Shown: piece by piece, positions 1 to 64,000 of the stretch
Layout of the letters: the number at the start of each line of letters is the position of its first letter
Position numbering within the stretch: the first letter of the stretch is position 1
Assembly (NCBI GenBank): GCA_036522515.1
Contig: DATDFQ010000054.1
Coordinates: 1 to 64,000, forward strand
Direction of reading: 5' to 3'
DNA length: 64,000 bases
Origin: Bacteroidota bacterium
GTDB taxonomy: Bacteria > Bacteroidota > Ignavibacteria > UBA10030 > SZUA-254
Made by a program: the position numbers and the translations under genes
The notes under the pieces: generated by a model
Told to the model about the DNA's origin: nothing
What the model saw: only the letters and a program-made list of their open reading frames with translations
The model's database searches: none

Positions 1-64
1 CCCCACCCTGATTGTCATCTCCCTGATCGTCGTCTCCCTGACCGTCATGATCGTTGTCTCCCAG
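1..64 (-). repeat. 15-bp tandem repeat coding for an Asp-rich tail
   Basis: Degenerate 15-base units, read on the minus strand as Gly-Asp-Asp-Asp-Gln variants, form the last visible part of the TIGR03118-type protein (GDNDHDGQ, then GDDDQ, then GDDNQ). The array is cut by the window edge, so its length is unknown. Such acidic repeats may bind calcium or act as a flexible tether; that is inference. Confidence 0.7.
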
Positions 65-1240
65 ATCGCCGGCCCGATTGAAGTTCGCGAGGTATCCGAA
101 GATGCCGTCGTTCTCGTCGTTAGGCCCTGCGGTGAAGAAGAGGCGGCCGGACGGCTGGCCGGAATCCTCTCCGAGAGATCCCGGCGTGGCCCGGAACGCG
201 AGAGCCCACAACCCGGCGATCGTGATGGGATGGCGGGCGCTGTCCGTGAGCTGCCCCCTGAAATTACCGTGGCTGCCGAAGATATTGATCCGCCCGTCGC
301 CGAAATTACCCACGAGGATGGCGTCTTCCAGGCCGCGGAATCCCTCCCCGGGGATACGCGCGATGGCCCAGGGAGAATTAAGAGTTCCCTGGGACGCAAA
401 ACGGCTGACAAGCGTTCCGTCGGGATTGTAGATATCGATGTATCCGTTCCCGGGCCCCGATTCGTCGTCTTCGTTATCGGGCCCCTTCAGCTTTGCATAG
501 GTGACGAAGAGTTTTCCTCCGACGTTCTGGATGCCGAACGGCGCAAATCCCGCAGGGATGGAGGGATCCTGAAACCCGGGGTTGGAGACCATCTGGAAGT
601 GCGCGTCGAAGACCTCGACGGCGCCGCCCTTGAAGTTGGTGGCGTAGAGGAAGTTGTGACCCCCGTTGCTGGCCAGTGCCAGACCTTTGTACACCGCTTC
701 GGCTTCGGAACGGTCGGCCGCGATGATCGCGTGATTGCCGGAACCCCAGGCGGAAATGATTCCGTCCTCGCCTGCGAAGATGAATCTGCTCGCCCCGCCG
801 GTCGAGGGGATGGCGAAGTCGCTCGTCGGGTTGAACACCACCCCGGTCGGCGCGCCACCGTTGATACTGTCGCCGTGGGTGGGGATGGTGACGAGCGGGC
901 GCTTTTCAATCCCGTTGGTATCATAGATCACCGAGGAGCTCGAATGATTTACGGATATCCAGATGATGCCCGTGGGTGTCATGGCGATCCCCCAGGGGTT
1001 CAATAGCCCTGCGTCGACCCTCTGCGGATTATAACTCGCGCTGTTTGCGACAAGGTTGACCTGTTGCGCCGGGTGGACCCCTCTCAGGGACATGGCTGCG
1101 GCCTGCTTGCTCAGCAGTGACGCGTCAATCGGAGAGGTGTTTGCATCGCTCCTGCAACCGGATACGAGCACGGAGAGGAGAGAGAGCGCGGCCACCAGCG
1201 CTCCCGCTGCAATCCTGATCAATCTCTGCGTGGGATGCAT
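1..1240 (-). CDS. TIGR03118-type secreted beta-propeller-like protein (3' end outside window)
   Basis: Open frame from ATG at 1240 running off the left edge, at least 413 codons. The N-terminus MHPTQRLIRIAAGALVAALS is a signal peptide followed by a lipobox-like VLVSGC. The body has repeated motifs such as LVANSASYNPQRVDAGLLNP, NPWGIA, GVVFNPTSDF and ANFKGGAVEVFDA, plus a late PGEGFRGLEDAILVGNFGDG, which match my memory of the TIGR03118 family, a lipoprotein or exported protein of unknown function with an NHL/beta-propeller look. After the usual family end (GIFGYL, near 90-110) the frame continues into an Asp/Gly/Gln-rich tail. The gene stands alone behind a 274-base spacer and has the same orientation as the operon upstream. 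Family assignment is from memory; the function is unknown. Confidence 0.75.
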   Translation of the reverse strand, partial: MHPTQRLIRIAAGALVAALSLLSVLVSGCRSDANTSPIDASLLSKQAAAMSLRGVHPAQQVNLVANSASYNPQRVDAGLLNPWGIAMTPTGIIWISVNHSSSSVIYDTNGIEKRPLVTIPTHGDSINGGAPTGVVFNPTSDFAIPSTGGASRFIFAGEDGIISAWGSGNHAIIAADRSEAEAVYKGLALASNGGHNFLYATNFKGGAVEVFDAHFQMVSNPGFQDPSIPAGFAPFGIQNVGGKLFVTYAKLKGPDNEDDESGPGNGYIDIYNPDGTLVSRFASQGTLNSPWAIARIPGEGFRGLEDAILVGNFGDGRINIFGSHGNFRGQLTDSARHPITIAGLWALAFRATPGSLGEDSGQPSGRLFFTAGPNDENDGIFGYLANFNRAGDLGDNDHDGQGDDDQGDDNQGG

Positions 1241-1514
1241 GGGAAAACTCCTTTCAAATCGTTTGTGTGAAGTGAAATATTCCTGCCGAAGTGCCGGGAG
1301 GAAGAACGTTCACTGAAGGTACAAACTCCATGCCATCGGGGATGTCATGGAAAAGAGGTGAACGGAGTACGGAATCTGGAACAATTCTTTTTCACGGATC
1401 GATCCGTGTGGCGCGCATGCCACAGGGCGCGGGAAGGGGTTGGACTGACTGGGGAAAAGGTGGGACTTCCGGTGCGCGGTTTACCCGCCCGGGGGCTGCC
1501 GGACTCAGGGCGGA
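1241..1514. other. Intergenic spacer, likely promoter region of the TIGR03118-type gene
   Basis: No gene, RNA or repeat family was recognised here. It separates the stop of the NtrC-type regulator from the start of the next minus-strand gene, so it should hold the latter's promoter. No clear sigma-54 (-24/-12) element was found by eye. Confidence 0.4.
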
Positions 1515-2942
1515 CTAGGTTTTTTCAACACCGTGCTGGTCCTTGAACCTGGAAACGTCGATTTGATTCTCTTCGATCTTGCGGTAGACTGTCTTGCGGT
1601 CGACTCCCATCATCCTCGCGACCTGGTTGAGGTTCCCTTTGCACTCCCTGAGAACCCGCACCAGATATTTCTGCTCGGCGTCGCGGGTCACGTGCTCGAG
1701 GTACTCCTTGTACGGAATGGCGGCGGACGAGGGGATCGCCGTGCCGTCGTCCCTGCCCCCGGAACCCTTCATCATCGACGGAAGCTCGATCGAGGTGATG
1801 AGGTTCCCGTCGGTTTTAATAATTGCGCGCTTGATGAGGTTCTCCATTTCCCGGATGTTGCCCTTCCAGGCGTCGTTCATCATCGCATGAATCACCGCCG
1901 GAGCGAAACCGGTGATGGGCTGCCGGGCGAGCGACTGATGCTTCTGCAGAAAGAACTCCGCCAGGAGGGGAATATCGTCGAGGCGCTCGCGGAGCGGGGG
2001 AAGCGCGATCGGAAAGACGTTCAGCCGGTAGAGGAGGTCGTCGCGGAACTTTCCCTGGGAGACCATCACGTCGAGGTCCCGGTTGGTGGCGGCTATGATT
2101 CTCACATCGGCGGTCATCGTCGTGTTGCTGCCGAGCCGCACGACCTGCTTGTCCTGCAGGATGCGGAGGAGTTTTGTCTGGAGATCAAGCGGAACGTCGG
2201 AAATCTCGTCGAGGAAGATCGTGCCGCCGTTCGCCTCCTCAAACTTGCCCATCCGGGGCCGGGCAGCGCCGGTGAAGGCGCCCCGTTCGTAACCGAAGAG
2301 CTCGCTCTCCAGGAGGGTCTCTGGAATCGCCGAGCACTGGACGACCACGAACGGTTTCTCCTTCCTCTGGCTGTTCAGATGGATCGCCTTCGCGATGAGC
2401 TCCTTTCCGGTGCCGGTATCTCCCAGGACAAGCACCGTCACATCCGTGCCGGCGACCTGGCGCACCAGCTTGAAGACCTCCTTCATTTTCGAATTCTGGC
2501 TGATGATATTCGAAAAGTTTGCCGTGGATTCCAGCAGGCTGCGGAGCCGCTCCAGCTCTTCCGTCTTTTCCCTCTCACCGAGCGCCCGGCGCACCTTGAT
2601 CAATAGTTCATCGTTATTGCACGGCTTGAGGAGATAGTCGTAGGCGCCGTGCCGCATCGCCTCGACGGCCGTTTGGACGGACCCGAACCCGGTTACCATC
2701 ATGACGGTGGCGTCGGGGGTTTCCTGCTTGATGTGCCGGAGGAGCTCGATGCCGTTCATTCCCTCCATGACGAGATCCGAAAGGATGAGATCGAATTTCC
2801 TTTCGCTTATCTGCTTCGTCGCTTCGTCTCCGTTCGTCGCGGCCGTGACCCCGTACCCCTCGTCCTGAAGGAGCGCGACGGTGGCGACGCGGAATGCCTT
2901 GTCGTCGTCGACGATCAGTATCTGAGCCTTTTTCCGTTCCAT
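1515..2942 (-). CDS. NtrC-family sigma-54-dependent response regulator
   Basis: A 475-residue protein with the full three-domain layout. The receiver domain spans residues 5-120, with the acidic pair D12/D13, phospho-acceptor D56 and K106. The AAA+ sigma-54 activation domain spans about 145-380, with Walker A GDTGTGK (174-180), the sigma-54 contact loop GAFTGA (221-226) and Walker B TIFLDE (241-246). A Fis-type helix-turn-helix lies at about 433-470 (CKGNLNQVARMMGVDRKTVY). When phosphorylated, such proteins drive ATP-dependent open-complex formation by sigma-54 polymerase. Its gene lies 12 bases after that of the sensor kinase, so the kinase is very likely the partner. It is the last gene of a four-gene operon that starts with a cupredoxin-like protein and an outer-membrane barrel. 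The target genes are not visible. Confidence 0.95.
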   Translation of the reverse strand: MERKKAQILIVDDDKAFRVATVALLQDEGYGVTAATNGDEATKQISERKFDLILSDLVMEGMNGIELLRHIKQETPDATVMMVTGFGSVQTAVEAMRHGAYDYLLKPCNNDELLIKVRRALGEREKTEELERLRSLLESTANFSNIISQNSKMKEVFKLVRQVAGTDVTVLVLGDTGTGKELIAKAIHLNSQRKEKPFVVVQCSAIPETLLESELFGYERGAFTGAARPRMGKFEEANGGTIFLDEISDVPLDLQTKLLRILQDKQVVRLGSNTTMTADVRIIAATNRDLDVMVSQGKFRDDLLYRLNVFPIALPPLRERLDDIPLLAEFFLQKHQSLARQPITGFAPAVIHAMMNDAWKGNIREMENLIKRAIIKTDGNLITSIELPSMMKGSGGRDDGTAIPSSAAIPYKEYLEHVTRDAEQKYLVRVLRECKGNLNQVARMMGVDRKTVYRKIEENQIDVSRFKDQHGVEKT

Positions 2943-2954
2943 GGTTCGTTCCGG

Positions 2955-4793
2955 TTATTGGATGGCGGGGAGCGTCACGCTGAAGGCGGCCCCTTTTCCC
3001 GCGCTGCTCTTGACAGAGATGCTTCCCGCATGTTGCCTGATAATGCCGTAGGTGACCGAAAGTCCGAGGCCCACGCCGCTGACCTTGCTCTTGGTGGTGA
3101 AAAACGCGTCGAAGACCCGGTTGATGTTCTCGGGCGGGATACCGACGCCGGTGTCTTCCACCTGGGCGATTACGGCGCCGTTCCGGGCGCAGGTCTGGAC
3201 CGTCAGCGTTCCGCCCCCCGGCATCGCGTCCTTGGCGTTGAGAAAGAGATTGAGAAAGACCTGCTTGAGTTTATCCCTCGAACCCTGGACCGGCGGGAGA
3301 GACGGGTCGAGCGAGAGATTGACGCCGATCCGTTGCTTCCGGAAGACCTCGGCGGAGGTCGAGACGACGTCCTGGATCACGTCGTTAAGGGAAAGGGGTT
3401 CGCGTTCGATTTCCACCATCGAGGTGCGGTAGACGTCGAGCATTTGACGCGTCAACCGTGCGAGCCGCGTGACTTCTTCGAGCGCGGTGTCCAGCAGCTC
3501 CCGCCCCCGGGCGTCCGTTCCGGGCTCGTTGAACCTCTTCAGGAGCGTCTGAAGACAGCTCTGTATGTTGTGAACCGGGTTGTTGATCTCGTGGGAAAGC
3601 TGTGCCGTGAGCTTTCCGGTCGCCGCGAGGCGTTCCGATTTTACCAGTTCGGTCTGCATCTCCTTCAGCTGGCGGAGGGCTTCCTCCATTTCCGAATTGC
3701 GGACCGCGAGCTGGTTCATCTTGTCCTTCAAGGCGAGGCTCATCTCGGTGAACTTCTCGGCGAGAAACCGTATTTCCTTGTCGCTTCCGACCGCGATCGC
3801 ATAGTCGTAGTTGCCCCGGCTGATCTCGCCGGTTCCGCGCACGAGCGCGGCGATCGGGTGTGTGATGCCCTGCGAGATCACGAAGCCGAGCGCCGCCGTC
3901 ACAAGCAACACAAGTATCGAAAGGACAAAAAACGCGTTGAAGACGGGTTTCAGCGCGGCCTGAACCTCCCGCGCGACAGGCCTGAGGACGACGATCACGA
4001 TCGGAACGCGTGATTCCAACCGGTTGCCTCCGATCAGAAATGATTTGCCGAGGTATTGATCGTTCGCCGTCGCGATGGACGCGACGGTCGTCTCGTCCGG
4101 CTGCGGAGCATCCAGAACGGCGCGAGCCCCGGAAGCGCCCGCGGCCCGGATCCACTCCGAGAATGCCGCTTCCGCATCACCGGGCAGGGTCGAACTCACG
4201 ATCGAGTCGCCGTGGAGCAGAACAACATCGCTGTTGGTCATCGCCTTGATCGCATCGAGGTCCGATCTCTCGATGCGAAAACCGAGCGTGAGAGAGCCGA
4301 GCGTATCCGGCCCGACGGTGATCGGGGCTGTCGCGCAACGGTAGATGGCTCCGTTCAGGAATCGCACGTCCTGCGGCGACGCTACGGTTCCGGCCGGCAA
4401 TCCGGCGTCATCGCGGACGGGCGTGCGCGCGATGTCGGGCTTTCCGTCGACAATCCGGACCAGCAACTTCCCCCGTGCGTCCTTCACCAGGAGGAGATCG
4501 CTCATCAGGCTCTTGTTCAGTTCCTCCGAAAGCTGCGTGGCGGTGTTGGGATCCCGTATCTCGACGACCGCCTTGAGGCGGGGGGTTTCGGCGACAATCT
4601 CGCACGATTTTGCAATCTCTTCGGATCTCAGGGAGGTCAGCTCGCGCAGTGTGGTATAGTTGCTGCGGAGGGCTTCGGTCGAACGGGCCTCCACCTGGAC
4701 CTGAGTCCAGTACTTCACGATGAAATAGGTGATCAGCAGCAGAACGAGGACCGAGCCCCAGATCGCGAGGAGGATTTTGCTGCGGATTTTCAT
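2955..4793 (-). CDS. Membrane sensor histidine kinase (Cache-like sensor, HAMP, HisKA, HATPase)
   Basis: A 612-residue kinase. TM1 is about residues 8-27. A periplasmic sensor region of about 250 residues with a Cache-like look (LLVKDARGKLLVR) follows, and TM2 is about 286-308. A HAMP linker and a coiled coil run from about 309 to 385. The dimerisation/phospho-acceptor helix carries H401 in LSHEINNP. The ATPase domain has the N box (NLFLNAKDAM) and G boxes DTGVGIPP and GVGLGLSV. The order matches NtrB/ZraS-like kinases that pair with NtrC-type regulators, and such a regulator is encoded 12 bases downstream. The start follows the outer-membrane barrel gene by 10 bases. The ligand is unknown; the operon context (cupredoxin-like protein plus barrel) suggests an envelope or metal/redox cue, which is inference. 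Confidence 0.93.
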   Translation of the reverse strand: MKIRSKILLAIWGSVLVLLLITYFIVKYWTQVQVEARSTEALRSNYTTLRELTSLRSEEIAKSCEIVAETPRLKAVVEIRDPNTATQLSEELNKSLMSDLLLVKDARGKLLVRIVDGKPDIARTPVRDDAGLPAGTVASPQDVRFLNGAIYRCATAPITVGPDTLGSLTLGFRIERSDLDAIKAMTNSDVVLLHGDSIVSSTLPGDAEAAFSEWIRAAGASGARAVLDAPQPDETTVASIATANDQYLGKSFLIGGNRLESRVPIVIVVLRPVAREVQAALKPVFNAFFVLSILVLLVTAALGFVISQGITHPIAALVRGTGEISRGNYDYAIAVGSDKEIRFLAEKFTEMSLALKDKMNQLAVRNSEMEEALRQLKEMQTELVKSERLAATGKLTAQLSHEINNPVHNIQSCLQTLLKRFNEPGTDARGRELLDTALEEVTRLARLTRQMLDVYRTSMVEIEREPLSLNDVIQDVVSTSAEVFRKQRIGVNLSLDPSLPPVQGSRDKLKQVFLNLFLNAKDAMPGGGTLTVQTCARNGAVIAQVEDTGVGIPPENINRVFDAFFTTKSKVSGVGLGLSVTYGIIRQHAGSISVKSSAGKGAAFSVTLPAIQ

Positions 4794-4803
4794 CGGGCAC
4801 CCG

Positions 4804-5976
4804 CTAGAAACTCACAACCGCCTGGATGATCAGACTATTGTCCGGGGGGTCTTCGGTGACGCCGATCTCGGTGTTCGACACGTAGATGAGTTTCACGAGA
4901 GCCGAGCGGTCCAGGCGGTACCCCAGGGCGCCCTCGATGCGGAGAATATCCCGGTCCCACTTGACCAGATAGGACTCGTTCGGGACCAGCTGAGAATTCA
5001 CGCGTATCTGGTCAAAGAAAATCTCGCCCGCCCTGGCCGCGAGCGTCAACCTCGGGACAAGCGTATACCGCCCCTCGACCGAATAGCCGGTGGCGGTAAG
5101 GTCATATCCGAGCGCGTCATAAAACGTCCAGATGTTGCGGACCACTTCCGCATAGAGGGAGAAATGTTCGAGTGTGAAATCGATGTCGCCCTCGACTGCA
5201 TGCTGTTGAATATCGGACGACTGTACCCCGTAGAAATATGCGCCGTACTCTCTGATGAAGGGACCGGTCGCATACGAGCTCCCGATCGTGAGCGCGGTGA
5301 CAGGCGTCGCGGCCAGCCTGGCAATTGTTCCGAGCCCGCGTTTGGTGTTCAAGCCCGATGAACCATAGCTCGATGAGTATGTGCTTGTGGCGCTCAGCAT
5401 CCCGTTCGTGAGCGCGACCCAGTAGTCGAACATCCCGAGACCGCCGTAGAGCTTCACGCCGAGATCGTAGAGACCCTGGTCGAGTATCGGGATCCCATCG
5501 CCTCCGGCGGTGTACCTGGAATCGAAAGGCCAGAGGGCGTAATTCGAGCTGCGCAAGGATGTCAGATGCTCGTGGAGGAGGGGAAGGTTGTAAAAGGGGT
5601 TCGTCCTCGGGAACCGCCGTTCCCCCAGGTTGCCGAACGGAAGGTCGATTTCTCCCGCTTCGATATTGATCTCAGCCGGGGTCAGGTCGGCAAATTTCAG
5701 CGAGAAGAGATCGACATGGACGACCTGGTCCTGAAGCATCCGTACGTTGCTGTAAAAGAAGATATGTTCGCTGATCGCCGCGTCGGCGAACAGATCGAAG
5801 CGCCAGGCGAACGTCGGCCTCCCCTGATCGATGATGTATTGAGAGTACCCGGCGTCGGACTTGACATACGCCGCGGAGGCCTGGCCGCTCAGGCGGAGCT
5901 GGCCGGGGGAATGGACGAACGCGGCAAGAGTTCCGGTCAGTAGGACCAGAGCGCGGAGGATCGTCTTAGAATCCAA
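4804..5976 (-). CDS. Outer-membrane beta-barrel protein
   Basis: A 390-residue protein with a signal peptide (about residues 1-28) and alternating amphipathic strands throughout. It ends in AVVSF, with the terminal Phe expected of substrates of the outer-membrane assembly machine. It contains many Tyr and Trp girdle positions and strand-like stretches such as RFDLFADAAISEHIFFYSNV. No porin subfamily can be named. The start is not certain: the longest frame begins with TTG at 5976, overlapping the end of the upstream cupredoxin-like gene by 11 bases, which suggests translational coupling. A position between a secreted copper-type protein and a sensor kinase suggests a role in sensing or passage of a small solute, but the sequence does not show which. 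Confidence 0.8.
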   Translation of the reverse strand: MDSKTILRALVLLTGTLAAFVHSPGQLRLSGQASAAYVKSDAGYSQYIIDQGRPTFAWRFDLFADAAISEHIFFYSNVRMLQDQVVHVDLFSLKFADLTPAEINIEAGEIDLPFGNLGERRFPRTNPFYNLPLLHEHLTSLRSSNYALWPFDSRYTAGGDGIPILDQGLYDLGVKLYGGLGMFDYWVALTNGMLSATSTYSSSYGSSGLNTKRGLGTIARLAATPVTALTIGSSYATGPFIREYGAYFYGVQSSDIQQHAVEGDIDFTLEHFSLYAEVVRNIWTFYDALGYDLTATGYSVEGRYTLVPRLTLAARAGEIFFDQIRVNSQLVPNESYLVKWDRDILRIEGALGYRLDRSALVKLIYVSNTEIGVTEDPPDNSLIIQAVVSF

Positions 5977-6715
5977 GGTTCACCACCGTCGTTTTCTTCT
6001 CCTCGACCGTCACGGATTTCGCGCTGACTTTCTTCCTTCCGTACCAGAAGACGAGCTTGTAGGAGCCGGCCGGGACGTTTTCAATGGTATAGGAGCCGTC
6101 CTCATCGGGGACGGCGTAATAGGGATTCTCGAGGACGAGAATCGTCGCGTACATGTAGGAATGAATATCGCAGTAGACGTTCACCACGCCTGTCCGGTCG
6201 AAACGCACCGATCTCAGTTGTCCGCGGGGGTAGCGCCCAAGGTCGAATTCCCTCGGCTGCGAATACGAGAAGACGTTGTGGAACAGGTTGTCGTTGTTGG
6301 GGAAGTCCACAGTCGATCCGACAAGAACGGGCAACACCAGAGGGCGGAAGAGCATCTGCGACTGGTTCAGCTGCGGGTGAGCGGCGGGGGGATCGTAACC
6401 GCCGGCCGGTGCGGGAACCGCTTCAAGATAGACGACCGCCGTCTCCGACGGACGGTACGGCTCGACAGGCTCGTTTGAACCGTGGAGGTGCATCTCGTAC
6501 CGGGTAAGCGACCGCTCCCGCAGCAACTCCTCCATGAATTCGTTCGTCTCCGGGAGCAGAATTGTTCCGCGAATCGAACCCGTCACCGGTTGAGCGTCCG
6601 TGCGGGAGACCGCGAAGAAAAAAAAGGACCCGAGCGCTCCGAGAAGGCAGCCGGAGAGGAAGTCGCTTCGCCTGCGCGGAGAAATCAAAAGAAGGTGCTG
6701 TGGGAAGCGTCGCAA
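5966..6715 (-). CDS. Secreted cupredoxin-like protein with carboxypeptidase-regulatory-like C-terminus
   Basis: A 249-residue exported protein with a hydrophobic segment at about 20-40. The middle carries a plastocyanin-like core with the order His (NLFHNVFS), Cys (VYCDIHSYM), His and Met, the usual type-1 copper ligands. The last 60 residues (DGSYTIENVPAGSYKLVFWY) form a short carboxypeptidase-regulatory/transthyretin-like beta fold. This combination resembles proteins annotated as methylamine utilisation or plastocyanin-like. It is the first gene of the operon with the barrel, kinase and regulator, and its stop overlaps the next gene. Copper binding is inferred from ligand spacing only. Confidence 0.75.
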   Translation of the reverse strand: MRRFPQHLLLISPRRRSDFLSGCLLGALGSFFFFAVSRTDAQPVTGSIRGTILLPETNEFMEELLRERSLTRYEMHLHGSNEPVEPYRPSETAVVYLEAVPAPAGGYDPPAAHPQLNQSQMLFRPLVLPVLVGSTVDFPNNDNLFHNVFSYSQPREFDLGRYPRGQLRSVRFDRTGVVNVYCDIHSYMYATILVLENPYYAVPDEDGSYTIENVPAGSYKLVFWYGRKKVSAKSVTVEEKKTTVVNLGF

Positions 6716-6850
6716 TGCCCGGGTCTCAATTTAGGAGAATGTACTCTTTTCCCCTTTGAGATTCAACGGGCATTCGCTCTCTCACTCACCATCCAGCTAA
6801 CCCACAGCACCCCTGAGACGATCCGGGACCGCGCAGTGGTTCCATCGTCT

Positions 6851-7294
6851 CTAGTTATTTTTTGCCCCTTCCTTGATCCAGCGCCACAGCAGTTGGAGCG
6901 TGTCCTTCGGAAACGGTCTCTTTGCCTTGAGCGGCATCGGATCGCCGAATGGGGGGCTCGGACTCATCTTCTGCAACAGATGACTCGAATCGGGTTGTCC
7001 GGCCACCACCACAGGGCCATGTTTTGCATTCTTCATGACGCTCTCGTAACTATCCGGGACGAACTCGCTCGGATTACCCGCTTCCTCGTTGTGGCAGGAG
7101 AGGCAGTATCGCCGGAACACCGGCATGACATCCCGTTTGAACGAGACCGGGGGGAGGGCACGCTCCCTGTCCGGAGATTGAACTCTCTTGTTATCGCCTC
7201 CGAACCCCGCGCCTGTAAAGACGGACCCGGCCACCGCGGCGAAGAGGAGGATCCCGAAAATCTCCATCCTGATTTTAATCTTTGTCGTTTCCAT
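6851..7294 (-). CDS. Mono-heme c-type cytochrome-like exported protein
   Basis: A 147-residue protein with an N-terminal hydrophobic segment (IFGILLFAAVAGSVF) and one heme-binding motif CLSCH near the middle. It then has PDSYESVMKNAKHGPVVVAGQPDSS and a C-terminal FPKDTLQLLWRWIKEGA helix. The pattern matches the planctomycete-type cytochrome c domain, in which a late Met (KMSPS or DPMPLKAK) may be the second axial ligand. The start is taken at ATG 7294; ATG 7267 is also possible, and the longer TTG start looks weak. It stands between the cupredoxin operon and a cupredoxin/T9SS gene, so it may belong to the same extracellular redox group. Confidence 0.75.
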   Translation of the reverse strand: METTKIKIRMEIFGILLFAAVAGSVFTGAGFGGDNKRVQSPDRERALPPVSFKRDVMPVFRRYCLSCHNEEAGNPSEFVPDSYESVMKNAKHGPVVVAGQPDSSHLLQKMSPSPPFGDPMPLKAKRPFPKDTLQLLWRWIKEGAKNN

Positions 7295-7334
7295 CCAAAC
7301 AGATCGCAAAATAATACATCTCGTTTATCATCCG

Positions 7335-7482
7335 GTAGTCCGCGACCTTCAGGTCGCGGACCGCAGCCTAAAGGCTGCGGCTACCGATCTGGCTATCATT
7401 TCTGCAGGCGCGACCTTCAGGTCGCGGACCGCAGCCTAAAGGCTGCGGCTACCAAGGCCAAGGCATCGGTAGGCGCGACCTG
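7335..7482. repeat. Palindromic repeat family A, two full copies and one half copy
   Basis: Two near-identical units of about 48 bases (7335-7385 and 7407-7453) each hold two back-to-back palindromes: a GCGACCTTCAGGTCGC arm, then a GCAGCCTAAAGGCTGC arm ending GGCTACC. A partial unit (GGTAGGCGCGACC) lies at 7469-7480. The same family recurs near 10.3, 19.5, 23.8, 34.0, 59.0 and 62.7 kb. It is REP-like in size and symmetry. No REP-associated transposase gene is in the window. Confidence 0.85.
7395..7408. repeat. 14-bp direct repeat, left copy
   Basis: ATCATTTCTGCAGG here is repeated exactly at 7485-7498. The right copy is the 3' end of the cupredoxin/T9SS gene, including its stop codon. The two copies bracket a family A unit, as a target-site duplication would. 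Confidence 0.65.
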
Positions 7483-7484
7483 CC

Positions 7485-7498
7485 ATCATTTCTGCAGG
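7485..7498. repeat. 14-bp direct repeat, right copy
   Basis: Exact second copy of 7395-7408. It covers the last codons and the stop (minus strand) of the cupredoxin/T9SS gene. Confidence 0.65.
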
Positions 7499-9582
7499 AC
7501 CACCTTGATCGCCCGCGTGAAGGAGCGAACGGGCCCGGTTGCGGCGGTCGCGTCGAGCCTGACGAAGTAGAGCCCGCTCGCCTTTTCGCCCGCATCCCAC
7601 GATACAAACTTTTGCCCCGCCCCCTCGGTGGCATCGACGAGGGTTGTAATGAGCTGTCCCAGGATATTATAAACCCGGACAAGCACCCGGCTTTGAGCCG
7701 GGAGGCTGTACCCGATGACCGTCGCCGGATTGAACGGGTTGGGGTAAGCATCCGAGAGAGCGTACTCCACGGGCAAGGACGGAGCGTTCACCACGGCGAG
7801 GGACATCCTGCCGACCGCCGCCGTGATCCGGATTGAGCCCGTCCCGGTGAGCCCGATCGACTTCCCGTCCAGCCTAAGAAGGATTCCCCTTCCCGGCGAA
7901 TTCATCGCCCAGCTGAGATCGATCGGGTAGGAGACAGACGAGAGCAACACCGGAAATTCACCCGATTCGTGCGCGCGCAGGATCTTCAACGATTGGCCCG
8001 ACGCGAACCGTACGTCGAACGCACCCTGCGGCGGGAGGGGCGGGAGCTCGGCGAACGAGGGGGGCGGATCGGTATCCGGGCCTTCTTCCACGACATAGAG
8101 CGTTCGCTCATGGTCCGCGGCGTCGCGAATGACCAGACGGCTCGCACCACCGAGGAAGTTGCCCTCGCTCAGCGTGCGCGGGGTCGCGGCGGCGGATGAA
8201 GTATCTATAATCAGTTTCCCCTGCTCGCTCAGACGCACCCAGTAGCCGAACCCGGGCAGAATCGTGTCGGCGACAAAATAGGAGCCGCTGAACCCGAAGA
8301 AGGGCGAATTGATAATTCCGGACGGGTTCGAAACAACCGACGCGCTCGCCCGCGGGAACGCGATAGAGCCGACCATGTTCCATCCCTTCAAGGCGTCGAT
8401 GGTATCGCGCACGACAGGGAATCCGGTCACGGAAACCGTTTGACCGGTGTTGAACTTCAGCCAATAGCCGGCGCCGGCCGAAAGAATTGTCTCGGGAGTG
8501 TAGGACCCCTGGTACGCGAACGCGCGCGAAACGGCGTTGGGGTAGAGCGCCGTCACGTGCCGGTCGGTCGCGTCGACCGGGAGCGAGACCATGTTCCATC
8601 CGGCCGCGACATTCCGGTGAACGGTGAAAAACGATCCCGGGGATGCGACGAGAATTCTTCCCTTCATCCCGATCGGGGCGTGGGGAATACAGATATAGTA
8701 GTGCATGCCGAGCGTGTTGAGAACCGCGCTACCGCCCCCGAAGCGGAGATCGAACCCTCCATTGGAGACCGTATCGTTGGCAAGCCACGTCGACTGGCTC
8801 ACCTCCCTGGCCGTGTGCATCATTTCCAGAACAAAATGGATGGTATCTCCCGCCGGAATGGTGAAACTGTCCGGAACGAACGTGAATCCGGAATTGATGA
8901 TCGTATGAGGCGCGAAATTGATGAAGTCGATCGTGCGGTCCTCCCCGGAGCTCACGGTCACCGGCCATTGATGAAGGGAGGTCGGGCCCTGGGAGACCCC
9001 GTCGACGCTTACCGAGATGTGGCTCCACGGAAGGCTGTCCGCTTCGACCGCTACGTACGTTCCCGCCGGAAGGTTCGTCGCAGTGATCGAGCTCTCCGAG
9101 CCCGCGGAATCGACGACAATCCCCGAGCCGACGGAGTCCTTGTAGAGCTTCAGGCGCCAGTTTTTCAGCATACGGTCGCCGGTTGTCGCAAGGCTTCCGT
9201 CCTGGTCGGCCATGCTCTCGACCGTGATCGAATTCGGCGCGGCGAGGACGCCGACGCGAATGATCCCTTTCATTCCCATCGGGGCGTGGTTCTGACAGAC
9301 GTAATAGTAGATCCCGGTGTCGGCCAGGCCGATCGTGCCTCCGCCGAAGGGGACCATGAACCCGCCGTTTGAGGTGGTGCCGTTGGCATCCCATACCGGC
9401 TTGTCCACCTGCGCGGCATTGTGGATGGTCGATCCGAGACTAAACTGGACGCTATCGCCGGGCGCGATGAAGATGCTATCGGGAGAAAACGTGAATCCCG
9501 AGGCCACGACGGTGTGCGTCGTCTGAGAAATCGCCTGGGCGGAGAGAGCCAGGAGGGCGACAAGGGATAACACTGCTCGCAT
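7486..9582 (-). CDS. Secreted protein with two cupredoxin domains and a T9SS sorting domain
   Basis: A 698-residue protein. A signal peptide occupies residues 1-19 (ending AQAISQ). A first plastocyanin-like domain (about 22-112) has copper-type ligands His (STIHNAAQ), Cys (YYVCQNH), His and Met (APMGMKG). A linker domain of about 100 residues and a second cupredoxin domain (about 228-312; FVPDSFTIPAGDTIHFVLEM, then YYICIPHAPIGMKG) follow. Next comes a region of repeated WNMV-containing segments, and last a T9SS C-terminal domain (about 615-698) with YPNPFNPATVIGYSLP and a Lys end. It should be exported across the outer membrane by the type IX system and anchored or released there. A family A repeat unit follows its stop codon directly, with a duplicated 14-mer. 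Confidence 0.88.
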   Translation of the reverse strand: MRAVLSLVALLALSAQAISQTTHTVVASGFTFSPDSIFIAPGDSVQFSLGSTIHNAAQVDKPVWDANGTTSNGGFMVPFGGGTIGLADTGIYYYVCQNHAPMGMKGIIRVGVLAAPNSITVESMADQDGSLATTGDRMLKNWRLKLYKDSVGSGIVVDSAGSESSITATNLPAGTYVAVEADSLPWSHISVSVDGVSQGPTSLHQWPVTVSSGEDRTIDFINFAPHTIINSGFTFVPDSFTIPAGDTIHFVLEMMHTAREVSQSTWLANDTVSNGGFDLRFGGGSAVLNTLGMHYYICIPHAPIGMKGRILVASPGSFFTVHRNVAAGWNMVSLPVDATDRHVTALYPNAVSRAFAYQGSYTPETILSAGAGYWLKFNTGQTVSVTGFPVVRDTIDALKGWNMVGSIAFPRASASVVSNPSGIINSPFFGFSGSYFVADTILPGFGYWVRLSEQGKLIIDTSSAAATPRTLSEGNFLGGASRLVIRDAADHERTLYVVEEGPDTDPPPSFAELPPLPPQGAFDVRFASGQSLKILRAHESGEFPVLLSSVSYPIDLSWAMNSPGRGILLRLDGKSIGLTGTGSIRITAAVGRMSLAVVNAPSLPVEYALSDAYPNPFNPATVIGYSLPAQSRVLVRVYNILGQLITTLVDATEGAGQKFVSWDAGEKASGLYFVRLDATAATGPVRSFTRAIKVVLQK

Positions 9583-9647
9583 ATGTGGAACTCCTCACGC
9601 TACATGTAAACGGATACCGGCGGCGCGAGCGGGGCGCGCCGCCCGCT

Positions 9648-10025
9648 TTAGTGCACCGTGATCGTTCCGGTCATTCCCATGGCGGCATGATACGTGCAGT
9701 GGAACCCGAACGTCCCCGCGGTGTTGAAGGTCGTCGTCTTGCTCGTCCCCGGATTCATGTTCCCCGTGTCCCACAACCCCGGAGTGTCGCTCGTCGAAGT
9801 GTGCGCGATGCCGTCGCTGTTCTTCCACGTGACGACAGTCCCTATCGCGACCGTCATGCTGCTCGGACTGAAACTCATCGGCTGCATGACGAATGTGTTC
9901 GCCGGCGGGGTTCCCGGGGGTGTGCCGCCGGACCCGTCCGACGGAGAATCCCCCTTGCATCCGGCGAGCCCGGAGACGATACTCGCCAGGGCGATGAACA
10001 TGTACAACACTGCTGTTCGCTTCAT
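9648..10025 (-). CDS. Cupredoxin-domain lipoprotein
   Basis: A 125-residue protein. ATG at 10025 is chosen because GGGGGAGAT lies just upstream and a lipoprotein signal follows at once (MKRTAVLYMFIALASIVSGL, lipobox LAGC). After a Ser/Gly/Pro linker comes a single plastocyanin-like domain with ligand order His (GIAHTSTSD), Cys-His (FGFHCTYH) and Met (MGMTG). It should be anchored on the envelope as a small blue-copper-like electron carrier or copper binder. It lies directly upstream of the two-cupredoxin T9SS gene with a 65-base gap and in the same direction, so co-expression is likely. The presence of copper is inferred from the ligands. Confidence 0.88.
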   Translation of the reverse strand: MKRTAVLYMFIALASIVSGLAGCKGDSPSDGSGGTPPGTPPANTFVMQPMSFSPSSMTVAIGTVVTWKNSDGIAHTSTSDTPGLWDTGNMNPGTSKTTTFNTAGTFGFHCTYHAAMGMTGTITVH

Positions 10026-10323
10026 ATCTCCCCCTCGTCCGATACTTCCGTACCGGATCGATTTGTGATCGATGTATTCTCGTTTGGTTGGGCGAACCCT
10101 ACCAGCTGAACAGAGAGGCAAGAGTTGTACCACAATTCCGCGGGTGAGAATTTGGGCGTGAGAGGGGATATACGGGAGGTGTTGTGGAATCTCCGCCTCA
10201 CCGGTTGGGAGACCGGATGGGCGGGTGGGACTTCGATGTCACATAAGGAGGAGCTTCGTCTGAGGTTTACGCCGCACGCTGGACGCGACAATCAGGTCGC
10301 GGACCGCAGCCTGAAGGCTGCGG
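10026..10323. other. Intergenic region with promoter of the cupredoxin lipoprotein and a family A repeat
   Basis: There is no gene in these 298 bases. The right end contains a family A unit (10285-10328) that runs into the stop codon of the next gene. The left part must carry the leader and promoter of the cupredoxin lipoprotein. Confidence 0.5.
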
Positions 10324-10328
10324 CTACC
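10285..10328. repeat. Palindromic repeat family A, one unit
   Basis: Two arms, GCGACAATCAGGTCGC and GCAGCCTGAAGGCTGC, end in GGCTACC. The end overlaps the stop codon (TAG on the minus strand, 10324-10326) of the small lipoprotein gene. Confidence 0.85.
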
Positions 10329-10650
10329 TCGCCGCTTCGACGACGTTTACCTGGTAGGTTTCAAGCATCATGGGGATCTGGGCGTTGAGGATTGCGGTCT
10401 TATGATCGACTGTGACTTTGATGCACGAATCGATGCCGCAATCAGCCGCCTCCACTTTCAAGACGCCCTGGATGGCGAGGAGGCGCGCCCGGTTGTCGGC
10501 GATCGTCTCGGCGAGCGTATTTCCCCCCAGATGAGCGGTCCGGTTTTTTTGCGGTTCGCTCTTCGCGCATCCCGCAAGGGTGGTAATCGCGAAGAAGGCC
10601 AGGAAAAAGATGAGGAGTGTCGCCGGGGTCCGGAAGGTGTTCAACCGCAT
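10324..10650 (-). CDS. Small lipoprotein of unknown function
   Basis: A 108-residue protein from ATG 10650, chosen because a lipoprotein signal follows (MRLNTFRTPATLLIFFLAFF, lipobox TLAGC). The mature part has a pair of cysteines close together (ADCGIDSC) and an ending rich in Val and Ile, with no family I recognise. Its TAG stop lies inside the terminus of a family A repeat, so the natural C-terminus may have been changed by that element. A longer frame reaching 10725 is less likely because it would place residues before the signal peptide. The next gene upstream is a small RRM protein in the same direction. Confidence 0.65.
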   Translation of the reverse strand: MRLNTFRTPATLLIFFLAFFAITTLAGCAKSEPQKNRTAHLGGNTLAETIADNRARLLAIQGVLKVEAADCGIDSCIKVTVDHKTAILNAQIPMMLETYQVNVVEAAR

Positions 10651-10729
10651 GGGGCCTGGCGCGTTCGCCGTCGAAGAGGTGTGCTTTACGGGTGGGATCA
10701 GTTCTGGTGGATGACCCGCGGCCATACGT

Positions 10730-11014
10730 TCACTGAGGGCGGGGCTTCCTGAACGAAGACTTTCTTCGTCCTCCCGGCCTGTTCGCCGGGGCGACCGTGA
10801 TCGCCTTCCCCCTCAGGTTGGTTCCGTTCAGCGTTTCGATCGCGTGCTTTCCCCCCTCATCGGTTTGCATGACCACAAAGCCGTACCCGAGCGGTTCGTG
10901 CGTGCGGAGGTTCGAGATGATATCGATCGATTCAATCGTGCCGGACGGTTCGAAGAGTGTCCGTAATTCCTGCTCGGTGACATCGAGGGGCAGATTGCCG
11001 ACATGAATATTCAT
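10730..11014 (-). CDS. RRM-type RNA-binding protein
   Basis: A 94-residue single RNA-recognition-motif protein. RNP2 is IHVGNL (residues 3-8) and RNP1 is LGYGFVVM (about 42-49), with the expected beta-alpha-beta spacing. A short basic tail (GGRRKSSFRKPRPQ) follows. Such small glycine- or arginine-tailed RRM proteins in bacteria bind RNA and are often cold-responsive. A second, different RRM gene lies 177 bases upstream in the same direction. The start is the first ATG, preceded by GGAGG (TCACTGGAGGAAACC). Confidence 0.93.
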   Translation of the reverse strand: MNIHVGNLPLDVTEQELRTLFEPSGTIESIDIISNLRTHEPLGYGFVVMQTDEGGKHAIETLNGTNLRGKAITVAPANRPGGRRKSSFRKPRPQ

Positions 11015-11191
11015 GGTTTCCTCCAGTGATCATTCGTGGGACGGGAGCTCTGCCCTGCCAGCGGCGAAGGCGCTCCACCCCCATGTTCACAACACTCATC
11101 CACCGTCGTCAAACCCCCGCCCGCCGCAGAACCGGCCTCCCATCAGGGAGCCGGCCCGGAGAGCGTTGCCGTTACAAACCCCCGGATCCGG

Positions 11192-11518
11192 TTACCAGGA
11201 CCTTCGTCCGCCGCCGCCTCTACGCCCGCCGCCGCCGCGGTTGTCGCCGCCGTAGCCGCCGCGCGATGAACGCTCGGGACGGGGTCTCGCTTCGTTGACA
11301 TCGAGCGACCGCCCTTTCAATTCTTTACCGTGCAGCGCCTCGATGGCGGCCTTCGCTTCCGCTTCGACCGGCATTTCGACAAAGGCAAACCCTTTTGAGA
11401 CGCTGTTGAAACGATCCTTCACGATCGTCGCCTCGGCGATCTGACCGAAAGCCTGAAACGCTTCCTTCAAATCCTCTTCTGTGACATCTCTCGACAAATT
11501 TCCGACGTAGAGTCTCAT
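11192..11518 (-). CDS. RRM-type RNA-binding protein with Gly/Arg-rich tail
   Basis: A 108-residue protein. RNP2 is LYVGNL (3-8) and RNP1 is KGFAFVEM (about 42-49). The last 30 residues are an RGG-like tail (RGGYGGDNRGGGGRRGGGGR). The architecture is that of the cyanobacterial/bacteroidetal Rbp family. The start has AGGAGGTTCAC upstream (minus strand). It differs clearly from the neighbouring 94-residue RRM protein, so the pair is not a recent duplication. The 177-base spacer behind it and the one in front are long enough to hold leader structures of the kind seen in cold-shock genes; none was folded. Confidence 0.94.
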   Translation of the reverse strand: MRLYVGNLSRDVTEEDLKEAFQAFGQIAEATIVKDRFNSVSKGFAFVEMPVEAEAKAAIEALHGKELKGRSLDVNEARPRPERSSRGGYGGDNRGGGGRRGGGGRRSW

Positions 11519-11695
11519 GTGAACCTCCTGAGTGGGTGAGTGTACAACTGTGGACTAAGCCCGCAGCGGGGAACCAGAGGAGGACCTGTCATCTGCTATG
11601 CTGAGAGTCCTACGGCGGGAAGCACGGAAAAACCGCTCGGTGCGATCGTTCAATTGAACCTTGGAAGGTAGCATTAATTCCCCTCGATAGCAAAC

Positions 11696-13039
11696 TCACT
11701 GCTCGGGCGGAATCGCCACTTCCGTCATCCTTATCGCGCCTCCCTTGAATTCCGGGACGAGGCCCAGTTTGACGTAGATGGGTCGAATCTGCTTCCGGAT
11801 CGCGGGAAGCTTCGCGGTGAAGACGATGGTCCCGGCGAGGCAGGCGCACCCGCTGATCAGGAGGGTGCCCGGGGCTCCGATCGTTCCGGCGAGACTTCCG
11901 GCGAGCAGGCTCCCGAACGGCGCCATGCCCATGAACGACACGGCGTAGAAGCTCATCACACGCCCCCTCTTGTCGTCCTCTGCGATCGTCTGAAGGATCG
12001 TGTTGCTCGACGCCATTTGCACCATCAGGCCCAGCCCGACGATGAACAGGAGGCCGACCGACAGCCACGTCGTGGCAGAGAGCGAAAAAGCGACGAGGCC
12101 GGCGCCAAAGAGTCCCGCGGCGGCGGGGATCCACCGGGTCAGTCCGACGGCGTTCTTCCGGGAAGCGAGTATCAGCGCGCCGGTCAGGGCGCCGACGCCG
12201 GTTGCTCCCATGAGAAACCCGAGCGTATGCGCGCCTCCGTGAAGGATGTCCCTCGCAAAGATCGGCATGAGCGTGGAGTAGGGCATCCCCATGAGGCTGA
12301 TGAGAGCGAGGAGGAGCAGAATGCTCCTGATCGGCTTAAACCGAAACACGTACCGGAACCCTTCCGCGAATCCGGACAGGACCCCTTCCGGTTTCTTCAC
12401 CGGCGGCCGGCGGGTGATCTTCATCGCAAGCAGGGCGCCGATCACCGCAAGATAACTCACCGCATTGAGCAGAAAACAGAGGCCCTCCCCGAGCGTGGCG
12501 ATGATGATTCCGGCGATCGACGGTCCCACAAGCCGGGCGGCATTGAACATCGAGGAGTTCAGCGCGATCGCGTTCGAAATATCGTCCCGGTTTTCGATCA
12601 TGTCGAGAAGGAACGACTGCCGGGTCGGCACGTCAAATGCATTGATGACGCCGAGGAAGATGCTCAGCGCAAGGATATGCCAGACGGCCAGGCTGCCGGT
12701 GAGCGTGAGCGCGGCGAGGACGGACGCCTGGAGCATGGAGAGCGATTGCGTGATGACGAGGATGCGGTGCTTGTTGAACCGGTCCGCGATGACGCCGGCG
12801 AACGGGCTCAGGAGGAAGGAGGGCATCTGTCCCGAGAATCCCACCAGTCCCAGGAGGAAGGGGGAATTTGTCATCCGGTAGACGAGCCAGATCAGCGCCA
12901 CCTGCTGCATCCAGGTTCCGGTGAGCGAAATGATCTGTCCGCCGAAAAAGAGGCGGTAATTCCGGTAGGCCAGCGTGCGGAAGATGAGCCTGAGACCCTT
13001 CAGTGCCGATTCAGAGGATCTTTTCGGTTCGGCCGGCAT
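11696..13039 (-). CDS. MFS transporter, MFS_3/enterobactin-exporter-like
   Basis: A 447-residue integral membrane protein with about 12 hydrophobic segments. The N-terminal half has the typical pattern FFGGQIISLTGTWMQQVALI, then a GVIADRFNKHRI loop (motif A-like) between TM2 and TM3, and NAFDVPTRQSFLLDM. These features are common in the MFS_3 group (TIGR00900-like), which exports siderophores or drugs. It ends in a hydrophilic tail of about 30 residues. The substrate cannot be told. It is the gene after the radical SAM protein (75-base gap), which may or may not be functionally linked. Confidence 0.9.
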   Translation of the reverse strand: MPAEPKRSSESALKGLRLIFRTLAYRNYRLFFGGQIISLTGTWMQQVALIWLVYRMTNSPFLLGLVGFSGQMPSFLLSPFAGVIADRFNKHRILVITQSLSMLQASVLAALTLTGSLAVWHILALSIFLGVINAFDVPTRQSFLLDMIENRDDISNAIALNSSMFNAARLVGPSIAGIIIATLGEGLCFLLNAVSYLAVIGALLAMKITRRPPVKKPEGVLSGFAEGFRYVFRFKPIRSILLLLALISLMGMPYSTLMPIFARDILHGGAHTLGFLMGATGVGALTGALILASRKNAVGLTRWIPAAAGLFGAGLVAFSLSATTWLSVGLLFIVGLGLMVQMASSNTILQTIAEDDKRGRVMSFYAVSFMGMAPFGSLLAGSLAGTIGAPGTLLISGCACLAGTIVFTAKLPAIRKQIRPIYVKLGLVPEFKGGAIRMTEVAIPPEQ

Positions 13040-13114
13040 GCCTACGATCCGCCTGTCTCGCCCGGTCCGGGCGGGCGGGGCGTCCGGCTGCCCCGCCGTG
13101 GAATTCCCTCTTGC

Positions 13115-15127
13115 TTATCTCCCCACAAGGAACAAGTAGGTTAGGAAACGGAGACCGTTCACACCTTCAAAGACCCACACCTCGGCCCATTTCAACGGGT
13201 TCCAGAGATGCATGTACCAGCGGCGCCAGATCCTCTGGACGTAGGCCCGGGTATAGGCGGCGGCGAACGGATTTCTTTTGCGGAACCACAAGGAGAGCAC
13301 GGAAGGAACTTTCACCTCCGGCATCTCGACATGTAGTTTTTCATAAATCGTCACAAGCTCCTTCGCCTTGAGGTCGCGCCAGTCGGCGATATCCTTCTTG
13401 GCTTTGCGGACGCGTTCGTGAAGGGCTTCCTCGATCGCGCTCTTTGGCCTGCTCCTGAGCCACACTTCCTCAAGCTGGAAGAAGAGCCGAAGAATTCCCT
13501 TGAAGCGCCTGCCGGCTGATACGAACCGCCCCCACCAGAAGGGGATGAGACCCTCGACGGGAAGCCCCGCCCGCCGGTCGTTCCGGTGGCGGACCGTCCA
13601 GAAGCCGCAGTTCATCGGATGCAAGCGCTCAATTCTCGAGGCATAGAGATACCAGGCGAAGAAAAAGAGCCTGTCCCAGTAGTAGTTCCAGTCGTGACGC
13701 CACGTCTTGAGCACGTTGACCATATGCTCGGTCGAATAGAACTGGTCCCACGTCCGGCGGTACGCCGCCATGAGTTCCTCCCCCGTCATCCGTTCCGGGT
13801 TGACGGAAACGTGGGCGGAGTCATACGTGTTGAAATCCGGATCCATCCATCTCCGTTCCTGCCACCACCGCTGATGATCCCTGGAACCCGGAAGGGGGGT
13901 AAGAATATAGAAGGAGGCGGAGTCGAAGCCGATCTGCTGCAGCTCCGCGATATTCTCGGAAATGTGCGCCGGAGTGTCGTAGGGCAGCCCGAGGATATAC
14001 CCGGCGTGGCAGGCGATACCCTGCTCATGGCAGTGCGCTACGAGAGCCTGATACTCCGACACCTGGTTCTGGAACTTCTCCTGCGAGCGGAGGTTTTCGC
14101 GATTCACGCTCTCGACGCCGAAAAAGACCTGATTGCAGCCGGCCCGGCTCGCGAGCACAAAGAAATCGCCCCCGGGAATTTTCCGGGCGGCCAGATCGCT
14201 CTGCATCATGAAGGTGAAGGGGATTTTCTCCTCCTCCCGCAGCCGGATCAGCCCCGCAAACAGCTCGCGCCAGCGCGGGTTCCGGGCGATGTTGTCGTCC
14301 GTAAAGAAACAATGCGCGATCCCGGCTTCGCGGTAGCTCTCCCGGACAAACTCGACGACCTGCAAGGGGTCCCGGCACCGCATCGTCCTTCCCTGCACGT
14401 TGATGATCGTGCAAAACTCGCACGTGAAGACGCAGCCGCGCCCCGTATCGATCGTGCTGAACGGAGAGGCAAATCCCTTCAGGTCGGACTTTGTCAGACG
14501 GGGAATCGGGAGGTCGGAGAGGTCGGGGGTTTCCTTCAGGAAATTGTAGAGCGGCTCGGCGCTGCCGCAGATCACGTCCTCGATGATGTCCGGAAGCCGG
14601 TTTCCTTCCACTTCGCCCGCCACGAGAACGATCCCCTTCTCCATCGCGTCCCTCAGGTCGGATGTGAGTCCGATCATCGAGAGCATTCCGCTCACATGGA
14701 AGCCCCCGATGAGGACGGGGATCTTGTGCGGAAGGAACCACGATGCGATATCGAGAGCGCGCGGGTACTGATTCGATTGGACGCCGACAAGCATGACGAT
14801 CGAGCGGACGCCGGGAAGCGCCGCCTGCGCAATGATCTCCCTGGCCGGGACCCGCTCGATGGCCTCGTCGATCAACCGTACGGTGAGAGGAATCCCCCGG
14901 AAGAAGGGGTAGTCGGAAAGATGACGCGTCAGCGTGCCCATTTGCGTCAGGGTGTTGCTGCGGATGACGCCGATCCTCGTTTTGATCGGGTACCCGTCGT
15001 CGGTGTAGTTCGTTGCCCGGATTAACGTGATACGCAGTTCGCGTATGCCCAGTGCGTCAGCGGTCTCTGGATGGTTCGAGACCTTTCCCGGAGAAGCCAC
15101 GTCGTTCAGAACAGTCACTGCTTCCAT
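13115..15127 (-). CDS. B12-binding-domain radical SAM protein
   Basis: A 670-residue protein. The N-terminal 190 residues look like a cobalamin-binding Rossmann domain (LPGVRSIVMLVGVQSNQYPR, IPVLIGGFHVSG). The radical SAM core starts with TGRGCVFTCEFC; cysteines 232, 236 and 239 bind the 4Fe-4S cluster. Further core features are TDDNIARNP and the FFGVES strand. About 200 residues follow the core, rich in Trp, Arg and Lys (RRWYMHLWNPLKWAEVWVFEG), possibly membrane-facing. The start has AGGAGAAAGCT upstream. Related enzymes methylate or rearrange lipids, hopanoids or antibiotics; the substrate here is unknown. Confidence 0.9.
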   Translation of the reverse strand: MEAVTVLNDVASPGKVSNHPETADALGIRELRITLIRATNYTDDGYPIKTRIGVIRSNTLTQMGTLTRHLSDYPFFRGIPLTVRLIDEAIERVPAREIIAQAALPGVRSIVMLVGVQSNQYPRALDIASWFLPHKIPVLIGGFHVSGMLSMIGLTSDLRDAMEKGIVLVAGEVEGNRLPDIIEDVICGSAEPLYNFLKETPDLSDLPIPRLTKSDLKGFASPFSTIDTGRGCVFTCEFCTIINVQGRTMRCRDPLQVVEFVRESYREAGIAHCFFTDDNIARNPRWRELFAGLIRLREEEKIPFTFMMQSDLAARKIPGGDFFVLASRAGCNQVFFGVESVNRENLRSQEKFQNQVSEYQALVAHCHEQGIACHAGYILGLPYDTPAHISENIAELQQIGFDSASFYILTPLPGSRDHQRWWQERRWMDPDFNTYDSAHVSVNPERMTGEELMAAYRRTWDQFYSTEHMVNVLKTWRHDWNYYWDRLFFFAWYLYASRIERLHPMNCGFWTVRHRNDRRAGLPVEGLIPFWWGRFVSAGRRFKGILRLFFQLEEVWLRSRPKSAIEEALHERVRKAKKDIADWRDLKAKELVTIYEKLHVEMPEVKVPSVLSLWFRKRNPFAAAYTRAYVQRIWRRWYMHLWNPLKWAEVWVFEGVNGLRFLTYLFLVGR

Positions 15128-15216
15128 AGCTTTCTCCTGATGGGAGATGGTTGAAAACGTATCTACTGCGAACCATTAAGATAGGAAAAGGGCGCCGGAA
15201 AGCAAGTACCCCCATT

Positions 15217-15301
15217 GTCATCCTGAGGGAGCGTAGCGACCGAAGGATCTAGCGTTTAGGCCCCCGAAAGGGAGGAGATCCTTCGCTGCGCTCAGGATGA
15301 C
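15217..15301. repeat. Repeat family B, one full copy over the 3' end of truA
   Basis: It begins GTCATCCTGAGGGAGCG and ends with the inverted CGCTCAGGATGAC, with the GAAGGATCT / AGATCCTTCG arms between. Read through in translation it gives the peptide HPERSEGS. The unit covers the last codons and the stop of truA. Confidence 0.88.
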
Positions 15302-16082
15302 CACTTCCGATGGCCATAACCGGCTCGATCCTGTCGTTCCGTGCGTCACCCTGATAATAGACCCTTTCGAGAAACAATCCCGAGGGAGGCGCCGTCCATT
15401 TTGCCGGCTTGTCCGACTTTACCTTCAGGAAGTGCTCGACTTCCCGGACCGCAAGCTTTCCCCGCCCGACTTCGACGAGGACCCCGACGACCCGGCGAAC
15501 CAGCTTCCAGAGGAAATGCGAACCGACGAACCGCACCAGGATCAGGTCCCCCGTTTCCTTCAGCGTCAGCTCCTCGATGAGGACCTTCGTCGATTTTTCC
15601 TCCGCATCGTCGGCGGAGAACGAACCCAGGTCCTTCATTCCTATAAACAGCGCGGCCGCCCGTTCCATTCCCCGGAGATCGAGGGCGTCCTTGATCCACC
15701 AGACGTACCGCTTGCCGAGTGCGGTTCTTCTCCGGGAGATCTGGTAGAGATAGCTTCTCCCGACGGCGTCATGCCGCGCGTGAAAATTCCGGGGAGCCTT
15801 TTCGATTTCAAGGATATTGATGTCCGCCGGGAGCTCGTCGTTCAGCTTCATCCTGATGATTTCCGGACCGAGGACGGTGTCAACATCGAGGTGGGCTACT
15901 TGCCGGAGGGCGTGGACGCCGGCGTCGGTGCGTCCGGATCCGTAGAATTCGAGCTTCGGTGTGCGGAAGATCCGCTGCGCCGATTCCATCAACTCTCCCT
16001 GGACCGTGCGCGCGTTCTTCTGAATCTGCCAGCCGCTATAGCGGGTCCCCTCGTACTCGAGGTAGACCCTAAACCTTGCCAT
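15249..16082 (-). CDS. truA: tRNA pseudouridine synthase A
   Basis: A 277-residue TruA, which makes pseudouridine at positions 38-40 of tRNA anticodon stems. It has the N-terminal YEGTRYSGWQ strand, the catalytic Asp in GSGRTDAGVHA, DINI and FHARHDAVGRSYLY in the middle, and the C-terminal SHFLWKLVRRVVGVLVEVGRG motif. The natural family end is near FLERVYYQG. After it come about 24 extra residues, of which the last 17 (HPERSEGSPPFRGPKR) and the TAG stop are encoded by a family B repeat. The enzyme should still work, since the added tail lies after the fold. It follows msrA by 18 bases. Confidence 0.96.
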   Translation of the reverse strand: MARFRVYLEYEGTRYSGWQIQKNARTVQGELMESAQRIFRTPKLEFYGSGRTDAGVHALRQVAHLDVDTVLGPEIIRMKLNDELPADINILEIEKAPRNFHARHDAVGRSYLYQISRRRTALGKRYVWWIKDALDLRGMERAAALFIGMKDLGSFSADDAEEKSTKVLIEELTLKETGDLILVRFVGSHFLWKLVRRVVGVLVEVGRGKLAVREVEHFLKVKSDKPAKWTAPPSGLFLERVYYQGDARNDRIEPVMAIGSGHPERSEGSPPFRGPKR

Positions 16083-16100
16083 GGACCGGGCGCCTGAGGG

Positions 16101-16763
16101 TCACTGCTCCTTCAATTTGTCTTTGAAGGCCTTCTTGAATTTTTCCACTTTCGGCCGAATGACGAACATGCAGTACGGCGCGTTCCCGTGCTCGTTGTAA
16201 TAGTTCTGGTGGTAGTCTTCCGCCTTATAGAAGTTCTTGAACGGCGTAATCTCGGTCACAATCGGCGCGTCGAACGCGTGGGCGGAGTCGAGCTCTTTCT
16301 TGTAATGCTCGGCGAGCCGCTTTTGCTCCGCGTTGTGGTAGAAAATGGCCGACCTGTATTGGGTGCCGGCGTCGTTACCCTGACGGTTCAGCGTCGTCGG
16401 GTCGTGCGCCTTCCAGAAGGCCTCCAGGATATCCGAATACGAAATCACCTTGGGATCGTAGGCGATCTGACACGCCTCCGCATGGCCGGTCGATCCGGAA
16501 CAGACCTCTTCATACGAGGGGTCTTTTACCGTTCCGCCGGAATATCCGGAGACGACCGACTGAACTCCCTTCAAGTTCTGATACACGGCCTCGACGCACC
16601 AGAAACATCCGGCCGCCAGCGTAGCCGTGTCGAGCGCTGCTGATGACATTGGCTTTTTATCCCCCTGAGCTTTCACTGTTTGCTTTCCGTGGGTCCCGCT
16701 TCCCATCAGAATGAGAACCGCAAGTACCCCGATTGCCCCGATTCCGAAGACAAGTCCTTTCAT
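16101..16763 (-). CDS. msrA: Peptide methionine-S-sulfoxide reductase, exported form
   Basis: A 220-residue MsrA. The catalytic motif GCFWCVEAVYQ contains the nucleophilic Cys, and it is followed by VVSGYSGG, EEVCSGSTGHAEACQIAYDP and HDPTTLNRQGNDAGTQYRSA, all family hallmarks. Unlike cytoplasmic MsrA it starts with a hydrophobic signal/anchor (MKGLVFGIGAIGVLAVLILM), so it should repair oxidised methionine in the periplasm. That agrees with the many secreted redox proteins in this window. It is the first gene of an msrA-truA pair, behind a strong terminator at 16868-16894. Confidence 0.95.
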   Translation of the reverse strand: MKGLVFGIGAIGVLAVLILMGSGTHGKQTVKAQGDKKPMSSAALDTATLAAGCFWCVEAVYQNLKGVQSVVSGYSGGTVKDPSYEEVCSGSTGHAEACQIAYDPKVISYSDILEAFWKAHDPTTLNRQGNDAGTQYRSAIFYHNAEQKRLAEHYKKELDSAHAFDAPIVTEITPFKNFYKAEDYHQNYYNEHGNAPYCMFVIRPKVEKFKKAFKDKLKEQ

Positions 16764-16867
16764 GCTGTAATTGCTCCTTTCACCCTCTCTAACACCTTCC
16801 AGTGTACGAAAATTCCGCGAAAGGAGTGCAATCGCCTCCTCCGGGGTTCTTCCGGCATCGGGAAACG

Positions 16868-16894
16868 AAAACCCCGCCTTTCGGGCGGGGTTTT
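16868..16894. terminator. Rho-independent terminator
   Basis: A perfect 7-bp stem CCCCGCC / GGCGGGG with a 5-base loop, flanked by A4 and T4, so it can work in both directions. It lies 29 bases after the stop of the di-heme cytochrome gene (minus strand) and before msrA. Confidence 0.9.
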
Positions 16895-16922
16895 CGGGTT
16901 ACGAAGAGGGGTGCGCCGAATC

Positions 16923-18062
16923 CTACCGGCCTCTCGGTTTGATCTCCGGCATGACAAATTTCTTCTCGTCGATCGGAACGTTCTGTTCGACGGAAGTGAC
17001 GCGGCGTGTGTAGGAATCTCTCGGATCGACGCCAGCGGTCCTGGTGGTAAAAGGGATCTGAACTCCGTCCACGGTGTGGAAATCGCTGTAATCGACCTGC
17101 TCGGGGATGTTGGCGATCATCGTTTCGGTGATCGTGACCTTGCGAACCAGCAGGCCGCTCGCCGAGTCGATGTAGAAGCGCTGCGTCCCGTGCTCTCCCG
17201 CGGGCGCCGACAGGACGTACGCGGTCGAACCGTTCACCGTATCGGTCTCGCGCACATGGAGCTTCGCCGCGAGCTCCCGGAGAGTCGCGATCGGGAAGAG
17301 CGCCGCCTCGTGCTTCATCTCTTCCGCCTGGTCCGGGGGCATGGCGCGGGTGCCTCTTGGAGAAACCATCCATCCGGCGGTCCCGTTGAACGCGCGGCTG
17401 CTTTGCATTCCTTCCTTCATCGTAACGGAGAGGGAGTACTTGTCGGGCGCCTGCTGTGCGATCTCCATGGGAAGCTGCGATCCCCGCGCGTCTATCGAGA
17501 CGCCTTTGGTGACACGCGACGTGATCTTTTTCATGGCATCCGCCCCGCCGAGCGCCTTCTCGTACATTGCGATCACGTTGTCCGCCGAGGGGAGGTTCGC
17601 CGATTCCGACGCCTCCTCGCGGTCCGGCTTGGCAAAGGGCTGTGGGACGGGGATCAGTTTCGTGGGTTCCACGCTTCCGCGGTGGCAGGTGTAGCAGGAT
17701 ACTTCGGTTCTGCCGCCGAAGTTTTTCGAGTTAATGTCCATGACCATCTGGATCATCTTGCGAGCCGTGCCCTTCGGCTTCAAGTCGTCCTTCTCGAATC
17801 CCTGCCCGTTGGAATCGAGCGAGTGGCAGTGGTCGCACCGGACGCCGAGGGAAGAGGCGAAATAATCCATGACCGGATTGAACTGGGATGCGGGCAGGCC
17901 TTTCAGGGCCTGGATATTTTTCTTCACCTGCTCCGCGGTCTTTTCTTCCGGTTTGGCAGCCTTGGCCTGGGCACGGACTGTGGATCGCCCTGCAAGCGTG
18001 AAGGCAAGAAGCAGGACCGCTGCAAACGCAACGCAACAGGAAACAAATACCGATCTACTCAT
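16923..18062 (-). CDS. Di-heme c-type cytochrome, photosynthetic reaction-centre-cytochrome-like, with LolA-like C-terminus
   Basis: A 379-residue exported protein. ATG at 18062 is chosen for the AAGGAG upstream and the signal peptide that follows (residues 1-32, ending VRAQA). Residues 45-135 hold two heme motifs, CDHCH and CYTCH, separated by DDLKPKGTARKMIQMV. This arrangement is that of the CytoC_RC (PF02276) family found in many non-photosynthetic bacteria. The C-terminal 220 residues (RAFNGTAGWMVSPRGTR, then GLLVRKVTIT and PEQVDYSDFHTVDGVQIPF) resemble an outer-membrane lipoprotein-sorting or sugar-lipoprotein beta fold. A longer frame extending to 18812 would run into ychF and is not real. 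It is divergent from ychF. Confidence 0.88.
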   Translation of the reverse strand: MSRSVFVSCCVAFAAVLLLAFTLAGRSTVRAQAKAAKPEEKTAEQVKKNIQALKGLPASQFNPVMDYFASSLGVRCDHCHSLDSNGQGFEKDDLKPKGTARKMIQMVMDINSKNFGGRTEVSCYTCHRGSVEPTKLIPVPQPFAKPDREEASESANLPSADNVIAMYEKALGGADAMKKITSRVTKGVSIDARGSQLPMEIAQQAPDKYSLSVTMKEGMQSSRAFNGTAGWMVSPRGTRAMPPDQAEEMKHEAALFPIATLRELAAKLHVRETDTVNGSTAYVLSAPAGEHGTQRFYIDSASGLLVRKVTITETMIANIPEQVDYSDFHTVDGVQIPFTTRTAGVDPRDSYTRRVTSVEQNVPIDEKKFVMPEIKPRGR

Positions 18063-18254
18063 GGAACCGTTCTCCTTGTGAGGTGATGATTGTGATAGAA
18101 CACATACCAGCTCGAATTCATTCCGGGGAGCCCGCAGGCGGGCATTGCCAAGATAGCAATTTATCCCGAAAGATGTTCGTTGCGAACATCGCCCCCAAAT
18201 GCTATATTCAGGTGCCTTCTTCGGTTCACGCAACGCATTCCAGAGGATTTTACC

Positions 18255-19340
18255 ATGCAAATCGGCATTGTCGGGTTGCCTTTTTCCGGAAAGTCGACTC
18301 TCTTTCAAACTATCACCAAAACGCATCTTGATCCGGCCGCGCTCACGAAGGCGGAAACCCACCATGCGATCGTGAAGGTCCCCGACGGGCGGCTCGACAA
18401 GCTCTCCTCGATATTCTCTCCGCGGAACACGGTATACGCCACGGTGGAGTTCGTGGACGTGGTCGGATTGAAAAAAGGAGAGTCGGGGTCCACGCAGTTC
18501 ACCACCAATTTTCTGGCGAACGTCAAGACCAACGACGCCCTGGTGCAGGTCGTCAGGGTCTTCGGGAACGACGCCGTCCCCCATCCGGACGGAAGCCTCG
18601 ATCCCCTGAGGGACGTCGCGTCGTTCGAAACCGAGTTCATCATTTCCGACCTCTCGATCATCGAAACCCGGATCGACCGGATCAAAAAGCAACTGCAAAA
18701 ATCCGGAGACGACCAGGGGAAAAAGGAGCTCCCCGTCCTCGAGAAGTGTGTCCAGGCTCTGAACGCCGAGAAACCGTTGCGCGAAGTCGAATTCACCCGC
18801 GACGAAATGCACATCCTGAAAACCTACCAGTTTCTTTCGATGAAGCCGATGCTGATTGCGCTGAACTTCGACGAGTCACAGCGGGCCGGGTATGAGGCGG
18901 CTCTCGGGCAGATATCCGGCTCGAAGGGAAACAAGGACACGAGGGTGGTTTCGTTCTTCGGAAAGATCGAGATGGAAATGTCAGAGCTCCCCGACGAAGA
19001 GGCGAGGGTCTTCATGGAGGAGTACGGGATTAAAGAGTCCGCCCTCAACACCCTGATCAGCCAGGCGTACGCTCTCCTCGGGCTTCAGTCCTTCTTTACC
19101 GTCGGCGAGGACGAGTGCCGCGCATGGACCATCCGGAAGGGAATGACCGCGCAGGAGGCGTCGGGCGCGATCCACACGGATTTCGTCAACAAGTTCATCC
19201 GCGCGGAGGTCGTGCATTACGAGGATTTTATTTCCCACGGAGGATCCTTCGCGAAAGTCAAGGAAGCGGGCCTCTGGAAACTCGAGGGGAAGGAATATGT
19301 CGTGAGAGACGGAGACCTGATGGAGATCAGGCATAGTTAG
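18255..19340 (+). CDS. ychF: Ribosome-associated GTPase/ATPase YchF (OLA1 family)
   Basis: A 361-residue protein, the usual length. It begins MQIGIVGLPFSGKST, with the P-loop at 8-15. The G3 region is FVDVVGL. The G4 position reads ALNFDE rather than NKxD, the change that gives YchF its ATP preference. A coiled region follows, and the C-terminal TGS domain starts near LGLQSFFTVGEDECRAWTIR and ends DLMEIRHS. The in-frame ATG at 18255 gives the conserved start; the longer frame from 18180 adds unrelated residues. It stands alone, divergent from the cytochrome gene across a 192-base spacer that should hold both promoters. A family B repeat starts seven bases after its stop. Confidence 0.96.
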   Translation: MQIGIVGLPFSGKSTLFQTITKTHLDPAALTKAETHHAIVKVPDGRLDKLSSIFSPRNTVYATVEFVDVVGLKKGESGSTQFTTNFLANVKTNDALVQVVRVFGNDAVPHPDGSLDPLRDVASFETEFIISDLSIIETRIDRIKKQLQKSGDDQGKKELPVLEKCVQALNAEKPLREVEFTRDEMHILKTYQFLSMKPMLIALNFDESQRAGYEAALGQISGSKGNKDTRVVSFFGKIEMEMSELPDEEARVFMEEYGIKESALNTLISQAYALLGLQSFFTVGEDECRAWTIRKGMTAQEASGAIHTDFVNKFIRAEVVHYEDFISHGGSFAKVKEAGLWKLEGKEYVVRDGDLMEIRHS

Positions 19341-19347
19341 CCAGATT

Positions 19348-19423
19348 GTCATCCTGAGGGAGCGGAGCGACCGAAGGATCCCGGTCCACGAAGGAGGAGA
19401 TCCTTCGCTGCGCTCAGGATGAC
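19348..19423. repeat. Repeat family B, one full copy after ychF
   Basis: It starts GTCATCCTGAGGGAGCGG and ends CTGCGCTCAGGATGAC, with GAAGGATCC / AGATCCTTCG inner arms. It begins seven bases past the ychF stop. Confidence 0.88.
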
Positions 19424-19432
19424 AAATGGGTC

Positions 19433-19517
19433 GCGGCGCAGAGCGCCGCGGGTATGCGTTCCCACGCAGAGCGTGGGAACGAGAAAAAGTCAGGGTAGGC
19501 GCGACCTTCAGGTCGCG
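19433..19517. repeat. Cluster of three different short palindromes (families D, C and A)
   Basis: In order: GCGGCGCAGAGCGCCGC (19433-19449); family C GTTCCCACGCAGAGCGTGGGAAC (19458-19480); family A arm GCGCGACCTTCAGGTCGCG (19499-19517). The last ends six bases before the stop codon of the TonB-type receptor gene. Together with the family B copy, the whole gap between two convergent genes is repeat DNA. Confidence 0.85.
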
Positions 19518-19523
19518 TGAAGT

Positions 19524-22394
19524 TTACCGCAATGTATAGGTAAAGCTCAGCATCAGGTACCGTCCAAGCGCCTGGTTTTGCCTGTCTTCCAGATACGTCT
19601 CCGTCACGGTGCGGCTCACGCTCGTGTTCTGGTTCAACAGGTCGGTCACGCTCCCGCGCAGCTCTCCCCTCTGATTTTCGAATAACTTCTTGGCCAGGCT
19701 CAGGTTCCACAGGACGTAGTTCTGGTTGAACCCCCCGCTCAACCCGTTATAGAGCATGTTGGTCGTCTCATTCCGGAACACAAGCCCCTCCCAGAAGATC
19801 AGGTTGAGTCTCACGCCGGCCGTATGATAAAAGTAGTTGCTGTTCTGGTCCGCGACGAGCGTGTTCCGGGAAACGCTGTAGTTGCCCGTATAGGAAAGGG
19901 TGAAATCGACATCCTCATTGATGTTGCTGCTGATCACGGTCCCGGCGCTGACGGTGGAGACGCCGGCCAGGTTCAGGCTTCCGCCGATCAGCCCGGGAGT
20001 CCTGGTATAGGTGAAGCCCGAGGTGAAATTCAGATTGGACTTGATGAGATTGACCGGGAGCCCGTAGGTCAGAAAGGAATTGACGTTCCAGTCGCCGTCG
20101 AGGTTGACCGGAAGCGTCAGTTGTGTTCCCCTGTTGAGCGCGATCCCGCCGGTCACCATCGTGTCGCGGGCGGCCGTGATCGTCGAGTTGCCGATAAAAT
20201 CGGATGTGCGGGTCACCGAGAAGAGGACGAAGAAACTGTTTCCTTTTTCGAGACTCGTCAGGCCGAAGCGCGAGACGAACGTCTGGCTGAACGATTGCTT
20301 CAGTTCCGGGTTGCCCGTTTTCAGCAGGAGAGTGTTTGAATTGTCCACGACATCCTGGAGCTGGCTGATGTCCGGCGGTTTCGTCGATGTCCGGTAAAAC
20401 AAGCGGAGATTGGTGTGCTCGCCGAAATTGTAGGTGAGCATCGCGTTCGGCAGCACGTTATAGAATGTGCGGTCCACCCGGGTGGAAGTGGGAAACTCCC
20501 GCTCACCCCGGAGAGATGCCACCTGATAGGAAACCCCTCCCATGAGGTTAAGCCCTGTCGCCCTCAGCCGGTACCCCACGCCCGCGTTCTGCGTCGAATA
20601 CTCGTTGGAGAAGAGATTCGAGAGCTGGATATCCGGAATTGTGTATCCGCCGGTCCGGATGTCGTAGAGAAAGCTCCGGTTATCCGAGCTGTTTTTCGAA
20701 TACGAGGGATTGTAGGTAAACTGCAGCAGTCCGTTTCCACCGGCCGGCTCGGTGTACGCGAGTCTCGGAGTGATCGACCAGCCGTCTGTCAGCAGCGGGG
20801 TCTGCTGATCGAGGGTATCCCTGACAGCCGACGAATCGAGGAAAAACCCCGAGGTGGAGCGGAGGGTCCCCGTCCCTTCCTTCCTGTTGAGTCCCATCCC
20901 CACATCGAGCGAGACAGTGCGCCCGGGCGAAGCGAACTTGTGACGGAACACGACATGGTTCGAAAGGTTGTAACCGGACGTTCCCGTCTCGCTGCTCGTT
21001 TCGGTCTCGTTGACGAGCGCTTCCGTGGCGAGCGTGTTCACCCCCGTCAGGAGGTTCGAGGAGTGATTATTTTGAAAATAGAGCCGCGGCTGGACGACCA
21101 GGGAATTGGAAGAGTCCACCGTATACTCGACCCGTGAATCGATCCGGTGGTTGGAATTCCGGGTCTCGCCGTTCGTGTGCTCGTTGTAGAGGATGGTTGA
21201 ATCGGGTGTGCCGAAATACTGCCTCCGGAGCGCCTGATCGTTCCGGCCGTCCGCGAGATTGAAGAAGTAACTCTGGCTGACGGCGAGCTGGCTCCCCCAG
21301 GAGTCGGTGTAGTTCGTGCCTATCGAGTTGGTGGTGGTGATGCCGTTCTGCTGGCCCACGAGGAAGTTCGACGCGTTTCCGGATCCGCCCTGAAATTGTC
21401 CCCCGCCACCGCCCCCTCCTCCGAACCCTCCGCCCCCGCCTCCTCCTCCGCCCCTCGTCCTTCTTCCCGAAAAACCGCCTCCTGCGGAGAACCCTCTCTG
21501 GTTGCTGTTGCCCAGCACTCCCAGGAGGTCCTGCTGGGAAAAGTTCTGTTGGTTCACATTGTTGGAAATGCCGATGAGAGAGAGACGGGTGTCGTTATGG
21601 AAAAAGTTGAACCCGCCTCCAGTCAGATACTTGCCCGCATCCCCGTATCCGGCGTACGACTTCCCGAACTGCTGATTCCGTTTGTCGCGCCGCGTGATCA
21701 TGTTGATCGTTTTCACCGACTGGCCGTCGTCGAAGCCGGTGAATTCGGCCTGGTCGCTCAGCTTGTCGAACACCTGAATTTTTTCGATCGCGTCGGCGGG
21801 GAGATTGCGGAGGGCGAGCGTCGGGTCGCTGCCGAAGAAGGGCTTTCCGTCCACCAGGACCTGTCCGACATCCTCCCCCTGGGCCTTCACGCTTCCGTTG
21901 TCGACCGTAATGCCAGGCATCTTTGCCACGAGCTCCTCGGCGGTGGCGTCGGGATGTGTCTTGAACGCCCCCGCATTGTATTCCGTCGTATCGGTTTTCT
22001 GGACGGCGGGGGGGACTTTCCCTTCGACGACGACCTCCGGCTGCGGGATGGCGATCTGCGATAACGCGAGATCTCCCGCGTCGATGCTCCGCTTGTCGAG
22101 CGTGTACGTTTTAAGAAACGGCGCGTAGCCGACGAAGGTCGCTTCGAGCTTGTAGGCGCGCGCGGGGAGACCGGTCAGCAGGAATGTGCCGTCCGCACCG
22201 CTCGTAGCCAGGTACGTCTGCGATGTATCGCTCTCGTTGGTGAGCTTGATGTGCGCGCCCGGAATGGGCTGCCCTGTCTTGCGGTCCACGATCCGCCCGC
22301 TGAGGCCGGCGGTCTGAGCCGGCGCCCGGGACCCCATCAGGACCGGAAGAAGGAGTGAGAAAAGAGCTATTCGGACCGAACGAAGATGCTTCAC
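19524..22394 (-). CDS. TonB-type outer-membrane beta-barrel receptor with carboxypeptidase-regulatory N-terminus
   Basis: A 956-residue protein. The signal peptide spans 1-26, and a carboxypeptidase-regulatory-like domain spans about 30-115 (GLSGRIVDRKTGQPIPGAHI, then GTFLLTGLPARAYKLEATF). A plug domain covers about 120-230, with EELVAKMPGI, VLVDGKPFFGSDPTLALRNL and PADAIEKIQVFDK. A long barrel of the outer-membrane-beta-barrel-3 type (PF14905-like) follows and ends FTYTLR. A Gly-rich loop of about 35 residues interrupts the first barrel part (around 21405-21475). It is not a SusC, since no SusD neighbour exists. The substrate is unknown. It is 46 bases downstream of the helicase gene. Confidence 0.9.
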   Translation of the reverse strand: MKHLRSVRIALFSLLLPVLMGSRAPAQTAGLSGRIVDRKTGQPIPGAHIKLTNESDTSQTYLATSGADGTFLLTGLPARAYKLEATFVGYAPFLKTYTLDKRSIDAGDLALSQIAIPQPEVVVEGKVPPAVQKTDTTEYNAGAFKTHPDATAEELVAKMPGITVDNGSVKAQGEDVGQVLVDGKPFFGSDPTLALRNLPADAIEKIQVFDKLSDQAEFTGFDDGQSVKTINMITRRDKRNQQFGKSYAGYGDAGKYLTGGGFNFFHNDTRLSLIGISNNVNQQNFSQQDLLGVLGNSNQRGFSAGGGFSGRRTRGGGGGGGGGFGGGGGGGGQFQGGSGNASNFLVGQQNGITTTNSIGTNYTDSWGSQLAVSQSYFFNLADGRNDQALRRQYFGTPDSTILYNEHTNGETRNSNHRIDSRVEYTVDSSNSLVVQPRLYFQNNHSSNLLTGVNTLATEALVNETETSSETGTSGYNLSNHVVFRHKFASPGRTVSLDVGMGLNRKEGTGTLRSTSGFFLDSSAVRDTLDQQTPLLTDGWSITPRLAYTEPAGGNGLLQFTYNPSYSKNSSDNRSFLYDIRTGGYTIPDIQLSNLFSNEYSTQNAGVGYRLRATGLNLMGGVSYQVASLRGEREFPTSTRVDRTFYNVLPNAMLTYNFGEHTNLRLFYRTSTKPPDISQLQDVVDNSNTLLLKTGNPELKQSFSQTFVSRFGLTSLEKGNSFFVLFSVTRTSDFIGNSTITAARDTMVTGGIALNRGTQLTLPVNLDGDWNVNSFLTYGLPVNLIKSNLNFTSGFTYTRTPGLIGGSLNLAGVSTVSAGTVISSNINEDVDFTLSYTGNYSVSRNTLVADQNSNYFYHTAGVRLNLIFWEGLVFRNETTNMLYNGLSGGFNQNYVLWNLSLAKKLFENQRGELRGSVTDLLNQNTSVSRTVTETYLEDRQNQALGRYLMLSFTYTLR

Positions 22395-22440
22395 CGCGTG
22401 TTAGACGCCGCGGGCGGAGCCGTGGTTTAATCCCCCGCGG

Positions 22441-23667
22441 TCAGACGTTGCGCCGCCGGCGCCCGCGAGACCTCGGCTGGTTCGTCCAGGCTCCCGACGT
22501 GCGGGAATGCGAAGAATGGCCCGAGGAGGGACGCTTCGGCGCTTCGATCAGCCGCTTGAGATCCGCTCCGTCCACCGATTTGAGCGAGATGCTGCCGCCA
22601 TAGGTGAAGAGGATCTGCTTGAAGAATTTCCGTTCCTCGTCCGTTGCTACGAGGGAAATCGCCTCGCCCAGCTTGCCTGCCCGGGCGGTGCGGCCGACAC
22701 GGTGGGTGTAGGAGTCGACGTCACGCGGAATCTCATAGTTATACACGTGGGTCACATCGTCGATGTGCAGCCCGCGCGCCGCGACGTCCGTCGCGACGAG
22801 CACGTTGAATTTTTTCTGACGGAAATCGGAGGTCACACGCTCCCGCTGATTCTGGGCCATGTCGCCGTTCAGGCAACGCGCGTCGACCCCGTTCTGGGTC
22901 AGCTTTCTCGCGAGCTTGGAAGTGATGTGTTTCCGGTTGCAGAAGACAAGCGCGAGGTCGCGTTCCTGCTGAAGGAGGTGAACCAGCAGCGGAGCCTTCT
23001 GATCGGGGCTCGTCTGATAATAGGTCTGGCGCAGCAACTCTGGTTTGACCGCCGGCGCGAATTCGATTCGCATCGGGGTGATCAGGTACTTGTGGCTGAT
23101 CTGGATGATCTCTTTGGGAAGCGTCGCGCTGAGCACGAGCGTCTGGCGCTTCTTGGGGACGTGGCGGAGGATTCTCTCGATGTCGGGGAGAAATCCCATG
23201 TCGAGCATCCGGTCGGCCTCGTCGAACACGAGGTACTTGATTCCTTCGAGATGCACGGTGCCCCGCTGGATCAGGTCCAGGAGCCTGCCCGGCGTGCCGA
23301 CGATGATGTTCGTCTGCCGTAGTTTCTTTGTTTGCTCGCCGATCGAAACGCCGCCGTAGACAGGCGTGACGACGAGCTGGTTGCCGGCAGAGAACTTGAT
23401 GAACTCTCCCGCAATCTGGTGGGCGAGTTCCCGTGTCGGAGCCAGGATGAGGGCCGAAAGGCCGTCGCGCTTCTCGATCTTGTCGATCAGGGGGAGCGCG
23501 AAGCTCAGCGTTTTGCCGGACCCTGTTTCGGATTGCGCGATGACGTCATGTCCCTGCGCGATCAACGGCATCATCGCCTGTTGGACCGGGGTCGGGACGG
23601 TGATTCCGTGCTTGGTGAGAAGGGCGACTGTGGATTTGCTAATGTGGAGCGATTCAAACGTTACCAT
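22441..23667 (-). CDS. DEAD-box ATP-dependent RNA helicase, RhlE-like
   Basis: A 408-residue helicase with all core motifs in order. These are the Q motif region (TFESLHISKSTVALLTKHGI, then PTPVQQAMMP), motif I SETGSGKT, Ia PTRELAHQ, Ib TPGR, II DEAD, III SAT, and in the second domain VFCNRK, VATDVAARGL and VI HRVGRTARAG. The C-terminus is a short basic tail (SHSRTSGAWTNQPRSRGRRR) typical of RhlE/CsdA-like proteins that remodel structured RNA or pre-ribosomes, often at low temperature. Along with the two RRM proteins it is one of three RNA-remodelling genes within 13 kb. Confidence 0.95.
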   Translation of the reverse strand: MVTFESLHISKSTVALLTKHGITVPTPVQQAMMPLIAQGHDVIAQSETGSGKTLSFALPLIDKIEKRDGLSALILAPTRELAHQIAGEFIKFSAGNQLVVTPVYGGVSIGEQTKKLRQTNIIVGTPGRLLDLIQRGTVHLEGIKYLVFDEADRMLDMGFLPDIERILRHVPKKRQTLVLSATLPKEIIQISHKYLITPMRIEFAPAVKPELLRQTYYQTSPDQKAPLLVHLLQQERDLALVFCNRKHITSKLARKLTQNGVDARCLNGDMAQNQRERVTSDFRQKKFNVLVATDVAARGLHIDDVTHVYNYEIPRDVDSYTHRVGRTARAGKLGEAISLVATDEERKFFKQILFTYGGSISLKSVDGADLKRLIEAPKRPSSGHSSHSRTSGAWTNQPRSRGRRRRNV

Positions 23668-23833
23668 GAAATGTGCCTTGAAATGAAAGAAGGGTCAATT
23701 AAGCCATCGGATTCGAACAAGAGGAGTACTCGAGGAGACGGATGCGATGAACGGTCAAATATACCGAATTTTCCGGTAAAAACCTAACCACACGAGTGTC
23801 ATGAACTGTCTGAGTTTCGTTGCCATCGCGTTA

Positions 23834-23896
23834 CGCGACCTGAAGGTCGCGCCTACCGACGCCTCGGGCTTGGTAGCCGCGGCCTTTAGGCTGCGT
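23834..23896. repeat. Palindromic repeat family A, both arms
   Basis: ACGCGACCTGAAGGTCGCGCCTACC at its left end and GGTAGCCGCGGCCTTTAGGCTGCG at 23872-23895. It sits between the helicase promoter side and the stop of the Sel1 gene, 30 bases from that stop. Confidence 0.8.
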
Positions 23897-23926
23897 TCGT
23901 TAACCTGGTTCCGCCGCTCCGCGGTC

Positions 23927-25480
23927 CTATTCGTCGATCCGGAATTCCGGATCGGACGGCCTGATCTCTCCGTAGAGGTCTTTGAGGGCGGTGTAGGCCG
24001 GGTTGGAGCCGCGTTGGGCGGCGGAGCGAAGGAGCTGGACGGCCCTCGCGGTATTCTGGGCCACGCCGAGCCCGGAGCGGTAGCAATACCCGAGCATGGT
24101 CTGGGCGAGCACCGATCCGTCTCCGGCCGCTTTCCGGAGCGTCTTCACCAGCGTGCTGTCGCGCGCAGGATTTTTCGATCCCTGAAGCTCGATCATCGCG
24201 AGCCGCACTTTCGCTTCGCGGCTCTTCAACTGCGCTGCGCGGCGCAACAACCCGATCCCCTTCTCCCGGTCCTGCTTGAGCCAGGAACCGCCGATGTACC
24301 GCATCCCGAGTTCGACGACCGCCGGTGCGAAGTTCTTCTGTGCGGCGCGCTCGAGAAGGGCGAGGGCTTCGGCTTGCGTGAGCTGGTGGTCGAGATCGGA
24401 AGCGAAGAGTTGGGCCCATGAAAATTGCGCCGCCGGGTCGTTCCGGTCCGCGCCCGCCTTCAGCTTCCGGAAGTAGTCTTTCTCCTGGATCATTTTCCAG
24501 AGGAGCGGAGGAGCCCACGGGGCATCGAGCCGCATCGCACGCAGGTAATAAAGGCTCGACAGGACGATATCCTGCTTCATGACCGTCCCCTGCTCGTACC
24601 AGCGCCCGATCAATGTCAGCGCTTCCGGGCTCCCCGCCTCGGCCGCATCGAAGACCCTGCGGACGATCTCGGAATCGGGAGCTTCCTCCGTCTTGTTGCC
24701 CGAGATTTTCTTGAGCTGGGTCCCGGCCGCGAGGAGTACCTCATGGGTGAGCGTCGTATCGTCCGGCACGGTCATCGAATCGACGTCCGTATCGAGAAAG
24801 ATCGGCTGGAGGCCCGAACCAGACTGCGGAGCTGACGAGAGGTGCGGGGGCCGTTTTTTTTCCGCGCGGTTCGCGGAATCGGGACGGGCGGCGCCGCGCT
24901 TTGCGTCGATCCCCCTTCGCTTAAACTCCCGGAGAACTTCCTTCGCCGGTTCAAATCCCGAATCCGCCGCCATCGATTCCCACCGGTACGCCTCCCGGTA
25001 ATCTCTCGGAACCGTAAGATTGTCGGTGAGCAGAAGGCCGGTCACATATTCGGCTTCGGCCATCCCGTCGATCGCGGCCGCACGAAATTGCCTGTACGCC
25101 TCGAACGGGTTCCAGGGCACCCCCCAGCCGTTGTTCAGCAACAATCCGTAGTTGTAGCGCGCCGTCGTCAGTTTCTGTGCGGCGGCTTTTTGAATCCAGT
25201 ATGCGGCCTTGGGGGTATCGGCGGGAAACCCGTTCCTTGTGAGATACCGGAGGCCCAGCTCATGCTGAGCGAGCGGATCGCCCGCGTTCGCGTTTCTCAC
25301 CAGCATGAATTCATCCCAGTATCTCGCCGCCGAGTTGTCGTACTTGAAGCCGTACGCGGTTTGCGGGGGAGAGGCATTTTTCAGGGCGAGACTCTTTGAG
25401 GGGTCGTCCTGGGTTCTGGCGGAGCCGGCCAGAAAGAGGAGAAGAAGGAGAGGCAGGGTCGGGGTCGCCCTCGGAATCAT
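23927..25480 (-). CDS. Sel1-repeat (TPR-like) exported protein
   Basis: A 517-residue protein from ATG 25480, chosen for the signal peptide (MIPRATPTLPLLLLLFLAGS). It has at least seven Sel1-type helical repeats, recognisable by A-x-x-x-LG-x-x-Y motifs: DPLAQHELGLRYLTRNG, KAAYWIQKAAAQ, TARYNYGLLLNNGWGV, APAVVELGMRYIGGSWLKQD and SVLAQTMLGYCYRSGLGV. A linker of about 120 residues separates the N- and C-terminal repeat blocks. Such proteins act as scaffolds in envelope or signalling complexes. The gene starts seven bases after the stop of the lipoprotein upstream; the three genes from 27033 to 23927 form an operon. Confidence 0.88.
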   Translation of the reverse strand: MIPRATPTLPLLLLLFLAGSARTQDDPSKSLALKNASPPQTAYGFKYDNSAARYWDEFMLVRNANAGDPLAQHELGLRYLTRNGFPADTPKAAYWIQKAAAQKLTTARYNYGLLLNNGWGVPWNPFEAYRQFRAAAIDGMAEAEYVTGLLLTDNLTVPRDYREAYRWESMAADSGFEPAKEVLREFKRRGIDAKRGAARPDSANRAEKKRPPHLSSAPQSGSGLQPIFLDTDVDSMTVPDDTTLTHEVLLAAGTQLKKISGNKTEEAPDSEIVRRVFDAAEAGSPEALTLIGRWYEQGTVMKQDIVLSSLYYLRAMRLDAPWAPPLLWKMIQEKDYFRKLKAGADRNDPAAQFSWAQLFASDLDHQLTQAEALALLERAAQKNFAPAVVELGMRYIGGSWLKQDREKGIGLLRRAAQLKSREAKVRLAMIELQGSKNPARDSTLVKTLRKAAGDGSVLAQTMLGYCYRSGLGVAQNTARAVQLLRSAAQRGSNPAYTALKDLYGEIRPSDPEFRIDE

Positions 25481-25487
25481 ATCGGGG

Positions 25488-26249
25488 TCACCTTGGTCCC
25501 CTGGAGACACTATCGGCGGCGATCAGCCACGCGCCTTCCGCCCTGACGAGCGGATTCTTTGTTTCGAGCATGATCAGCCGGAGGGTCCGTGAATTTGGCT
25601 CGCCCGCGGATCCGGCGGCTGCGGGTGGCGGACGGAAATAGAGTTCCACCCCTTTCTTCACGGTCGCGGCGAAGGCGGATCTCTCTCTGCCTCCGGGCCG
25701 CAACTCCTCCTGCTCCGCGCTCTGTCCTCCCTGGCGCTCGACCGGATGTTCCACGAATCTGGACGGTTCGATCTGCCTGCCCGTCTCATCCTGAAGGAAG
25801 ATCGTCCAGCGGCCGAGGTCAAGGAAATCTTCGGTCGAAGAGGTCCGCATCTCGAGCCAGATGAACAGCGTGTCGCCGGATGCGCGGGCGCTCTTGTACG
25901 CCGACCGGAAACCCGAACTCTCGACATCGCTCATGGACGCGAGATCTCCAAACGTCTGGAAGCCGGCCTCGATCAGCGCCGAGTCCATATAGGTCGCCCT
26001 GGCGATCAACGGGAAGAATGCGGCCTCCTCGCCGGGCGAGCCCGCCCCGCCGCCCGGTCCGTCGCGCAATTGCGCCAGAAGGATCGTTCGCCTCGACCAG
26101 AGCCTGTCGAACGAACCGAAGTAAGGGGACGCGTAGGAGGGAGAACCCAGCCCCACTGCCGGCCGGTTGCCGAGGGTGGTCATGCATCCCCCGCAAAAAA
26201 GAAGTGCGGAAATCGCAATCAGTTGACGGGCGTTCGACTCTCTTTTCAT
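25488..26249 (-). CDS. Lipoprotein of unknown function
   Basis: A 253-residue lipoprotein. ATG 26249 has GAGAGG directly upstream and starts a lipoprotein signal (MKRESNARQLIAISALLFCG, lipid-bearing Cys at 22). The mature part has FGSFDRLWSRRTILL, then PLIARATYMDSALIEAGFQT and GDTLFIWLEMRTSSTEDFLD, and a late segment of beta strands (WTIFLQDETGRQIEPSRFVE). This looks like a small beta-sandwich, but I do not recognise the family. The frame in the files that reaches 26615 is not real upstream of 26249, as it would overlap the CBM9-like gene. It is the middle gene of a three-gene operon, four bases after the first gene. Confidence 0.75.
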   Translation of the reverse strand: MKRESNARQLIAISALLFCGGCMTTLGNRPAVGLGSPSYASPYFGSFDRLWSRRTILLAQLRDGPGGGAGSPGEEAAFFPLIARATYMDSALIEAGFQTFGDLASMSDVESSGFRSAYKSARASGDTLFIWLEMRTSSTEDFLDLGRWTIFLQDETGRQIEPSRFVEHPVERQGGQSAEQEELRPGGRERSAFAATVKKGVELYFRPPPAAAGSAGEPNSRTLRLIMLETKNPLVRAEGAWLIAADSVSRGPR

Positions 26250-26253
26250 CCTC

Positions 26254-27033
26254 TCACCTCGCGAGCACGATGTCGACCCAGAGGTCTGTTTCGGCCGGAG
26301 AGGTTCGCCGCCTCGGGAGCATACCCCGGGACCCGAACCCGGTCCGCGCCCCCGGGTATCCGGTCGGGCCCACGTTCTCGGAGCCGTTCGAGAATCCCGT
26401 CCCCTGCGGTCCGCCGAGGCCGATCCCGATCCGCACCTTTTCCTGACCGGCAAGGGCCTGATACTTCGGAAAATACTCCTCGGGGTGGAGCGGAATCCGG
26501 ACTTCAATGGTGAGGATCCCCTTCGAATCGACGCTCGCCGCGGCGAAGCCCTGTGAGCTGTCGGGGAGAAATATCCGGGAGTCGATGCCGCGCTTGTCGA
26601 TGACAAGGACTCCATTGCGCACTCCCTCGAGTTTCTTGTAGGCCCGTTCTCGTTCCGAAGAAGTCAGGACATCCCAGAAGCCGCCGCGCGTGGGATCCGG
26701 CATGGCGTACCCGGATGCGGGATAGTGAAGTTCGAGGTCTTTTCGATCACCCCCGTCGGGATCGATCCACATGGTCAGCCCGCTTCGCCCAATGAGCCGG
26801 TTGGTTTCCTGATCGGCGGAGCGTGCGGCGACATAAAGGTAGCGGCCATCCTGGAGGGCCCCGATTGCGATGTTCCGTTCCTGGAAAACTTTAACGGGCA
26901 CATGCTGCCATTCTGTGAGATCCCCGTCGATGCGCGGGGGAGTATCGGTGCTGCCGCTTTGCACCGATTCATCCCGGCACCCCGAGAGAGCGAGCAGCGT
27001 GCAGAACGCCAGGGTCCTTGCGGGCAGATTCAT
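26254..27033 (-). CDS. Lipoprotein with CBM9/DOMON-like domain
   Basis: A 259-residue lipoprotein (lipobox ALSGC near residue 19). The mature part starts with PPRIDGDLTEWQHVPVKVF, then DGRYLYVAARSADQ and SGLTMWIDPDGG, the standard opening of family-9 carbohydrate-binding-like/DOMON beta sandwiches. These bind sugars, or heme in DOMON relatives. It ends LWVDIVLAR. It is the first gene of the three-gene operon with the unknown lipoprotein and the Sel1 protein, whose combined role (a possible envelope complex) is not known. Confidence 0.8.
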   Translation of the reverse strand: MNLPARTLAFCTLLALSGCRDESVQSGSTDTPPRIDGDLTEWQHVPVKVFQERNIAIGALQDGRYLYVAARSADQETNRLIGRSGLTMWIDPDGGDRKDLELHYPASGYAMPDPTRGGFWDVLTSSERERAYKKLEGVRNGVLVIDKRGIDSRIFLPDSSQGFAAASVDSKGILTIEVRIPLHPEEYFPKYQALAGQEKVRIGIGLGGPQGTGFSNGSENVGPTGYPGARTGFGSRGMLPRRRTSPAETDLWVDIVLAR

Positions 27034-27146
27034 CGTGTCGTTCCGGTGAGGATGTTCTTGTAATGGTAGTGGTGCGAACGGCCGCAGGGTGAACCGGCTG
27101 CAGTCGGATCAGAGCAGGCCATCCGCACCACAGGTGCTGCGGAAGT

Positions 27147-27542
27147 CTACTCGCCCCTCGTGCGGCCGCGCATCCGGCTCCGGCGTTCCTTTACCAGCTC
27201 ATCATACTTTTTCTTCTGATCGGCCGTCAGGACGGAGTCGATCCTCTCGTCCGACTTTTTCATCATCTCCGTCCTCAAACCTCTCATCGCCTGCCTGTCG
27301 TCCTTCACCGAGTCGATTGCCTTCCTCATCGCCTCCTGGGACTCCGTGAAAATCTTCGTAATGAGCGTCGTCTGACTATCCGTCAGACTCAGGCGTTCCT
27401 TGAGGTCGGCCGCGCGATCCTTCGGAGCCGGCATTCCCCCCTGGCCCCGCTGGGCGTACGCCGAACCTCCGGCGGCGACAATCGTACAGAATAGCAGCAG
27501 GATCAGAGCGGCCGCATGCCGGCCGCGATTGCGGTACACCAT
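27147..27542 (-). CDS. Spy/CpxP-like periplasmic protein
   Basis: A 131-residue exported protein with a signal peptide of about 30 residues ending SAYA. It is mostly alpha-helical, with the two typical helix motifs LKERLSLTDSQTTLI and DSVLTADQKKKYDEL, i.e. the LTxxQ pattern of the Spy/CpxP/ZraP family. Such proteins act as periplasmic chaperones or metal/stress sensors. The end is Arg-rich (RRSRMRGRTRG). GGAAGGAGATTTGT precedes the ATG. It stands alone between the ABC exporter genes and the CBM9-like operon. Confidence 0.88.
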   Translation of the reverse strand: MVYRNRGRHAAALILLLFCTIVAAGGSAYAQRGQGGMPAPKDRAADLKERLSLTDSQTTLITKIFTESQEAMRKAIDSVKDDRQAMRGLRTEMMKKSDERIDSVLTADQKKKYDELVKERRSRMRGRTRGE

Positions 27543-27633
27543 ACAAATCTCCTTCCTAATATTGTGCTAAAATCAGACATCTGCAAACATTAGACACAGC
27601 ATCGGGCGAAAAGATTGTATGAGGCGGCGGCCG

Positions 27634-29220
27634 CTAGAGCTTTTTGAGGGCTGCCTTATGCCTCGCATAACCGGCAAACAGGAGTAGGGCCGTAGCGAGC
27701 GCGTACCCGAGCTGAACCCCCGGATCGGTGTGCCCGGAAAAGCCCGCAAAATTGAACACCGGAGCTTCCGGGGCGTTGAGAGATATATAGAGGAGCATCA
27801 GAAAAAATGCGATGAAGGGTTTTTGACTCCTTGCCAGGACTCCGAGCCCCACCGCCCCTCCGGCGATAAAACCGGAGCCGACCGCGAGCGATAGCGCGGC
27901 GGAGGGGTTGGAGAAGGAGAGCCTCAGGATGGGAATCAGGGCGAACAGCAGGGTGATGATGAGCGCCGAGACAAATTTCCAGAGGACATAGCGGGTCCTC
28001 AATCCGGGCGCCGTATAGAGGAGGCTCAGCATCCCCGATGCCCCGTCCCGGGGGGTAAGGTCGGCGAGCGCGAGTATGAGAACGACGATCAACGCAGGAA
28101 GCAGCCCGCCTTGCATCGAGGATGCGTCCAGCGCGAGCGAGAGAACTGAGAAGACCGCGATCCCCACGGCTGTGAGGGGCGAGAGGAGCAGCGTGGCCAG
28201 AACGTCCGCCCCGACCGCGTTCAGGAACGACGTTCCGTTTCCCCTTCTCTGGAGGAGCGACGCGAGAGGTTGCAGGGATCGCGTCACAGGCTTCAACAGG
28301 GCGTTGATTCTCGCCAGGACGTTTCTGCGGGAGTGGCGGATCGACAACTTGATCCTCGCAGGGTCGAATCGGTGGAACCAGAGGCTCGCCAGGCCGACGA
28401 GCGCGCCCGGAAGGATGAGCGTGGAACACCTCATCCCGATCATCCCCCACCCCCAGTTCAAACCCGGATAGAGGACGGGGGGCAGCGACGCGTCGAACGT
28501 GGACGAACCGATGGACATCGAGGTCGTGTGGAACTGGTCCTGCATCTGGCCGATGACCGGAACGATACCCGTGATATCGAAAGCGGCGAGCCATTGCGCG
28601 CCCCCGTTGCTCTCGAACATCGCCGCCGGAAAACCGAGGAACGCTGCCCAGAGGAAAAAGTAGAGCACGTCGCCGGCTCTGCCCGAGAGAAAGGGGAGCG
28701 ACTCGAATGCGAGGGAAACAGCCGAACAAAAGGCGATTCCCGGGAGGGCGATCCATGCGTAGGTCCCCAGGAATACGAAGGGCTGAAGCCAGCCCTCCCC
28801 CCGGATGAGGAACATGACCATCGCGCTGAGCATGCAGGCCGTCATGACGGAGGCAAGATACAACACGTTTCCGCAAAACTTCCCGAGGAGATAACGCGCG
28901 TTCGTGACGGGGGTGGAAGCGACGACGAACCCCGTCCGGGAAACGATGTCTCTCCGGAACGAGTTGCCGATCAGGTAGTATCCGAGCATGCTCAGGATGA
29001 GGCCGCAGAACATCCCGGTGCCGAGCGCAACCGCCGCCGAATTATATAACACCCGGCGTCCGCTGATTTGCATCAGCGTGCGTCCGGTGCCCGTATCCGG
29101 AACGATGAAATAGACCGAGGCCGCGATGACGAGCATCGTGACGACCGCGGCGGTGCGGCGAAAACGGAAAAGGATGTCGGTGCGAACGATCGCCCCGACC
29201 TGCCGGGCGGGCCCGTTCAC
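27634..29220 (-). CDS. ABC-2-type transporter permease
   Basis: A 528-residue membrane protein with about 12 hydrophobic segments in two halves. The N-terminal cytoplasmic start is RTDILFRFRR, followed by long TM segments, with extracellular loops containing FHTTSMSIGSSTFDASLPP. This is the shape of ABC-2 membrane subunits used for export or lipoprotein/polysaccharide handling. Its start overlaps the stop of the ATP-binding subunit gene by 4 bases. The substrate is unknown. The gene upstream of the ATPase is the GH47 mannosidase, 73 bases away, so a link to glycan work is possible but unproved. Confidence 0.88.
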   Translation of the reverse strand: MNGPARQVGAIVRTDILFRFRRTAAVVTMLVIAASVYFIVPDTGTGRTLMQISGRRVLYNSAAVALGTGMFCGLILSMLGYYLIGNSFRRDIVSRTGFVVASTPVTNARYLLGKFCGNVLYLASVMTACMLSAMVMFLIRGEGWLQPFVFLGTYAWIALPGIAFCSAVSLAFESLPFLSGRAGDVLYFFLWAAFLGFPAAMFESNGGAQWLAAFDITGIVPVIGQMQDQFHTTSMSIGSSTFDASLPPVLYPGLNWGWGMIGMRCSTLILPGALVGLASLWFHRFDPARIKLSIRHSRRNVLARINALLKPVTRSLQPLASLLQRRGNGTSFLNAVGADVLATLLLSPLTAVGIAVFSVLSLALDASSMQGGLLPALIVVLILALADLTPRDGASGMLSLLYTAPGLRTRYVLWKFVSALIITLLFALIPILRLSFSNPSAALSLAVGSGFIAGGAVGLGVLARSQKPFIAFFLMLLYISLNAPEAPVFNFAGFSGHTDPGVQLGYALATALLLFAGYARHKAALKKL

Positions 29221-30086
29221 CGGTCCGATCCTCCGGGCGCGTTGACCGCGTAGATAAAGGACTCTTCGAGATCGGGCTCGACCGGGGCGGCGCCCGAAAC
29301 GGGGCGTTCCCCGTGAACGATCCGCACATGGACGCCGTCGGGGCGCCGCACGGCGCGGGAGGTCTTGAACCGCGCCCGGACCGCGTCAAATTCTTCCGAC
29401 GGCACGATTGCCTCCCACACCCTGCCGGCCGCGGAGCGGAGGAGTTCTTCGGGTGTCGCCGAGGCCACCAGCCGCCCGTGGTTCATCACCGCGATGTGGG
29501 TCGCGACCGCCTCGACATCGGATACGATGTGCGTGGAGAGGAGCACCAGCTTCCCCACGCCGATGTCCGAAAGGATGTTGCGGAAACGGACGCGTTCTTC
29601 GGGGTCGAGCCCGGCCGTGGGCTCGTCCACGATCACGATCTCGGGTTCGTTGACAAGCGCCTGCGCGATCCCGAGGCGCTGCCGCATTCCGCCGGAGAAC
29701 GTGCCCGCGAGCCGGTGGGATTCGGTGTGAAGGTTCACGAGTTCCAGCATTTCCATCACCCGCTTCCGGCTGTGGACCCCTTTCAGAGCGGCGATATAGG
29801 TGAGGAACTCCACTGCCGTCAGGTTCTCGTAGACTCCGAAATCCTGGGGCAGGTATCCGAGACGCGCACGGATCGCGTCGGGCTTGCGGGTGATGTCCTC
29901 GGAGCGGTATAGGATCGACCCCGAAGTGGGCCGGGTGATCGTCGCGATCATCTGCATCAAGGTGGTCTTTCCGGCGCCATTCGGCCCGAGGAGGCCGAGA
30001 ACGCCCCGTTGGAGCGTCAGCGAGAGGTCCGCGACGGCGACGACGCCGGACCGGAATCGTTTGGTAACTCCCTGAATCTCGAGCAT
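29217..30086 (-). CDS. ABC transporter ATP-binding protein
   Basis: A 289-residue ATPase. Walker A is GPNGAGKTT, the Q loop is LGYLPQDFG, the signature is TFSGGMRQRLG, Walker B is IVIVDEPTAGLDP, and the H loop is STHIVSDVEA. The C-terminal 60 residues after the core (AIVPSEEFDAVRARF and on) form an extra domain as in CcmA/DrrA-type exporters. It is translationally coupled to the permease (4-base overlap). Confidence 0.95.
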   Translation of the reverse strand: MLEIQGVTKRFRSGVVAVADLSLTLQRGVLGLLGPNGAGKTTLMQMIATITRPTSGSILYRSEDITRKPDAIRARLGYLPQDFGVYENLTAVEFLTYIAALKGVHSRKRVMEMLELVNLHTESHRLAGTFSGGMRQRLGIAQALVNEPEIVIVDEPTAGLDPEERVRFRNILSDIGVGKLVLLSTHIVSDVEAVATHIAVMNHGRLVASATPEELLRSAAGRVWEAIVPSEEFDAVRARFKTSRAVRRPDGVHVRIVHGERPVSGAAPVEPDLEESFIYAVNAPGGSDR

Positions 30087-30159
30087 GAAGGACCTGGGAA
30101 GTGTGTGCCTATGGTACGCAGGTCAGGACGTTTTGTTGCCTCCCGCCTTTCCTGCGCCG

Positions 30160-31530
30160 CTACCAGGTTCTCCGCACCGGGTGGGCTTCGGTGTTGAAAA
30201 CCGATGCGTTGAGGTCGAGCGTTTCGCGCGGAGCGAAGAGGAGATAGAGATACTTCAGAGTTTCCGCGAGAAAGAAACTCTCCATCTTGTCCTTTTTCTC
30301 CTTCGTCCGGACATCGGTCAGCCCGGCGTACCCGGCGTCGGTCTTGCAATAGTGCTTGAGGCTGTCGAGGAACGTGCGGCCCATCTCGAGGTAGCGTGAA
30401 TCGTTCGTATAATAATAGAGATAGTATGCCGACTCGATGATCTCGGGCCGCAGGGGATAGGCGCCCTGCGTCACCTTCATCGTGGTGTAATCGATTTCCT
30501 CCGGTTCGATCCCGAACGCATTCCACATCTTGTACGAAGATTCCTGCAGGCGCCGCGCGCGGTCGAGGTCGCCCGAGAGCGCGAGAACCGCAGGGAGGAA
30601 CGCGTCGAGGGCTCCGTAATGGGTTCCGGTGCGCCGGCCGGTGAACATATTCGCCTGCGAATACCAGAATCCGGTCGTGGTGTCGTGCGCGAGGTACTTG
30701 TTGACCGCGTCGACGCTCGTTTGCCACATCTCGCCGCATTCCTTGTCGTCGAAGAGGCGCCAGCACTTGAGCAGGTATTCATAGTAGGAGTCGATCCCGC
30801 CGCTGATATGGCTTGTCGAGTCGATCCAGGCACCCGTTTCGACGTTGATCACCGATCCGACCAGGCCGATCGGCGAGCGGCGCTTATAGAGTTCGACGAG
30901 CGCCCGCTTCGCCTTGTCGTAGTAGACGGGCTTCCCCGTCAGCTTGCTCAGCGTGCCGAATTCGATGAGAAGTGTGCCGATTTCCGCCGGGTTGGTTTCG
31001 GGGCCGCGCACTGCGCCAGTCTTGAGATTTACGTAGGTGTAGGGCATCCCCGTCTGCGAATTGAATACGGGCAGCAGGCGCTCCCCCAGGTCGCCTGCCA
31101 GATCCAGCAGGCGCTTGTCTCCCGAGAGCTGGTAATTGGTGAGGAGGCCCCCGAGGAGCCGGATCGTTATTTCAAAGTTCTTGACATAGATGTCATGGTC
31201 GAAGGAGAGGTTCCGGGCGACGAACTCGCGCGCCTTCGCGGCTTCATCGGTGAATCCGAGTATGGTCAGGGCGTCCATCGCGTCGACGGGAGTCATGTAG
31301 ACGGAGACGGTCGTATCCCAATCGTAAAACCCCTTGCTCAGCGGTTTAAGCTCGTCGTGTCCCCACGCATACTCTTTGTACGCGTTCCAGCAGGCGAGGA
31401 ATTCGGTGCGGACCTGCTGCGCAAGTTCGGCCTTATCGATGTTCGCCGCAGCGGGTACCGGCTGGGCGATTGCCTGATGGAGCGCAAGGGAGAGGAGTAT
31501 TATGACGCTGAGCGTACGAGCCTGGATCAT
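30160..31530 (-). CDS. GH47 alpha-1,2-mannosidase (class I), exported
   Basis: A 456-residue enzyme. ATG 31530 starts a signal peptide ending HQAIAQ (residues 1-23). It is an (alpha/alpha)7-barrel family member with almost every family hallmark: YAWGHDELKPLS (54-65), FEITIRLLGGLL (119-130, acid E120), GGIDSYYEYLLK (244-255, D247), YPLRPEIIES (358-367, base E363), ESFFLAETLKYLYLLF (417-432) and the Ca-ligand VFNTEAHP (444-451, T447). The family removes terminal alpha-1,2-mannose from high-mannose glycans by inversion. It is common in eukaryotes and rare but known in bacteria. The complete set of catalytic residues indicates an active enzyme. It lies upstream of an ABC exporter pair. Confidence 0.95.
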   Translation of the reverse strand: MIQARTLSVIILLSLALHQAIAQPVPAAANIDKAELAQQVRTEFLACWNAYKEYAWGHDELKPLSKGFYDWDTTVSVYMTPVDAMDALTILGFTDEAAKAREFVARNLSFDHDIYVKNFEITIRLLGGLLTNYQLSGDKRLLDLAGDLGERLLPVFNSQTGMPYTYVNLKTGAVRGPETNPAEIGTLLIEFGTLSKLTGKPVYYDKAKRALVELYKRRSPIGLVGSVINVETGAWIDSTSHISGGIDSYYEYLLKCWRLFDDKECGEMWQTSVDAVNKYLAHDTTTGFWYSQANMFTGRRTGTHYGALDAFLPAVLALSGDLDRARRLQESSYKMWNAFGIEPEEIDYTTMKVTQGAYPLRPEIIESAYYLYYYTNDSRYLEMGRTFLDSLKHYCKTDAGYAGLTDVRTKEKKDKMESFFLAETLKYLYLLFAPRETLDLNASVFNTEAHPVRRTW

Positions 31531-31579
31531 AGTGGTTCCTTCAAGTGAGAAGAGCATATGTCATCCGGAGTTCCTCTTT

Positions 31580-31606
31580 GTCATCCTGAGCGGAGCGAAG
31601 GATCTC
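31580..31606. repeat. Repeat family B, left arm only
   Basis: GTCATCCTGAGCGGAGCG plus AAGGATCTC without the inverted right arm. It lies between the GH47 start and the DUF1059-like gene's terminator, and may be a remnant. Confidence 0.7.
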
Positions 31607-31611
31607 CGGCT

Positions 31612-31644
31612 AAAAAAAATCCCGACCGGTACTGCACGGTCGGG
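31612..31644 (-). terminator. Rho-independent terminator of the DUF1059-like gene
   Basis: An 8-bp stem CCCGACCG / CGGTCGGG (31621-31644) with an 8-base loop, followed on the minus strand by U8 (A8 at 31612-31619). It lies 33 bases after the stop of the 117-residue gene. Confidence 0.9.
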
Positions 31645-31677
31645 ATGTACAAACCTCATTGAGCTGAAGAAGGGTCG

Positions 31678-32031
31678 TTATTCCTTGGCAGGCGGGGCTT
31701 CTTCGGACTTGAGCATGTCCATTGCTTCCTTCTCGGTGACTTTCTTCTTGTGCATCTTCATGGCATGCCGCATGATAATATCGGCCGCTTCCTTTTTGTC
31801 GTGGCTCTTGACCATGAATCCACAGGTGGCCTCGCAATTACCGGTATACATCGCTCCCGCCATCGCTTTGTCGGATTTCATCATCTCCGACTTGCCCTCC
31901 TTCATCGGGGCGACCTTGGCCGGCTCTTCCTTTGCAGGAGCCGCCTTGGTGGTATCCTGTGCGAACGAGAGGGTGGAGAATGCCACCGCAAGGAGCACCG
32001 CGAATAATACTGCCGAGATTCGTCTGATCAT
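31678..32031 (-). CDS. Exported DUF1059-like small protein
   Basis: A 117-residue protein with a signal peptide (1-24, ending LSFAQ) and a Lys/Glu/Ala-rich linker. Its C-terminal half contains CEATCGFMVKSHDKKEAADI and IMRHAMKMHKKKVTEKEAMDML. This is the pattern of DUF1059 (CG-F-V-x-SHD-x-x-E, then HAx-x-H). DUF1059 proteins are usually cytoplasmic and of unknown function, so the secreted form is unusual. AGAAGGAGGATCGTC precedes the ATG. It has its own strong terminator. Confidence 0.75.
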   Translation of the reverse strand: MIRRISAVLFAVLLAVAFSTLSFAQDTTKAAPAKEEPAKVAPMKEGKSEMMKSDKAMAGAMYTGNCEATCGFMVKSHDKKEAADIIMRHAMKMHKKKVTEKEAMDMLKSEEAPPAKE

Positions 32032-32163
32032 GACGATCCTCCTTCTATGAGTGTGATTGGATTGTGTAAATTAGCGTGAAACAGGGCCTTTTTCCGGGTC
32101 GAAATCTACCGAATATCCTCAGTAATGTCAAATAACCGGCCTCCTGGAGGCGGCTCTATCACT

Positions 32164-33075
32164 CTAACGCTCGTCCGCGTGATAGAGTTTCAGGACCTTG
32201 TACGCCTGCTTTGCGATCCTGGTATCGGGATGTTCCTGAAGGATCGTCTTGAGAGTTTCCCGGATATCCGCCGGTGTTTGTCCGATGATATCCGAATGAA
32301 TCATGTAATAGCTCAGCGCGGGGATCGTGGCCTCGCTTTCGGGGTGGGCGTCGATGAGAGCGAGAACCGTGCCGCAGGCAACCTTCTGCCCCTCTGGTTT
32401 CTCGTCCAGCTCGTAGAGATAAATCTTCTGAAGGAAAGCCGCGACGTGATAGGCGCTCATCGGATAATTTTTGATGATGGAATCCAGGGAGGCCGCGGCC
32501 GCGACCTGTTGCTGGTCGAGCTCAAGTGTGGCGGCCCGCCCAAGGAGCTCATGGACCGTCGCTTCGGATCCCTGGGGCTTCCCGACGGAGAAGGAGACTG
32601 TCCGGGATTCAGCCCTCCCCAGGCCGGTCTGAAAGGTCGCGCGCACGGTGTACGACCCGGGGCTCAGAAAAGTTTTCGTGTGGAGCTTCCTCAGCTTCCG
32701 CTCGCCCTTCCCGTAGAGCGGGAGGAGGTCGATGACGACAGACGAGCTATCCTCGGGTTCCACCCGCACCGATCGCGCCGAATCGCGCACGGTCGAGCTC
32801 TCAAAGAGGAGGGGAAGAGTCGCTCCTTTTGAGTCTTTCAAGACGAGCCGGAGATAGCCAAAGGGCATATAAAGCCGGCGGATGTTGACAGGGGTTGCGC
32901 GGGTGTTGATCAGCGAGAGCGTTGCAAAAACAGGTTCGCCGCTAAGGTACTCCGTCTTTCCCAGGCTCAGCCGAAGCAAGAGTTTCCGTTCCGCGGGAAT
33001 GGCGGGCCGGCAGAGCAGCAGGGTCATAAGTGTGAGCATCGCCGCGACAGCCGGTTTTTTCATAGGTTGTTTCAT
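32164..33075 (-). CDS. Exported protein of unknown function with TPR-like C-terminus
   Basis: A 303-residue protein. ATG 33075 overlaps the stop of the TrpF-like gene by 4 bases (ATGA) and begins a signal peptide (MKQPMKKPAVAAMLTLMTLL). Residues 30-170 look like an immunoglobulin-like beta sandwich (LSLGKTEYLSGEPVFATLSL, then LFESSTVRDSARSVRV and FLSPGSYTVRATFQTG), of a kind seen in bacterial surface proteins. The last 110 residues are helical with TPR-like features (ALSYYMIHSDIIGQTPADIR, QEHPDTRIAKQAYKVL). No family is recognised. The longer frame to 33270 is out of place because it runs into the upstream gene. Confidence 0.7.
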   Translation of the reverse strand: MKQPMKKPAVAAMLTLMTLLLCRPAIPAERKLLLRLSLGKTEYLSGEPVFATLSLINTRATPVNIRRLYMPFGYLRLVLKDSKGATLPLLFESSTVRDSARSVRVEPEDSSSVVIDLLPLYGKGERKLRKLHTKTFLSPGSYTVRATFQTGLGRAESRTVSFSVGKPQGSEATVHELLGRAATLELDQQQVAAAASLDSIIKNYPMSAYHVAAFLQKIYLYELDEKPEGQKVACGTVLALIDAHPESEATIPALSYYMIHSDIIGQTPADIRETLKTILQEHPDTRIAKQAYKVLKLYHADER

Positions 33076-33737
33076 GTTCTTCTGATGTTGCTGAAAAATG
33101 CGCCCAGTTTCATATCGTCGAGGCGTCCGCCGGTCCTGACTCCACTGCAGACATCGACTCCGAACGGGCCGACTTCCCGGATGGCCGAATGAACATTCTC
33201 GGGGGTGAGGCCCCCCGCCAGGAACACCGGAATTTCGAGCTGCTCGCGTATTTTCCTGCTGACACTCCAATCGTGCGTCCGGCCGGTGCCGCCCAGTTCC
33301 TTCACCCTTAAAGCCGGGTTTCCTGAATCGAGCAGAACCGCGTCTGCCTGCGAACCCAGAGAGACCGCCTCGGCGATCGACCCCTCGCCCGCGACATGGA
33401 TGACCTGCACGATGGAAACGCCGGGCAGCGCCTCGCGTATGTCGCCGTAGGAACCCGAGTCAAGCCTGTCGCAAATCTGAACGGTATTTACCCGCGCGCG
33501 CTTTACTTGAGCGATGATCCTGCCTGCATCGCGCTCGCTGGTGAGGAGGAACGACGAGACGCCGGGCGGGACCGCGGCAGCGATCTCCGCTATCATTCGC
33601 TCGGAAATGATCCCCGGGCCGCTCGGCATGTCGGAGACCAGGCCCAGGGCAGATGCGCCGGAGCGGATCGCGAGCCATGCTTCCTGCAGATCTGAGATGC
33701 AACAGATTTTGACTCTCGGGTTGGAGGTGGCTTCCAT
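33072..33737 (-). CDS. Phosphoribosylanthranilate isomerase-like protein, orphan
   Basis: A 221-residue (beta/alpha)8 protein from ATG 33737 (the frame continues upstream only with a TTG). The TrpF pattern is clear: VKICCISDLQEAWLAIRSGA (TrpF normally has VKICGI), ALGLVSDMPSGPG, then PVFLAGGLTPENV and FGVDVCSGVRTGGRLD. The last motif is the phosphate-binding and active-site segment. The pair CC at the nominal catalytic Cys and a divergent loop (PSGPG) suggest that the substrate may not be the tryptophan intermediate. No other trp gene is in the window, and it is coupled by ATGA to a secreted protein of unknown role. Confidence 0.8.
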   Translation of the reverse strand: MEATSNPRVKICCISDLQEAWLAIRSGASALGLVSDMPSGPGIISERMIAEIAAAVPPGVSSFLLTSERDAGRIIAQVKRARVNTVQICDRLDSGSYGDIREALPGVSIVQVIHVAGEGSIAEAVSLGSQADAVLLDSGNPALRVKELGGTGRTHDWSVSRKIREQLEIPVFLAGGLTPENVHSAIREVGPFGVDVCSGVRTGGRLDDMKLGAFFSNIRRT

Positions 33738-34110
33738 TGAAATCCATTCTGGGCCGGTGCCAAATATAGGAGAAAACCGTGCGAGTATCAACTGAGCAAC
33801 ATCGCCCGCGTTTTAGTGGTGCATATGTATAGTCATCATTCCCTCCACCTCGTCATGCTGACATGCTCCTGGTCAGCATCTTTCAACTCTTTTATAAGAT
33901 CCCGACCTAAAACATATCGGGATGACGAGCCGGGGGGCATGCCCCGCCCGGCGTTTCTGGTATCACGATCATTCCGGGCGACGCATGCGTCGCCCCTACG
34001 GTAGCCGCAGCCTTTAGGCTGCGGTCTTTTGGTTGGGCGGTTGAGATTCAGTCACCACCTCCACGCCCCGGTTCTTTGAACTTCGCTCGGCTTTCTCGTA
34101 CATTCAGGTG
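33738..34110. other. Divergent intergenic region rich in palindromes
   Basis: These 373 bases separate the TrpF-like gene (minus) from the aldolase gene (plus). No ORF or RNA was recognised. The right half is repeat DNA of three kinds (33895-34026). The promoters of both genes must lie on either side of it. Confidence 0.6.
33895..34026. repeat. Cluster of three palindrome families (E, F and A)
   Basis: In order: an inverted ATCCCGACC / ATCGGGATG pair (33896-33924); GGGCGACGCATGCGTCGCCC plus CTAC (33976-33999), a perfect 20-base palindrome; and a family A arm GTAGCCGCAGCCTTTAGGCT (34001-34026). The middle one is a short widespread type (GGGCGACGCATGCGTCGCCC) that I have seen in other genomes. 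Confidence 0.8.
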
Positions 34111-35028
34111 ATGGCAATTCCGGACATCCATGGCGTCTATCCGCCCCTGCTCACCCCCTTCACGGAGGCGGGAGATGTGGACTACAATGCCCATAAGCGG
34201 AATATCGACAGGTGGAACAAGATCGACCTGTCCGGCTACCTCGTCCTCGGATCGAACAGCGAGACGCCCTATCTGAAGGAAACGGAGAAGCTGAAACTCA
34301 TCGAGCTCACTCTGCAATACGCCTCGCGCGGGAGGACGATCTTCGCGGGGACCGGGCTTGAATCGACGCGGGAAACGATCCGGCTGACGAACAAGGCGGC
34401 CGAGATCGGAGCGCATGCGGCGCTCATTCTCACCCCCTTCTTTTATGGCAGCAGGATGACGGACGAGGTGTTCATCCAGCATTACAGGACGATTGCGGAT
34501 TCCTCCCGGATTCCGGTCCTGATCTACAACATGCCGGCCTGCACCCACCTCAGCATCTCGGTCGAAGCGGTAATCGCCTTGAGCGCGCACCCCAATATCG
34601 CCGGGATGAAAGACAGTTCCGGGGATGTCCCCCGTCTTGCCGCCCTCAAGGTCGCGGTTCCGGAGACGTTCAACCTCATTGTGGGGACCGCATCGGCGTG
34701 GCACCCGGCTCTGGAGCTCGGAGTCCGCGCGGGGATTCTTGCGCTGGCAAACTTCGCGGGTGGAGAGTGCGCGACGGTTCAGAAATATTATGAATCAGGC
34801 GAAACCGAAAAAGCCAAAGTCCTGTATGAACAATTACTGGCTCTGAACAAGGCTGTGACGGTTGAGCACGGCGTGCCCGGACTCAAGTACGCGGCGACTC
34901 TCGCAGGATACGAAGGGGGATGGGTGCGGCCACCGTTGGTGGCTCTGAGTGAGTCCGCCCGCGATCAGATTCGGGGGCTGTTTTCGGCGGCCGGTCTTCC
35001 CCGCTCCGGCGGCAATCCCTCAAAGTAA
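34111..35028 (+). CDS. Dihydrodipicolinate synthase/N-acetylneuraminate lyase family aldolase
   Basis: A 305-residue protein of the DHDPS family. ATG 34111 follows a GTG that could also start it. Features in order: GVYPPLLTPF (opening strand), GSNSE (phosphate-loop equivalent, in place of GTTGE), IFAGTGLESTRETI, a Tyr in LIYNMPAC (active-site Tyr) and the Schiff-base Lys in IAGMKDSSGD. Then LALANFAGGECATVQKYYE replaces the usual GGISVxxN motif, suggesting a keto-acid aldolase such as the 4-hydroxy-2-oxoglutarate aldolase group rather than true DapA. In a glycan-degrading neighbourhood a sialic-acid or sugar-acid aldolase is possible, but the sequence does not fix it. It stands alone on the plus strand. 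Confidence 0.85.
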   Translation: MAIPDIHGVYPPLLTPFTEAGDVDYNAHKRNIDRWNKIDLSGYLVLGSNSETPYLKETEKLKLIELTLQYASRGRTIFAGTGLESTRETIRLTNKAAEIGAHAALILTPFFYGSRMTDEVFIQHYRTIADSSRIPVLIYNMPACTHLSISVEAVIALSAHPNIAGMKDSSGDVPRLAALKVAVPETFNLIVGTASAWHPALELGVRAGILALANFAGGECATVQKYYESGETEKAKVLYEQLLALNKAVTVEHGVPGLKYAATLAGYEGGWVRPPLVALSESARDQIRGLFSAAGLPRSGGNPSK

Positions 35029-35059
35029 AAACCCTTCCCGGATCCCGCGCCAATCCGGA

Positions 35060-36640
35060 TCAGATGTAAAACCGCTCCCCGGGCCAGATCTTCTGAAACG
35101 TCGTTTTCATTCCCTTACAAATAAAGATCTGCTTGCCGATCTCGTACGGCATCGCATACCGCGCGTTGGTGGTGCCTGCTAATTCCACATGCTCGTACAC
35201 GCGATTCAAATCGGCGAAATTCTCCTGGAGGTCCCTGCTGCCGCCGACAATAATCGCAATATCTCCCGTTCGTTCGCCGGGCCCCCACAGCCAATAATTG
35301 TTGTGGCCGCAGAGGGCGTTGGGAAGGCCGTACTTCCCGCCGAAAAAGTCGATCGCACCCGCCTCCCCGTAATTGCGGACATAAATGACACAAGCCGACT
35401 GTTCTTCAGGGGTTAATTTCTTGAAGACCCCCGCGACCGTTGCCGTCATCTCCTCCCAACCGAACTCGTCGGCGTAGTGTTGGGGAAGTTCGCCGACCGA
35501 AGACCGTTCTTCTGCATGGGGAGTCAGACCGAGCGCATGCTGATACCTGACGAACTGATCCACCGGAAGGACCGGCAGCGCAAAGGGTAAAAAAGCAATC
35601 GCCGATGCCACCAGTAAGAAGGGATAGACAAGCTTGATCCTTTTCCATCCCCTCTTCTCGAAAAAGCTTTCGAGAAATACGGCTCCCCCGGCAAGCAATA
35701 TGGGGTAGATTGGAGCGAGATAGTAGACCTTCGCCTTTGCCAGGACCATCACAAGGAAGACGGTCGCATACATCCATGCCAGGGAGCGGAAACGCCCCTC
35801 GCGATAGGCGTAGAAGAAGTATATCCCGCACAACCAGACCGGCAAATTGAACAAGTTGATATCCCGGATCTGGCCCGAAACAAAATCGAGGACGCTCAGG
35901 CTGACATTCTTTTCCTGGCTCGCATTGCGCATGAACTCCACCGAGGGAAAATCATGCGCGATTTCCCAAATAATGTGCGGGAGGAAGATGAACGCAGCGA
36001 CGCCCGCGCCCAGCCAGAACCGTCCCGAAGCGAGGTGTCTCCGCCGGGAGGTCAGCAGGAGGCCCGCGAAGAGCCCGATGCAGAGGAATCCGATCGAATA
36101 CTTATTCAAAAGACCGAGCCCGACGAGGGCGCCGAAAAGGATCCATAACTTCGGGCTCTCATCGGCGAGAATTCGGATCACCACATATCCGGCAGCCGCC
36201 CAGAAGAGGACGTCGAATGCGTTCATCGAGTAATAACGGCCGGTGCCCATGAGACTGTGAGCCGCCGCGACGCCAAGAGCCGCGAACCCCTGCGCGAATC
36301 TGCCTCCGCCGAGGCTGCGCGCCATCAGCGAGGCAAGGACGACAACCCCCGCGCCTGCAAGAGAGGGAAGGAAACGAATCGCCTGGAGGGAATCGCCTGA
36401 AAGGAACCTGCTCACTTTGAGAATTGCGATCGACAAAGGGGGTTGGTCTACGTACCCGAACGCCAGGTGATCGCTGCAGGCGATATAATAGAGCTCGTCC
36501 CTGAAATAGCCGTAATTGCTGTGGAATATCACCTGACCGGCGAGTTGTGCCGTGGCGATGAGGAGCGGGATCATCAGGCTGCTCCGGAACAGGCCGGCCG
36601 GCATCCCGGCGGCACCCATCTGATCGTTCGATGGGCTCAT
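35060..36640 (-). CDS. GT39-type membrane glycosyltransferase (PMT/ArnT-like)
   Basis: A 526-residue integral membrane protein with about 11 TM segments. The first periplasmic loop has the family hallmark HSNYGYFRDELYYIACSDHL with the catalytic Asp in the FRDELYY segment, then AFGYVDQPPLS. It transfers a sugar from a lipid-linked donor to a protein or lipid target on the outer face of the inner membrane. It is the last gene of the 14-gene run, with its start directly abutting the stop of the YiiX-like gene (TGA then ATG). It may glycosylate a secreted protein. The C-terminal 120 residues form a soluble domain. Confidence 0.92.
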   Translation of the reverse strand: MSPSNDQMGAAGMPAGLFRSSLMIPLLIATAQLAGQVIFHSNYGYFRDELYYIACSDHLAFGYVDQPPLSIAILKVSRFLSGDSLQAIRFLPSLAGAGVVVLASLMARSLGGGRFAQGFAALGVAAAHSLMGTGRYYSMNAFDVLFWAAAGYVVIRILADESPKLWILFGALVGLGLLNKYSIGFLCIGLFAGLLLTSRRRHLASGRFWLGAGVAAFIFLPHIIWEIAHDFPSVEFMRNASQEKNVSLSVLDFVSGQIRDINLFNLPVWLCGIYFFYAYREGRFRSLAWMYATVFLVMVLAKAKVYYLAPIYPILLAGGAVFLESFFEKRGWKRIKLVYPFLLVASAIAFLPFALPVLPVDQFVRYQHALGLTPHAEERSSVGELPQHYADEFGWEEMTATVAGVFKKLTPEEQSACVIYVRNYGEAGAIDFFGGKYGLPNALCGHNNYWLWGPGERTGDIAIIVGGSRDLQENFADLNRVYEHVELAGTTNARYAMPYEIGKQIFICKGMKTTFQKIWPGERFYI

Positions 36641-38140
36641 TCAGCCCGGTGTGGTCGCAAGTGCACGGCGCGCCATCTTCAGCATTTCCCAGTACGGAGG
36701 CTCGAATCCCCGCTCAGCCCGGAACCGTTCAGCGTCCTTCGAGACCGCTGCGACGCCGGCACCGTGCCGTTCCGAATAGAACTTGTGATATAACACCGTC
36801 GTCGCCGACATTCCCTCCGGCACCGGCGCGACGATTCCAAACAGATTGAGGATCGCGCTATAGGCCTTCATGAAGCGGGAAGGGGGAAGCAGAAAGGGAT
36901 TGTACGCGAGCCGGTCGCCCCGCTCGGCCCCTTCGAGCATGGCGTCGGTCACTGCGTTGTCGATGTGGTCCTTCCGGAGAGTCTCCGGGTCGCGCCACTC
37001 CGCCACGACACGCAGCTGCGGATCGTATTCGAGGTCCGACGGTTCCTGCGTCTCGAAATGGTCCACGCCGAAATCCCCCAGCCAGGAGCGGACACCGGGA
37101 GTGGAGAGGTGTGAGATTCCCATCCAGAGACGCACGCCGAAGGCCGCATACGCGGATGATGCGACTTCTGAGCAGAAGAGGCGGGTAGAGTCGGCGTAGT
37201 CCATGGAGAAGTCGTATGCGATGTGCCGCTCGAGCACCCGCCGGAGCATGAACGAGGACGAGCGGTGGGGAATGAGGGGATCGCTGATGGTCGCCGGGAG
37301 GTCCGACCGGAGGCGCAGCACCATCACGCGCAGTTTGGTGTCATGCAGGTACTCCTCCGGTGTGGAGATAACCACTCCTCTCTCGATGTGTGATTCGATG
37401 ATCGAGACTTTCCCCGACCCGGAATCGATATGAACGAGGGCGATGTGGGAAAAATTGCCGGGGAAATCGTTCCCGCGCGCGATGAGCGCGGACGTCGGGG
37501 CCCCACCCCGCGAGACAAGAATGTCGCCGCTGTGAATCGTTACCCCGAGCAGGGTTGCGGAAGGAGTCACCGACGGTTCGTCGGTTCCCTCCAGAAGAGC
37601 GGGCGGGTGATCTCCGGGCGGCGTCTGCAGAATAACCTCCTCCACGGCGCTTCGCGCCCCGTAGAGGAGGCGGTAGATTGTTTCGCGCGTGGACCTGTCG
37701 TCGAGATTCCAATGCTCCGACTTGTGTTTGAGCACCGTGCGGAGGCGCGAAGCGAGCGTGAGGTACGCCGGCACGCTCTCGGGACAGGCTCCCACAAGCG
37801 GGGCGAGGGAAAAGAACCCGCTTTCCAGCTGCGAGAGTTGTGGCGAGTCGGGAGTGAGGGAGTCCGATTCGATCCGGGTCAGGAGGGTCTCGAGACTCCG
37901 CCGGCTGGTCTCGAGCAGAGGTCGCTCGGCAGCGCACCCCGCTTTTCGCGCCGCCGCATAGCTCGCCTCCAGCGAATCCCATCGTGCGTCCTGGTTCCAG
38001 ATAAACTGGCGCGAGGATCCCGACTGCTCGACAGGCGGCACGGTCGGGGAAGGGGACGGTATCAGTAACAGGAGGTAGAGTATTCCAAGAAAGAGCAATC
38101 CCCGAAGGATTCTCCGGTGTTTCAAGAGAGACCGGCTCAC
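36641..38140 (-). CDS. YiiX-like permuted papain-fold protein with N-terminal membrane anchor
   Basis: A 499-residue protein starting at GTG 38140, whose GTGA overlaps the stop of the 102-residue gene. One TM helix near residues 15-32 (GLLFLGILYLLLLI) leaves the rest in the periplasm. The catalytic domain starts with HSGDILVSRGGAP, has the active-site His in NFSHIALVHI and the active-site Cys in RLFCSEVASSAY, the circularly permuted order of the YiiX/YebB/NlpC-P60 group (His before Cys). The N-terminal 160 residues and the C-terminal 130 residues match nothing I know. Such proteins are amidase- or peptidase-like, possibly on cell-wall peptides or lipids. The longer frame to 38275 is a shadow of the upstream gene. 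Confidence 0.85.
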   Translation of the reverse strand: MSRSLLKHRRILRGLLFLGILYLLLLIPSPSPTVPPVEQSGSSRQFIWNQDARWDSLEASYAAARKAGCAAERPLLETSRRSLETLLTRIESDSLTPDSPQLSQLESGFFSLAPLVGACPESVPAYLTLASRLRTVLKHKSEHWNLDDRSTRETIYRLLYGARSAVEEVILQTPPGDHPPALLEGTDEPSVTPSATLLGVTIHSGDILVSRGGAPTSALIARGNDFPGNFSHIALVHIDSGSGKVSIIESHIERGVVISTPEEYLHDTKLRVMVLRLRSDLPATISDPLIPHRSSSFMLRRVLERHIAYDFSMDYADSTRLFCSEVASSAYAAFGVRLWMGISHLSTPGVRSWLGDFGVDHFETQEPSDLEYDPQLRVVAEWRDPETLRKDHIDNAVTDAMLEGAERGDRLAYNPFLLPPSRFMKAYSAILNLFGIVAPVPEGMSATTVLYHKFYSERHGAGVAAVSKDAERFRAERGFEPPYWEMLKMARRALATTPG

Positions 38141-38445
38141 GAAGTTTTCTTGCCCGCCAGATAGCCGATGAAGACTCCGCCTATAACCCCGGAGCCGAGT
38201 ATCGGCAGGAACTTCCCCGTTACGAGCGCATCCGGGATGCTGATCAACAATCCGATAATCAGTCCGTTGATCCACCCGGGGCCCGGAAGCCTGGTCTGCG
38301 GTATCAAGAATCCGATGGCAAACCGGCTGGCGAACGCTCCGGAGATCGCGACAATCTTATCCGGGAATTCCATGAAGAGCATCGGAAGGATGTCGACGAG
38401 CCCGAAGAGAACGCCGGCGATGAGTCCAAATTTCAGACGCGACAT
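38137..38445 (-). CDS. Small membrane protein of unknown function
   Basis: A 102-residue protein with four hydrophobic segments (FGLIAGVLFGLVDILPMLF, ISGAFASRFAIGFLI, GWINGLIIGLLISIPDAL and PILGSGVIGGVFIGYLAG), of small multi-TM type, with little hydrophilic sequence. The stop is overlapped by the GTG of the YiiX-like gene, so the two are coupled. No family was recognised. Confidence 0.75.
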   Translation of the reverse strand: MSRLKFGLIAGVLFGLVDILPMLFMEFPDKIVAISGAFASRFAIGFLIPQTRLPGPGWINGLIIGLLISIPDALVTGKFLPILGSGVIGGVFIGYLAGKKTS

Positions 38446-38509
38446 GTTAACGTTCCTCCTGGATTGTTTTCAGGGTTCGAACCGGGGCTTTCCCTTCTGT
38501 GAGCATGAT

Positions 38510-38806
38510 CTATGAACCCATATCCTTCTTTTTCTTCTTCCTCGAAAACGCCAGTCCGCCGAAACCCGCAATCACGGCCATGTAGAATCCAAAGTCGTAC
38601 CACCAGCCGGTGTTAAACGGCTCGTAGATTCTGATGTCGTGATTGAAAATACCCACGATCAGTGACAACGGGGCGATCCAACCATGCCAGACCCCCGAGA
38701 AAAATCCAGCCGGCTCGAAGGGGGAGTGCGATCCGCCCCCCGGAAAACAGCCGCCCGCGAGGACGGTTAGTGCAAGCAGAGCCGATCCAAGAATGAGATT
38801 CTTCAT
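38510..38806 (-). CDS. Small lipoprotein with one TM helix
   Basis: A 98-residue protein: lipoprotein signal (MKNLILGSALLALTVLAGG, lipobox LAGGC), then 35 residues rich in Trp and Pro, a second hydrophobic helix (YMAVIAGFGGLAF) and a Lys-rich end (SRKKKKKDMGS). The pattern resembles small lipoproteins seen near membrane-protein gene clusters, but the function is unknown. It is 23 bases from the YHYH gene and 64 bases from the next gene. Confidence 0.7.
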   Translation of the reverse strand: MKNLILGSALLALTVLAGGCFPGGGSHSPFEPAGFFSGVWHGWIAPLSLIVGIFNHDIRIYEPFNTGWWYDFGFYMAVIAGFGGLAFSRKKKKKDMGS

Positions 38807-38829
38807 ACGTACCTCCTTTGTGATTGGCG

Positions 38830-40098
38830 CTATTTCAACAGCACGAGTTTCTTCACCAGGCCGGATCGACCGGCCTGAAGCCGGTAGAAATAAACTCCGC
38901 CCGGCCAGGCTCCCGCGTCAAAATTGACTTCGTACGTCCCCGCCGGTTTCACGCCGTCCACCAATATAACAACCTCCCGTCCAAACAGGTCATAGACTCT
39001 CAAAGATACTTCTCCGCCCCGGGCCAACTCATACCGGATCGTAGTCGAGGGATTGAAGGGATTCGGATAATTCTGGTACAGTCCGATCCGGCTGGGCAGC
39101 ACACCCGACCCCCCTACTCTTACCGCCGTGACCGGATTATAGGTCATGACCGATTCCGTGACCGCGACATGTCCGTGTGATGTGATATTCGCCATCTCGA
39201 CGACGCCATAATAGCCCGGACCGATGGCATAGGGATATGCCGAATTGCCGCTTGAATCGATCGTCACGAAATAGGCATAGATACTGTCGGGATACTCCGG
39301 TGTGACAGTCCACCGGCCGTTATAGCGGTCAAGCGTGCCGAGCCCCTCCACATATTCAAAGTCTTCCACATAATAACCCAGGGGAAAGCCGCCCGAAACA
39401 TTCGGACCGTACTGGGAGGGTGAGAGAACCGTCCCGTCGGGCAGAGTGGTTCGTTGCGTGATACTCCTCAACCGGTAGCCGCTCTCCATCCGTTTGATTC
39501 CGCCCGAACCGTCGGCGTTCGCGAAGCCGTAGGGGCCGTACATGGGATATCCATCGAACGCGTAACCAAGCAACGGCGAATGTTGGGACGAGTCTGCCGC
39601 ATAAAGACACCGGGGATTCTGGTGATGATGGTAGACGCCTCCGGGCGCGGGGTGTCCCAGACAGGCGTCAAAACTGGACGCTTCGACGAAGACAGCGTTC
39701 TGATGCCAGATATTCTGATTCTGGTACGACATGGCGTCGAGCGCGTTAAAGGTTGCAACCCCGTTGACCCACGCGGCGATGGTTCCGAGGGGAGTCGGCG
39801 TTTTTGTCCCGTTATTGACCGACGGGTTCCTCGGAATCTTGAACACAAAATTCTGGTTGGCGGGAATATTGGGATCGCCCGGCCAGGGGCCGATCGAGTA
39901 TCCCGGGATATCGGAACTGCTGACGTAGACGCTGTTTGCCGAATACCGGACGAGCTGGACGTTCGCCGGGAGATTGTTGTAACCGGTCAACCCCGTGGTA
40001 TTCCTCAGCCATGAAGCAAGCTCGGGCGGATCGGGTTGTGCGATGGTGAGGGAAATTGCGGCAAGGGTGAAGAAAAGGGCCAGTGGGACTATTTTCAT
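38830..40098 (-). CDS. YHYH-domain secreted protein with T9SS sorting domain
   Basis: A 422-residue protein from ATG 40098. The signal peptide is MKIVPLALFFTLAAISLTIA. The central YHYH domain has FDACLGHPAPGGVYHHHQNP, followed by YAFDGYPMYGPYGF; the paired His and Cys residues suggest metal binding. The T9SS C-terminal domain has YQNYPNPFNPSTTIRYELA and ends VKKLVLLK. It should be secreted by the type IX system. The longer frame to 40269 is a shadow of the GNAT gene. YHYH proteins have no settled function. Confidence 0.85.
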   Translation of the reverse strand: MKIVPLALFFTLAAISLTIAQPDPPELASWLRNTTGLTGYNNLPANVQLVRYSANSVYVSSSDIPGYSIGPWPGDPNIPANQNFVFKIPRNPSVNNGTKTPTPLGTIAAWVNGVATFNALDAMSYQNQNIWHQNAVFVEASSFDACLGHPAPGGVYHHHQNPRCLYAADSSQHSPLLGYAFDGYPMYGPYGFANADGSGGIKRMESGYRLRSITQRTTLPDGTVLSPSQYGPNVSGGFPLGYYVEDFEYVEGLGTLDRYNGRWTVTPEYPDSIYAYFVTIDSSGNSAYPYAIGPGYYGVVEMANITSHGHVAVTESVMTYNPVTAVRVGGSGVLPSRIGLYQNYPNPFNPSTTIRYELARGGEVSLRVYDLFGREVVILVDGVKPAGTYEVNFDAGAWPGGVYFYRLQAGRSGLVKKLVLLK

Positions 40099-40129
40099 AG
40101 CGAGATATCCTGCTTTTTGAGTAACCCGG

Positions 40130-40786
40130 TTAAAGCGCGTTGAGGCTCCGCTCCATGAGCATGATTGATTTGTGCCCGACGATCGATTCGAAGGGGCGCT
40201 TGCCGCGAAAAGTGAACTCCTTGTACGGGATATGGAAACGCTCGACGAAGCCGAGAGCTCGAAAAACATGCTGAGATACGTTGCCGGTAGCTTCTGTGAT
40301 CGCCCGTTCGTAGCCTTCCTTCTTGCCGTTGGCGAGAGTCAGTCGAACGAGCGTTCTCGCGATTCCTCTGCCTCCGAAATCGGGGGCGACGCCCAACATG
40401 AAAAGGTGAAGCACCTGTCCGGGATCTGCCGGATGTATCCTCCGGTACTGCTGGTCGAGCCCGTCAAGCAGCGCCGCAACCGGCGCAAAGCTCTCGGGCA
40501 GCGTGTCTGAGTTCTCCGGGGGAGGGCCGGCGAAATCATCCGTCAGCATCGCCCCGATGAGCTTGCCGGTCGATCGATCCCTCGCTACGATCGTGAGCCC
40601 GTCGCCTGCGGCCCGTCGGCCGTACAAATTGACTATCTCACGCACCGTCGTGATAGACAAACCGGCAGCGACCGCCGGAGGCTCGTACCGGCTGAAGACG
40701 TCCGCCAACAACTCCGCCATCTCTTCGATATCGGCAGTCTCCGGCAGACCGTAGATAATATTCTGCTCCTGAGTTACATCAATCAT
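40130..40786 (-). CDS. GNAT-family N-acetyltransferase
   Basis: A 218-residue protein. The acetyl-CoA loop is LGVAPDFGGRGIARTLVRLT (motif A with the Gly-x-Gly turn), preceded by beta strands LTIVARDR and LHLFMLGVAP and followed by ITEATGNVSQHVFRALGF, all features of the GNAT fold. The N-terminus (IEEMAELLADVFSRYEPP) resembles the small-molecule acetylating GNATs. The acceptor is unknown; it may act on an amino sugar or amine. It lies between the GH5-like and YHYH genes. Confidence 0.88.
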   Translation of the reverse strand: MIDVTQEQNIIYGLPETADIEEMAELLADVFSRYEPPAVAAGLSITTVREIVNLYGRRAAGDGLTIVARDRSTGKLIGAMLTDDFAGPPPENSDTLPESFAPVAALLDGLDQQYRRIHPADPGQVLHLFMLGVAPDFGGRGIARTLVRLTLANGKKEGYERAITEATGNVSQHVFRALGFVERFHIPYKEFTFRGKRPFESIVGHKSIMLMERSLNAL

Positions 40787-40805
40787 CCGGACCTATTCGC
40801 CGAAT

Positions 40806-43800
40806 TCATAGTTGCCCCAGGATTTCGCCCTGCGTGCGATCGACAAGGACCATCCCGGTTCGCTGCGCGGGGACGGTTACATTCAGAGCTGTGCCGGTTT
40901 CCAGGTGCGTCAGATGGAGCCGTGTGTCTCTGTCGGATTCTGAGACGAGCGTATAAAGCACAGCATCTTCGTACAATGACGTGAGGACAAGGACGCCTGA
41001 TTTCTTCGGTTCGATCTTGAACGGGGGGGATATCCCCGCCTGCCGCGCGGCATATCCATAGAGGGCCGCCGTGGGCTCGACAGAATCGGAGAGTTCAACC
41101 GGATGGGGACACCAGATAATCTTCCCGGCGCCATGCGGGATCGGGGCGAGACCGGTTTCGCGGTCGCTCATGTCGACCGCCTTCTCGATCCGTTGCATTT
41201 TTTCGCCCCGATAGCTCAACCGATGCTCGGTCCCTTCGAGTGTGAAAAACTCCTCTTCGGCGATCGGTTTGACCGACGCTGAGAGATTCAACGCGGCAGT
41301 CCGTTGAGCGGGAAGCCAATGATCGTCCGTATCGATCACCCCGGTAATCAACAGAGTTGAGCCCTGATCGACCAGCTTCAACAGAGCGTCCCAACAATGT
41401 TGATTGATCGTTCGCGGTGAAGGCATGATCAGGAGTTTCGGAGCAGCTTTCAACGTTCCTGCACGATATTCCGAGATGGCCGAGACCGGCATGTTCAGAT
41501 CGTAGCTCATGACACGCACGCAACGGCGCGTAGCATCGGTCGCGAAATTGCGGGTCGAGAACATTTGAGAATGAGGGATGATCATGACGGCAGCTTCATC
41601 GACCCGCCCGCGCATCAGCGAGCGGTGCGCGGCGACGAATCTCGAGAGCGCGATCACCGGCGCAAGCTCGGGCTTCATCGTACCGTCGACGCGGTGAAAA
41701 CCGATCCCCGACTCGTTGTCCAGCGTCATGTACGGATTGGTATTCCAGAGCCACTGGATGAAACCGGCGCTCCCCGATCCGATCGCGATCGCCATTTTTC
41801 GTTCGAGGAGATTTCGCACCTCTTCCTCGTTGCGCCACGGGCTGGAGTCCATTTTCTCATAGAACATCACTCCGGTCTCCTCCACCAGGTTCGGCCGGTC
41901 GGGGGTCGTCGTGACGACCTGGTCCCACAACAGGTCGTCGTTCGACCACCAGTTGTGGACGCAGGTGAAGTCGACGGCCTCACCGAAGAACTGGTTCCCG
42001 GGAGCCTCATACGTCCCGCCTTCGTCCTGACCGACCGTGATGAGCTGGCGGGGCTCGCCTCCATCTCCGGTTCCCTGGGCCTTCCGAATCGCCCCGGTCA
42101 TTTCATGGACCCAGCGCGCGAACATATCCTGGGCGAAGAGCCTGTAGTCTATCACCTTCACCGGATGCCTCGCGCCGAACAGATTAACATCGTCAAAATC
42201 CTCCTTTGCCGGAAGCGCGGGAGCCTCATCCGTTGTCGTCCTGTACGCTTCCTGAATCAAGGCGTCTCTCGCTTCGTCGGAGGGAGCGGCGTACCGCTCT
42301 TTCAGCCATGTTTGCCAGGCCTCAGCCTCATACCGGTCATAGTTGGGCCTGCACTGCCAGAGATACTGAGGGTTACAAAATGAAGGCTCGTTGATCAGGT
42401 CCCAGACGATTTCCCTCGCGTCGCGGTAGCGCCGGGCGATGGCGGTGACAAATTCCTTCTGCGCGTTGAGCGACCTCGGGTCGAGATAAGGGTTAGCGCC
42501 TCCCCACGATTCCGGCAGGAATGCGAAGAGCGTAAAAATGACCGGGATGTCGAACTTGCGCGCAGTCAGAACGAAGGCATCCAGAGCGCGGAGAGGGCCT
42601 TCGGCCGGAGCGCCAACGTCCATCATGTAGTGCGTCCAGCCGGTCCAGATCCCGGTCCGGACCATATTGATGCCGGCCGCCTTCATTCCCGTGAAATCCT
42701 TATTCCAGAGAGAGGGGTTCGGCTCGAACAGGAACTTCCGGTGGACATCGGAGCCCATGTATGTCGTGCCAGTAACAGGGAAGGGCTCACCGCCACGGAG
42801 AAGATACCTCGTTCCCGCGGTCAGGGGCTTTCCCCCCTTGAGGAGCGACTCGTCGAAGACCCAGAATCCGGTCCGGTACTGGACCACAGAGGCAGGCTCC
42901 GTATGAATTCGCAACGAGGCGAGGACCTGATAGAGTCCGGGTTTCAAATGTTCAAGCCCGTTCCCCCCGGAGTATCCCCCGGCGATCGTGCCGATTCCCT
43001 GCAGCGCGACATTGAGCCGCTTCATTGAACGGCCGTGCTCGTCGAGAATGTCGAGGCGGCAATCACCGTCGATCAGCTTCTCCACTTTTCCTTCCGCCCG
43101 GCGAAACTGAACGGTGAACGAGGGAAGCTCGCCCGGAAAGTAGGAAGCGAAGGAGGGTTGAACTCTCAATTGCATCGACCCCCGTGCCGCCCGGTCGACA
43201 AGCGTGCGTATTGCTTTTCTTGTTGCTGTGCCTTTGAACGCCGCGAACACCCAGCAACCCCCGGCGTACTCACCCTGAAAGCGTTCGATCTCGACGATCG
43301 GCGACACGACCGGCCGATGGTCTTTGTCGACTCCATGAATGATGGGCGTCAGAACCGCATCTCTGGGACCCGCGCTGCCGTCTTCCGAGGGGAAATCCTT
43401 GATCGATGTGAACCGGACGTACAATTCGTAAATTTCATCCGCGCTGAATTCACCGGTCAGCGAGCGCGACCATTCAAGATCGGGATTTGGCTGGTATGAT
43501 GCGACGCCCGAACCCTTCACTGCGAACGCCTGTGTGATCCCGAGCTGCCTGTGATATGCGGTCTGGGCCGCCTGCTGCTTCCAGGCGCCGTCGATCCTGT
43601 CGACGGGAATGGAGAATGGGATCCCCCCGATGTTCACCCAGTTGCCTCCTTCGATCAGAAACCGGGAGATCGCATGGAATGCCGGTTTCGGGAAACAGGA
43701 GCCGTACGGATTGATAAAAAGATCGAAGTCGGATTTCCGGAGGCGTTTCTCGAGAGCGTCGGCACCGAGAAATTCCGCGCTCAACCCCTTCAACGATTCC

Positions 43801-43985
43801 TGAAGCGAGGGCTGGTCGAGAGTGATCCCGCCGGACGGAAAGGTTGGCTCATAGAAGACGGCGACACGGATGGGCGCGTCTGATGCGGCCGGACCCTGAA
43901 GGGACCATGCGGGCAGTGATTGAGCGACCGTCGCAAGCGCGATCCCGCCTGCAGTCCTGATAAAATCCCGGCGTTTAATACTCAT
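40806..43985 (-). CDS. TAT-exported GH5/GH42-like hydrolase with N-terminal amidotransferase-like domain
   Basis: A 1059-residue protein from ATG 43985. A twin-Arg signal opens it (KRRDFIRTAGGIALA). Residues about 35-270 look like a glutamine-amidotransferase/ThuA-type Rossmann domain (FDLFINPYGSCF, then LIEGGNWVNIGG). A beta-sandwich region follows. The glycosidase core runs from about 395 to 780, with RTGIWTGWTHY, IVWDLINEPSF (acid/base E533) and a likely nucleophile in LVEETGVMFYE. The end (about 900-1059) is another beta-rich domain. It is the largest glycosidase gene of the run. The exact family (GH5, GH42 or an unclassified clan GH-A group) cannot be decided by eye. The 34-base gap after GH20 fits one operon. 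Confidence 0.78.
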   Translation of the reverse strand: MSIKRRDFIRTAGGIALATVAQSLPAWSLQGPAASDAPIRVAVFYEPTFPSGGITLDQPSLQESLKGLSAEFLGADALEKRLRKSDFDLFINPYGSCFPKPAFHAISRFLIEGGNWVNIGGIPFSIPVDRIDGAWKQQAAQTAYHRQLGITQAFAVKGSGVASYQPNPDLEWSRSLTGEFSADEIYELYVRFTSIKDFPSEDGSAGPRDAVLTPIIHGVDKDHRPVVSPIVEIERFQGEYAGGCWVFAAFKGTATRKAIRTLVDRAARGSMQLRVQPSFASYFPGELPSFTVQFRRAEGKVEKLIDGDCRLDILDEHGRSMKRLNVALQGIGTIAGGYSGGNGLEHLKPGLYQVLASLRIHTEPASVVQYRTGFWVFDESLLKGGKPLTAGTRYLLRGGEPFPVTGTTYMGSDVHRKFLFEPNPSLWNKDFTGMKAAGINMVRTGIWTGWTHYMMDVGAPAEGPLRALDAFVLTARKFDIPVIFTLFAFLPESWGGANPYLDPRSLNAQKEFVTAIARRYRDAREIVWDLINEPSFCNPQYLWQCRPNYDRYEAEAWQTWLKERYAAPSDEARDALIQEAYRTTTDEAPALPAKEDFDDVNLFGARHPVKVIDYRLFAQDMFARWVHEMTGAIRKAQGTGDGGEPRQLITVGQDEGGTYEAPGNQFFGEAVDFTCVHNWWSNDDLLWDQVVTTTPDRPNLVEETGVMFYEKMDSSPWRNEEEVRNLLERKMAIAIGSGSAGFIQWLWNTNPYMTLDNESGIGFHRVDGTMKPELAPVIALSRFVAAHRSLMRGRVDEAAVMIIPHSQMFSTRNFATDATRRCVRVMSYDLNMPVSAISEYRAGTLKAAPKLLIMPSPRTINQHCWDALLKLVDQGSTLLITGVIDTDDHWLPAQRTAALNLSASVKPIAEEEFFTLEGTEHRLSYRGEKMQRIEKAVDMSDRETGLAPIPHGAGKIIWCPHPVELSDSVEPTAALYGYAARQAGISPPFKIEPKKSGVLVLTSLYEDAVLYTLVSESDRDTRLHLTHLETGTALNVTVPAQRTGMVLVDRTQGEILGQL

Positions 43986-44019
43986 GGTGGATTGAGATGA
44001 AGCCCTGGTTTCTGGGTTT

Positions 44020-46401
44020 TCAATGTGAAAGAATCCGCGGCGGAACACGGCGCCTGCCGGAGTGAGGGCCCTCGATCGACAGGCTGAGCGACTGGTCTCC
44101 CCACCGCTCGAAGTAAAGGATCAGCAGCGCATGCTTCCCCTTCGCGAGCCTGACTGGAGCGCTCACCTCCTTCACGGCATGCATCCCGTCGTTGTTCAGA
44201 ATCTCCCGTCCGTCGATGAACAACTTGCTTCCATCGTCGGAAGCGAGGGAGAACCGGTAGTCGCCCTCTTCCCCGGGCGTGATGAAGCCCGAGATCCGCA
44301 CCCCGAACTGATCCTCCCTGTGCGGAATTTCTGCGAGTCCGATATCGTACATCCGGCCCGATCTTACGGGGGTCAGGGTCTTGAAATCGGGAAGGCTATC
44401 CCACCCTCCCTCATAGTACGAATAATCCAGGCCGTTGATTTTGGAATCGGCGCGGACAAACTCTGTCGTGACAATATTGCTTTTCCGCCCGTTTGCAAGG
44501 ACGGTCTGCGACCGCAGGACTTCATCGTCCCGGACCATGATCGGACGTGAATAGACGCTTGAAGGGAGCGTATCGTTCTCACCCAGCGCATAGTACACTT
44601 TTCCCTGTGAAACCGGCGATGAGAGGGTGACGAGCGTGTCATGAAAAATGACGCTTCTCCCTCCGGCCCCGGAGGGGGGAGGAACCCTGAAATTCATTCC
44701 CATCGCCGCGAGGCGGTCGTAGTGCCCTTCCAGCCGGAGCGCGAAGTCGTGATAGTCCCGGTCCTGCTCCCGGCTCCAGACGACCTCGCTGAGAGCGAGC
44801 ATCCTTGGGAGAAGCATATACTCGACCTGCCGCGAGTCCGGCATCCATTCCGTCCACATGTTCCCCTGCGCCCCCAGGATATGTTTCGCCTCTTCGGCGG
44901 TGAGATCGGCGGGAACCGGTTCGTAGGAATAGACCGTGTCGATCGGGAGGTATCCTCCGATCGCCACGGGTTCTCCGAACTTCCCCTGGTAGTGGTCGAA
45001 ATAACAATTGGATCCGGGCGACATGACCACATCATGGCCGGCTTTTGCCGCATCCCGTCCTCCCGAGGTCCCGCGCCACGACATGACGGCGGCCCCCGGA
45101 GCGAGGCCCCCCTCAAGGATTTCATCCCAGCCGATGAGACGCTTGCCTTTCGCGCTCAGGATTTTCTCGACTCGCTTGATAAAATAACTCTGAAGCTCGC
45201 TCTCGTCCTTCAGGCCCTCGGTCTTGATGCGTTTTTGACACTGGACGCAGTTTCTCCAGCGGAGCTTCGGGCATTCGTCCCCGCCGATGTGCACGAACGG
45301 CCCCGGAAACAGCTGCGTGACTTCCTCAAGGATGTTCTTCAAGAATTCGAACGTCCCTTCCCGGCCCGCACAATAGACGTCGTTGAACACTCCCCATTCG
45401 GTGGCGACAGTCACCGGCCCGCCGGAGCAGGAAAACTCGGGATAGGAAGCCAGCGCCGCCTGAGCGTGGCCCGGCATCTCGATTTCGGGAACGACACTAA
45501 TGAAGCGCTGCCGGGCGTATTCGACAACCTCCCGGACCTCGTCCTGAGTGTAATATCCCCCGTAGGGAGCGCAATCGCCCATCGTCTCCCTGCGCTGTGA
45601 CCCTATCCCGGTGAGCCGGGGATATTTCTTGATCTCGATCCGCCATCCCTGGTCCTCGGTAAGATGCCAGTGGAAGGTGTTCAGCTTGTAGGCGGCCATC
45701 ACATCGAGGTATCTCTTCACGAATGCCGGAGGGAAGAAATGCCGGCCGACATCGAGATGCATGCCGCGCCACGGAAAGCGGGGCTTATCCAAGATTTCCA
45801 CGCATGGTATTTTCCACGGAATGCCCGTCGAGGCTGCCGGGTGCTCGACTTCGGGCGGCAGAAGTTGATACAAGGATTGAGTCCCGTAGTAGGCGCCATG
45901 AGCGGTCTGCGCGGTAATCATCACCCGGTCAACCCTGACCGAAAGCTCGTAAGCTTCCTCGCCCAGCTCCTTCTTGCCCGTGTTGCCGTTTATCACTATG
46001 CAGCTCGCAAGGTCTTCTTCATCCGCCATGACCGGGAGCTCAAGGCCGGTCGCCCGGCGCAGCTTCTCGCGCACCGAGTTCGCAACCATGCGCCAGTCTG
46101 GCAAACCCGGATGGACGACTATGACGGTCTTTTCGCTGATCGTGAAATGTCCTTCAGACTGGCGGATGGAGAGAGGTTTTGGTATGATCGTAAGGTTTTC
46201 GCCGTGCACCATCGCCGGAAAGGCAATGAGCGCGATCAACACCAAACCGGCAAGGAGGGAGAAACTCTGGAAGCGTCTCACTTCCACTAGTAATGTCATC
46301 CTGAGCGGAACGGAGTGGAGCGAAGGATCTCCACACGACGAGCTGTGAGATCCTTCGCTTCGCTCAGGATGACAAAGTGAGACATTGCCGGAATTCTTCA
46401 T
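44020..46401 (-). CDS. GH20 beta-N-acetylhexosaminidase with PA14-like C-terminal domain
   Basis: A 793-residue enzyme if ATG 46401 is used; AGGAAA lies at a good distance upstream and the start is five bases from the GH38 stop. The catalytic (beta/alpha)8 domain has FHWHLTEDQGWR, VVPEIEMPGHAQA and the catalytic pair in VHIGGDECPKLRW (D/E; 341-342 counted from ATG 46299), then WTEWMPDSR. The C-terminus is a PA14-like beta domain (FGVRISGFITPGEEGDYRFS, LASDDGSKLFIDGR). A family B repeat (46295-46373) is inserted in frame between the start and the signal peptide (FSLLAGLVLIALIAF), adding about 30 residues. A later start at ATG 46299, at the end of the repeat, would skip it. The longer frame to 46875 is a shadow of GH38. 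Confidence 0.92.
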   Translation of the reverse strand: MKNSGNVSLCHPERSEGSHSSSCGDPSLHSVPLRMTLLVEVRRFQSFSLLAGLVLIALIAFPAMVHGENLTIIPKPLSIRQSEGHFTISEKTVIVVHPGLPDWRMVANSVREKLRRATGLELPVMADEEDLASCIVINGNTGKKELGEEAYELSVRVDRVMITAQTAHGAYYGTQSLYQLLPPEVEHPAASTGIPWKIPCVEILDKPRFPWRGMHLDVGRHFFPPAFVKRYLDVMAAYKLNTFHWHLTEDQGWRIEIKKYPRLTGIGSQRRETMGDCAPYGGYYTQDEVREVVEYARQRFISVVPEIEMPGHAQAALASYPEFSCSGGPVTVATEWGVFNDVYCAGREGTFEFLKNILEEVTQLFPGPFVHIGGDECPKLRWRNCVQCQKRIKTEGLKDESELQSYFIKRVEKILSAKGKRLIGWDEILEGGLAPGAAVMSWRGTSGGRDAAKAGHDVVMSPGSNCYFDHYQGKFGEPVAIGGYLPIDTVYSYEPVPADLTAEEAKHILGAQGNMWTEWMPDSRQVEYMLLPRMLALSEVVWSREQDRDYHDFALRLEGHYDRLAAMGMNFRVPPPSGAGGRSVIFHDTLVTLSSPVSQGKVYYALGENDTLPSSVYSRPIMVRDDEVLRSQTVLANGRKSNIVTTEFVRADSKINGLDYSYYEGGWDSLPDFKTLTPVRSGRMYDIGLAEIPHREDQFGVRISGFITPGEEGDYRFSLASDDGSKLFIDGREILNNDGMHAVKEVSAPVRLAKGKHALLILYFERWGDQSLSLSIEGPHSGRRRVPPRILSH
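46295..46373. repeat. Repeat family B, one full copy inside the GH20 reading frame
   Basis: It starts GTCATCCTGAGCGG and ends TTCGCTCAGGATGAC; the inner arms are GAAGGATCTC and GAGATCCTTC. Translated on the minus strand it stays open and reads LCHPERSEGS and on, joining the first nine codons of GH20 to its signal peptide. Confidence 0.9.
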
Positions 46402-46406
46402 CGTGA

Positions 46407-49400
46407 TTATTTCCTCTCGACACGCACGTAGGACGTCCCGTGCGCCGGCAATTCGATATTGGTATTGGTTTCCGACAGGGTCTTCCCCGAAATGTCGCTG
46501 GCCTGGACCGTGACCGGTACCGAGGGGTTCCAATGGACGGAGGCGGTTTGTTTTTCGTCCGAGGGATTGTAAAGGTAGAGGAGCCACGCATGCCCCTCCT
46601 CGATCGGCTTTACCGAGAGGGATAGAATTTCTGCTGGCTCGATCCGGAAGAGCGACCCCGGGGGCCGTTTTGAAGACGGGGCGGTGACCGCGATCAGCGG
46701 TTCCCTGCATTCCACCACGGCCCGGGCAGCGGCGGCGGGTTTGAACCCGCCGTGCAGGTAGATGAAATAGCGAAACTCTACCGGGCCCGATTGATCCGCC
46801 TTGTAGTTGGTGTGCCAGTAATTGTTCATGACATAGGAATAGATGCGCGGCGCTGGCTTGATCGTCCTGAGCCACGGCGATTCCGCCGTGATCGATCCGA
46901 GTTCGACCAGGGGAGCATCCGGCGTCACCCAGGTGAGCCCGTATTCACCGCCGGAGATGTCGGCGCATCCCTGAACGGAGAAAAAATTCTTGCACGACCC
47001 ACGCAATTGATTCTCCTCAGGCTCCACGAACGCATTGGCGACGTCATACCGGATGCGCGCGCCGGGGAAGTTGAAGGGGAATGCGATGTGGACTCCTTCC
47101 TTCTCCCGGACAGCCCGCTTGTCGATCCTATCGATGATCTCGATCCGCGAACTCCCGGAAACGAGGCGGATCTCCGCCTCATAACTCGCGCATCCGGGGG
47201 CGTCCGCTTCCACAAGGTAGGATCCGAGGAGCGGGCCGGACTCTTTCACCCTGACACGGACGTTGCTGAGGCGCCGGGCGCTATCCGGGTTTGTCCCCGC
47301 GACGTAGAGATACTCGTTCAATCCGTTTCCCTTGCTCAGATCGACGAATTCCGGGCCTGATTTCTTCCAGCGGAGGGAGACAATGGCTCCCGTTTTTGGA
47401 TTGACGCGAAGAGAAAGCAGCTCGTTACTCAATGAATCCGCGGAGATCTTTACCGTTCCGCGGCCCGATTCCCTCCCTCTTTTCACAATGAACCGCTTAC
47501 CCGACATCGGAGGAATGTATCTCGCGAGGAGGGCGAGCTCGCCGGTCGAAAGCCGCTGGGAGGGAAGATGCCGCCCCTGTTCGTCGAGCACCAGGTTCCC
47601 GCCGCTGCTTTCACCGGGCTTGAGTATCACCAGATCAGTTCGCGCCCTCGAGCTTGTATTATAGACGTCGATCGAATTCTGACGGGGATTGCTTTTCCGC
47701 TCCGGACTCACGGCTCCGCCGGTCACGTTGATCAGTCCGTCGGTGAGGCTCCGGGAAAGGCTGTCCGCGTCGAGCGCAAAGCGCTGTTTGATCCTCCATT
47801 GGCCCGTCACGCCCGAATCGTCCGGCTCGGAAATGCTGTTCGAGGCTCCCCATGTATGCTCGTCATAGAGCACCACGTCCCTCCAGGCCGAATCGTACTC
47901 GCGGGAGGGATACCCTTCGGGGGCGAGCATCGACCACATCGCTTCTCCCTGGATCAGTCGGTCGACGGCATGTCGGCTCAGAGCAGTCTCATAGGCCGTC
48001 GATGCGGCGCCGTCTTCCCAGTAAGGCGTGAAGTCTCCGCGCACAACTGCAAGGCCCGATCCGTGCCGCCGTTCAAATTCCTTGAACATCTCCTCATGAG
48101 TTGAAATAATCAGCCTCGGTGAGGCGTATCGCTCGTTCCACGCCTTGACGAACGCCGGAAGGAGTGAATCGGGAGGCCCGTTGTCCCCGAGCGTGTAGGG
48201 AAGCTGAACGATATCGTAGGGGTAGCCGGTTTCATCGAGCTTGCGCATGAGCTTCAGGATCTTCTCGTCCCCGAGATTCGTGAGTTGCCCCTCATGGAAG
48301 CTCGCATAGCTCGCGCCGGCGACCCAGAAGAGGATCCTCTCTTCACCCGATTGCGAGGTCCAGTAAAAAGGCTTGTCGCCCCACGCCTCGAGCGTATGGC
48401 CGATCCGGTCGAACGGGTTCGGCGCGCTCGCGAAATATTTCACCCCGCTCTGCGCAAGCGCGGAGACCATCCCCCAGCTGAATCCCGGAACATCCGACTC
48501 CAATGCGGTGGTGATCGGGATGCCATACTCTTTCGAGAACCGGCGCGCGTACGCTGTGAAGTGGCTCATCTCGACGCTGTTGGCCAACCCCGTGAGCATG
48601 TTCGCGTAGAGAGCGTTCAATCCTATGCTCCCGCCGCGTACGGCAGCGAGGAACTCCTCGCGTTTCTGTTCCGATGCCTGCCGCATATAACCTTCTACCG
48701 GGAAGAGCCCCTCAAGGTTCCATTTGTAGCGGGCGCCGGAGGGATAATCGCGTGTTTGCCGGATCAGCCGCAGCCCCTCCTCTATATTATTCCACTGTTT
48801 GCGTTCGACAGCGGGCTGGAGGTCGGTGTAACCGATATCGTTGTGGGAGTAGGAGAGCAGATAGATGTCCCGCTTGATCACCGGGTGGACGGGTACCTTT
48901 GCCTGCTCCACCAGCCTGCCGCCGATTGTGAAACGGACCGAAACGGTCGTCTCCGCCGCGACGGGAGGTACCGGAATCACGAAAATGTTGGCGCCGACGT
49001 TCAGCGGTTTCTTGATGGGCTCTTCGCCGGGGGCGTCGATCTCGAGTCCCCTGCCGGCGTCGAGGTTATCGAGGCTTAGCCGGATGAATTGCGTCGTCCG
49101 GTTTCCGGTCCGCATCAGCGCGGGTTCGACCCGAAGCCTCGGGGTGAAGTTGAACCGGTACTGGAATGCCATGTACCATTCGAGGTTTGCGTCATCCTCG
49201 CTGCTTACCTGAAGGGTGATCGGCGAGCCGGCGGGAAAGAGGTTTTTGGGAATTCTGAGGAACATGTACCCGAAGAGGTCGCCGAACTTGTCGGTCATCC
49301 GCGATTCGAAGGAGAGCTCCGAGCCGGACTTTCCGGCGACATGCCAGTGCGGGGCGGTCGAGTCCTTGAAATTCCGGAACGCGAACCAGGGTTCTCCGTT

Positions 49401-49790
49401 GATCGAGAGCTTGAATTTATGCTCGATCTTGTTCTCTCCCCAGCCTGCGCGGTCCAACCCTGCGAGCCAAACGAAATTATAGAAATCATCCTGATCGGAA
49501 TCGACCAGCGTATCCGTTTCCCACGACGCCGATCCTACCTCGGCGTTCGCCCGCACGATCAGGGCAAGCTCCGCATCGGGATGGGAAGAGTGGTAGGTGA
49601 TGGTCTGGCCGCTGACGTTCTTCCGGTATCCGTTGAGATAGTTCTTCGACGAACCTCCCCGGCCCGGCCCTCCCTCTGTGACGGTGATGACGATCCCGCC
49701 CGGCGCCGTCTGCGCTTTCAGCACACAAGAACCGCTCAGGAGCAGCAGAAACAACGTCAGAAACCTGTTGACCGATCCTCGCCTTCTCAC
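46407..49790 (-). CDS. GH38-family alpha-mannosidase, exported
   Basis: A protein of about 1127 residues. GTG 49790 (GTGA overlapping the gnd stop) gives the signal peptide start RRRGSVNRFLTLFLLLLSG; ATG 49802 is the other option. Residues about 30-300 form a beta-rich domain (CBM-like; glucodextranase/DOMON pattern at the start, VITVTEGGPGRGGSSKNYLN). The GH38 catalytic domain begins at SYSHNDIGYTD (zinc-binding His and Asp near 320 from ATG) and has the nucleophile Asp in ALESDVPGFSWG, with later motif YDEHTWGASN. The C-terminal beta-sandwich half is typical of the family. It removes terminal alpha-mannose from glycans. The gene directly follows gnd and precedes GH20, so it belongs to the same transcription unit as the pentose phosphate genes. 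Confidence 0.88.
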   Translation of the reverse strand: MRRRGSVNRFLTLFLLLLSGSCVLKAQTAPGGIVITVTEGGPGRGGSSKNYLNGYRKNVSGQTITYHSSHPDAELALIVRANAEVGSASWETDTLVDSDQDDFYNFVWLAGLDRAGWGENKIEHKFKLSINGEPWFAFRNFKDSTAPHWHVAGKSGSELSFESRMTDKFGDLFGYMFLRIPKNLFPAGSPITLQVSSEDDANLEWYMAFQYRFNFTPRLRVEPALMRTGNRTTQFIRLSLDNLDAGRGLEIDAPGEEPIKKPLNVGANIFVIPVPPVAAETTVSVRFTIGGRLVEQAKVPVHPVIKRDIYLLSYSHNDIGYTDLQPAVERKQWNNIEEGLRLIRQTRDYPSGARYKWNLEGLFPVEGYMRQASEQKREEFLAAVRGGSIGLNALYANMLTGLANSVEMSHFTAYARRFSKEYGIPITTALESDVPGFSWGMVSALAQSGVKYFASAPNPFDRIGHTLEAWGDKPFYWTSQSGEERILFWVAGASYASFHEGQLTNLGDEKILKLMRKLDETGYPYDIVQLPYTLGDNGPPDSLLPAFVKAWNERYASPRLIISTHEEMFKEFERRHGSGLAVVRGDFTPYWEDGAASTAYETALSRHAVDRLIQGEAMWSMLAPEGYPSREYDSAWRDVVLYDEHTWGASNSISEPDDSGVTGQWRIKQRFALDADSLSRSLTDGLINVTGGAVSPERKSNPRQNSIDVYNTSSRARTDLVILKPGESSGGNLVLDEQGRHLPSQRLSTGELALLARYIPPMSGKRFIVKRGRESGRGTVKISADSLSNELLSLRVNPKTGAIVSLRWKKSGPEFVDLSKGNGLNEYLYVAGTNPDSARRLSNVRVRVKESGPLLGSYLVEADAPGCASYEAEIRLVSGSSRIEIIDRIDKRAVREKEGVHIAFPFNFPGARIRYDVANAFVEPEENQLRGSCKNFFSVQGCADISGGEYGLTWVTPDAPLVELGSITAESPWLRTIKPAPRIYSYVMNNYWHTNYKADQSGPVEFRYFIYLHGGFKPAAAARAVVECREPLIAVTAPSSKRPPGSLFRIEPAEILSLSVKPIEEGHAWLLYLYNPSDEKQTASVHWNPSVPVTVQASDISGKTLSETNTNIELPAHGTSYVRVERK

Positions 49791-51205
49791 TTCACGATCC
49801 ATGCGGCGTGGAAGGAACCGGGCTTATCGATCCTCTCAAACGTGTGGGCTCCGAAGAAGTCGCGCTGGGCCTGGATGAGATTCGCCGGGAGCCGTTCGCT
49901 CCGGTACGAATCGTAGTACGCGAGCGAAGCGCTCATCGCAGGCATCGGGACTCCGAGCTCGATCGCAGTCATTAATGCGGATCGCCATCCGTCCTGTGCC
50001 TCTGCTACCGCGCCCCCGAATTTAGCGTCGAGAAGAAGATTTGGAAGCGCAGGATCGGCCGCGAACGCGTTCATGATGTCGTTGAGAAGGGTCGCCCTGA
50101 TGATGCAACCTGCCCGCCAGATTCTTGCGATCGCGGAGAGATTGAGATCGTACCCGTATTCCCGCGAAGCCGCACGAAGTAAGGAGAGCCCCTGCGCATA
50201 GGAACAGATCTTCGAGGCGTACAGCGCGTCGCGCACCGCATCGACCAGTTTCCGTTGCCCGTTGGCTTTCCGGACGGGAGAGGGGCCCTTCAGAACGCCC
50301 GCGGCCCGGACCCGTTCCTCTTTCTGGCCGGAGAGAATTCTCGCGTCGACCGCCGCTGCGATGGTCGGGACCGCCGCGCCGAGGTCGGCCGCATCCTGAA
50401 GCGTCCATTTTCCCGTACCCTTTTGGCCCGCCTTGTCGAGGATCATATCGACGAGGGGTGTACCGGTGTCGGGGTCGATCACCTGAAAAACGTGGGCTGT
50501 CGATTCGATGAGGAAGGAGGCGAGCTTGCCCTGATTCCATTCGGAAAAAAGTTGGCTGAACTCCTTCGCCTTGAGTCCCAGGGCCCGGTTCAGAAGGTCG
50601 TACGATTCGGCGATCAGCTGCATGTCGCCGTATTCAATCCCGTTATGCACCATCTTGACGTAATGCCCGGCCCCTCCACGGCCGATGTACGTGACGCACG
50701 GGTCGCCGTCCTCCACCGCTCTGGCTGCGACTTTCTTTAGGATCGGCTCGAGGGTGGCATACGCCCGCTGCGTTCCCCCCGGCATCAGGCTCGGTCCGTG
50801 CAGCGCCCCCTCCTCCCCGCCGGAAACTCCCATGCCGATATAATTGAGCCCCTTCGCCTCAAGGTCCTTCGCCCGCCGTTCGGTGTCGCGATAGAAGGAG
50901 TTGCCGCCGTCAATGAGAATATCGCCCTGTTCGAGGAACGGAAGGAGTTGCTGGATGGTGATGTCGACGGGCTCTCCCGCCTTCACCAGCATCATAATGC
51001 GCCTCGGGAGGGAGAGAGATTCCACAAATTCCTTCACAGCGTAGGTGGGCGTAATCCGCTTTCCCGCCGCCATACCCTGCATATATGTCCTGGTCACGTC
51101 GGCAACCCGCTCATAGACCGACACCGAAAAACCGTTCCGCTCCAGGTTGAGCGCAAAGTTCTGCCCCATCACGCCCAATCCGAGCATGCCAAAATCGTTT
51201 TTCAT
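49787..51205 (-). CDS. gnd: 6-phosphogluconate dehydrogenase, decarboxylating
   Basis: A 472-residue enzyme from ATG 51205, which overlaps the pgl stop by 4 bases (ATGA). The NADP-binding start is FGMLGLGVMGQNFALNLERN; DILIDGGNSFYRDT, MGVSGGEEGALHGPSLMPGG and a Lys-containing active-site helix (GGAGHYVKMVHNGIEYGDMQ) follow, then the C-terminal EAQDGWRSALMTAIELG and LIQAQRDFFGAHTFERID. It oxidises 6-phosphogluconate to ribulose 5-phosphate, yielding NADPH. It is the last pentose phosphate gene before the glycosidases. Confidence 0.97.
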   Translation of the reverse strand: MKNDFGMLGLGVMGQNFALNLERNGFSVSVYERVADVTRTYMQGMAAGKRITPTYAVKEFVESLSLPRRIMMLVKAGEPVDITIQQLLPFLEQGDILIDGGNSFYRDTERRAKDLEAKGLNYIGMGVSGGEEGALHGPSLMPGGTQRAYATLEPILKKVAARAVEDGDPCVTYIGRGGAGHYVKMVHNGIEYGDMQLIAESYDLLNRALGLKAKEFSQLFSEWNQGKLASFLIESTAHVFQVIDPDTGTPLVDMILDKAGQKGTGKWTLQDAADLGAAVPTIAAAVDARILSGQKEERVRAAGVLKGPSPVRKANGQRKLVDAVRDALYASKICSYAQGLSLLRAASREYGYDLNLSAIARIWRAGCIIRATLLNDIMNAFAADPALPNLLLDAKFGGAVAEAQDGWRSALMTAIELGVPMPAMSASLAYYDSYRSERLPANLIQAQRDFFGAHTFERIDKPGSFHAAWIVK

Positions 51206-51984
51206 CCGCCGGTCCTCTGCTCTGGTGATCTGAAGAGACTTCGCACATCCTCCGTGAGCTGCGACGCCGCATCGGAGTCTATCACCCACTCAACATCCCC
51301 GTTGACGGGACGTACCATCGTTGCGGGCAATGCGGGGGCGGGATGTTCCGCCGCCAGGACGTCCCTGACGATCGTCGCTTTGCTCCGGCCCGTAACAAGG
51401 AACAGGATGTGCCGGGCGTTATTGATGACGGGCAGTGTCAGAGTTGCGCGCTGGGTTTTCACACCCGGGGCGAGAACGGCTGTAACGCTCGCCTCCGATT
51501 CCGAGAGAGCGTCCGAGCCGGGGAAAAGCGATGCGGTGTGCCCGTCCTTCCCCAGGCCGAGCAGCACAAGATCAAACAGGACCGGTCCGTCTCCGAAGAA
51601 CTCCTTCACGCGCCGCCGATATTCTTCCACCGCCTGGCCCGCGGGCAGCTCTCCCCGAACGCGGTTGATGTTTCCGGGGGGGATGGGGAGGCGGGAGAGC
51701 ATTGCGCTCTGCGCCATTCCAAAATTGCTTTCCGGATCGTCGGGCGGGACCAGCCGCTCGTCGCCAAAAAAAACGTGGACGCGCGTCCAATTGATCGACA
51801 CCTTGTATTTGTCTGCCGCAAGGAGGCGGTAAACCGCCCGTGGTGTTTCTCCGCCGGAGAGCGCCACCGAGCAGACCCCCCTCTCGCCGAGCGAGTGATC
51901 GATGATTTCTTCGATCCGCCCGCACGCTGCCCCGGCCAGTTCTGCAGGGCCGCTCAAGATCCGGAGTATGGGAGAAACCGCCAT
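51202..51984 (-). CDS. pgl: 6-phosphogluconolactonase
   Basis: A 260-residue enzyme of the DevB/SOL type. It has CSVALSGGETPRAVYRLL, VHVFFGDERLVPPDDPESN, FDLVLLGLGKDGHTASLFPG and HILFLVTGRSKA, all typical. ATG 51984 lies 10 bases after zwf. It hydrolyses 6-phosphogluconolactone made by the Zwf product of the preceding gene. The gene order zwf-pgl-gnd reflects the order of the reactions. The stop overlaps gnd by 4 bases. Confidence 0.96.
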   Translation of the reverse strand: MAVSPILRILSGPAELAGAACGRIEEIIDHSLGERGVCSVALSGGETPRAVYRLLAADKYKVSINWTRVHVFFGDERLVPPDDPESNFGMAQSAMLSRLPIPPGNINRVRGELPAGQAVEEYRRRVKEFFGDGPVLFDLVLLGLGKDGHTASLFPGSDALSESEASVTAVLAPGVKTQRATLTLPVINNARHILFLVTGRSKATIVRDVLAAEHPAPALPATMVRPVNGDVEWVIDSDAASQLTEDVRSLFRSPEQRTGG

Positions 51985-51994
51985 CCCCGGGCTC

Positions 51995-53482
51995 CTACGA
52001 AGGCCCCGCCGGGTGCGCCTCTGAATGCGACGAGCAGTGCTGTGTCCACCACCGGCCGTCCCTCCAGAGCATATCGTCCGAGCTCGCGGGACCCCACGAC
52101 CCGCGCTTATATATAGAGAGGGGAGGGGCATACGAGGTGTCCCAGCCCGCCTGGACGCAGTCGGTGATCTTCCATGCGAGCTCGATCTCGTCTTTCCGTG
52201 CGAACAACGACGCGTCGCCGTTCAGGGCGTCGAGCAGCAGGCGCTCGTAGGCCTCGGGGATCGCCGGTCCCCCGAACGATTCCCGGAAGTGAAAATTCAT
52301 ATCGGCCTGCCGGGTTTCCATCCCGCCGTCCGGCACCTTTGTGAGGAACCGGAAGTGAAACCCTTCGTCGGGTTGTATGCAAATGCTCAAATGGTTCGTC
52401 GAGAGCTCTGTGATTCCCGATTGGACGTCGAACATCTGAAGCGGAGGCCGGCGGAACTTGATCACGATCTCGGACAGTTTATCCTTCAGCATCTTGCCGG
52501 ACCGGAGGTAGAACGGAACGCCCTGCCATCGCCAATTATCGATGAAGAGCTGGAGCACGGCGAAAGTCGGCGTCGTGGAGGAGGGGTTCACTCCTTCCTC
52601 GGACGTGTATCCTTCGTACTGTCCTCTCACCGAATAGCGCGCGATCGATTCTTCGGAGATTTCCCTGATCGCCCGCAGGACTTTTACCTTCTCGTCGCGC
52701 AGCGCATCGGCCTCGACGATGGCGGGGGGCTCCATTCCGACGAGCGTGAGCAGTTGCATCAGATGATTCTGGAACATGTCCCGGAGGACGCCGGCAGTGT
52801 CATAGTATGCCGCACGGTGCTCCACGCCGACGGTCTCGGCCACGGTGATCTGGACATGATCGACGTAATTCCTGTTCCAGATCGGCTCGAACACAGCGTT
52901 GCCGAACCGGAAGACGAGGAGGTTCTGGACGGTCTCTTTTCCGAGGTAATGGTCGATCCGGTAGATCTGCTTCTCCCGGGCGACGGCGTGAAGCTGCCTG
53001 TTCAACTCGAGAGCGGACTCGAGGTCGCGGCCGAACGGCTTTTCAACGATGATCCTACGGCTCCCCGACCCGTCCGTCTCCCGCAACAGGCCCGCGTTGC
53101 CGAGGGCAGCGATCGCGATGGGGAAGAAGCGCGGCGCCGTCGCGAGATAAAAGAGGCAATTCTGGGAGGGGTCTCCCGTCAGATTGATCTTCGCCGCCAG
53201 AGCTTTGAACGCCGGCGGGTCTTCAATATCGCCCGCACAATAGAAAATGCTCTTCGCAAATTCGCGCCAGGAAGCCTCTTCATAGCTCTCCGGAGCGAAC
53301 TTTTGCAGCGCCGCCTTCATCTCAGCGCGAAAGGCGTCATCAGACCATTGGGTGCGGGAAAAACCGGTGATGGTCGTCTTCTCCGGCAACCGTTTCTTCC
53401 GGAAATTGCCATACAGCGACGGGATGAGTTTTCGTGAAGTGAGGTCTCCGGACGCGCCGAAGATGACGATGGAAGTGCTCAT
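51995..53482 (-). CDS. zwf: Glucose-6-phosphate 1-dehydrogenase
   Basis: A 495-residue enzyme from ATG 53482, overlapping the rpiA stop by 4 bases. The NADP fold is IVIFGASGDLTSRKLIPSLY. The substrate and active-site motif is YRIDHYLGKETVQNLL (with the catalytic His and Lys), and RIIVEKPFGRDLESA precedes it. The body is of normal length. It makes 6-phosphogluconolactone and NADPH. It is the entry point of the oxidative branch encoded here. Confidence 0.97.
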   Translation of the reverse strand: MSTSIVIFGASGDLTSRKLIPSLYGNFRKKRLPEKTTITGFSRTQWSDDAFRAEMKAALQKFAPESYEEASWREFAKSIFYCAGDIEDPPAFKALAAKINLTGDPSQNCLFYLATAPRFFPIAIAALGNAGLLRETDGSGSRRIIVEKPFGRDLESALELNRQLHAVAREKQIYRIDHYLGKETVQNLLVFRFGNAVFEPIWNRNYVDHVQITVAETVGVEHRAAYYDTAGVLRDMFQNHLMQLLTLVGMEPPAIVEADALRDEKVKVLRAIREISEESIARYSVRGQYEGYTSEEGVNPSSTTPTFAVLQLFIDNWRWQGVPFYLRSGKMLKDKLSEIVIKFRRPPLQMFDVQSGITELSTNHLSICIQPDEGFHFRFLTKVPDGGMETRQADMNFHFRESFGGPAIPEAYERLLLDALNGDASLFARKDEIELAWKITDCVQAGWDTSYAPPLSIYKRGSWGPASSDDMLWRDGRWWTQHCSSHSEAHPAGPS

Positions 53483-54180
53483 GGCTTCAGGTGCCTGATG
53501 CCCTTCGGTCCCGCCACGATCACGTCTGTGGCGAGGTGAAGGAACAATCCGTGCTCGACGATTCCGGCGCGGGAGCGGAGGGCGGCCGCAAGATCCTCGG
53601 GCTGGGAAAGCGGGCCTGTCTTGCAATCGATGATCACGTTTCCCTGATCGGTCAGGAAGAGGGAGCCGTCGTTCGCCATGCGCAAGCCCGGCTGAGTCTT
53701 GAGAGATTGGAGGTAAGGGAAGAGAGATTTTGACGCGTAAGGGATCGCCTCTACGGGGACCGCCCGGAGGGTGCCGAGAGCCGGTACAAGTTTCGTTTCA
53801 TCGACGATATAGACCCGCCGCTTGCTCGCCTCGGCGACGACCTTCTCCCGGAGAAGGGCGCCGCCTCCGCCTTTGATCATGTTCAGCTTCGGATCCACTT
53901 CGTCGGCGCCGTCGATCACGATGTCGATGGAGGGGTGGTCGTCGAGCGTCCCGACCGGAATACCGGCCTGCCGGGCCCCGGCCTCCGTTTGTTTCGAGCA
54001 GGGGATCCCCGTGATGCGGCTTAAGCTCCCCGTCCGGAGGAGCTCGCCCAGACGCGCGATGGCGAACGCCGACGTCGTGCCGTGGCCCAGTCCGACGACC
54101 ATGCCGCTTGCGACAAATTCGACCGCGCGTTCCGCCGCGAGCCGCTTGAACTCATTCGATTGTTGCGCTTCTGCGGCCAT
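53479..54180 (-). CDS. rpiA: Ribose-5-phosphate isomerase A
   Basis: A 233-residue enzyme. VVGLGHGTTSAFAIARL (phosphate-binding loop), VIDGADEVDPKLNMIKGGGG (active-site Asp and the substrate loop), LREKVVAEASKR and NGLFLTD-like end segments match RpiA. It joins ribulose 5-phosphate to ribose 5-phosphate. It follows tkt by 33 bases and couples to zwf. Confidence 0.97.
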   Translation of the reverse strand: MAAEAQQSNEFKRLAAERAVEFVASGMVVGLGHGTTSAFAIARLGELLRTGSLSRITGIPCSKQTEAGARQAGIPVGTLDDHPSIDIVIDGADEVDPKLNMIKGGGGALLREKVVAEASKRRVYIVDETKLVPALGTLRAVPVEAIPYASKSLFPYLQSLKTQPGLRMANDGSLFLTDQGNVIIDCKTGPLSQPEDLAAALRSRAGIVEHGLFLHLATDVIVAGPKGIRHLKP

Positions 54181-54213
54181 CTCAGTTGTACGCGGTCTCC
54201 AGTGGGGGTTGGA

Positions 54214-56262
54214 TCAGTTCTCTCTCTGCGGCACGAGCGATATCGGAGCTTGCCGGGAGAGCGAGGCTTTTGTCCGTTCCACAACGTGCTCCGCCGTGAA
54301 CCCGAAGTGTTTCATGACGTCGGCGCCCGGCCCGGAAGCGCCGTAGCCCGACATCCCTACAAATTCTCCGAGCGCGCCGATGTACCGCTCCCAGCCGAAC
54401 TTCACTCCCGCCTCGACCGCGACGCGCGCGGTGATCGAAGTTGGAAGCACAGACTCCTTGTATTCGTCCGGTTGCATGTCGAACAACTCCGTGCAGGGCA
54501 TGCTGACGACGCGTGCCTGGATTCCCGATTTCCCGAGAAGTTCCTGGGCCTTGAGCGCGAGTTGAACCTCAGAGCCGGTGCCGATCAGGATCGCTTCCGG
54601 AGCCCCGTTGGGGGCTTCCGAAAGAACGTACCCGCCGCGCGAGAGGTTGTGGGCGGGGGCGTATTTGCCCTGGTCGATGGTCGGGACTTTTTGCCGCGTC
54701 AGGACGATTGCCACCGGTCCGTCCATCTGTTCGATGGCTATTTTCCAGGCCTGGGCGGTTTCATTCGGATCCGCCGGCCGGATCACTTTGAGATTAATGA
54801 CGGAGCGGAGAGAGGCGAGTTGCTCGATCGGCTGATGAGTCGGGCCGTCCTCGCCGAGTCCGATGCTGTCGTGCGTAAAGACGTAAATCGGCCTGATCCC
54901 CATCAACGCCGCAAGTCGGATGGCGGGACGCATGTAATCTGAGAATATCAGAAAGGTCGCACCATAGGGGATAATGCCTCTCGTGTGTGCGAGACCGTTC
55001 AGGACGGAGCCCATGGCATGTTCCCTCACCCCGAAATGAAAGTTGCGCCCGGTCTCGCTGGCCGGCTCGAAGTCGCCGCCCCCCTTCGTCAGAGTGTTGG
55101 TGGAGGGAGCAAGATCCGCCGACCCGCCGATCAGCGCCGGAAGGTGCGGCGCGATCGCGTTCAGCACTTTTCCGGAGGCCTGGCGTGTCGCAATGTCGCC
55201 GTCCGCCGGCGAAAACAACGGGATGGCTTCCTTCCACGCGTCACCGTACATCCGGCTCTTCCCCTGCTTCCACTCCCGGGCAAGGTCCGGGAATGCCTTG
55301 CTGTAACGGTCGAACATCTCGTTCCATTCCGACTCGGATTTCTTCCCGTTCGGAATAGCCTCGCGGAACCGGTTCAGAGCCTCCTCCGGAACATAGAATT
55401 GTTTGTCCGGATCCCATCCGAGGTTTTTCTTCGTGAGCCTCACCTCGTCCTCGCCGAGCGGCGCGCCATGCGCCTCGGCGTTGTCCTGCTTGTTGGGGCT
55501 CCCGTAGGCGATGTGCGTCCTGATCTTGATCAGGGAGGGGCGATCGGTCACTTCCCGGGCCTTCCGGATCGCTCCGGCGATCGCACCCGCGTCGTTGCCG
55601 TCGGGCAGCACCTGCACGTGCCATCCGTAGGCCTCGAACCGCCGGGCCGTGTCTTCGGTGAAAGTGATATCGGTGTTTCCTTCGATCGAGATGTGGTTAT
55701 CGTCGTAGAGATAGATCAGATTTCCCAGTCGCAGATGGCCGGCGAGCGAGGCCGCCTCGGAGGCGACTCCCTCCATCAGGTCGCCGTCGCTCACGATCGC
55801 GTAGACGCGGTAATCGACGATGTCGAAACCGGGGCGGTTGTACCGGGCCGCGAAGAACTTCTCCCCGATCGCGAGGCCGACTCCAACGGCAAACCCCTGG
55901 CCGAGCGGTCCGGTGGTCGTTTCGATCGCCGGGACAAGATGCGACTCGGGGTGCCCCGGAGTTTTGCTGCCGAGCTGCCGGAATTGTTTGATGTCTTCAA
56001 GGCTCAAATCGTATCCGGTGAGATGCAGGAGGCCATAGAGAAGCATGCACCCGTGTCCCGCCGAGAGGACGAAGCGGTCGCGGTTTTCCCAGTCCGGATT
56101 TGAGGGATTGTGGCGGAGGAATTGTGTCCAGAGAACGTATCCGGAAGTCGCCATCCCCATCGGCATGCCGGGGTGTCCCGAATTGGCTTTCTGGACCGCG
56201 TCCATCGCGAGCGTGCGCAGGGTGTTACTGCAGAGCTGATCGAGCCTGTCCTGGTCTGTCAT
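54214..56262 (-). CDS. tkt: Transketolase
   Basis: A 682-residue TPP enzyme. The start [19 protein letters not shown] is of normal form; the first domain has [29 protein letters not shown] and the TPP/Mg motif GDGDLMEG, then [10 protein letters not shown]. The second domain has [20 protein letters not shown] and [20 protein letters not shown]. It transfers two-carbon units in the non-oxidative pentose phosphate branch. It is the first gene of the run that reaches 35060, so its upstream region (56263-56595) probably carries the main promoter. Confidence 0.97.
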
Positions 56263-56595
56263 CGTTGAGTGGTGGTTCTGAGTAAACCCGCCGAAGCGGG
56301 GATTCCCGCTCCCAGGGGAACAAATCTTCCAGCCGTGTGGTTGCTACAGTTGCAGCGCTCCCGACGGAGGGCAAGTTAAGAAGATCGCAGGAGGAAAACA
56401 AGAATGGGTTGTGTATCGATTTCCCCCAATATGTCATCCTGAGGGAGCGTAGCGACCGAAGGATCTCGACTTTCCGACCGGCAAGATCCTTCGCTTCGCT
56501 CAGGATGACAAAACGAGACACAACCCAGGAATGCGGTGACTTGACTTTCTCTCACGGTTCGGATAACTTGGTTTAACACCAAAAGGAATCTCTGC
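56263..56595. other. Divergent intergenic region containing a family B repeat
   Basis: The 333 bases lie between tkt (minus) and the 122-residue gene (plus). The middle is a family B repeat (56433-56509). No gene or known RNA was recognised. The AAAAGGAATC before 56596 is the ribosome-binding site of the plus-strand gene. The flanks of the repeat should carry two promoters. Confidence 0.6.
56433..56509. repeat. Repeat family B, one full copy
   Basis: GTCATCCTGAGGGAGCG at the left, CGCTTCGCTCAGGATGAC at the right, and GAAGGATCTC / AAGATCCTTC in between. It has the same outer ends as all other family B copies. Confidence 0.88.
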
Positions 56596-56964
56596 ATGAT
56601 CAATATCCGGAAAAGTAAATATTCGTTCCAAGGTGCGCCGGCGGCCGCTCTCTGTCTCCTCTTGATTCTCCTCCCTGTTTCCTCCGCTCTCGCGGGCGAG
56701 GTGTTCGGTACGATCAAGGCGGACGGAAAAGTCCTGCCCAAGGGAGTGAAGGTCGATATCACCTCCTCGGCGAAAACATATAGCGGGGAGACCGACGCGT
56801 ACGGGTCGTACCGGTTGTACGTCGCCGAAAAAGGGAAGTGTTCGCTGACGGTCCACTTCGCAGAGAAAGCTCCCTCGATCCAGATCTTCTCGTATCCGAA
56901 ATCGACCCGCTATGACTTCACCATCGAGAAGAAGGACACGGTCTATACGCTGAAGAGGAAATAA
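56596..56964 (+). CDS. Small exported protein with carboxypeptidase-regulatory-like fold
   Basis: A 122-residue protein. The signal peptide is about residues 1-33 (ending SALAGE). The mature part is a small beta fold with VFGTIKADGKVLPKGVKVDI, then YSGETDAYGSYRLYV and CSLTVHF, matching a single carboxypeptidase-regulatory-like/transthyretin-like domain. It is the first gene of a plus-strand trio with a membrane protein (two bases on) and a GH130 enzyme. Confidence 0.75.
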   Translation: MINIRKSKYSFQGAPAAALCLLLILLPVSSALAGEVFGTIKADGKVLPKGVKVDITSSAKTYSGETDAYGSYRLYVAEKGKCSLTVHFAEKAPSIQIFSYPKSTRYDFTIEKKDTVYTLKRK

Positions 56965-56966
56965 CG

Positions 56967-57869
56967 ATGGCGGAATCCGGAGAGAACGACCAGCCCGGCA
57001 AAAAAGACGGATGGGAAAAGGCGAAGGTCATCCTCGAACCGGTCGGGGGCCTTCTGACCGCCCTGGCGGTGGCAGGGCTCGGGTTCTACGGTTCGAGAGT
57101 GATCGAGTCCCGGCAGGCGCTCGATTCCAATTCGCGCCTCTACTCCGAACTGATGAGCAAGCGGGAGGAATCGGAAAGCGCGCTGCGGAAGGACATGTTC
57201 AACTCCATCATCGGATCGTTCCTTTCCGCCGGCACGTCGGCGGGCTCCCTCGAGTCGCAGGTCCTCAACCTTGAGCTTCTGACCGAGAACTTTCACGAAT
57301 CCCTCAACCTCAAGCCCCTGTTCCTTCATCTGCAACGGGAAATCACGCGGCTCAGGGATACGACACAGCGCCAGGAGTTCCAGACGCGTCTCGAAACGGT
57401 GGCGCGGGAGGTGACGCGGAAACAAATGTGGGTGCTGGAGGAGGCGGGCAAGAAATTCCAGCGGAGGATCGACCTTGATACCCTCCGGAATACCCCCGGC
57501 GGCATGGAGCTTGATGACGACACGCTCGCCGTGGGGGAGACCTTGCGGAACTTCAGGATCTTCGCGCTCGAGGCCGACCTGAAGACGCGAAGCCTGAAGG
57601 TGCGCCTCGAGGTAAGGACGCTCGCCGATACCTCGCTCGCATCCACCGACCCGAGCGTCGTGGAATTCTGGGTCGACTTTTTCGACTTTCCGGTGATCGA
57701 CAACATCCGTCTCTCCCACGATCAGCGCTGCGCGGTCGTCCTGAACGATTTCGAAGATGAGAGCGCCGACATCAGCATTCTGGAGTTCCCGGGCTCCCGC
57801 GCGGGATTGAAGGAGAAGCCCTACTTCGACGAAATTCTGCACAGCCTCCATGAACACTCCACCGAGTGA
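56967..57869 (+). CDS. Single-TM membrane protein of unknown function
   Basis: A 300-residue protein with one TM helix at about 25-47 (LEPVGGLLTALAVAGLGFYG). A long helical region follows (60-170, with coiled-coil-like ALRKDMFNSIIGSF and FLHLQREITRLRDTTQRQEF), and a beta-rich domain at about 190-300 (EFWVDFFDFPVIDNIRLSHD). No family was recognised. It is directly after the carboxypeptidase-regulatory-like gene and its stop is overlapped by the GTG of the GH130 gene. Confidence 0.7.
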   Translation: MAESGENDQPGKKDGWEKAKVILEPVGGLLTALAVAGLGFYGSRVIESRQALDSNSRLYSELMSKREESESALRKDMFNSIIGSFLSAGTSAGSLESQVLNLELLTENFHESLNLKPLFLHLQREITRLRDTTQRQEFQTRLETVAREVTRKQMWVLEEAGKKFQRRIDLDTLRNTPGGMELDDDTLAVGETLRNFRIFALEADLKTRSLKVRLEVRTLADTSLASTDPSVVEFWVDFFDFPVIDNIRLSHDQRCAVVLNDFEDESADISILEFPGSRAGLKEKPYFDEILHSLHEHSTE

Positions 57870-58924
57870 CTCCCCTCCCGTCCACAGTTAGAGTCGAACG
57901 GCTGCACGGCGGCAAACCGGTTCTGGAAAAGATCACAGCCCATCCCTGGGAGAGCAAGGTCACGTTTAACCCCGCGTCTGTCCTCGTCGAAGGGCGGGAC
58001 CGGATCGCGGAGATTGTCGCCAGTTCTCCCTTCGACCGCCGCACAAGGGATTCACTCGCCGGACGGGATGCGCTGTGCGTTCTCCTCTACCGGGCGCAGG
58101 GAGCGACGGTCAAGGGCACGGGGGTGGCCCCGTCCTCGATGGGGTTGGCTCTCCTTTCCCCCCAACTGGAATTGCTTGCCCGGCACGATGCGCCGGTTCT
58201 CCTTCCTGACACGCCGTACGACAACCTGGGGGTGGAGGACGGGCGGATTACGAAGGTCGGCGAAAGGTTTGTCCTGATCTACACGGCGTACGGATCGGGA
58301 ACACCGAAAAACAAGATCCGCATCGCTGTCGCGTCAACGCTTGATTTCGTCCGCTGGGAAAAACACGGCCTGCTTCAAGGCAAAATCAACACGATCGACA
58401 ACAAGAATGCGATTCTGTTCGGGGAGCAGATGGGCGGGAAATACACCATGCTCCATCGCCCGATGGAAGGCGAAGATCCGATGTGCGTTCACTGGGCTCA
58501 GAGCCCGGGCCTGTTCGGCGAATGGGAGAGCCGCGGAGTCTTGATGAAGCCTGTTCCGAATCCTCCGTTTAAAGACACATGGATCGGGGGAGGAGCGCCG
58601 CCGATGCGGGTATCGGACCGCCACCTGATGCTCTATCATATCGGCAACCGGGCGGTGGATGGAACGAGGGAGTACGATTTGGGGATAGCTTCGTTGGAGT
58701 GGAAGTCGGGCTCGCTCGTGGTAGGGAGGAATGAAATGCTGATGTGCCCGGAGACTCCCGCGGAGACGTCAGGCGACCCGGAACTTGGTGTGAATAACGT
58801 TCTCTTCGTCTGCGGAGCTCACTTCTACGGGGGGGACTGCTACTTTCCGTACGCGGGGGCCGATAGTGTGGTTCTCGCGGGGAGGATTTCCAGGGCCGAG
58901 ATCGAGCGGTTCTTCAATTCTTAG
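57866..58924 (+). CDS. GH130-family beta-mannoside phosphorylase
   Basis: A 352-residue cytoplasmic protein (no signal) starting at GTG 57866, which overlaps the previous stop (GTGA). It is a five-bladed beta-propeller with the family motifs: FNPASVLVEG, then LGVEDGRITKVGERFVLIYT (the EDGR block), KNAILFGEQMGGKYTMLHRP, WIGGGAPPM and PYAGADSVVLAG. GH130 enzymes split beta-1,4-mannosyl bonds of Man-GlcNAc (N-glycan core) or of mannobiose with phosphate, giving mannose 1-phosphate. The subgroup is not certain. It works with the same core disaccharide as the GH2 enzyme encoded 1.2 kb away. Confidence 0.87.
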   Translation: MTPLPSTVRVERLHGGKPVLEKITAHPWESKVTFNPASVLVEGRDRIAEIVASSPFDRRTRDSLAGRDALCVLLYRAQGATVKGTGVAPSSMGLALLSPQLELLARHDAPVLLPDTPYDNLGVEDGRITKVGERFVLIYTAYGSGTPKNKIRIAVASTLDFVRWEKHGLLQGKINTIDNKNAILFGEQMGGKYTMLHRPMEGEDPMCVHWAQSPGLFGEWESRGVLMKPVPNPPFKDTWIGGGAPPMRVSDRHLMLYHIGNRAVDGTREYDLGIASLEWKSGSLVVGRNEMLMCPETPAETSGDPELGVNNVLFVCGAHFYGGDCYFPYAGADSVVLAGRISRAEIERFFNS

Positions 58925-58940
58925 CACGCAAGGCTCAGAA

Positions 58941-59043
58941 CCCGCAAGCTAAAGCTTGCGGCTACCGATACCCATTGTGATAGGTAGCCGCAGCCTTCAG
59001 GCTGCGGGCTTTTTCTTGCTGCGATCTTAAGATTGCGGCTACC
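58941..59043. repeat. Three palindromic repeats of family A type
   Basis: CCCGCAAGCTAAAGCTTGCG (58941-58960) plus GCTACC; GTAGCCGCAGCCTTCAGGCT (58985-59004); GCGATCTTAAGATTGC (59021-59036) plus GGCTACC. They fill the space between the convergent GH130 and thioredoxin-like genes. Each arm is a different palindrome ending in the same GGCTACC or GGTAGCC. Confidence 0.8.
58988..59014 (+). terminator. Possible terminator made by a family A repeat
   Basis: An 8-bp stem CCGCAGCC / GGCTGCGG with a TTCA loop, followed by GCTTTTTCTT on the plus strand, 64 bases after the GH130 stop. It is a family A arm that looks able to end transcription. Confidence 0.6.
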
Positions 59044-59049
59044 ACTACT

Positions 59050-60009
59050 TCACTTCATGATCGGTTCGAGGAACCGGTCAAATTCCGCCTCGGTCAATCT
59101 TGTCGGAGTATATCCCCTCACGATCCCCTCACCATCCACAAACACGAACGTCGGCGTGCTGGAACCCCCGTATCGTTCCATTGATGCGGTGCTGATCACG
59201 ATGGGAATGGCTCCCACGTCGGCGTAGACCGACTTCCAGACGCTGTCGATCATGAATTTTTCATGCACCCGGACTGAATCCTCGTCGTAATAGCGGGTGA
59301 GCGCCACCACCTGCAACCCTTTCTTCTCGTAACGCGACTTGACACGGGCGAGCGTCGCTTCCTGCGCTTTGCAGTCGCCGCACCCCTGGTACATGATGAA
59401 GAGGAGAACCGGTTTGCCGCGAAGCGAGGCGAGTGTCGGAGGCGGGTTCCCCACGAAATCTTCGACCTTCAGCTCGGGCGCAGGCTTTCCTGCAAGCGTC
59501 AGCATATTGAGGCGTTTGTTGAGCCGTGAAACCAGTGATACGGGGTCTTTCACCTGAGCAAGCTCCCCGTTGATATACTCCGCGGCCCGGGAGACACCTT
59601 TGGACCGCTCAAGGAGCTGGGCCTCCACCTCGATCGCCGTACCGAAAGCGTACTCGAGGTCATGATCTTTTTTCATCTCGGTGCCGTGTGCCATCCGGTC
59701 GGCGCAGCTCGCGCGCACCTGGGCGGCGTATCGTCCCGCCTTCATGGTGTCGCCCACCAGCAGCGCGCCGCGGGCGAGCCACGAAAGCGCCGTGAGCCAG
59801 GGGCCGTCCTCACCATTTTTCGCGCGGTGCACCTCCAGGATCGACTCCGCGCTCAAGAGGTCCCCTGCGGCAATCTTGTTCCGGATTCCGGAAGAGGGGG
59901 ACGGTGGCGGGGCAGGCGCCGCGGCCGCGGCAGGCGGTGCGGCAACCTGGGCGTGGGCGAACCCGGCGGTGAAGAACAGTATGAGTAAAATCGATGTTAC
60001 GAAGCGCAT
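59050..60009 (-). CDS. Exported thioredoxin-like (TlpA-type) protein
   Basis: A 319-residue protein. The signal peptide is MRFVTSILLILFFTAGFAHA. An Ala/Pro-rich linker leads to a helical region (55-180). Then comes a thioredoxin fold with the redox motif GCGDC in FIMYQGCGDCKAQEA, followed by VVALTRYYDEDSV, STPTFVFVDGEG (cis-Pro loop) and the end RLTEAEFDRFLEPIMK. It should act in the periplasm on disulfides or cytochrome maturation, in line with the cytochromes and MsrA in the window. It is convergent with GH130. Confidence 0.9.
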   Translation of the reverse strand: MRFVTSILLILFFTAGFAHAQVAAPPAAAAAPAPPPSPSSGIRNKIAAGDLLSAESILEVHRAKNGEDGPWLTALSWLARGALLVGDTMKAGRYAAQVRASCADRMAHGTEMKKDHDLEYAFGTAIEVEAQLLERSKGVSRAAEYINGELAQVKDPVSLVSRLNKRLNMLTLAGKPAPELKVEDFVGNPPPTLASLRGKPVLLFIMYQGCGDCKAQEATLARVKSRYEKKGLQVVALTRYYDEDSVRVHEKFMIDSVWKSVYADVGAIPIVISTASMERYGGSSTPTFVFVDGEGIVRGYTPTRLTEAEFDRFLEPIMK

Positions 60010-60030
60010 TGTAGTTTTTTCCTTTCGATT

Positions 60031-60112
60031 GTCATTCTGAGGAGCGAAGCGACGAAGAATCTGTCATCCTAATTCATCTAGCGCAGAGATCCTTCGCTTC
60101 GCTCAGGATGAC
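60031..60112. repeat. Repeat family B, one full copy
   Basis: It starts GTCATTCTGAGGAGCGAAG (slightly diverged) and ends TTCGCTCAGGATGAC, with GAAGAATCTG / GAGATCCTTCG inner parts. A second GCTCAGGGTGAC end follows at 60119-60131. It lies between the thioredoxin-like start and the GH2 stop. Confidence 0.82.
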
Positions 60113-60148
60113 AAGCGTAGGCTCAGGGTGACAAAGCTGGACAAACGC

Positions 60149-62599
60149 CTAGAGCCAACCGAGCGAAAGCTTTTTCTGTAATTCTTTGATCCCGAACCGC
60201 GACGCGACGACGATGGTCACAGCGCCGCCTGCGTCGAGATCCACGAAGTTGTTGCTGAACGTCGTCTCCCCGCCGTGGATGCGAGCGCAGACACCCATTG
60301 CGAATTTATCCGAGCGGAGCTTTAATTCCACCGTTCCATCCTTCGTCTTGCGAAACGTCCCGGTCACGCGCGCGCGAGGCAGGCCGAGGTGTTTGGGTTC
60401 CAGGAAGAAGAACCGGTTCTCGGAGAGCGGCGCTCCCTGGTCGCGCAGAGTCGCATGAAGATAATGAATCGACGGATCAAAGTCCTCATAGCGCCCGCGA
60501 TCGATCGTAAAGACCCGGTGCGAGGTGTTTTGCGGTACGCTGAGCGGCACCACCTTCAGCCAGGCCTGCTTCCCTTCGACTGAGCGAAGAGCGATCGCAA
60601 CCGAGCCCGCCGCCGGTTCTGTGCGGTCGTTTGTGACCCACACTTCGACCCCCTCCGGGACCCCCTTGAAACTGACGAGCAGGGGAGCGTAAAACCTCTT
60701 TGCAAAGTAGTACCCCGCCTTGGGGCGGAGCCCGCTATCGATCACCGCCCAGCTGCTGACCGGCCAGCAGTCGTTCAATTGCCAGAAGAGAGCTCCCGCC
60801 GAGAGGAACTTCCTCCTCCGCCAGTGCTCCACCCCGCATTTCAGCGCATGCGCCTGGACCAGCTGGCTCTTATAGAGGAAGCGGTCGAACCTTTCCCCCA
60901 GGCGGTAATGCGCCGCCTGAAAACGGATCAGCCGCTCCGTCCCCTCGACCTGCTTGTTGTGGCGTTCCATCACCGCGCTCTGGATGTGGCGGTCCGATTC
61001 CAGTGTCACCTCCTTCATCGTTTCCGGGTCGGCCCCGGCCTGAAAGCCGAACTCCGTCACGAATCGCGCAGAATCCTTTTCGTATCCGGTGTAATCCTTC
61101 CACGCGCTCCAGACTGTCCACTGGTGATGGTTGCCGTTCGATTCGGCGTTCGGGAAGCCCGCTCCGAAGGGAGAGCTTCGCCAGTAGGGCCGCGTTCCGT
61201 CGAGTTCCCGGCAGACGCGCTTCAGGATATCCCGAAAAATCCTCGCCCCCCTCATGTCGTCCGGCTTCTTCCCCGGATGATCGGTGCAATACGACCATTC
61301 GCATTCGTTGTTCCCGCACCAGAGGACGATGCTCGCGTGATTGCGCAATCTTCGGACGACGGATTCAGCTTCATCACGAGCCTGATTCAGGAACCACGGC
61401 TCCTCGGGGTACTCCCCGCAGGCGTACATGAAGTCCTGCCATACCATCAGTCCGAGCCGGTCGCAGAGCTCGTAGAAGATTTCCTCCTCGTAGATTCCGC
61501 CCCCCCAGACGCGAATCATGTTCATGTGAGCGTCCCGCGCCATCGTCAGGAGCGTCGTGTAGGTCTCATCGGAAACCCTCGGAAGAAAGGTATCGCACGG
61601 GATCCAATCGGCTCCCTTGCAGAAGGTCTTGACGCCGTTGACTTCGATGATGAACGTTGTTCCCTCCCTGTCGCGATCCTGGAGGAGTTTGACCGTGCGA
61701 ATTGCGAATGTGGTCTCAACCCTGTCCGCCACCTTTCCTCCGATCGACACGAAGAAGAGGGCGGAGTACAACGGCTGGCTCCCCGATCCGCTCGGCCACC
61801 AGAGCTCGGGGTCGGGGATGCGAATACGAAGCGTCTCACGGTGTTTTTTCACGACCTTCACGGCTTCGAAAGAGGTCCTTCCTCCTTTGACCATCGCGCG
61901 AAGCTCGAGCGGCCCGGCGGATATTCCCCGGATATCCACGGAGAGTTCGAGATGAGCCTCACTCCCGGAAACCGAAAGGACCTTGACGAAGGGATGCGCC
62001 AACCGAACATACGGGGTCGCCTCGATCGAAATTCTGCGCCAGATGCCGGATGTGGTCAGTTTCGGCCCCCAATCCCAGCCGAAGGAGTACTGGGCCTTCC
62101 GGACGTACACGCGCTGGGGGCTGTGGGAGACGGCGAGCCTGCCGTGTTTCTGTTCAAGACGGTTCGCACGCACCTCGGGCGCATCGAGGAGGATCTCAAT
62201 CCTGTTCATCCCCGCACGGAGATACCGGGTCACATCGAACCTGTGCTCGATGAACATGTTTGAGGAGGATCCCGCCGATTTTCCGTTTATCCGGATCGTC
62301 GCGTAGGTGTCGAGCCCCGCGGCCGCGAGCTCGAGCTTGTACGTCTTCAAGAGACGGGCCGGAATCCGGAATGAGCGGCGGTACTCCCAGGCCACCGAAT
62401 CTACCCATTGAACCGCAGACTCGTTCAGCCGGTAGAACGGATCGGGAATCTTTTTGTTGGCCAGCAGGTCGGTGTGGACCGTCCCCGGGACCGACGCCTT
62501 CATCCAGCGCGTGAGGCTCCGGGATTTCGGCGGGAGGGTCCGGTATTTATCCACCGCCCTGAATTGCCATCGCCCGTTGAGATTGATAGATTTTGTCAT
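60149..62599 (-). CDS. GH2-family beta-mannosidase
   Basis: An 816-residue enzyme from ATG 62599, without a signal peptide, so it is cytoplasmic. The N-terminal sugar-binding domain runs from about 5 to 195 (NLNGRWQFRAV, SVPGTVHTDLL, then SFGWDWGPKLTTSGIWR, typical of the mannosidase branch). The (beta/alpha)8 domain has RVWGGGIYEEEIFYELCDRL, acid/base E432 in LWCGNNECEW and nucleophile E516 in FVTEFGFQ. It hydrolyses terminal beta-mannose, such as Man-beta-1,4-GlcNAc. The C-terminal domains follow the family. The longer frame to 62833 is repeat sequence, not coding. Confidence 0.94.
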   Translation of the reverse strand: MTKSINLNGRWQFRAVDKYRTLPPKSRSLTRWMKASVPGTVHTDLLANKKIPDPFYRLNESAVQWVDSVAWEYRRSFRIPARLLKTYKLELAAAGLDTYATIRINGKSAGSSSNMFIEHRFDVTRYLRAGMNRIEILLDAPEVRANRLEQKHGRLAVSHSPQRVYVRKAQYSFGWDWGPKLTTSGIWRRISIEATPYVRLAHPFVKVLSVSGSEAHLELSVDIRGISAGPLELRAMVKGGRTSFEAVKVVKKHRETLRIRIPDPELWWPSGSGSQPLYSALFFVSIGGKVADRVETTFAIRTVKLLQDRDREGTTFIIEVNGVKTFCKGADWIPCDTFLPRVSDETYTTLLTMARDAHMNMIRVWGGGIYEEEIFYELCDRLGLMVWQDFMYACGEYPEEPWFLNQARDEAESVVRRLRNHASIVLWCGNNECEWSYCTDHPGKKPDDMRGARIFRDILKRVCRELDGTRPYWRSSPFGAGFPNAESNGNHHQWTVWSAWKDYTGYEKDSARFVTEFGFQAGADPETMKEVTLESDRHIQSAVMERHNKQVEGTERLIRFQAAHYRLGERFDRFLYKSQLVQAHALKCGVEHWRRRKFLSAGALFWQLNDCWPVSSWAVIDSGLRPKAGYYFAKRFYAPLLVSFKGVPEGVEVWVTNDRTEPAAGSVAIALRSVEGKQAWLKVVPLSVPQNTSHRVFTIDRGRYEDFDPSIHYLHATLRDQGAPLSENRFFFLEPKHLGLPRARVTGTFRKTKDGTVELKLRSDKFAMGVCARIHGGETTFSNNFVDLDAGGAVTIVVASRFGIKELQKKLSLGWL

Positions 62600-62648
62600 G
62601 ATCGGATGAGATCCTAAGTTAGTGGAATGCAGTTTACCATTCGTATCG

Positions 62649-62733
62649 GTAGCCGCAGCCTTTAGGATGCGGTCCGCTCCCACGCGGAGCGTGGGAGCGA
62701 GAAAAGCCCGCAAGCTGAAGCTTGCGGCTACCG
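62649..62733. repeat. Family A and C palindromes in tandem
   Basis: Family A GGTAGCCGCAGCCTTTAGGA (62649-62668), family C GCTCCCACGCGGAGCGTGGG with flanks (62675-62702), and a family A variant CCGCAAGCTGAAGCTTGCGG (62708-62727) plus CTACC. They lie between the GH2 gene's 5' side and the stop of the LamG/T9SS gene. Confidence 0.82.
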
Positions 62734-62739
62734 GTCCGG

Positions 62740-64000
62740 CTACCGTATCAGCAGCAGTTTCCTCGTCATCTGCGAACCGGGAGTCGTGAGCCGGTAAAAG
62801 TAGACGCCGCCCGGCTGGTTGCCGGCATCCCATGTGACATGGTACGTTCCCGGACTCTTATCCTGATTGACCAGCAACGCGATCTCGCGGCCGAGCAGAT
62901 CGTAAACCGCGAGCACTACGCGGCCCGCCCGGAAATTTCTGTCGTTGTGTCCCGGCGCGGCCGGAACGGAATAATCGATGCGCGTGACGGGATTAAACGG
63001 GTTCGGATAGTTCTGGCTCAACATGAAGCCGTTGGGGACGACTGGATCCTGCCCGGCGGAGGAGAGGCCGCTCGCAAGCCCCTGAATCTGATTGACTGTC
63101 AGCGGGTGGTCGTAGATGCGGATCTCGTCGAGCACTCCCTGAAAGTTGTACGTCTGTTCCGTCGGGAGATCCTGCCCGACGGTGAGATCGATCGTGGTCG
63201 TCAGAATTGGACCCGACCAGGTCGAGAATGCGTCAAGGTTGCCGTTCAGGTAAAGCTCAAAATCCGATCCGTCGTAGAGCCCCGTCACGTTGTACCAGGT
63301 CCCGGTCGTGAGTTCGGTCTCGGAGTCGAGATCCTTAATTCCGGCTGAGGTCTTCACAGTCCACCGGAGATGATTATTCGTGATGGAGAGCTTCCAGCGA
63401 TTTTGCCAGTTCCCATGGGAAAGCGGATATTGCTCCCGGGTAAAAAAAGCGCCGATTTTCATCCAGAAATTCACCGTGATCGCCTGTTGAAAATTGAGGC
63501 CCGCGGAATTGGGAACGTCTATATACCCCGTTGTTCCGTTGAACGAAGCGGCTCTCCCCGCGGCGCCGTTCCGGTCGGCCACGAACGTGACGTTGTGGAG
63601 GGCGCCGTTGTTGTTGAAACCGCTTGAATCGACCGCGTTGCCGCTAAGCGGAAAATAGGCCAACATGTTTCCGTTCTGAACCAGCGAAAAATCTCTCACT
63701 TCAATGCCGATGCTGTCGAGCGCCTCACCGCCGCGCCCATCGTCGACCGTGCAATAAATAAAGTAGTTGCCGGCAACAGAGGGGGCGGTCCAGCTCACCG
63801 TGGGCCCTGAGCCGGCAACGGAACCCTGGTTCGATGCCCATGTGTAGGTGAGAGAGTCGGAGTCGGGGTCGCTTGCGCTGCAGGCCAACTGGGTCCCCGA
63901 TCCCAGGTCGATTTTCCTCGGGTCAGCGGCCATTTTCGATATCAAGGGAGGATGGTCGATAAAGGCGGCCACGCTGAGGATAACGCGCGCGGAGTCCTCC
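62740..64000 (-). CDS. Secreted LamG-domain protein with T9SS sorting domain (5' end outside window)
   Basis: At least 420 codons, open to the right edge. The visible part starts in the last strand of an Ig-like domain (SARVILSVAAF). A PKD/Ig-like domain follows (CSASDPDSDSLTYTWAS, then NYFIYCTVDDGRGGEA), then a LamG/concanavalin-like domain of about 180 residues (NMLAYFPLSGNAVDSSGF, then GRAASFNGTTGYIDV and FQGVLDEIRIYDHPLTV). The T9SS C-terminal domain has LSQNYPNPFNPVTRIDYS and ends MTRKLLLIR. Its TAG stop lies in a GGCTACCG end that matches the repeat termini. It is probably an adhesin or a glycan-binding part of an exported enzyme. Confidence 0.88.
   Translation of the reverse strand, partial: EDSARVILSVAAFIDHPPLISKMAADPRKIDLGSGTQLACSASDPDSDSLTYTWASNQGSVAGSGPTVSWTAPSVAGNYFIYCTVDDGRGGEALDSIGIEVRDFSLVQNGNMLAYFPLSGNAVDSSGFNNNGALHNVTFVADRNGAAGRAASFNGTTGYIDVPNSAGLNFQQAITVNFWMKIGAFFTREQYPLSHGNWQNRWKLSITNNHLRWTVKTSAGIKDLDSETELTTGTWYNVTGLYDGSDFELYLNGNLDAFSTWSGPILTTTIDLTVGQDLPTEQTYNFQGVLDEIRIYDHPLTVNQIQGLASGLSSAGQDPVVPNGFMLSQNYPNPFNPVTRIDYSVPAAPGHNDRNFRAGRVVLAVYDLLGREIALLVNQDKSPGTYHVTWDAGNQPGGVYFYRLTTPGSQMTRKLLLIR

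Follow-up and report, generated by a model that had tools for sequence, protein, structure and literature searches.

A GTAG-type REP family that supplies the stop codons of some genes in a Bacteroidota genome

Introduction

GTAG REPs are palindromes of 20-40 bp with a GTAG tag that occur in high copy number, form dimers in opposite orientation and are biased to 3' flanks and convergent gaps, and their termini often give a TAG stop to flanking ORFs (Di Nocera, De Gregorio and Rocco 2013, PMC3733652). All these structural and positional features are shared by the family described here, whereas its stem is a different one (GGTAG-S-CGCNNNCT..AGNNNGCG) and it belongs to another lineage; in addition, the offset spike and the frame bias of its copies have been quantified. 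Inverted pairs, conserved linkers and a single RAYT-family gene are also common to the present genome and the REPIN/BIME systems with their RAYTs (Nunvar 2010, PMC2817692; REPINs, PMC3116915; TnpAREP, PMC8266576). With the REPs found close to stops in E. coli (Liang, Rudd and Deutscher 2015, as cited in PMC12306157) the family shares a hairpin directly downstream of the stop, but in the exact cases reported here the stop lies inside the element, and the family is known from sequence alone.

The supply of stops by GTAG REPs is thus already published (PMC3733652); what is new is a family from another lineage and the measurement of offset and frame. Stop codons serve as a natural ruler for the landing sites of REP copies and for the base pairs that make up the element, and the exact offset together with the frame bias helps to separate landing, selection and targeting. 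To our knowledge, REP transposition is rarely caught in the act.

Results and Discussion

A REP head forms the stop codon of a small lipoprotein gene

According to the earlier note, a repeat at 10285-10328 of the window (the whole 64-kb stretch of DNA that was analysed) provides the stop codon of a small lipoprotein gene. This was confirmed, since the TAG at 10324-10326 on the minus strand is identical to the TAG of a GGTAG head that shows no mismatch. The locus comprises the following features:

10305-10328, minus strand: REP GGTAGCCGCAGCCTTCAGGCTGCG (0 mismatches) with the GGTAG head at 10324-10328, then the hairpin CCGCAGCC TTCA GGCTGCGG, which folds as predicted
10324-10326, minus strand: head TAG of the REP, serving as the lipoprotein stop
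10284-10301, plus strand: degenerate inverted partner of the first REP, lacking a GGTAG head, CGCGACAATCAGGTCGCG, and placed tail-to-tail with it (repeat families D5/D9; second hairpin in the fold)
10324-10650, minus strand: small lipoprotein gene, 108 aa, lipobox LAGC, end ...VVEAAR*

The interval 10285-10328 also contains most of the degenerate inverted REP. If an earlier start is used, the lipoprotein ORF spans 10324-10725 instead of 10324-10650 on the minus strand. One weak homologue of the protein (30% identity, E 5e-4) was detected, in a genome of the same order. In the predicted RNA fold both hairpins form directly after the lipoprotein stop, the first beginning 1 nt past it, and the whole 76-nt region has a predicted energy of -37.2 kcal/mol (z -3.1).

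The repeat belongs to a GTAG-type REP family with paired copies

The repeat family is a GTAG-type REP, arranged as BIME/REPIN-like pairs. Each REP is built of a GGTAG head followed by an 8-bp hairpin, and the pattern GGTAGNCGCNNNCTNNAGNNNGCG is found in 418 copies (at most 1 mismatch) in the 3.50-Mb genome versus 1 for the reversed control. The head bases G, G, T, A and G are each kept at 95-99% among 165 copies, a value that is partly circular because GGTAG is contained in the search pattern. Stem changes are compensated (GAC/GTC, AGC/GCT, AGG/CCT, AAG/CTT) and four pairs carry compensatory changes. The stem cells are paired to 96% and compensatory cells number 23 versus 8.7 in shuffles, both again partly circular as the copies were picked with a palindrome-like pattern; stem covariation is 0.348 versus 0.158 in shuffled data. 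Intergenic location was found for 135 of 145 REPs in the first sample. The family shows a GTAG 5' of the palindrome, a short foldable palindrome and a high copy number with mostly intergenic copies, as in GTAG REPs. Like REPINs and BIMEs it forms inverted pairs with regular spacing and conserved linkers, namely head-to-head pairs (n=20) with a fixed 14-nt linker, AAGCCCGAGGCATC, and tail-to-tail pairs with a fixed 10-nt linker. Pattern matching identified these further copies in the window:

7362-7385, minus strand: intergenic REP
7430-7453, minus strand: intergenic REP, 68-nt tandem duplicate of the 7362-7385 copy
19494-19517, plus strand: REP of the GCGACC type
23834-23895, unstranded: head-to-head REP pair with the conserved 14-nt linker
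34000-34023, plus strand: REP
58943-59043, unstranded: three-REP cluster (58943-58966, minus; 58983-59006, plus; 59020-59043, minus)

The same-genus genome G001 (79% complete) contains 0 exact copies of the family, and the other genomes of the same taxonomic family contain 0 to 3 copies each, which indicates that the family has expanded in the present lineage. The genome is a suitable test case, as a same-genus relative without copies is at hand. In REPs without an upstream partner (loci L032-L301) a weak motif, GAGGNATC, is located right before the GGTAG; it is far less conserved than the REP body and may represent a linker remnant or a target preference.

Some REP heads coincide with stop codons, predominantly in one frame

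Each head TAG was scored for its offset from the stop on the same strand in stretches totalling 1.89 Mb including the window (about 54% of the genome), which hold 288 REPs and 1,376 genes predicted with a purpose-written 3-periodic Markov gene finder, not curated calls. For 10 of the 288 REPs the head is the stop (offset 0), nine times as TAG and once as a GGTAA variant (L039). About 3-4% of the copies hence supply a stop and 96% do not. The density at other offsets amounts to 0.65 per nt (offsets 4-60) or 0.78 per nt (offsets 4-30), and the excess at offset 0, which comprises only 10 cases, corresponds to Poisson p values of 2e-9 and 1e-8, respectively; the GG of the head precludes offsets 1-3. 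The distance scoring that the earlier note had proposed thus yielded an excess at stop codons rather than an even spread.

Same-strand REPs that touch a coding end have the TAG in frame in 10 of 11 cases and lie in another frame in one (binomial p 1.3e-4); in simulated random insertion into gene ends the head TAG was used in 33% (1/3). In all ten proteins with a stop in the REP head the last residue is Arg, as the final sense codon is CGG or AGG. With REPs on the opposite strand at coding ends, the stop of three genes lies in the loop, and one gene reads through. One further REP (L067:2589-2612) is located inside a gene, 62 nt ahead of the stop and in opposite orientation; it is read through and therefore encodes part of the protein.

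REP clusters also prefer gene 3' ends in general. In codirectional gaps (81) they lie on average at a relative position of 0.26 from the 3' end (KS p 5e-12), with a median of 42 nt to the stop versus 151 nt to the next start, and 20 clusters lie within 15 nt of the stop versus 8.1 expected. Convergent gaps are the most densely occupied (23 clusters in 13.3 kb), with 81 clusters in 137.8 kb of codirectional and 18 in 44.5 kb of divergent gaps. This gene-end bias matches that of the GTAG REPs of Di Nocera et al. (PMC3733652). The idea that the elements settle at, or replace, gene ends is therefore borne out for the 3' bias and the excess at offset 0, whereas only 10 of the 288 copies supply a stop and replacement fits some cases.

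Orthologous gene ends show coincident or replaced stops

For 7 of the 10 stop cases relatives without the repeat were available that reach the gene end; the nearest relative is about 79% identical at the protein level. Most of the affected proteins end at the native end or 2-12 residues past it. The glycogen phosphorylase GlgP has the usual family end (YFPHR* versus YFPKK*), and 16 additional residues are present in the same-genus copy. The LiaF-like protein P0007 ends in LLAR* followed by TAG also in the REP-free genome G001, and the T9SS protein P0003 has a normal T9SS terminus (KMLLVR*). The hydrolase P0008 extends about 2 residues past its closest relative and falls short of others; its relatives in G005 and G003 end in CGA TAG. 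The argininosuccinate lyase ArgH (end TARHR*) exceeds its relatives by about 3-4 aa and the glycosyltransferase P0009 (end SSRHR*) by about 5-7 aa, and in both the last codons match the linker GAGGCATC. A TrmH-like methyltransferase extends about 10 aa beyond its relatives.

The bases before GGTAG match the head-to-head linker in 3 of the 10 cases, P0004 (GAGGCATC), P0008 (GAGGGATC) and P0009 (GAGGCATC). From this match, the element probably supplied the last codons of these three genes as well. Replacement of the end fits argH, P0009 and P0008 with their linker-like last codons and the longer TrmH-family protein, but not P0007 and P0003. The comparison of orthologous ends suggested in the earlier note gave a divided answer, in which replacement fits some genes and not others. 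Truncation as a general rule was ruled out, as most orthologues end level with the REP-borne stop or a little before it; judged from the aligned ends, the affected genes generally do not appear truncated, and their stops seem coincident or replaced.

Landing and selection are favoured over targeting

We favour, with moderate confidence, an explanation in which landing in 3' flanks is tolerated and copies that terminate translation immediately are retained, over one in which gene ends are targeted. Single-strand transposition by a REP-associated tyrosine transposase would spread copies widely, those in coding sequence would be lost and those just past genes would be tolerated. A copy landing at a gene end in the frame in which TAG is read would create an immediate Arg-stop (CGG/AGG TAG) without a REP-encoded tail; such copies would be kept and the original stop would then be free to decay. 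The stop would be a by-product of the GTAG recognition motif without a separate function, and the hairpin would start 1 nt after it, where, according to E. coli work cited in PMC12306157, a REP can influence how the upstream message is translated. Selection would explain the frame bias.

Alternatively, the element could insert 3' of a pre-existing GTAG/GGTAG, so that native NGG-TAG ends would be preferred and the TAG would predate the repeat, which we regard as unlikely. Such insertion would be guide-directed, as in IS200/IS605 elements. The LamG/T9SS gene of the window bears on this question, as the earlier note had placed its TAG at 62740 in a repeat end. The relevant features are:

62740-63933, minus strand: LamG/PKD protein with T9SS type A sorting domain, end KLLLIR*
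62740-62744, minus strand: extra GGTAG, separate from the REP's own head, with the TAG at 62740-62742 as the LamG/T9SS stop
62709-62732, minus strand: REP GGTAGCCGCAAGCTTCAGCTTGCG downstream of the T9SS gene (pattern match)
62648-62671, plus strand: REP copy, partner of 62709-62732 (pattern match)

The TAG indeed lies in GGTAGCCG (context CGGTAGCCG), but the TAG of the REP's own head is found 12 nt downstream (CGGTAGCCGGACC-GGTAGCCGCAAGC), and 62740 was hence ruled out as a second REP-borne stop. T9SS genes with a GGTAG stop and a REP head 6-12 nt downstream are located at 62740-62744 in the window and at 5106-5112 and near 14670 of L043.

Among 60 T9SS genes, which can be recognised by their native K/R-stop terminus, a REP head lies within 12 nt in 4 of the 6 that end in GGTAG versus 0 of the 54 others (Fisher p 3e-5), which argues for targeting; however, two of the four cases are paralogues and one has the head itself as its stop, leaving few independent cases. 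A second GGTAG is present 12 nt upstream of several heads, and the TAG ends of P0007 in the REP-free same-genus genome and of the P0008 relatives likewise fit a TAG that is older than the repeat. Against this, argH and P0009 carry the linker upstream of GGTAG, so that the GGTAG of these two genes arrived as part of the element. Moreover, TAG is mostly not the stop used by the orthologues of argH, glgP and TrmH. In favour of targeting, GTAG takes part in selecting where one group-3 RAYT cleaves; against it, GTAG lies inside the REP and the cut is made at CT or CA, not at GTAG (PMC8266576). The fuller version, in which native NGG-TAG ends would serve as REP insertion sites through recognition of GGTAG and stops would belong to the target code of an element mobilised by a RAYT, is likewise unlikely.

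A hairpin placed exactly at the stop could also be favoured for tuning translation termination or mRNA stability. The stable hairpin 1 nt after the lipoprotein stop would agree with this, as would the lowered translation ascribed to E. coli REPs within 15 nt of a stop in work cited in PMC12306157. Such a function is nevertheless quite improbable, since the genes involved are of unrelated kinds (a lipoprotein, an argininosuccinate lyase, a glycogen phosphorylase, a methyltransferase, a hydrolase and a glycosyltransferase), the same-genus genome does without the family and most REPs are located farther from stops. Coincidence, i.e., REPs that lie near gene ends anyway with some TAGs in frame by chance, would suit the small share of copies involved but is highly improbable and was rejected on the offset and frame tests, given ten cases versus about 0.7 per nt offset and 10 of 11 in one frame.

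The RAYT gene is flanked by another palindrome family

One RAYT-family gene was identified in the genome (NF047646, 101 bits versus a cut-off of 80, contig C58). In difference to the REPIN/BIME systems it is flanked on both sides by another palindrome family, TTCCCACGC...GCGTGGGAA, and within the surrounding 20 kb 0 REPs of the GGTAG family were found. A cognate RAYT gene flanked by the same REP was thus not detected for the GGTAG family, and the assignment of this RAYT as its cognate is unsupported. A contig scan recovered RAYT relatives of up to 64% identity from many phyla; their flanks did not contain the GGTAG REP pattern, and at least one of them (L165) has a similar GTAG-tagged hairpin adjoining.

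The gene, located at L031:1315-1851 (G000 C58, minus strand), is the sole PF01797/RAYT gene of the genome, and its cognate REP is probably the palindrome family GGTTCCCACGCTCTGCGTGGGAACC that flanks it. In the window a second family of dispersed palindromes, GATCCTTCGCT(T/G)CGCTCAGGATGAC, is present at 15271, 19393, 31576, 46343, 56479 and 60082, and this palindrome is frequently paired with GTCATCCTGAGSGAGCG...GAAGGATC.
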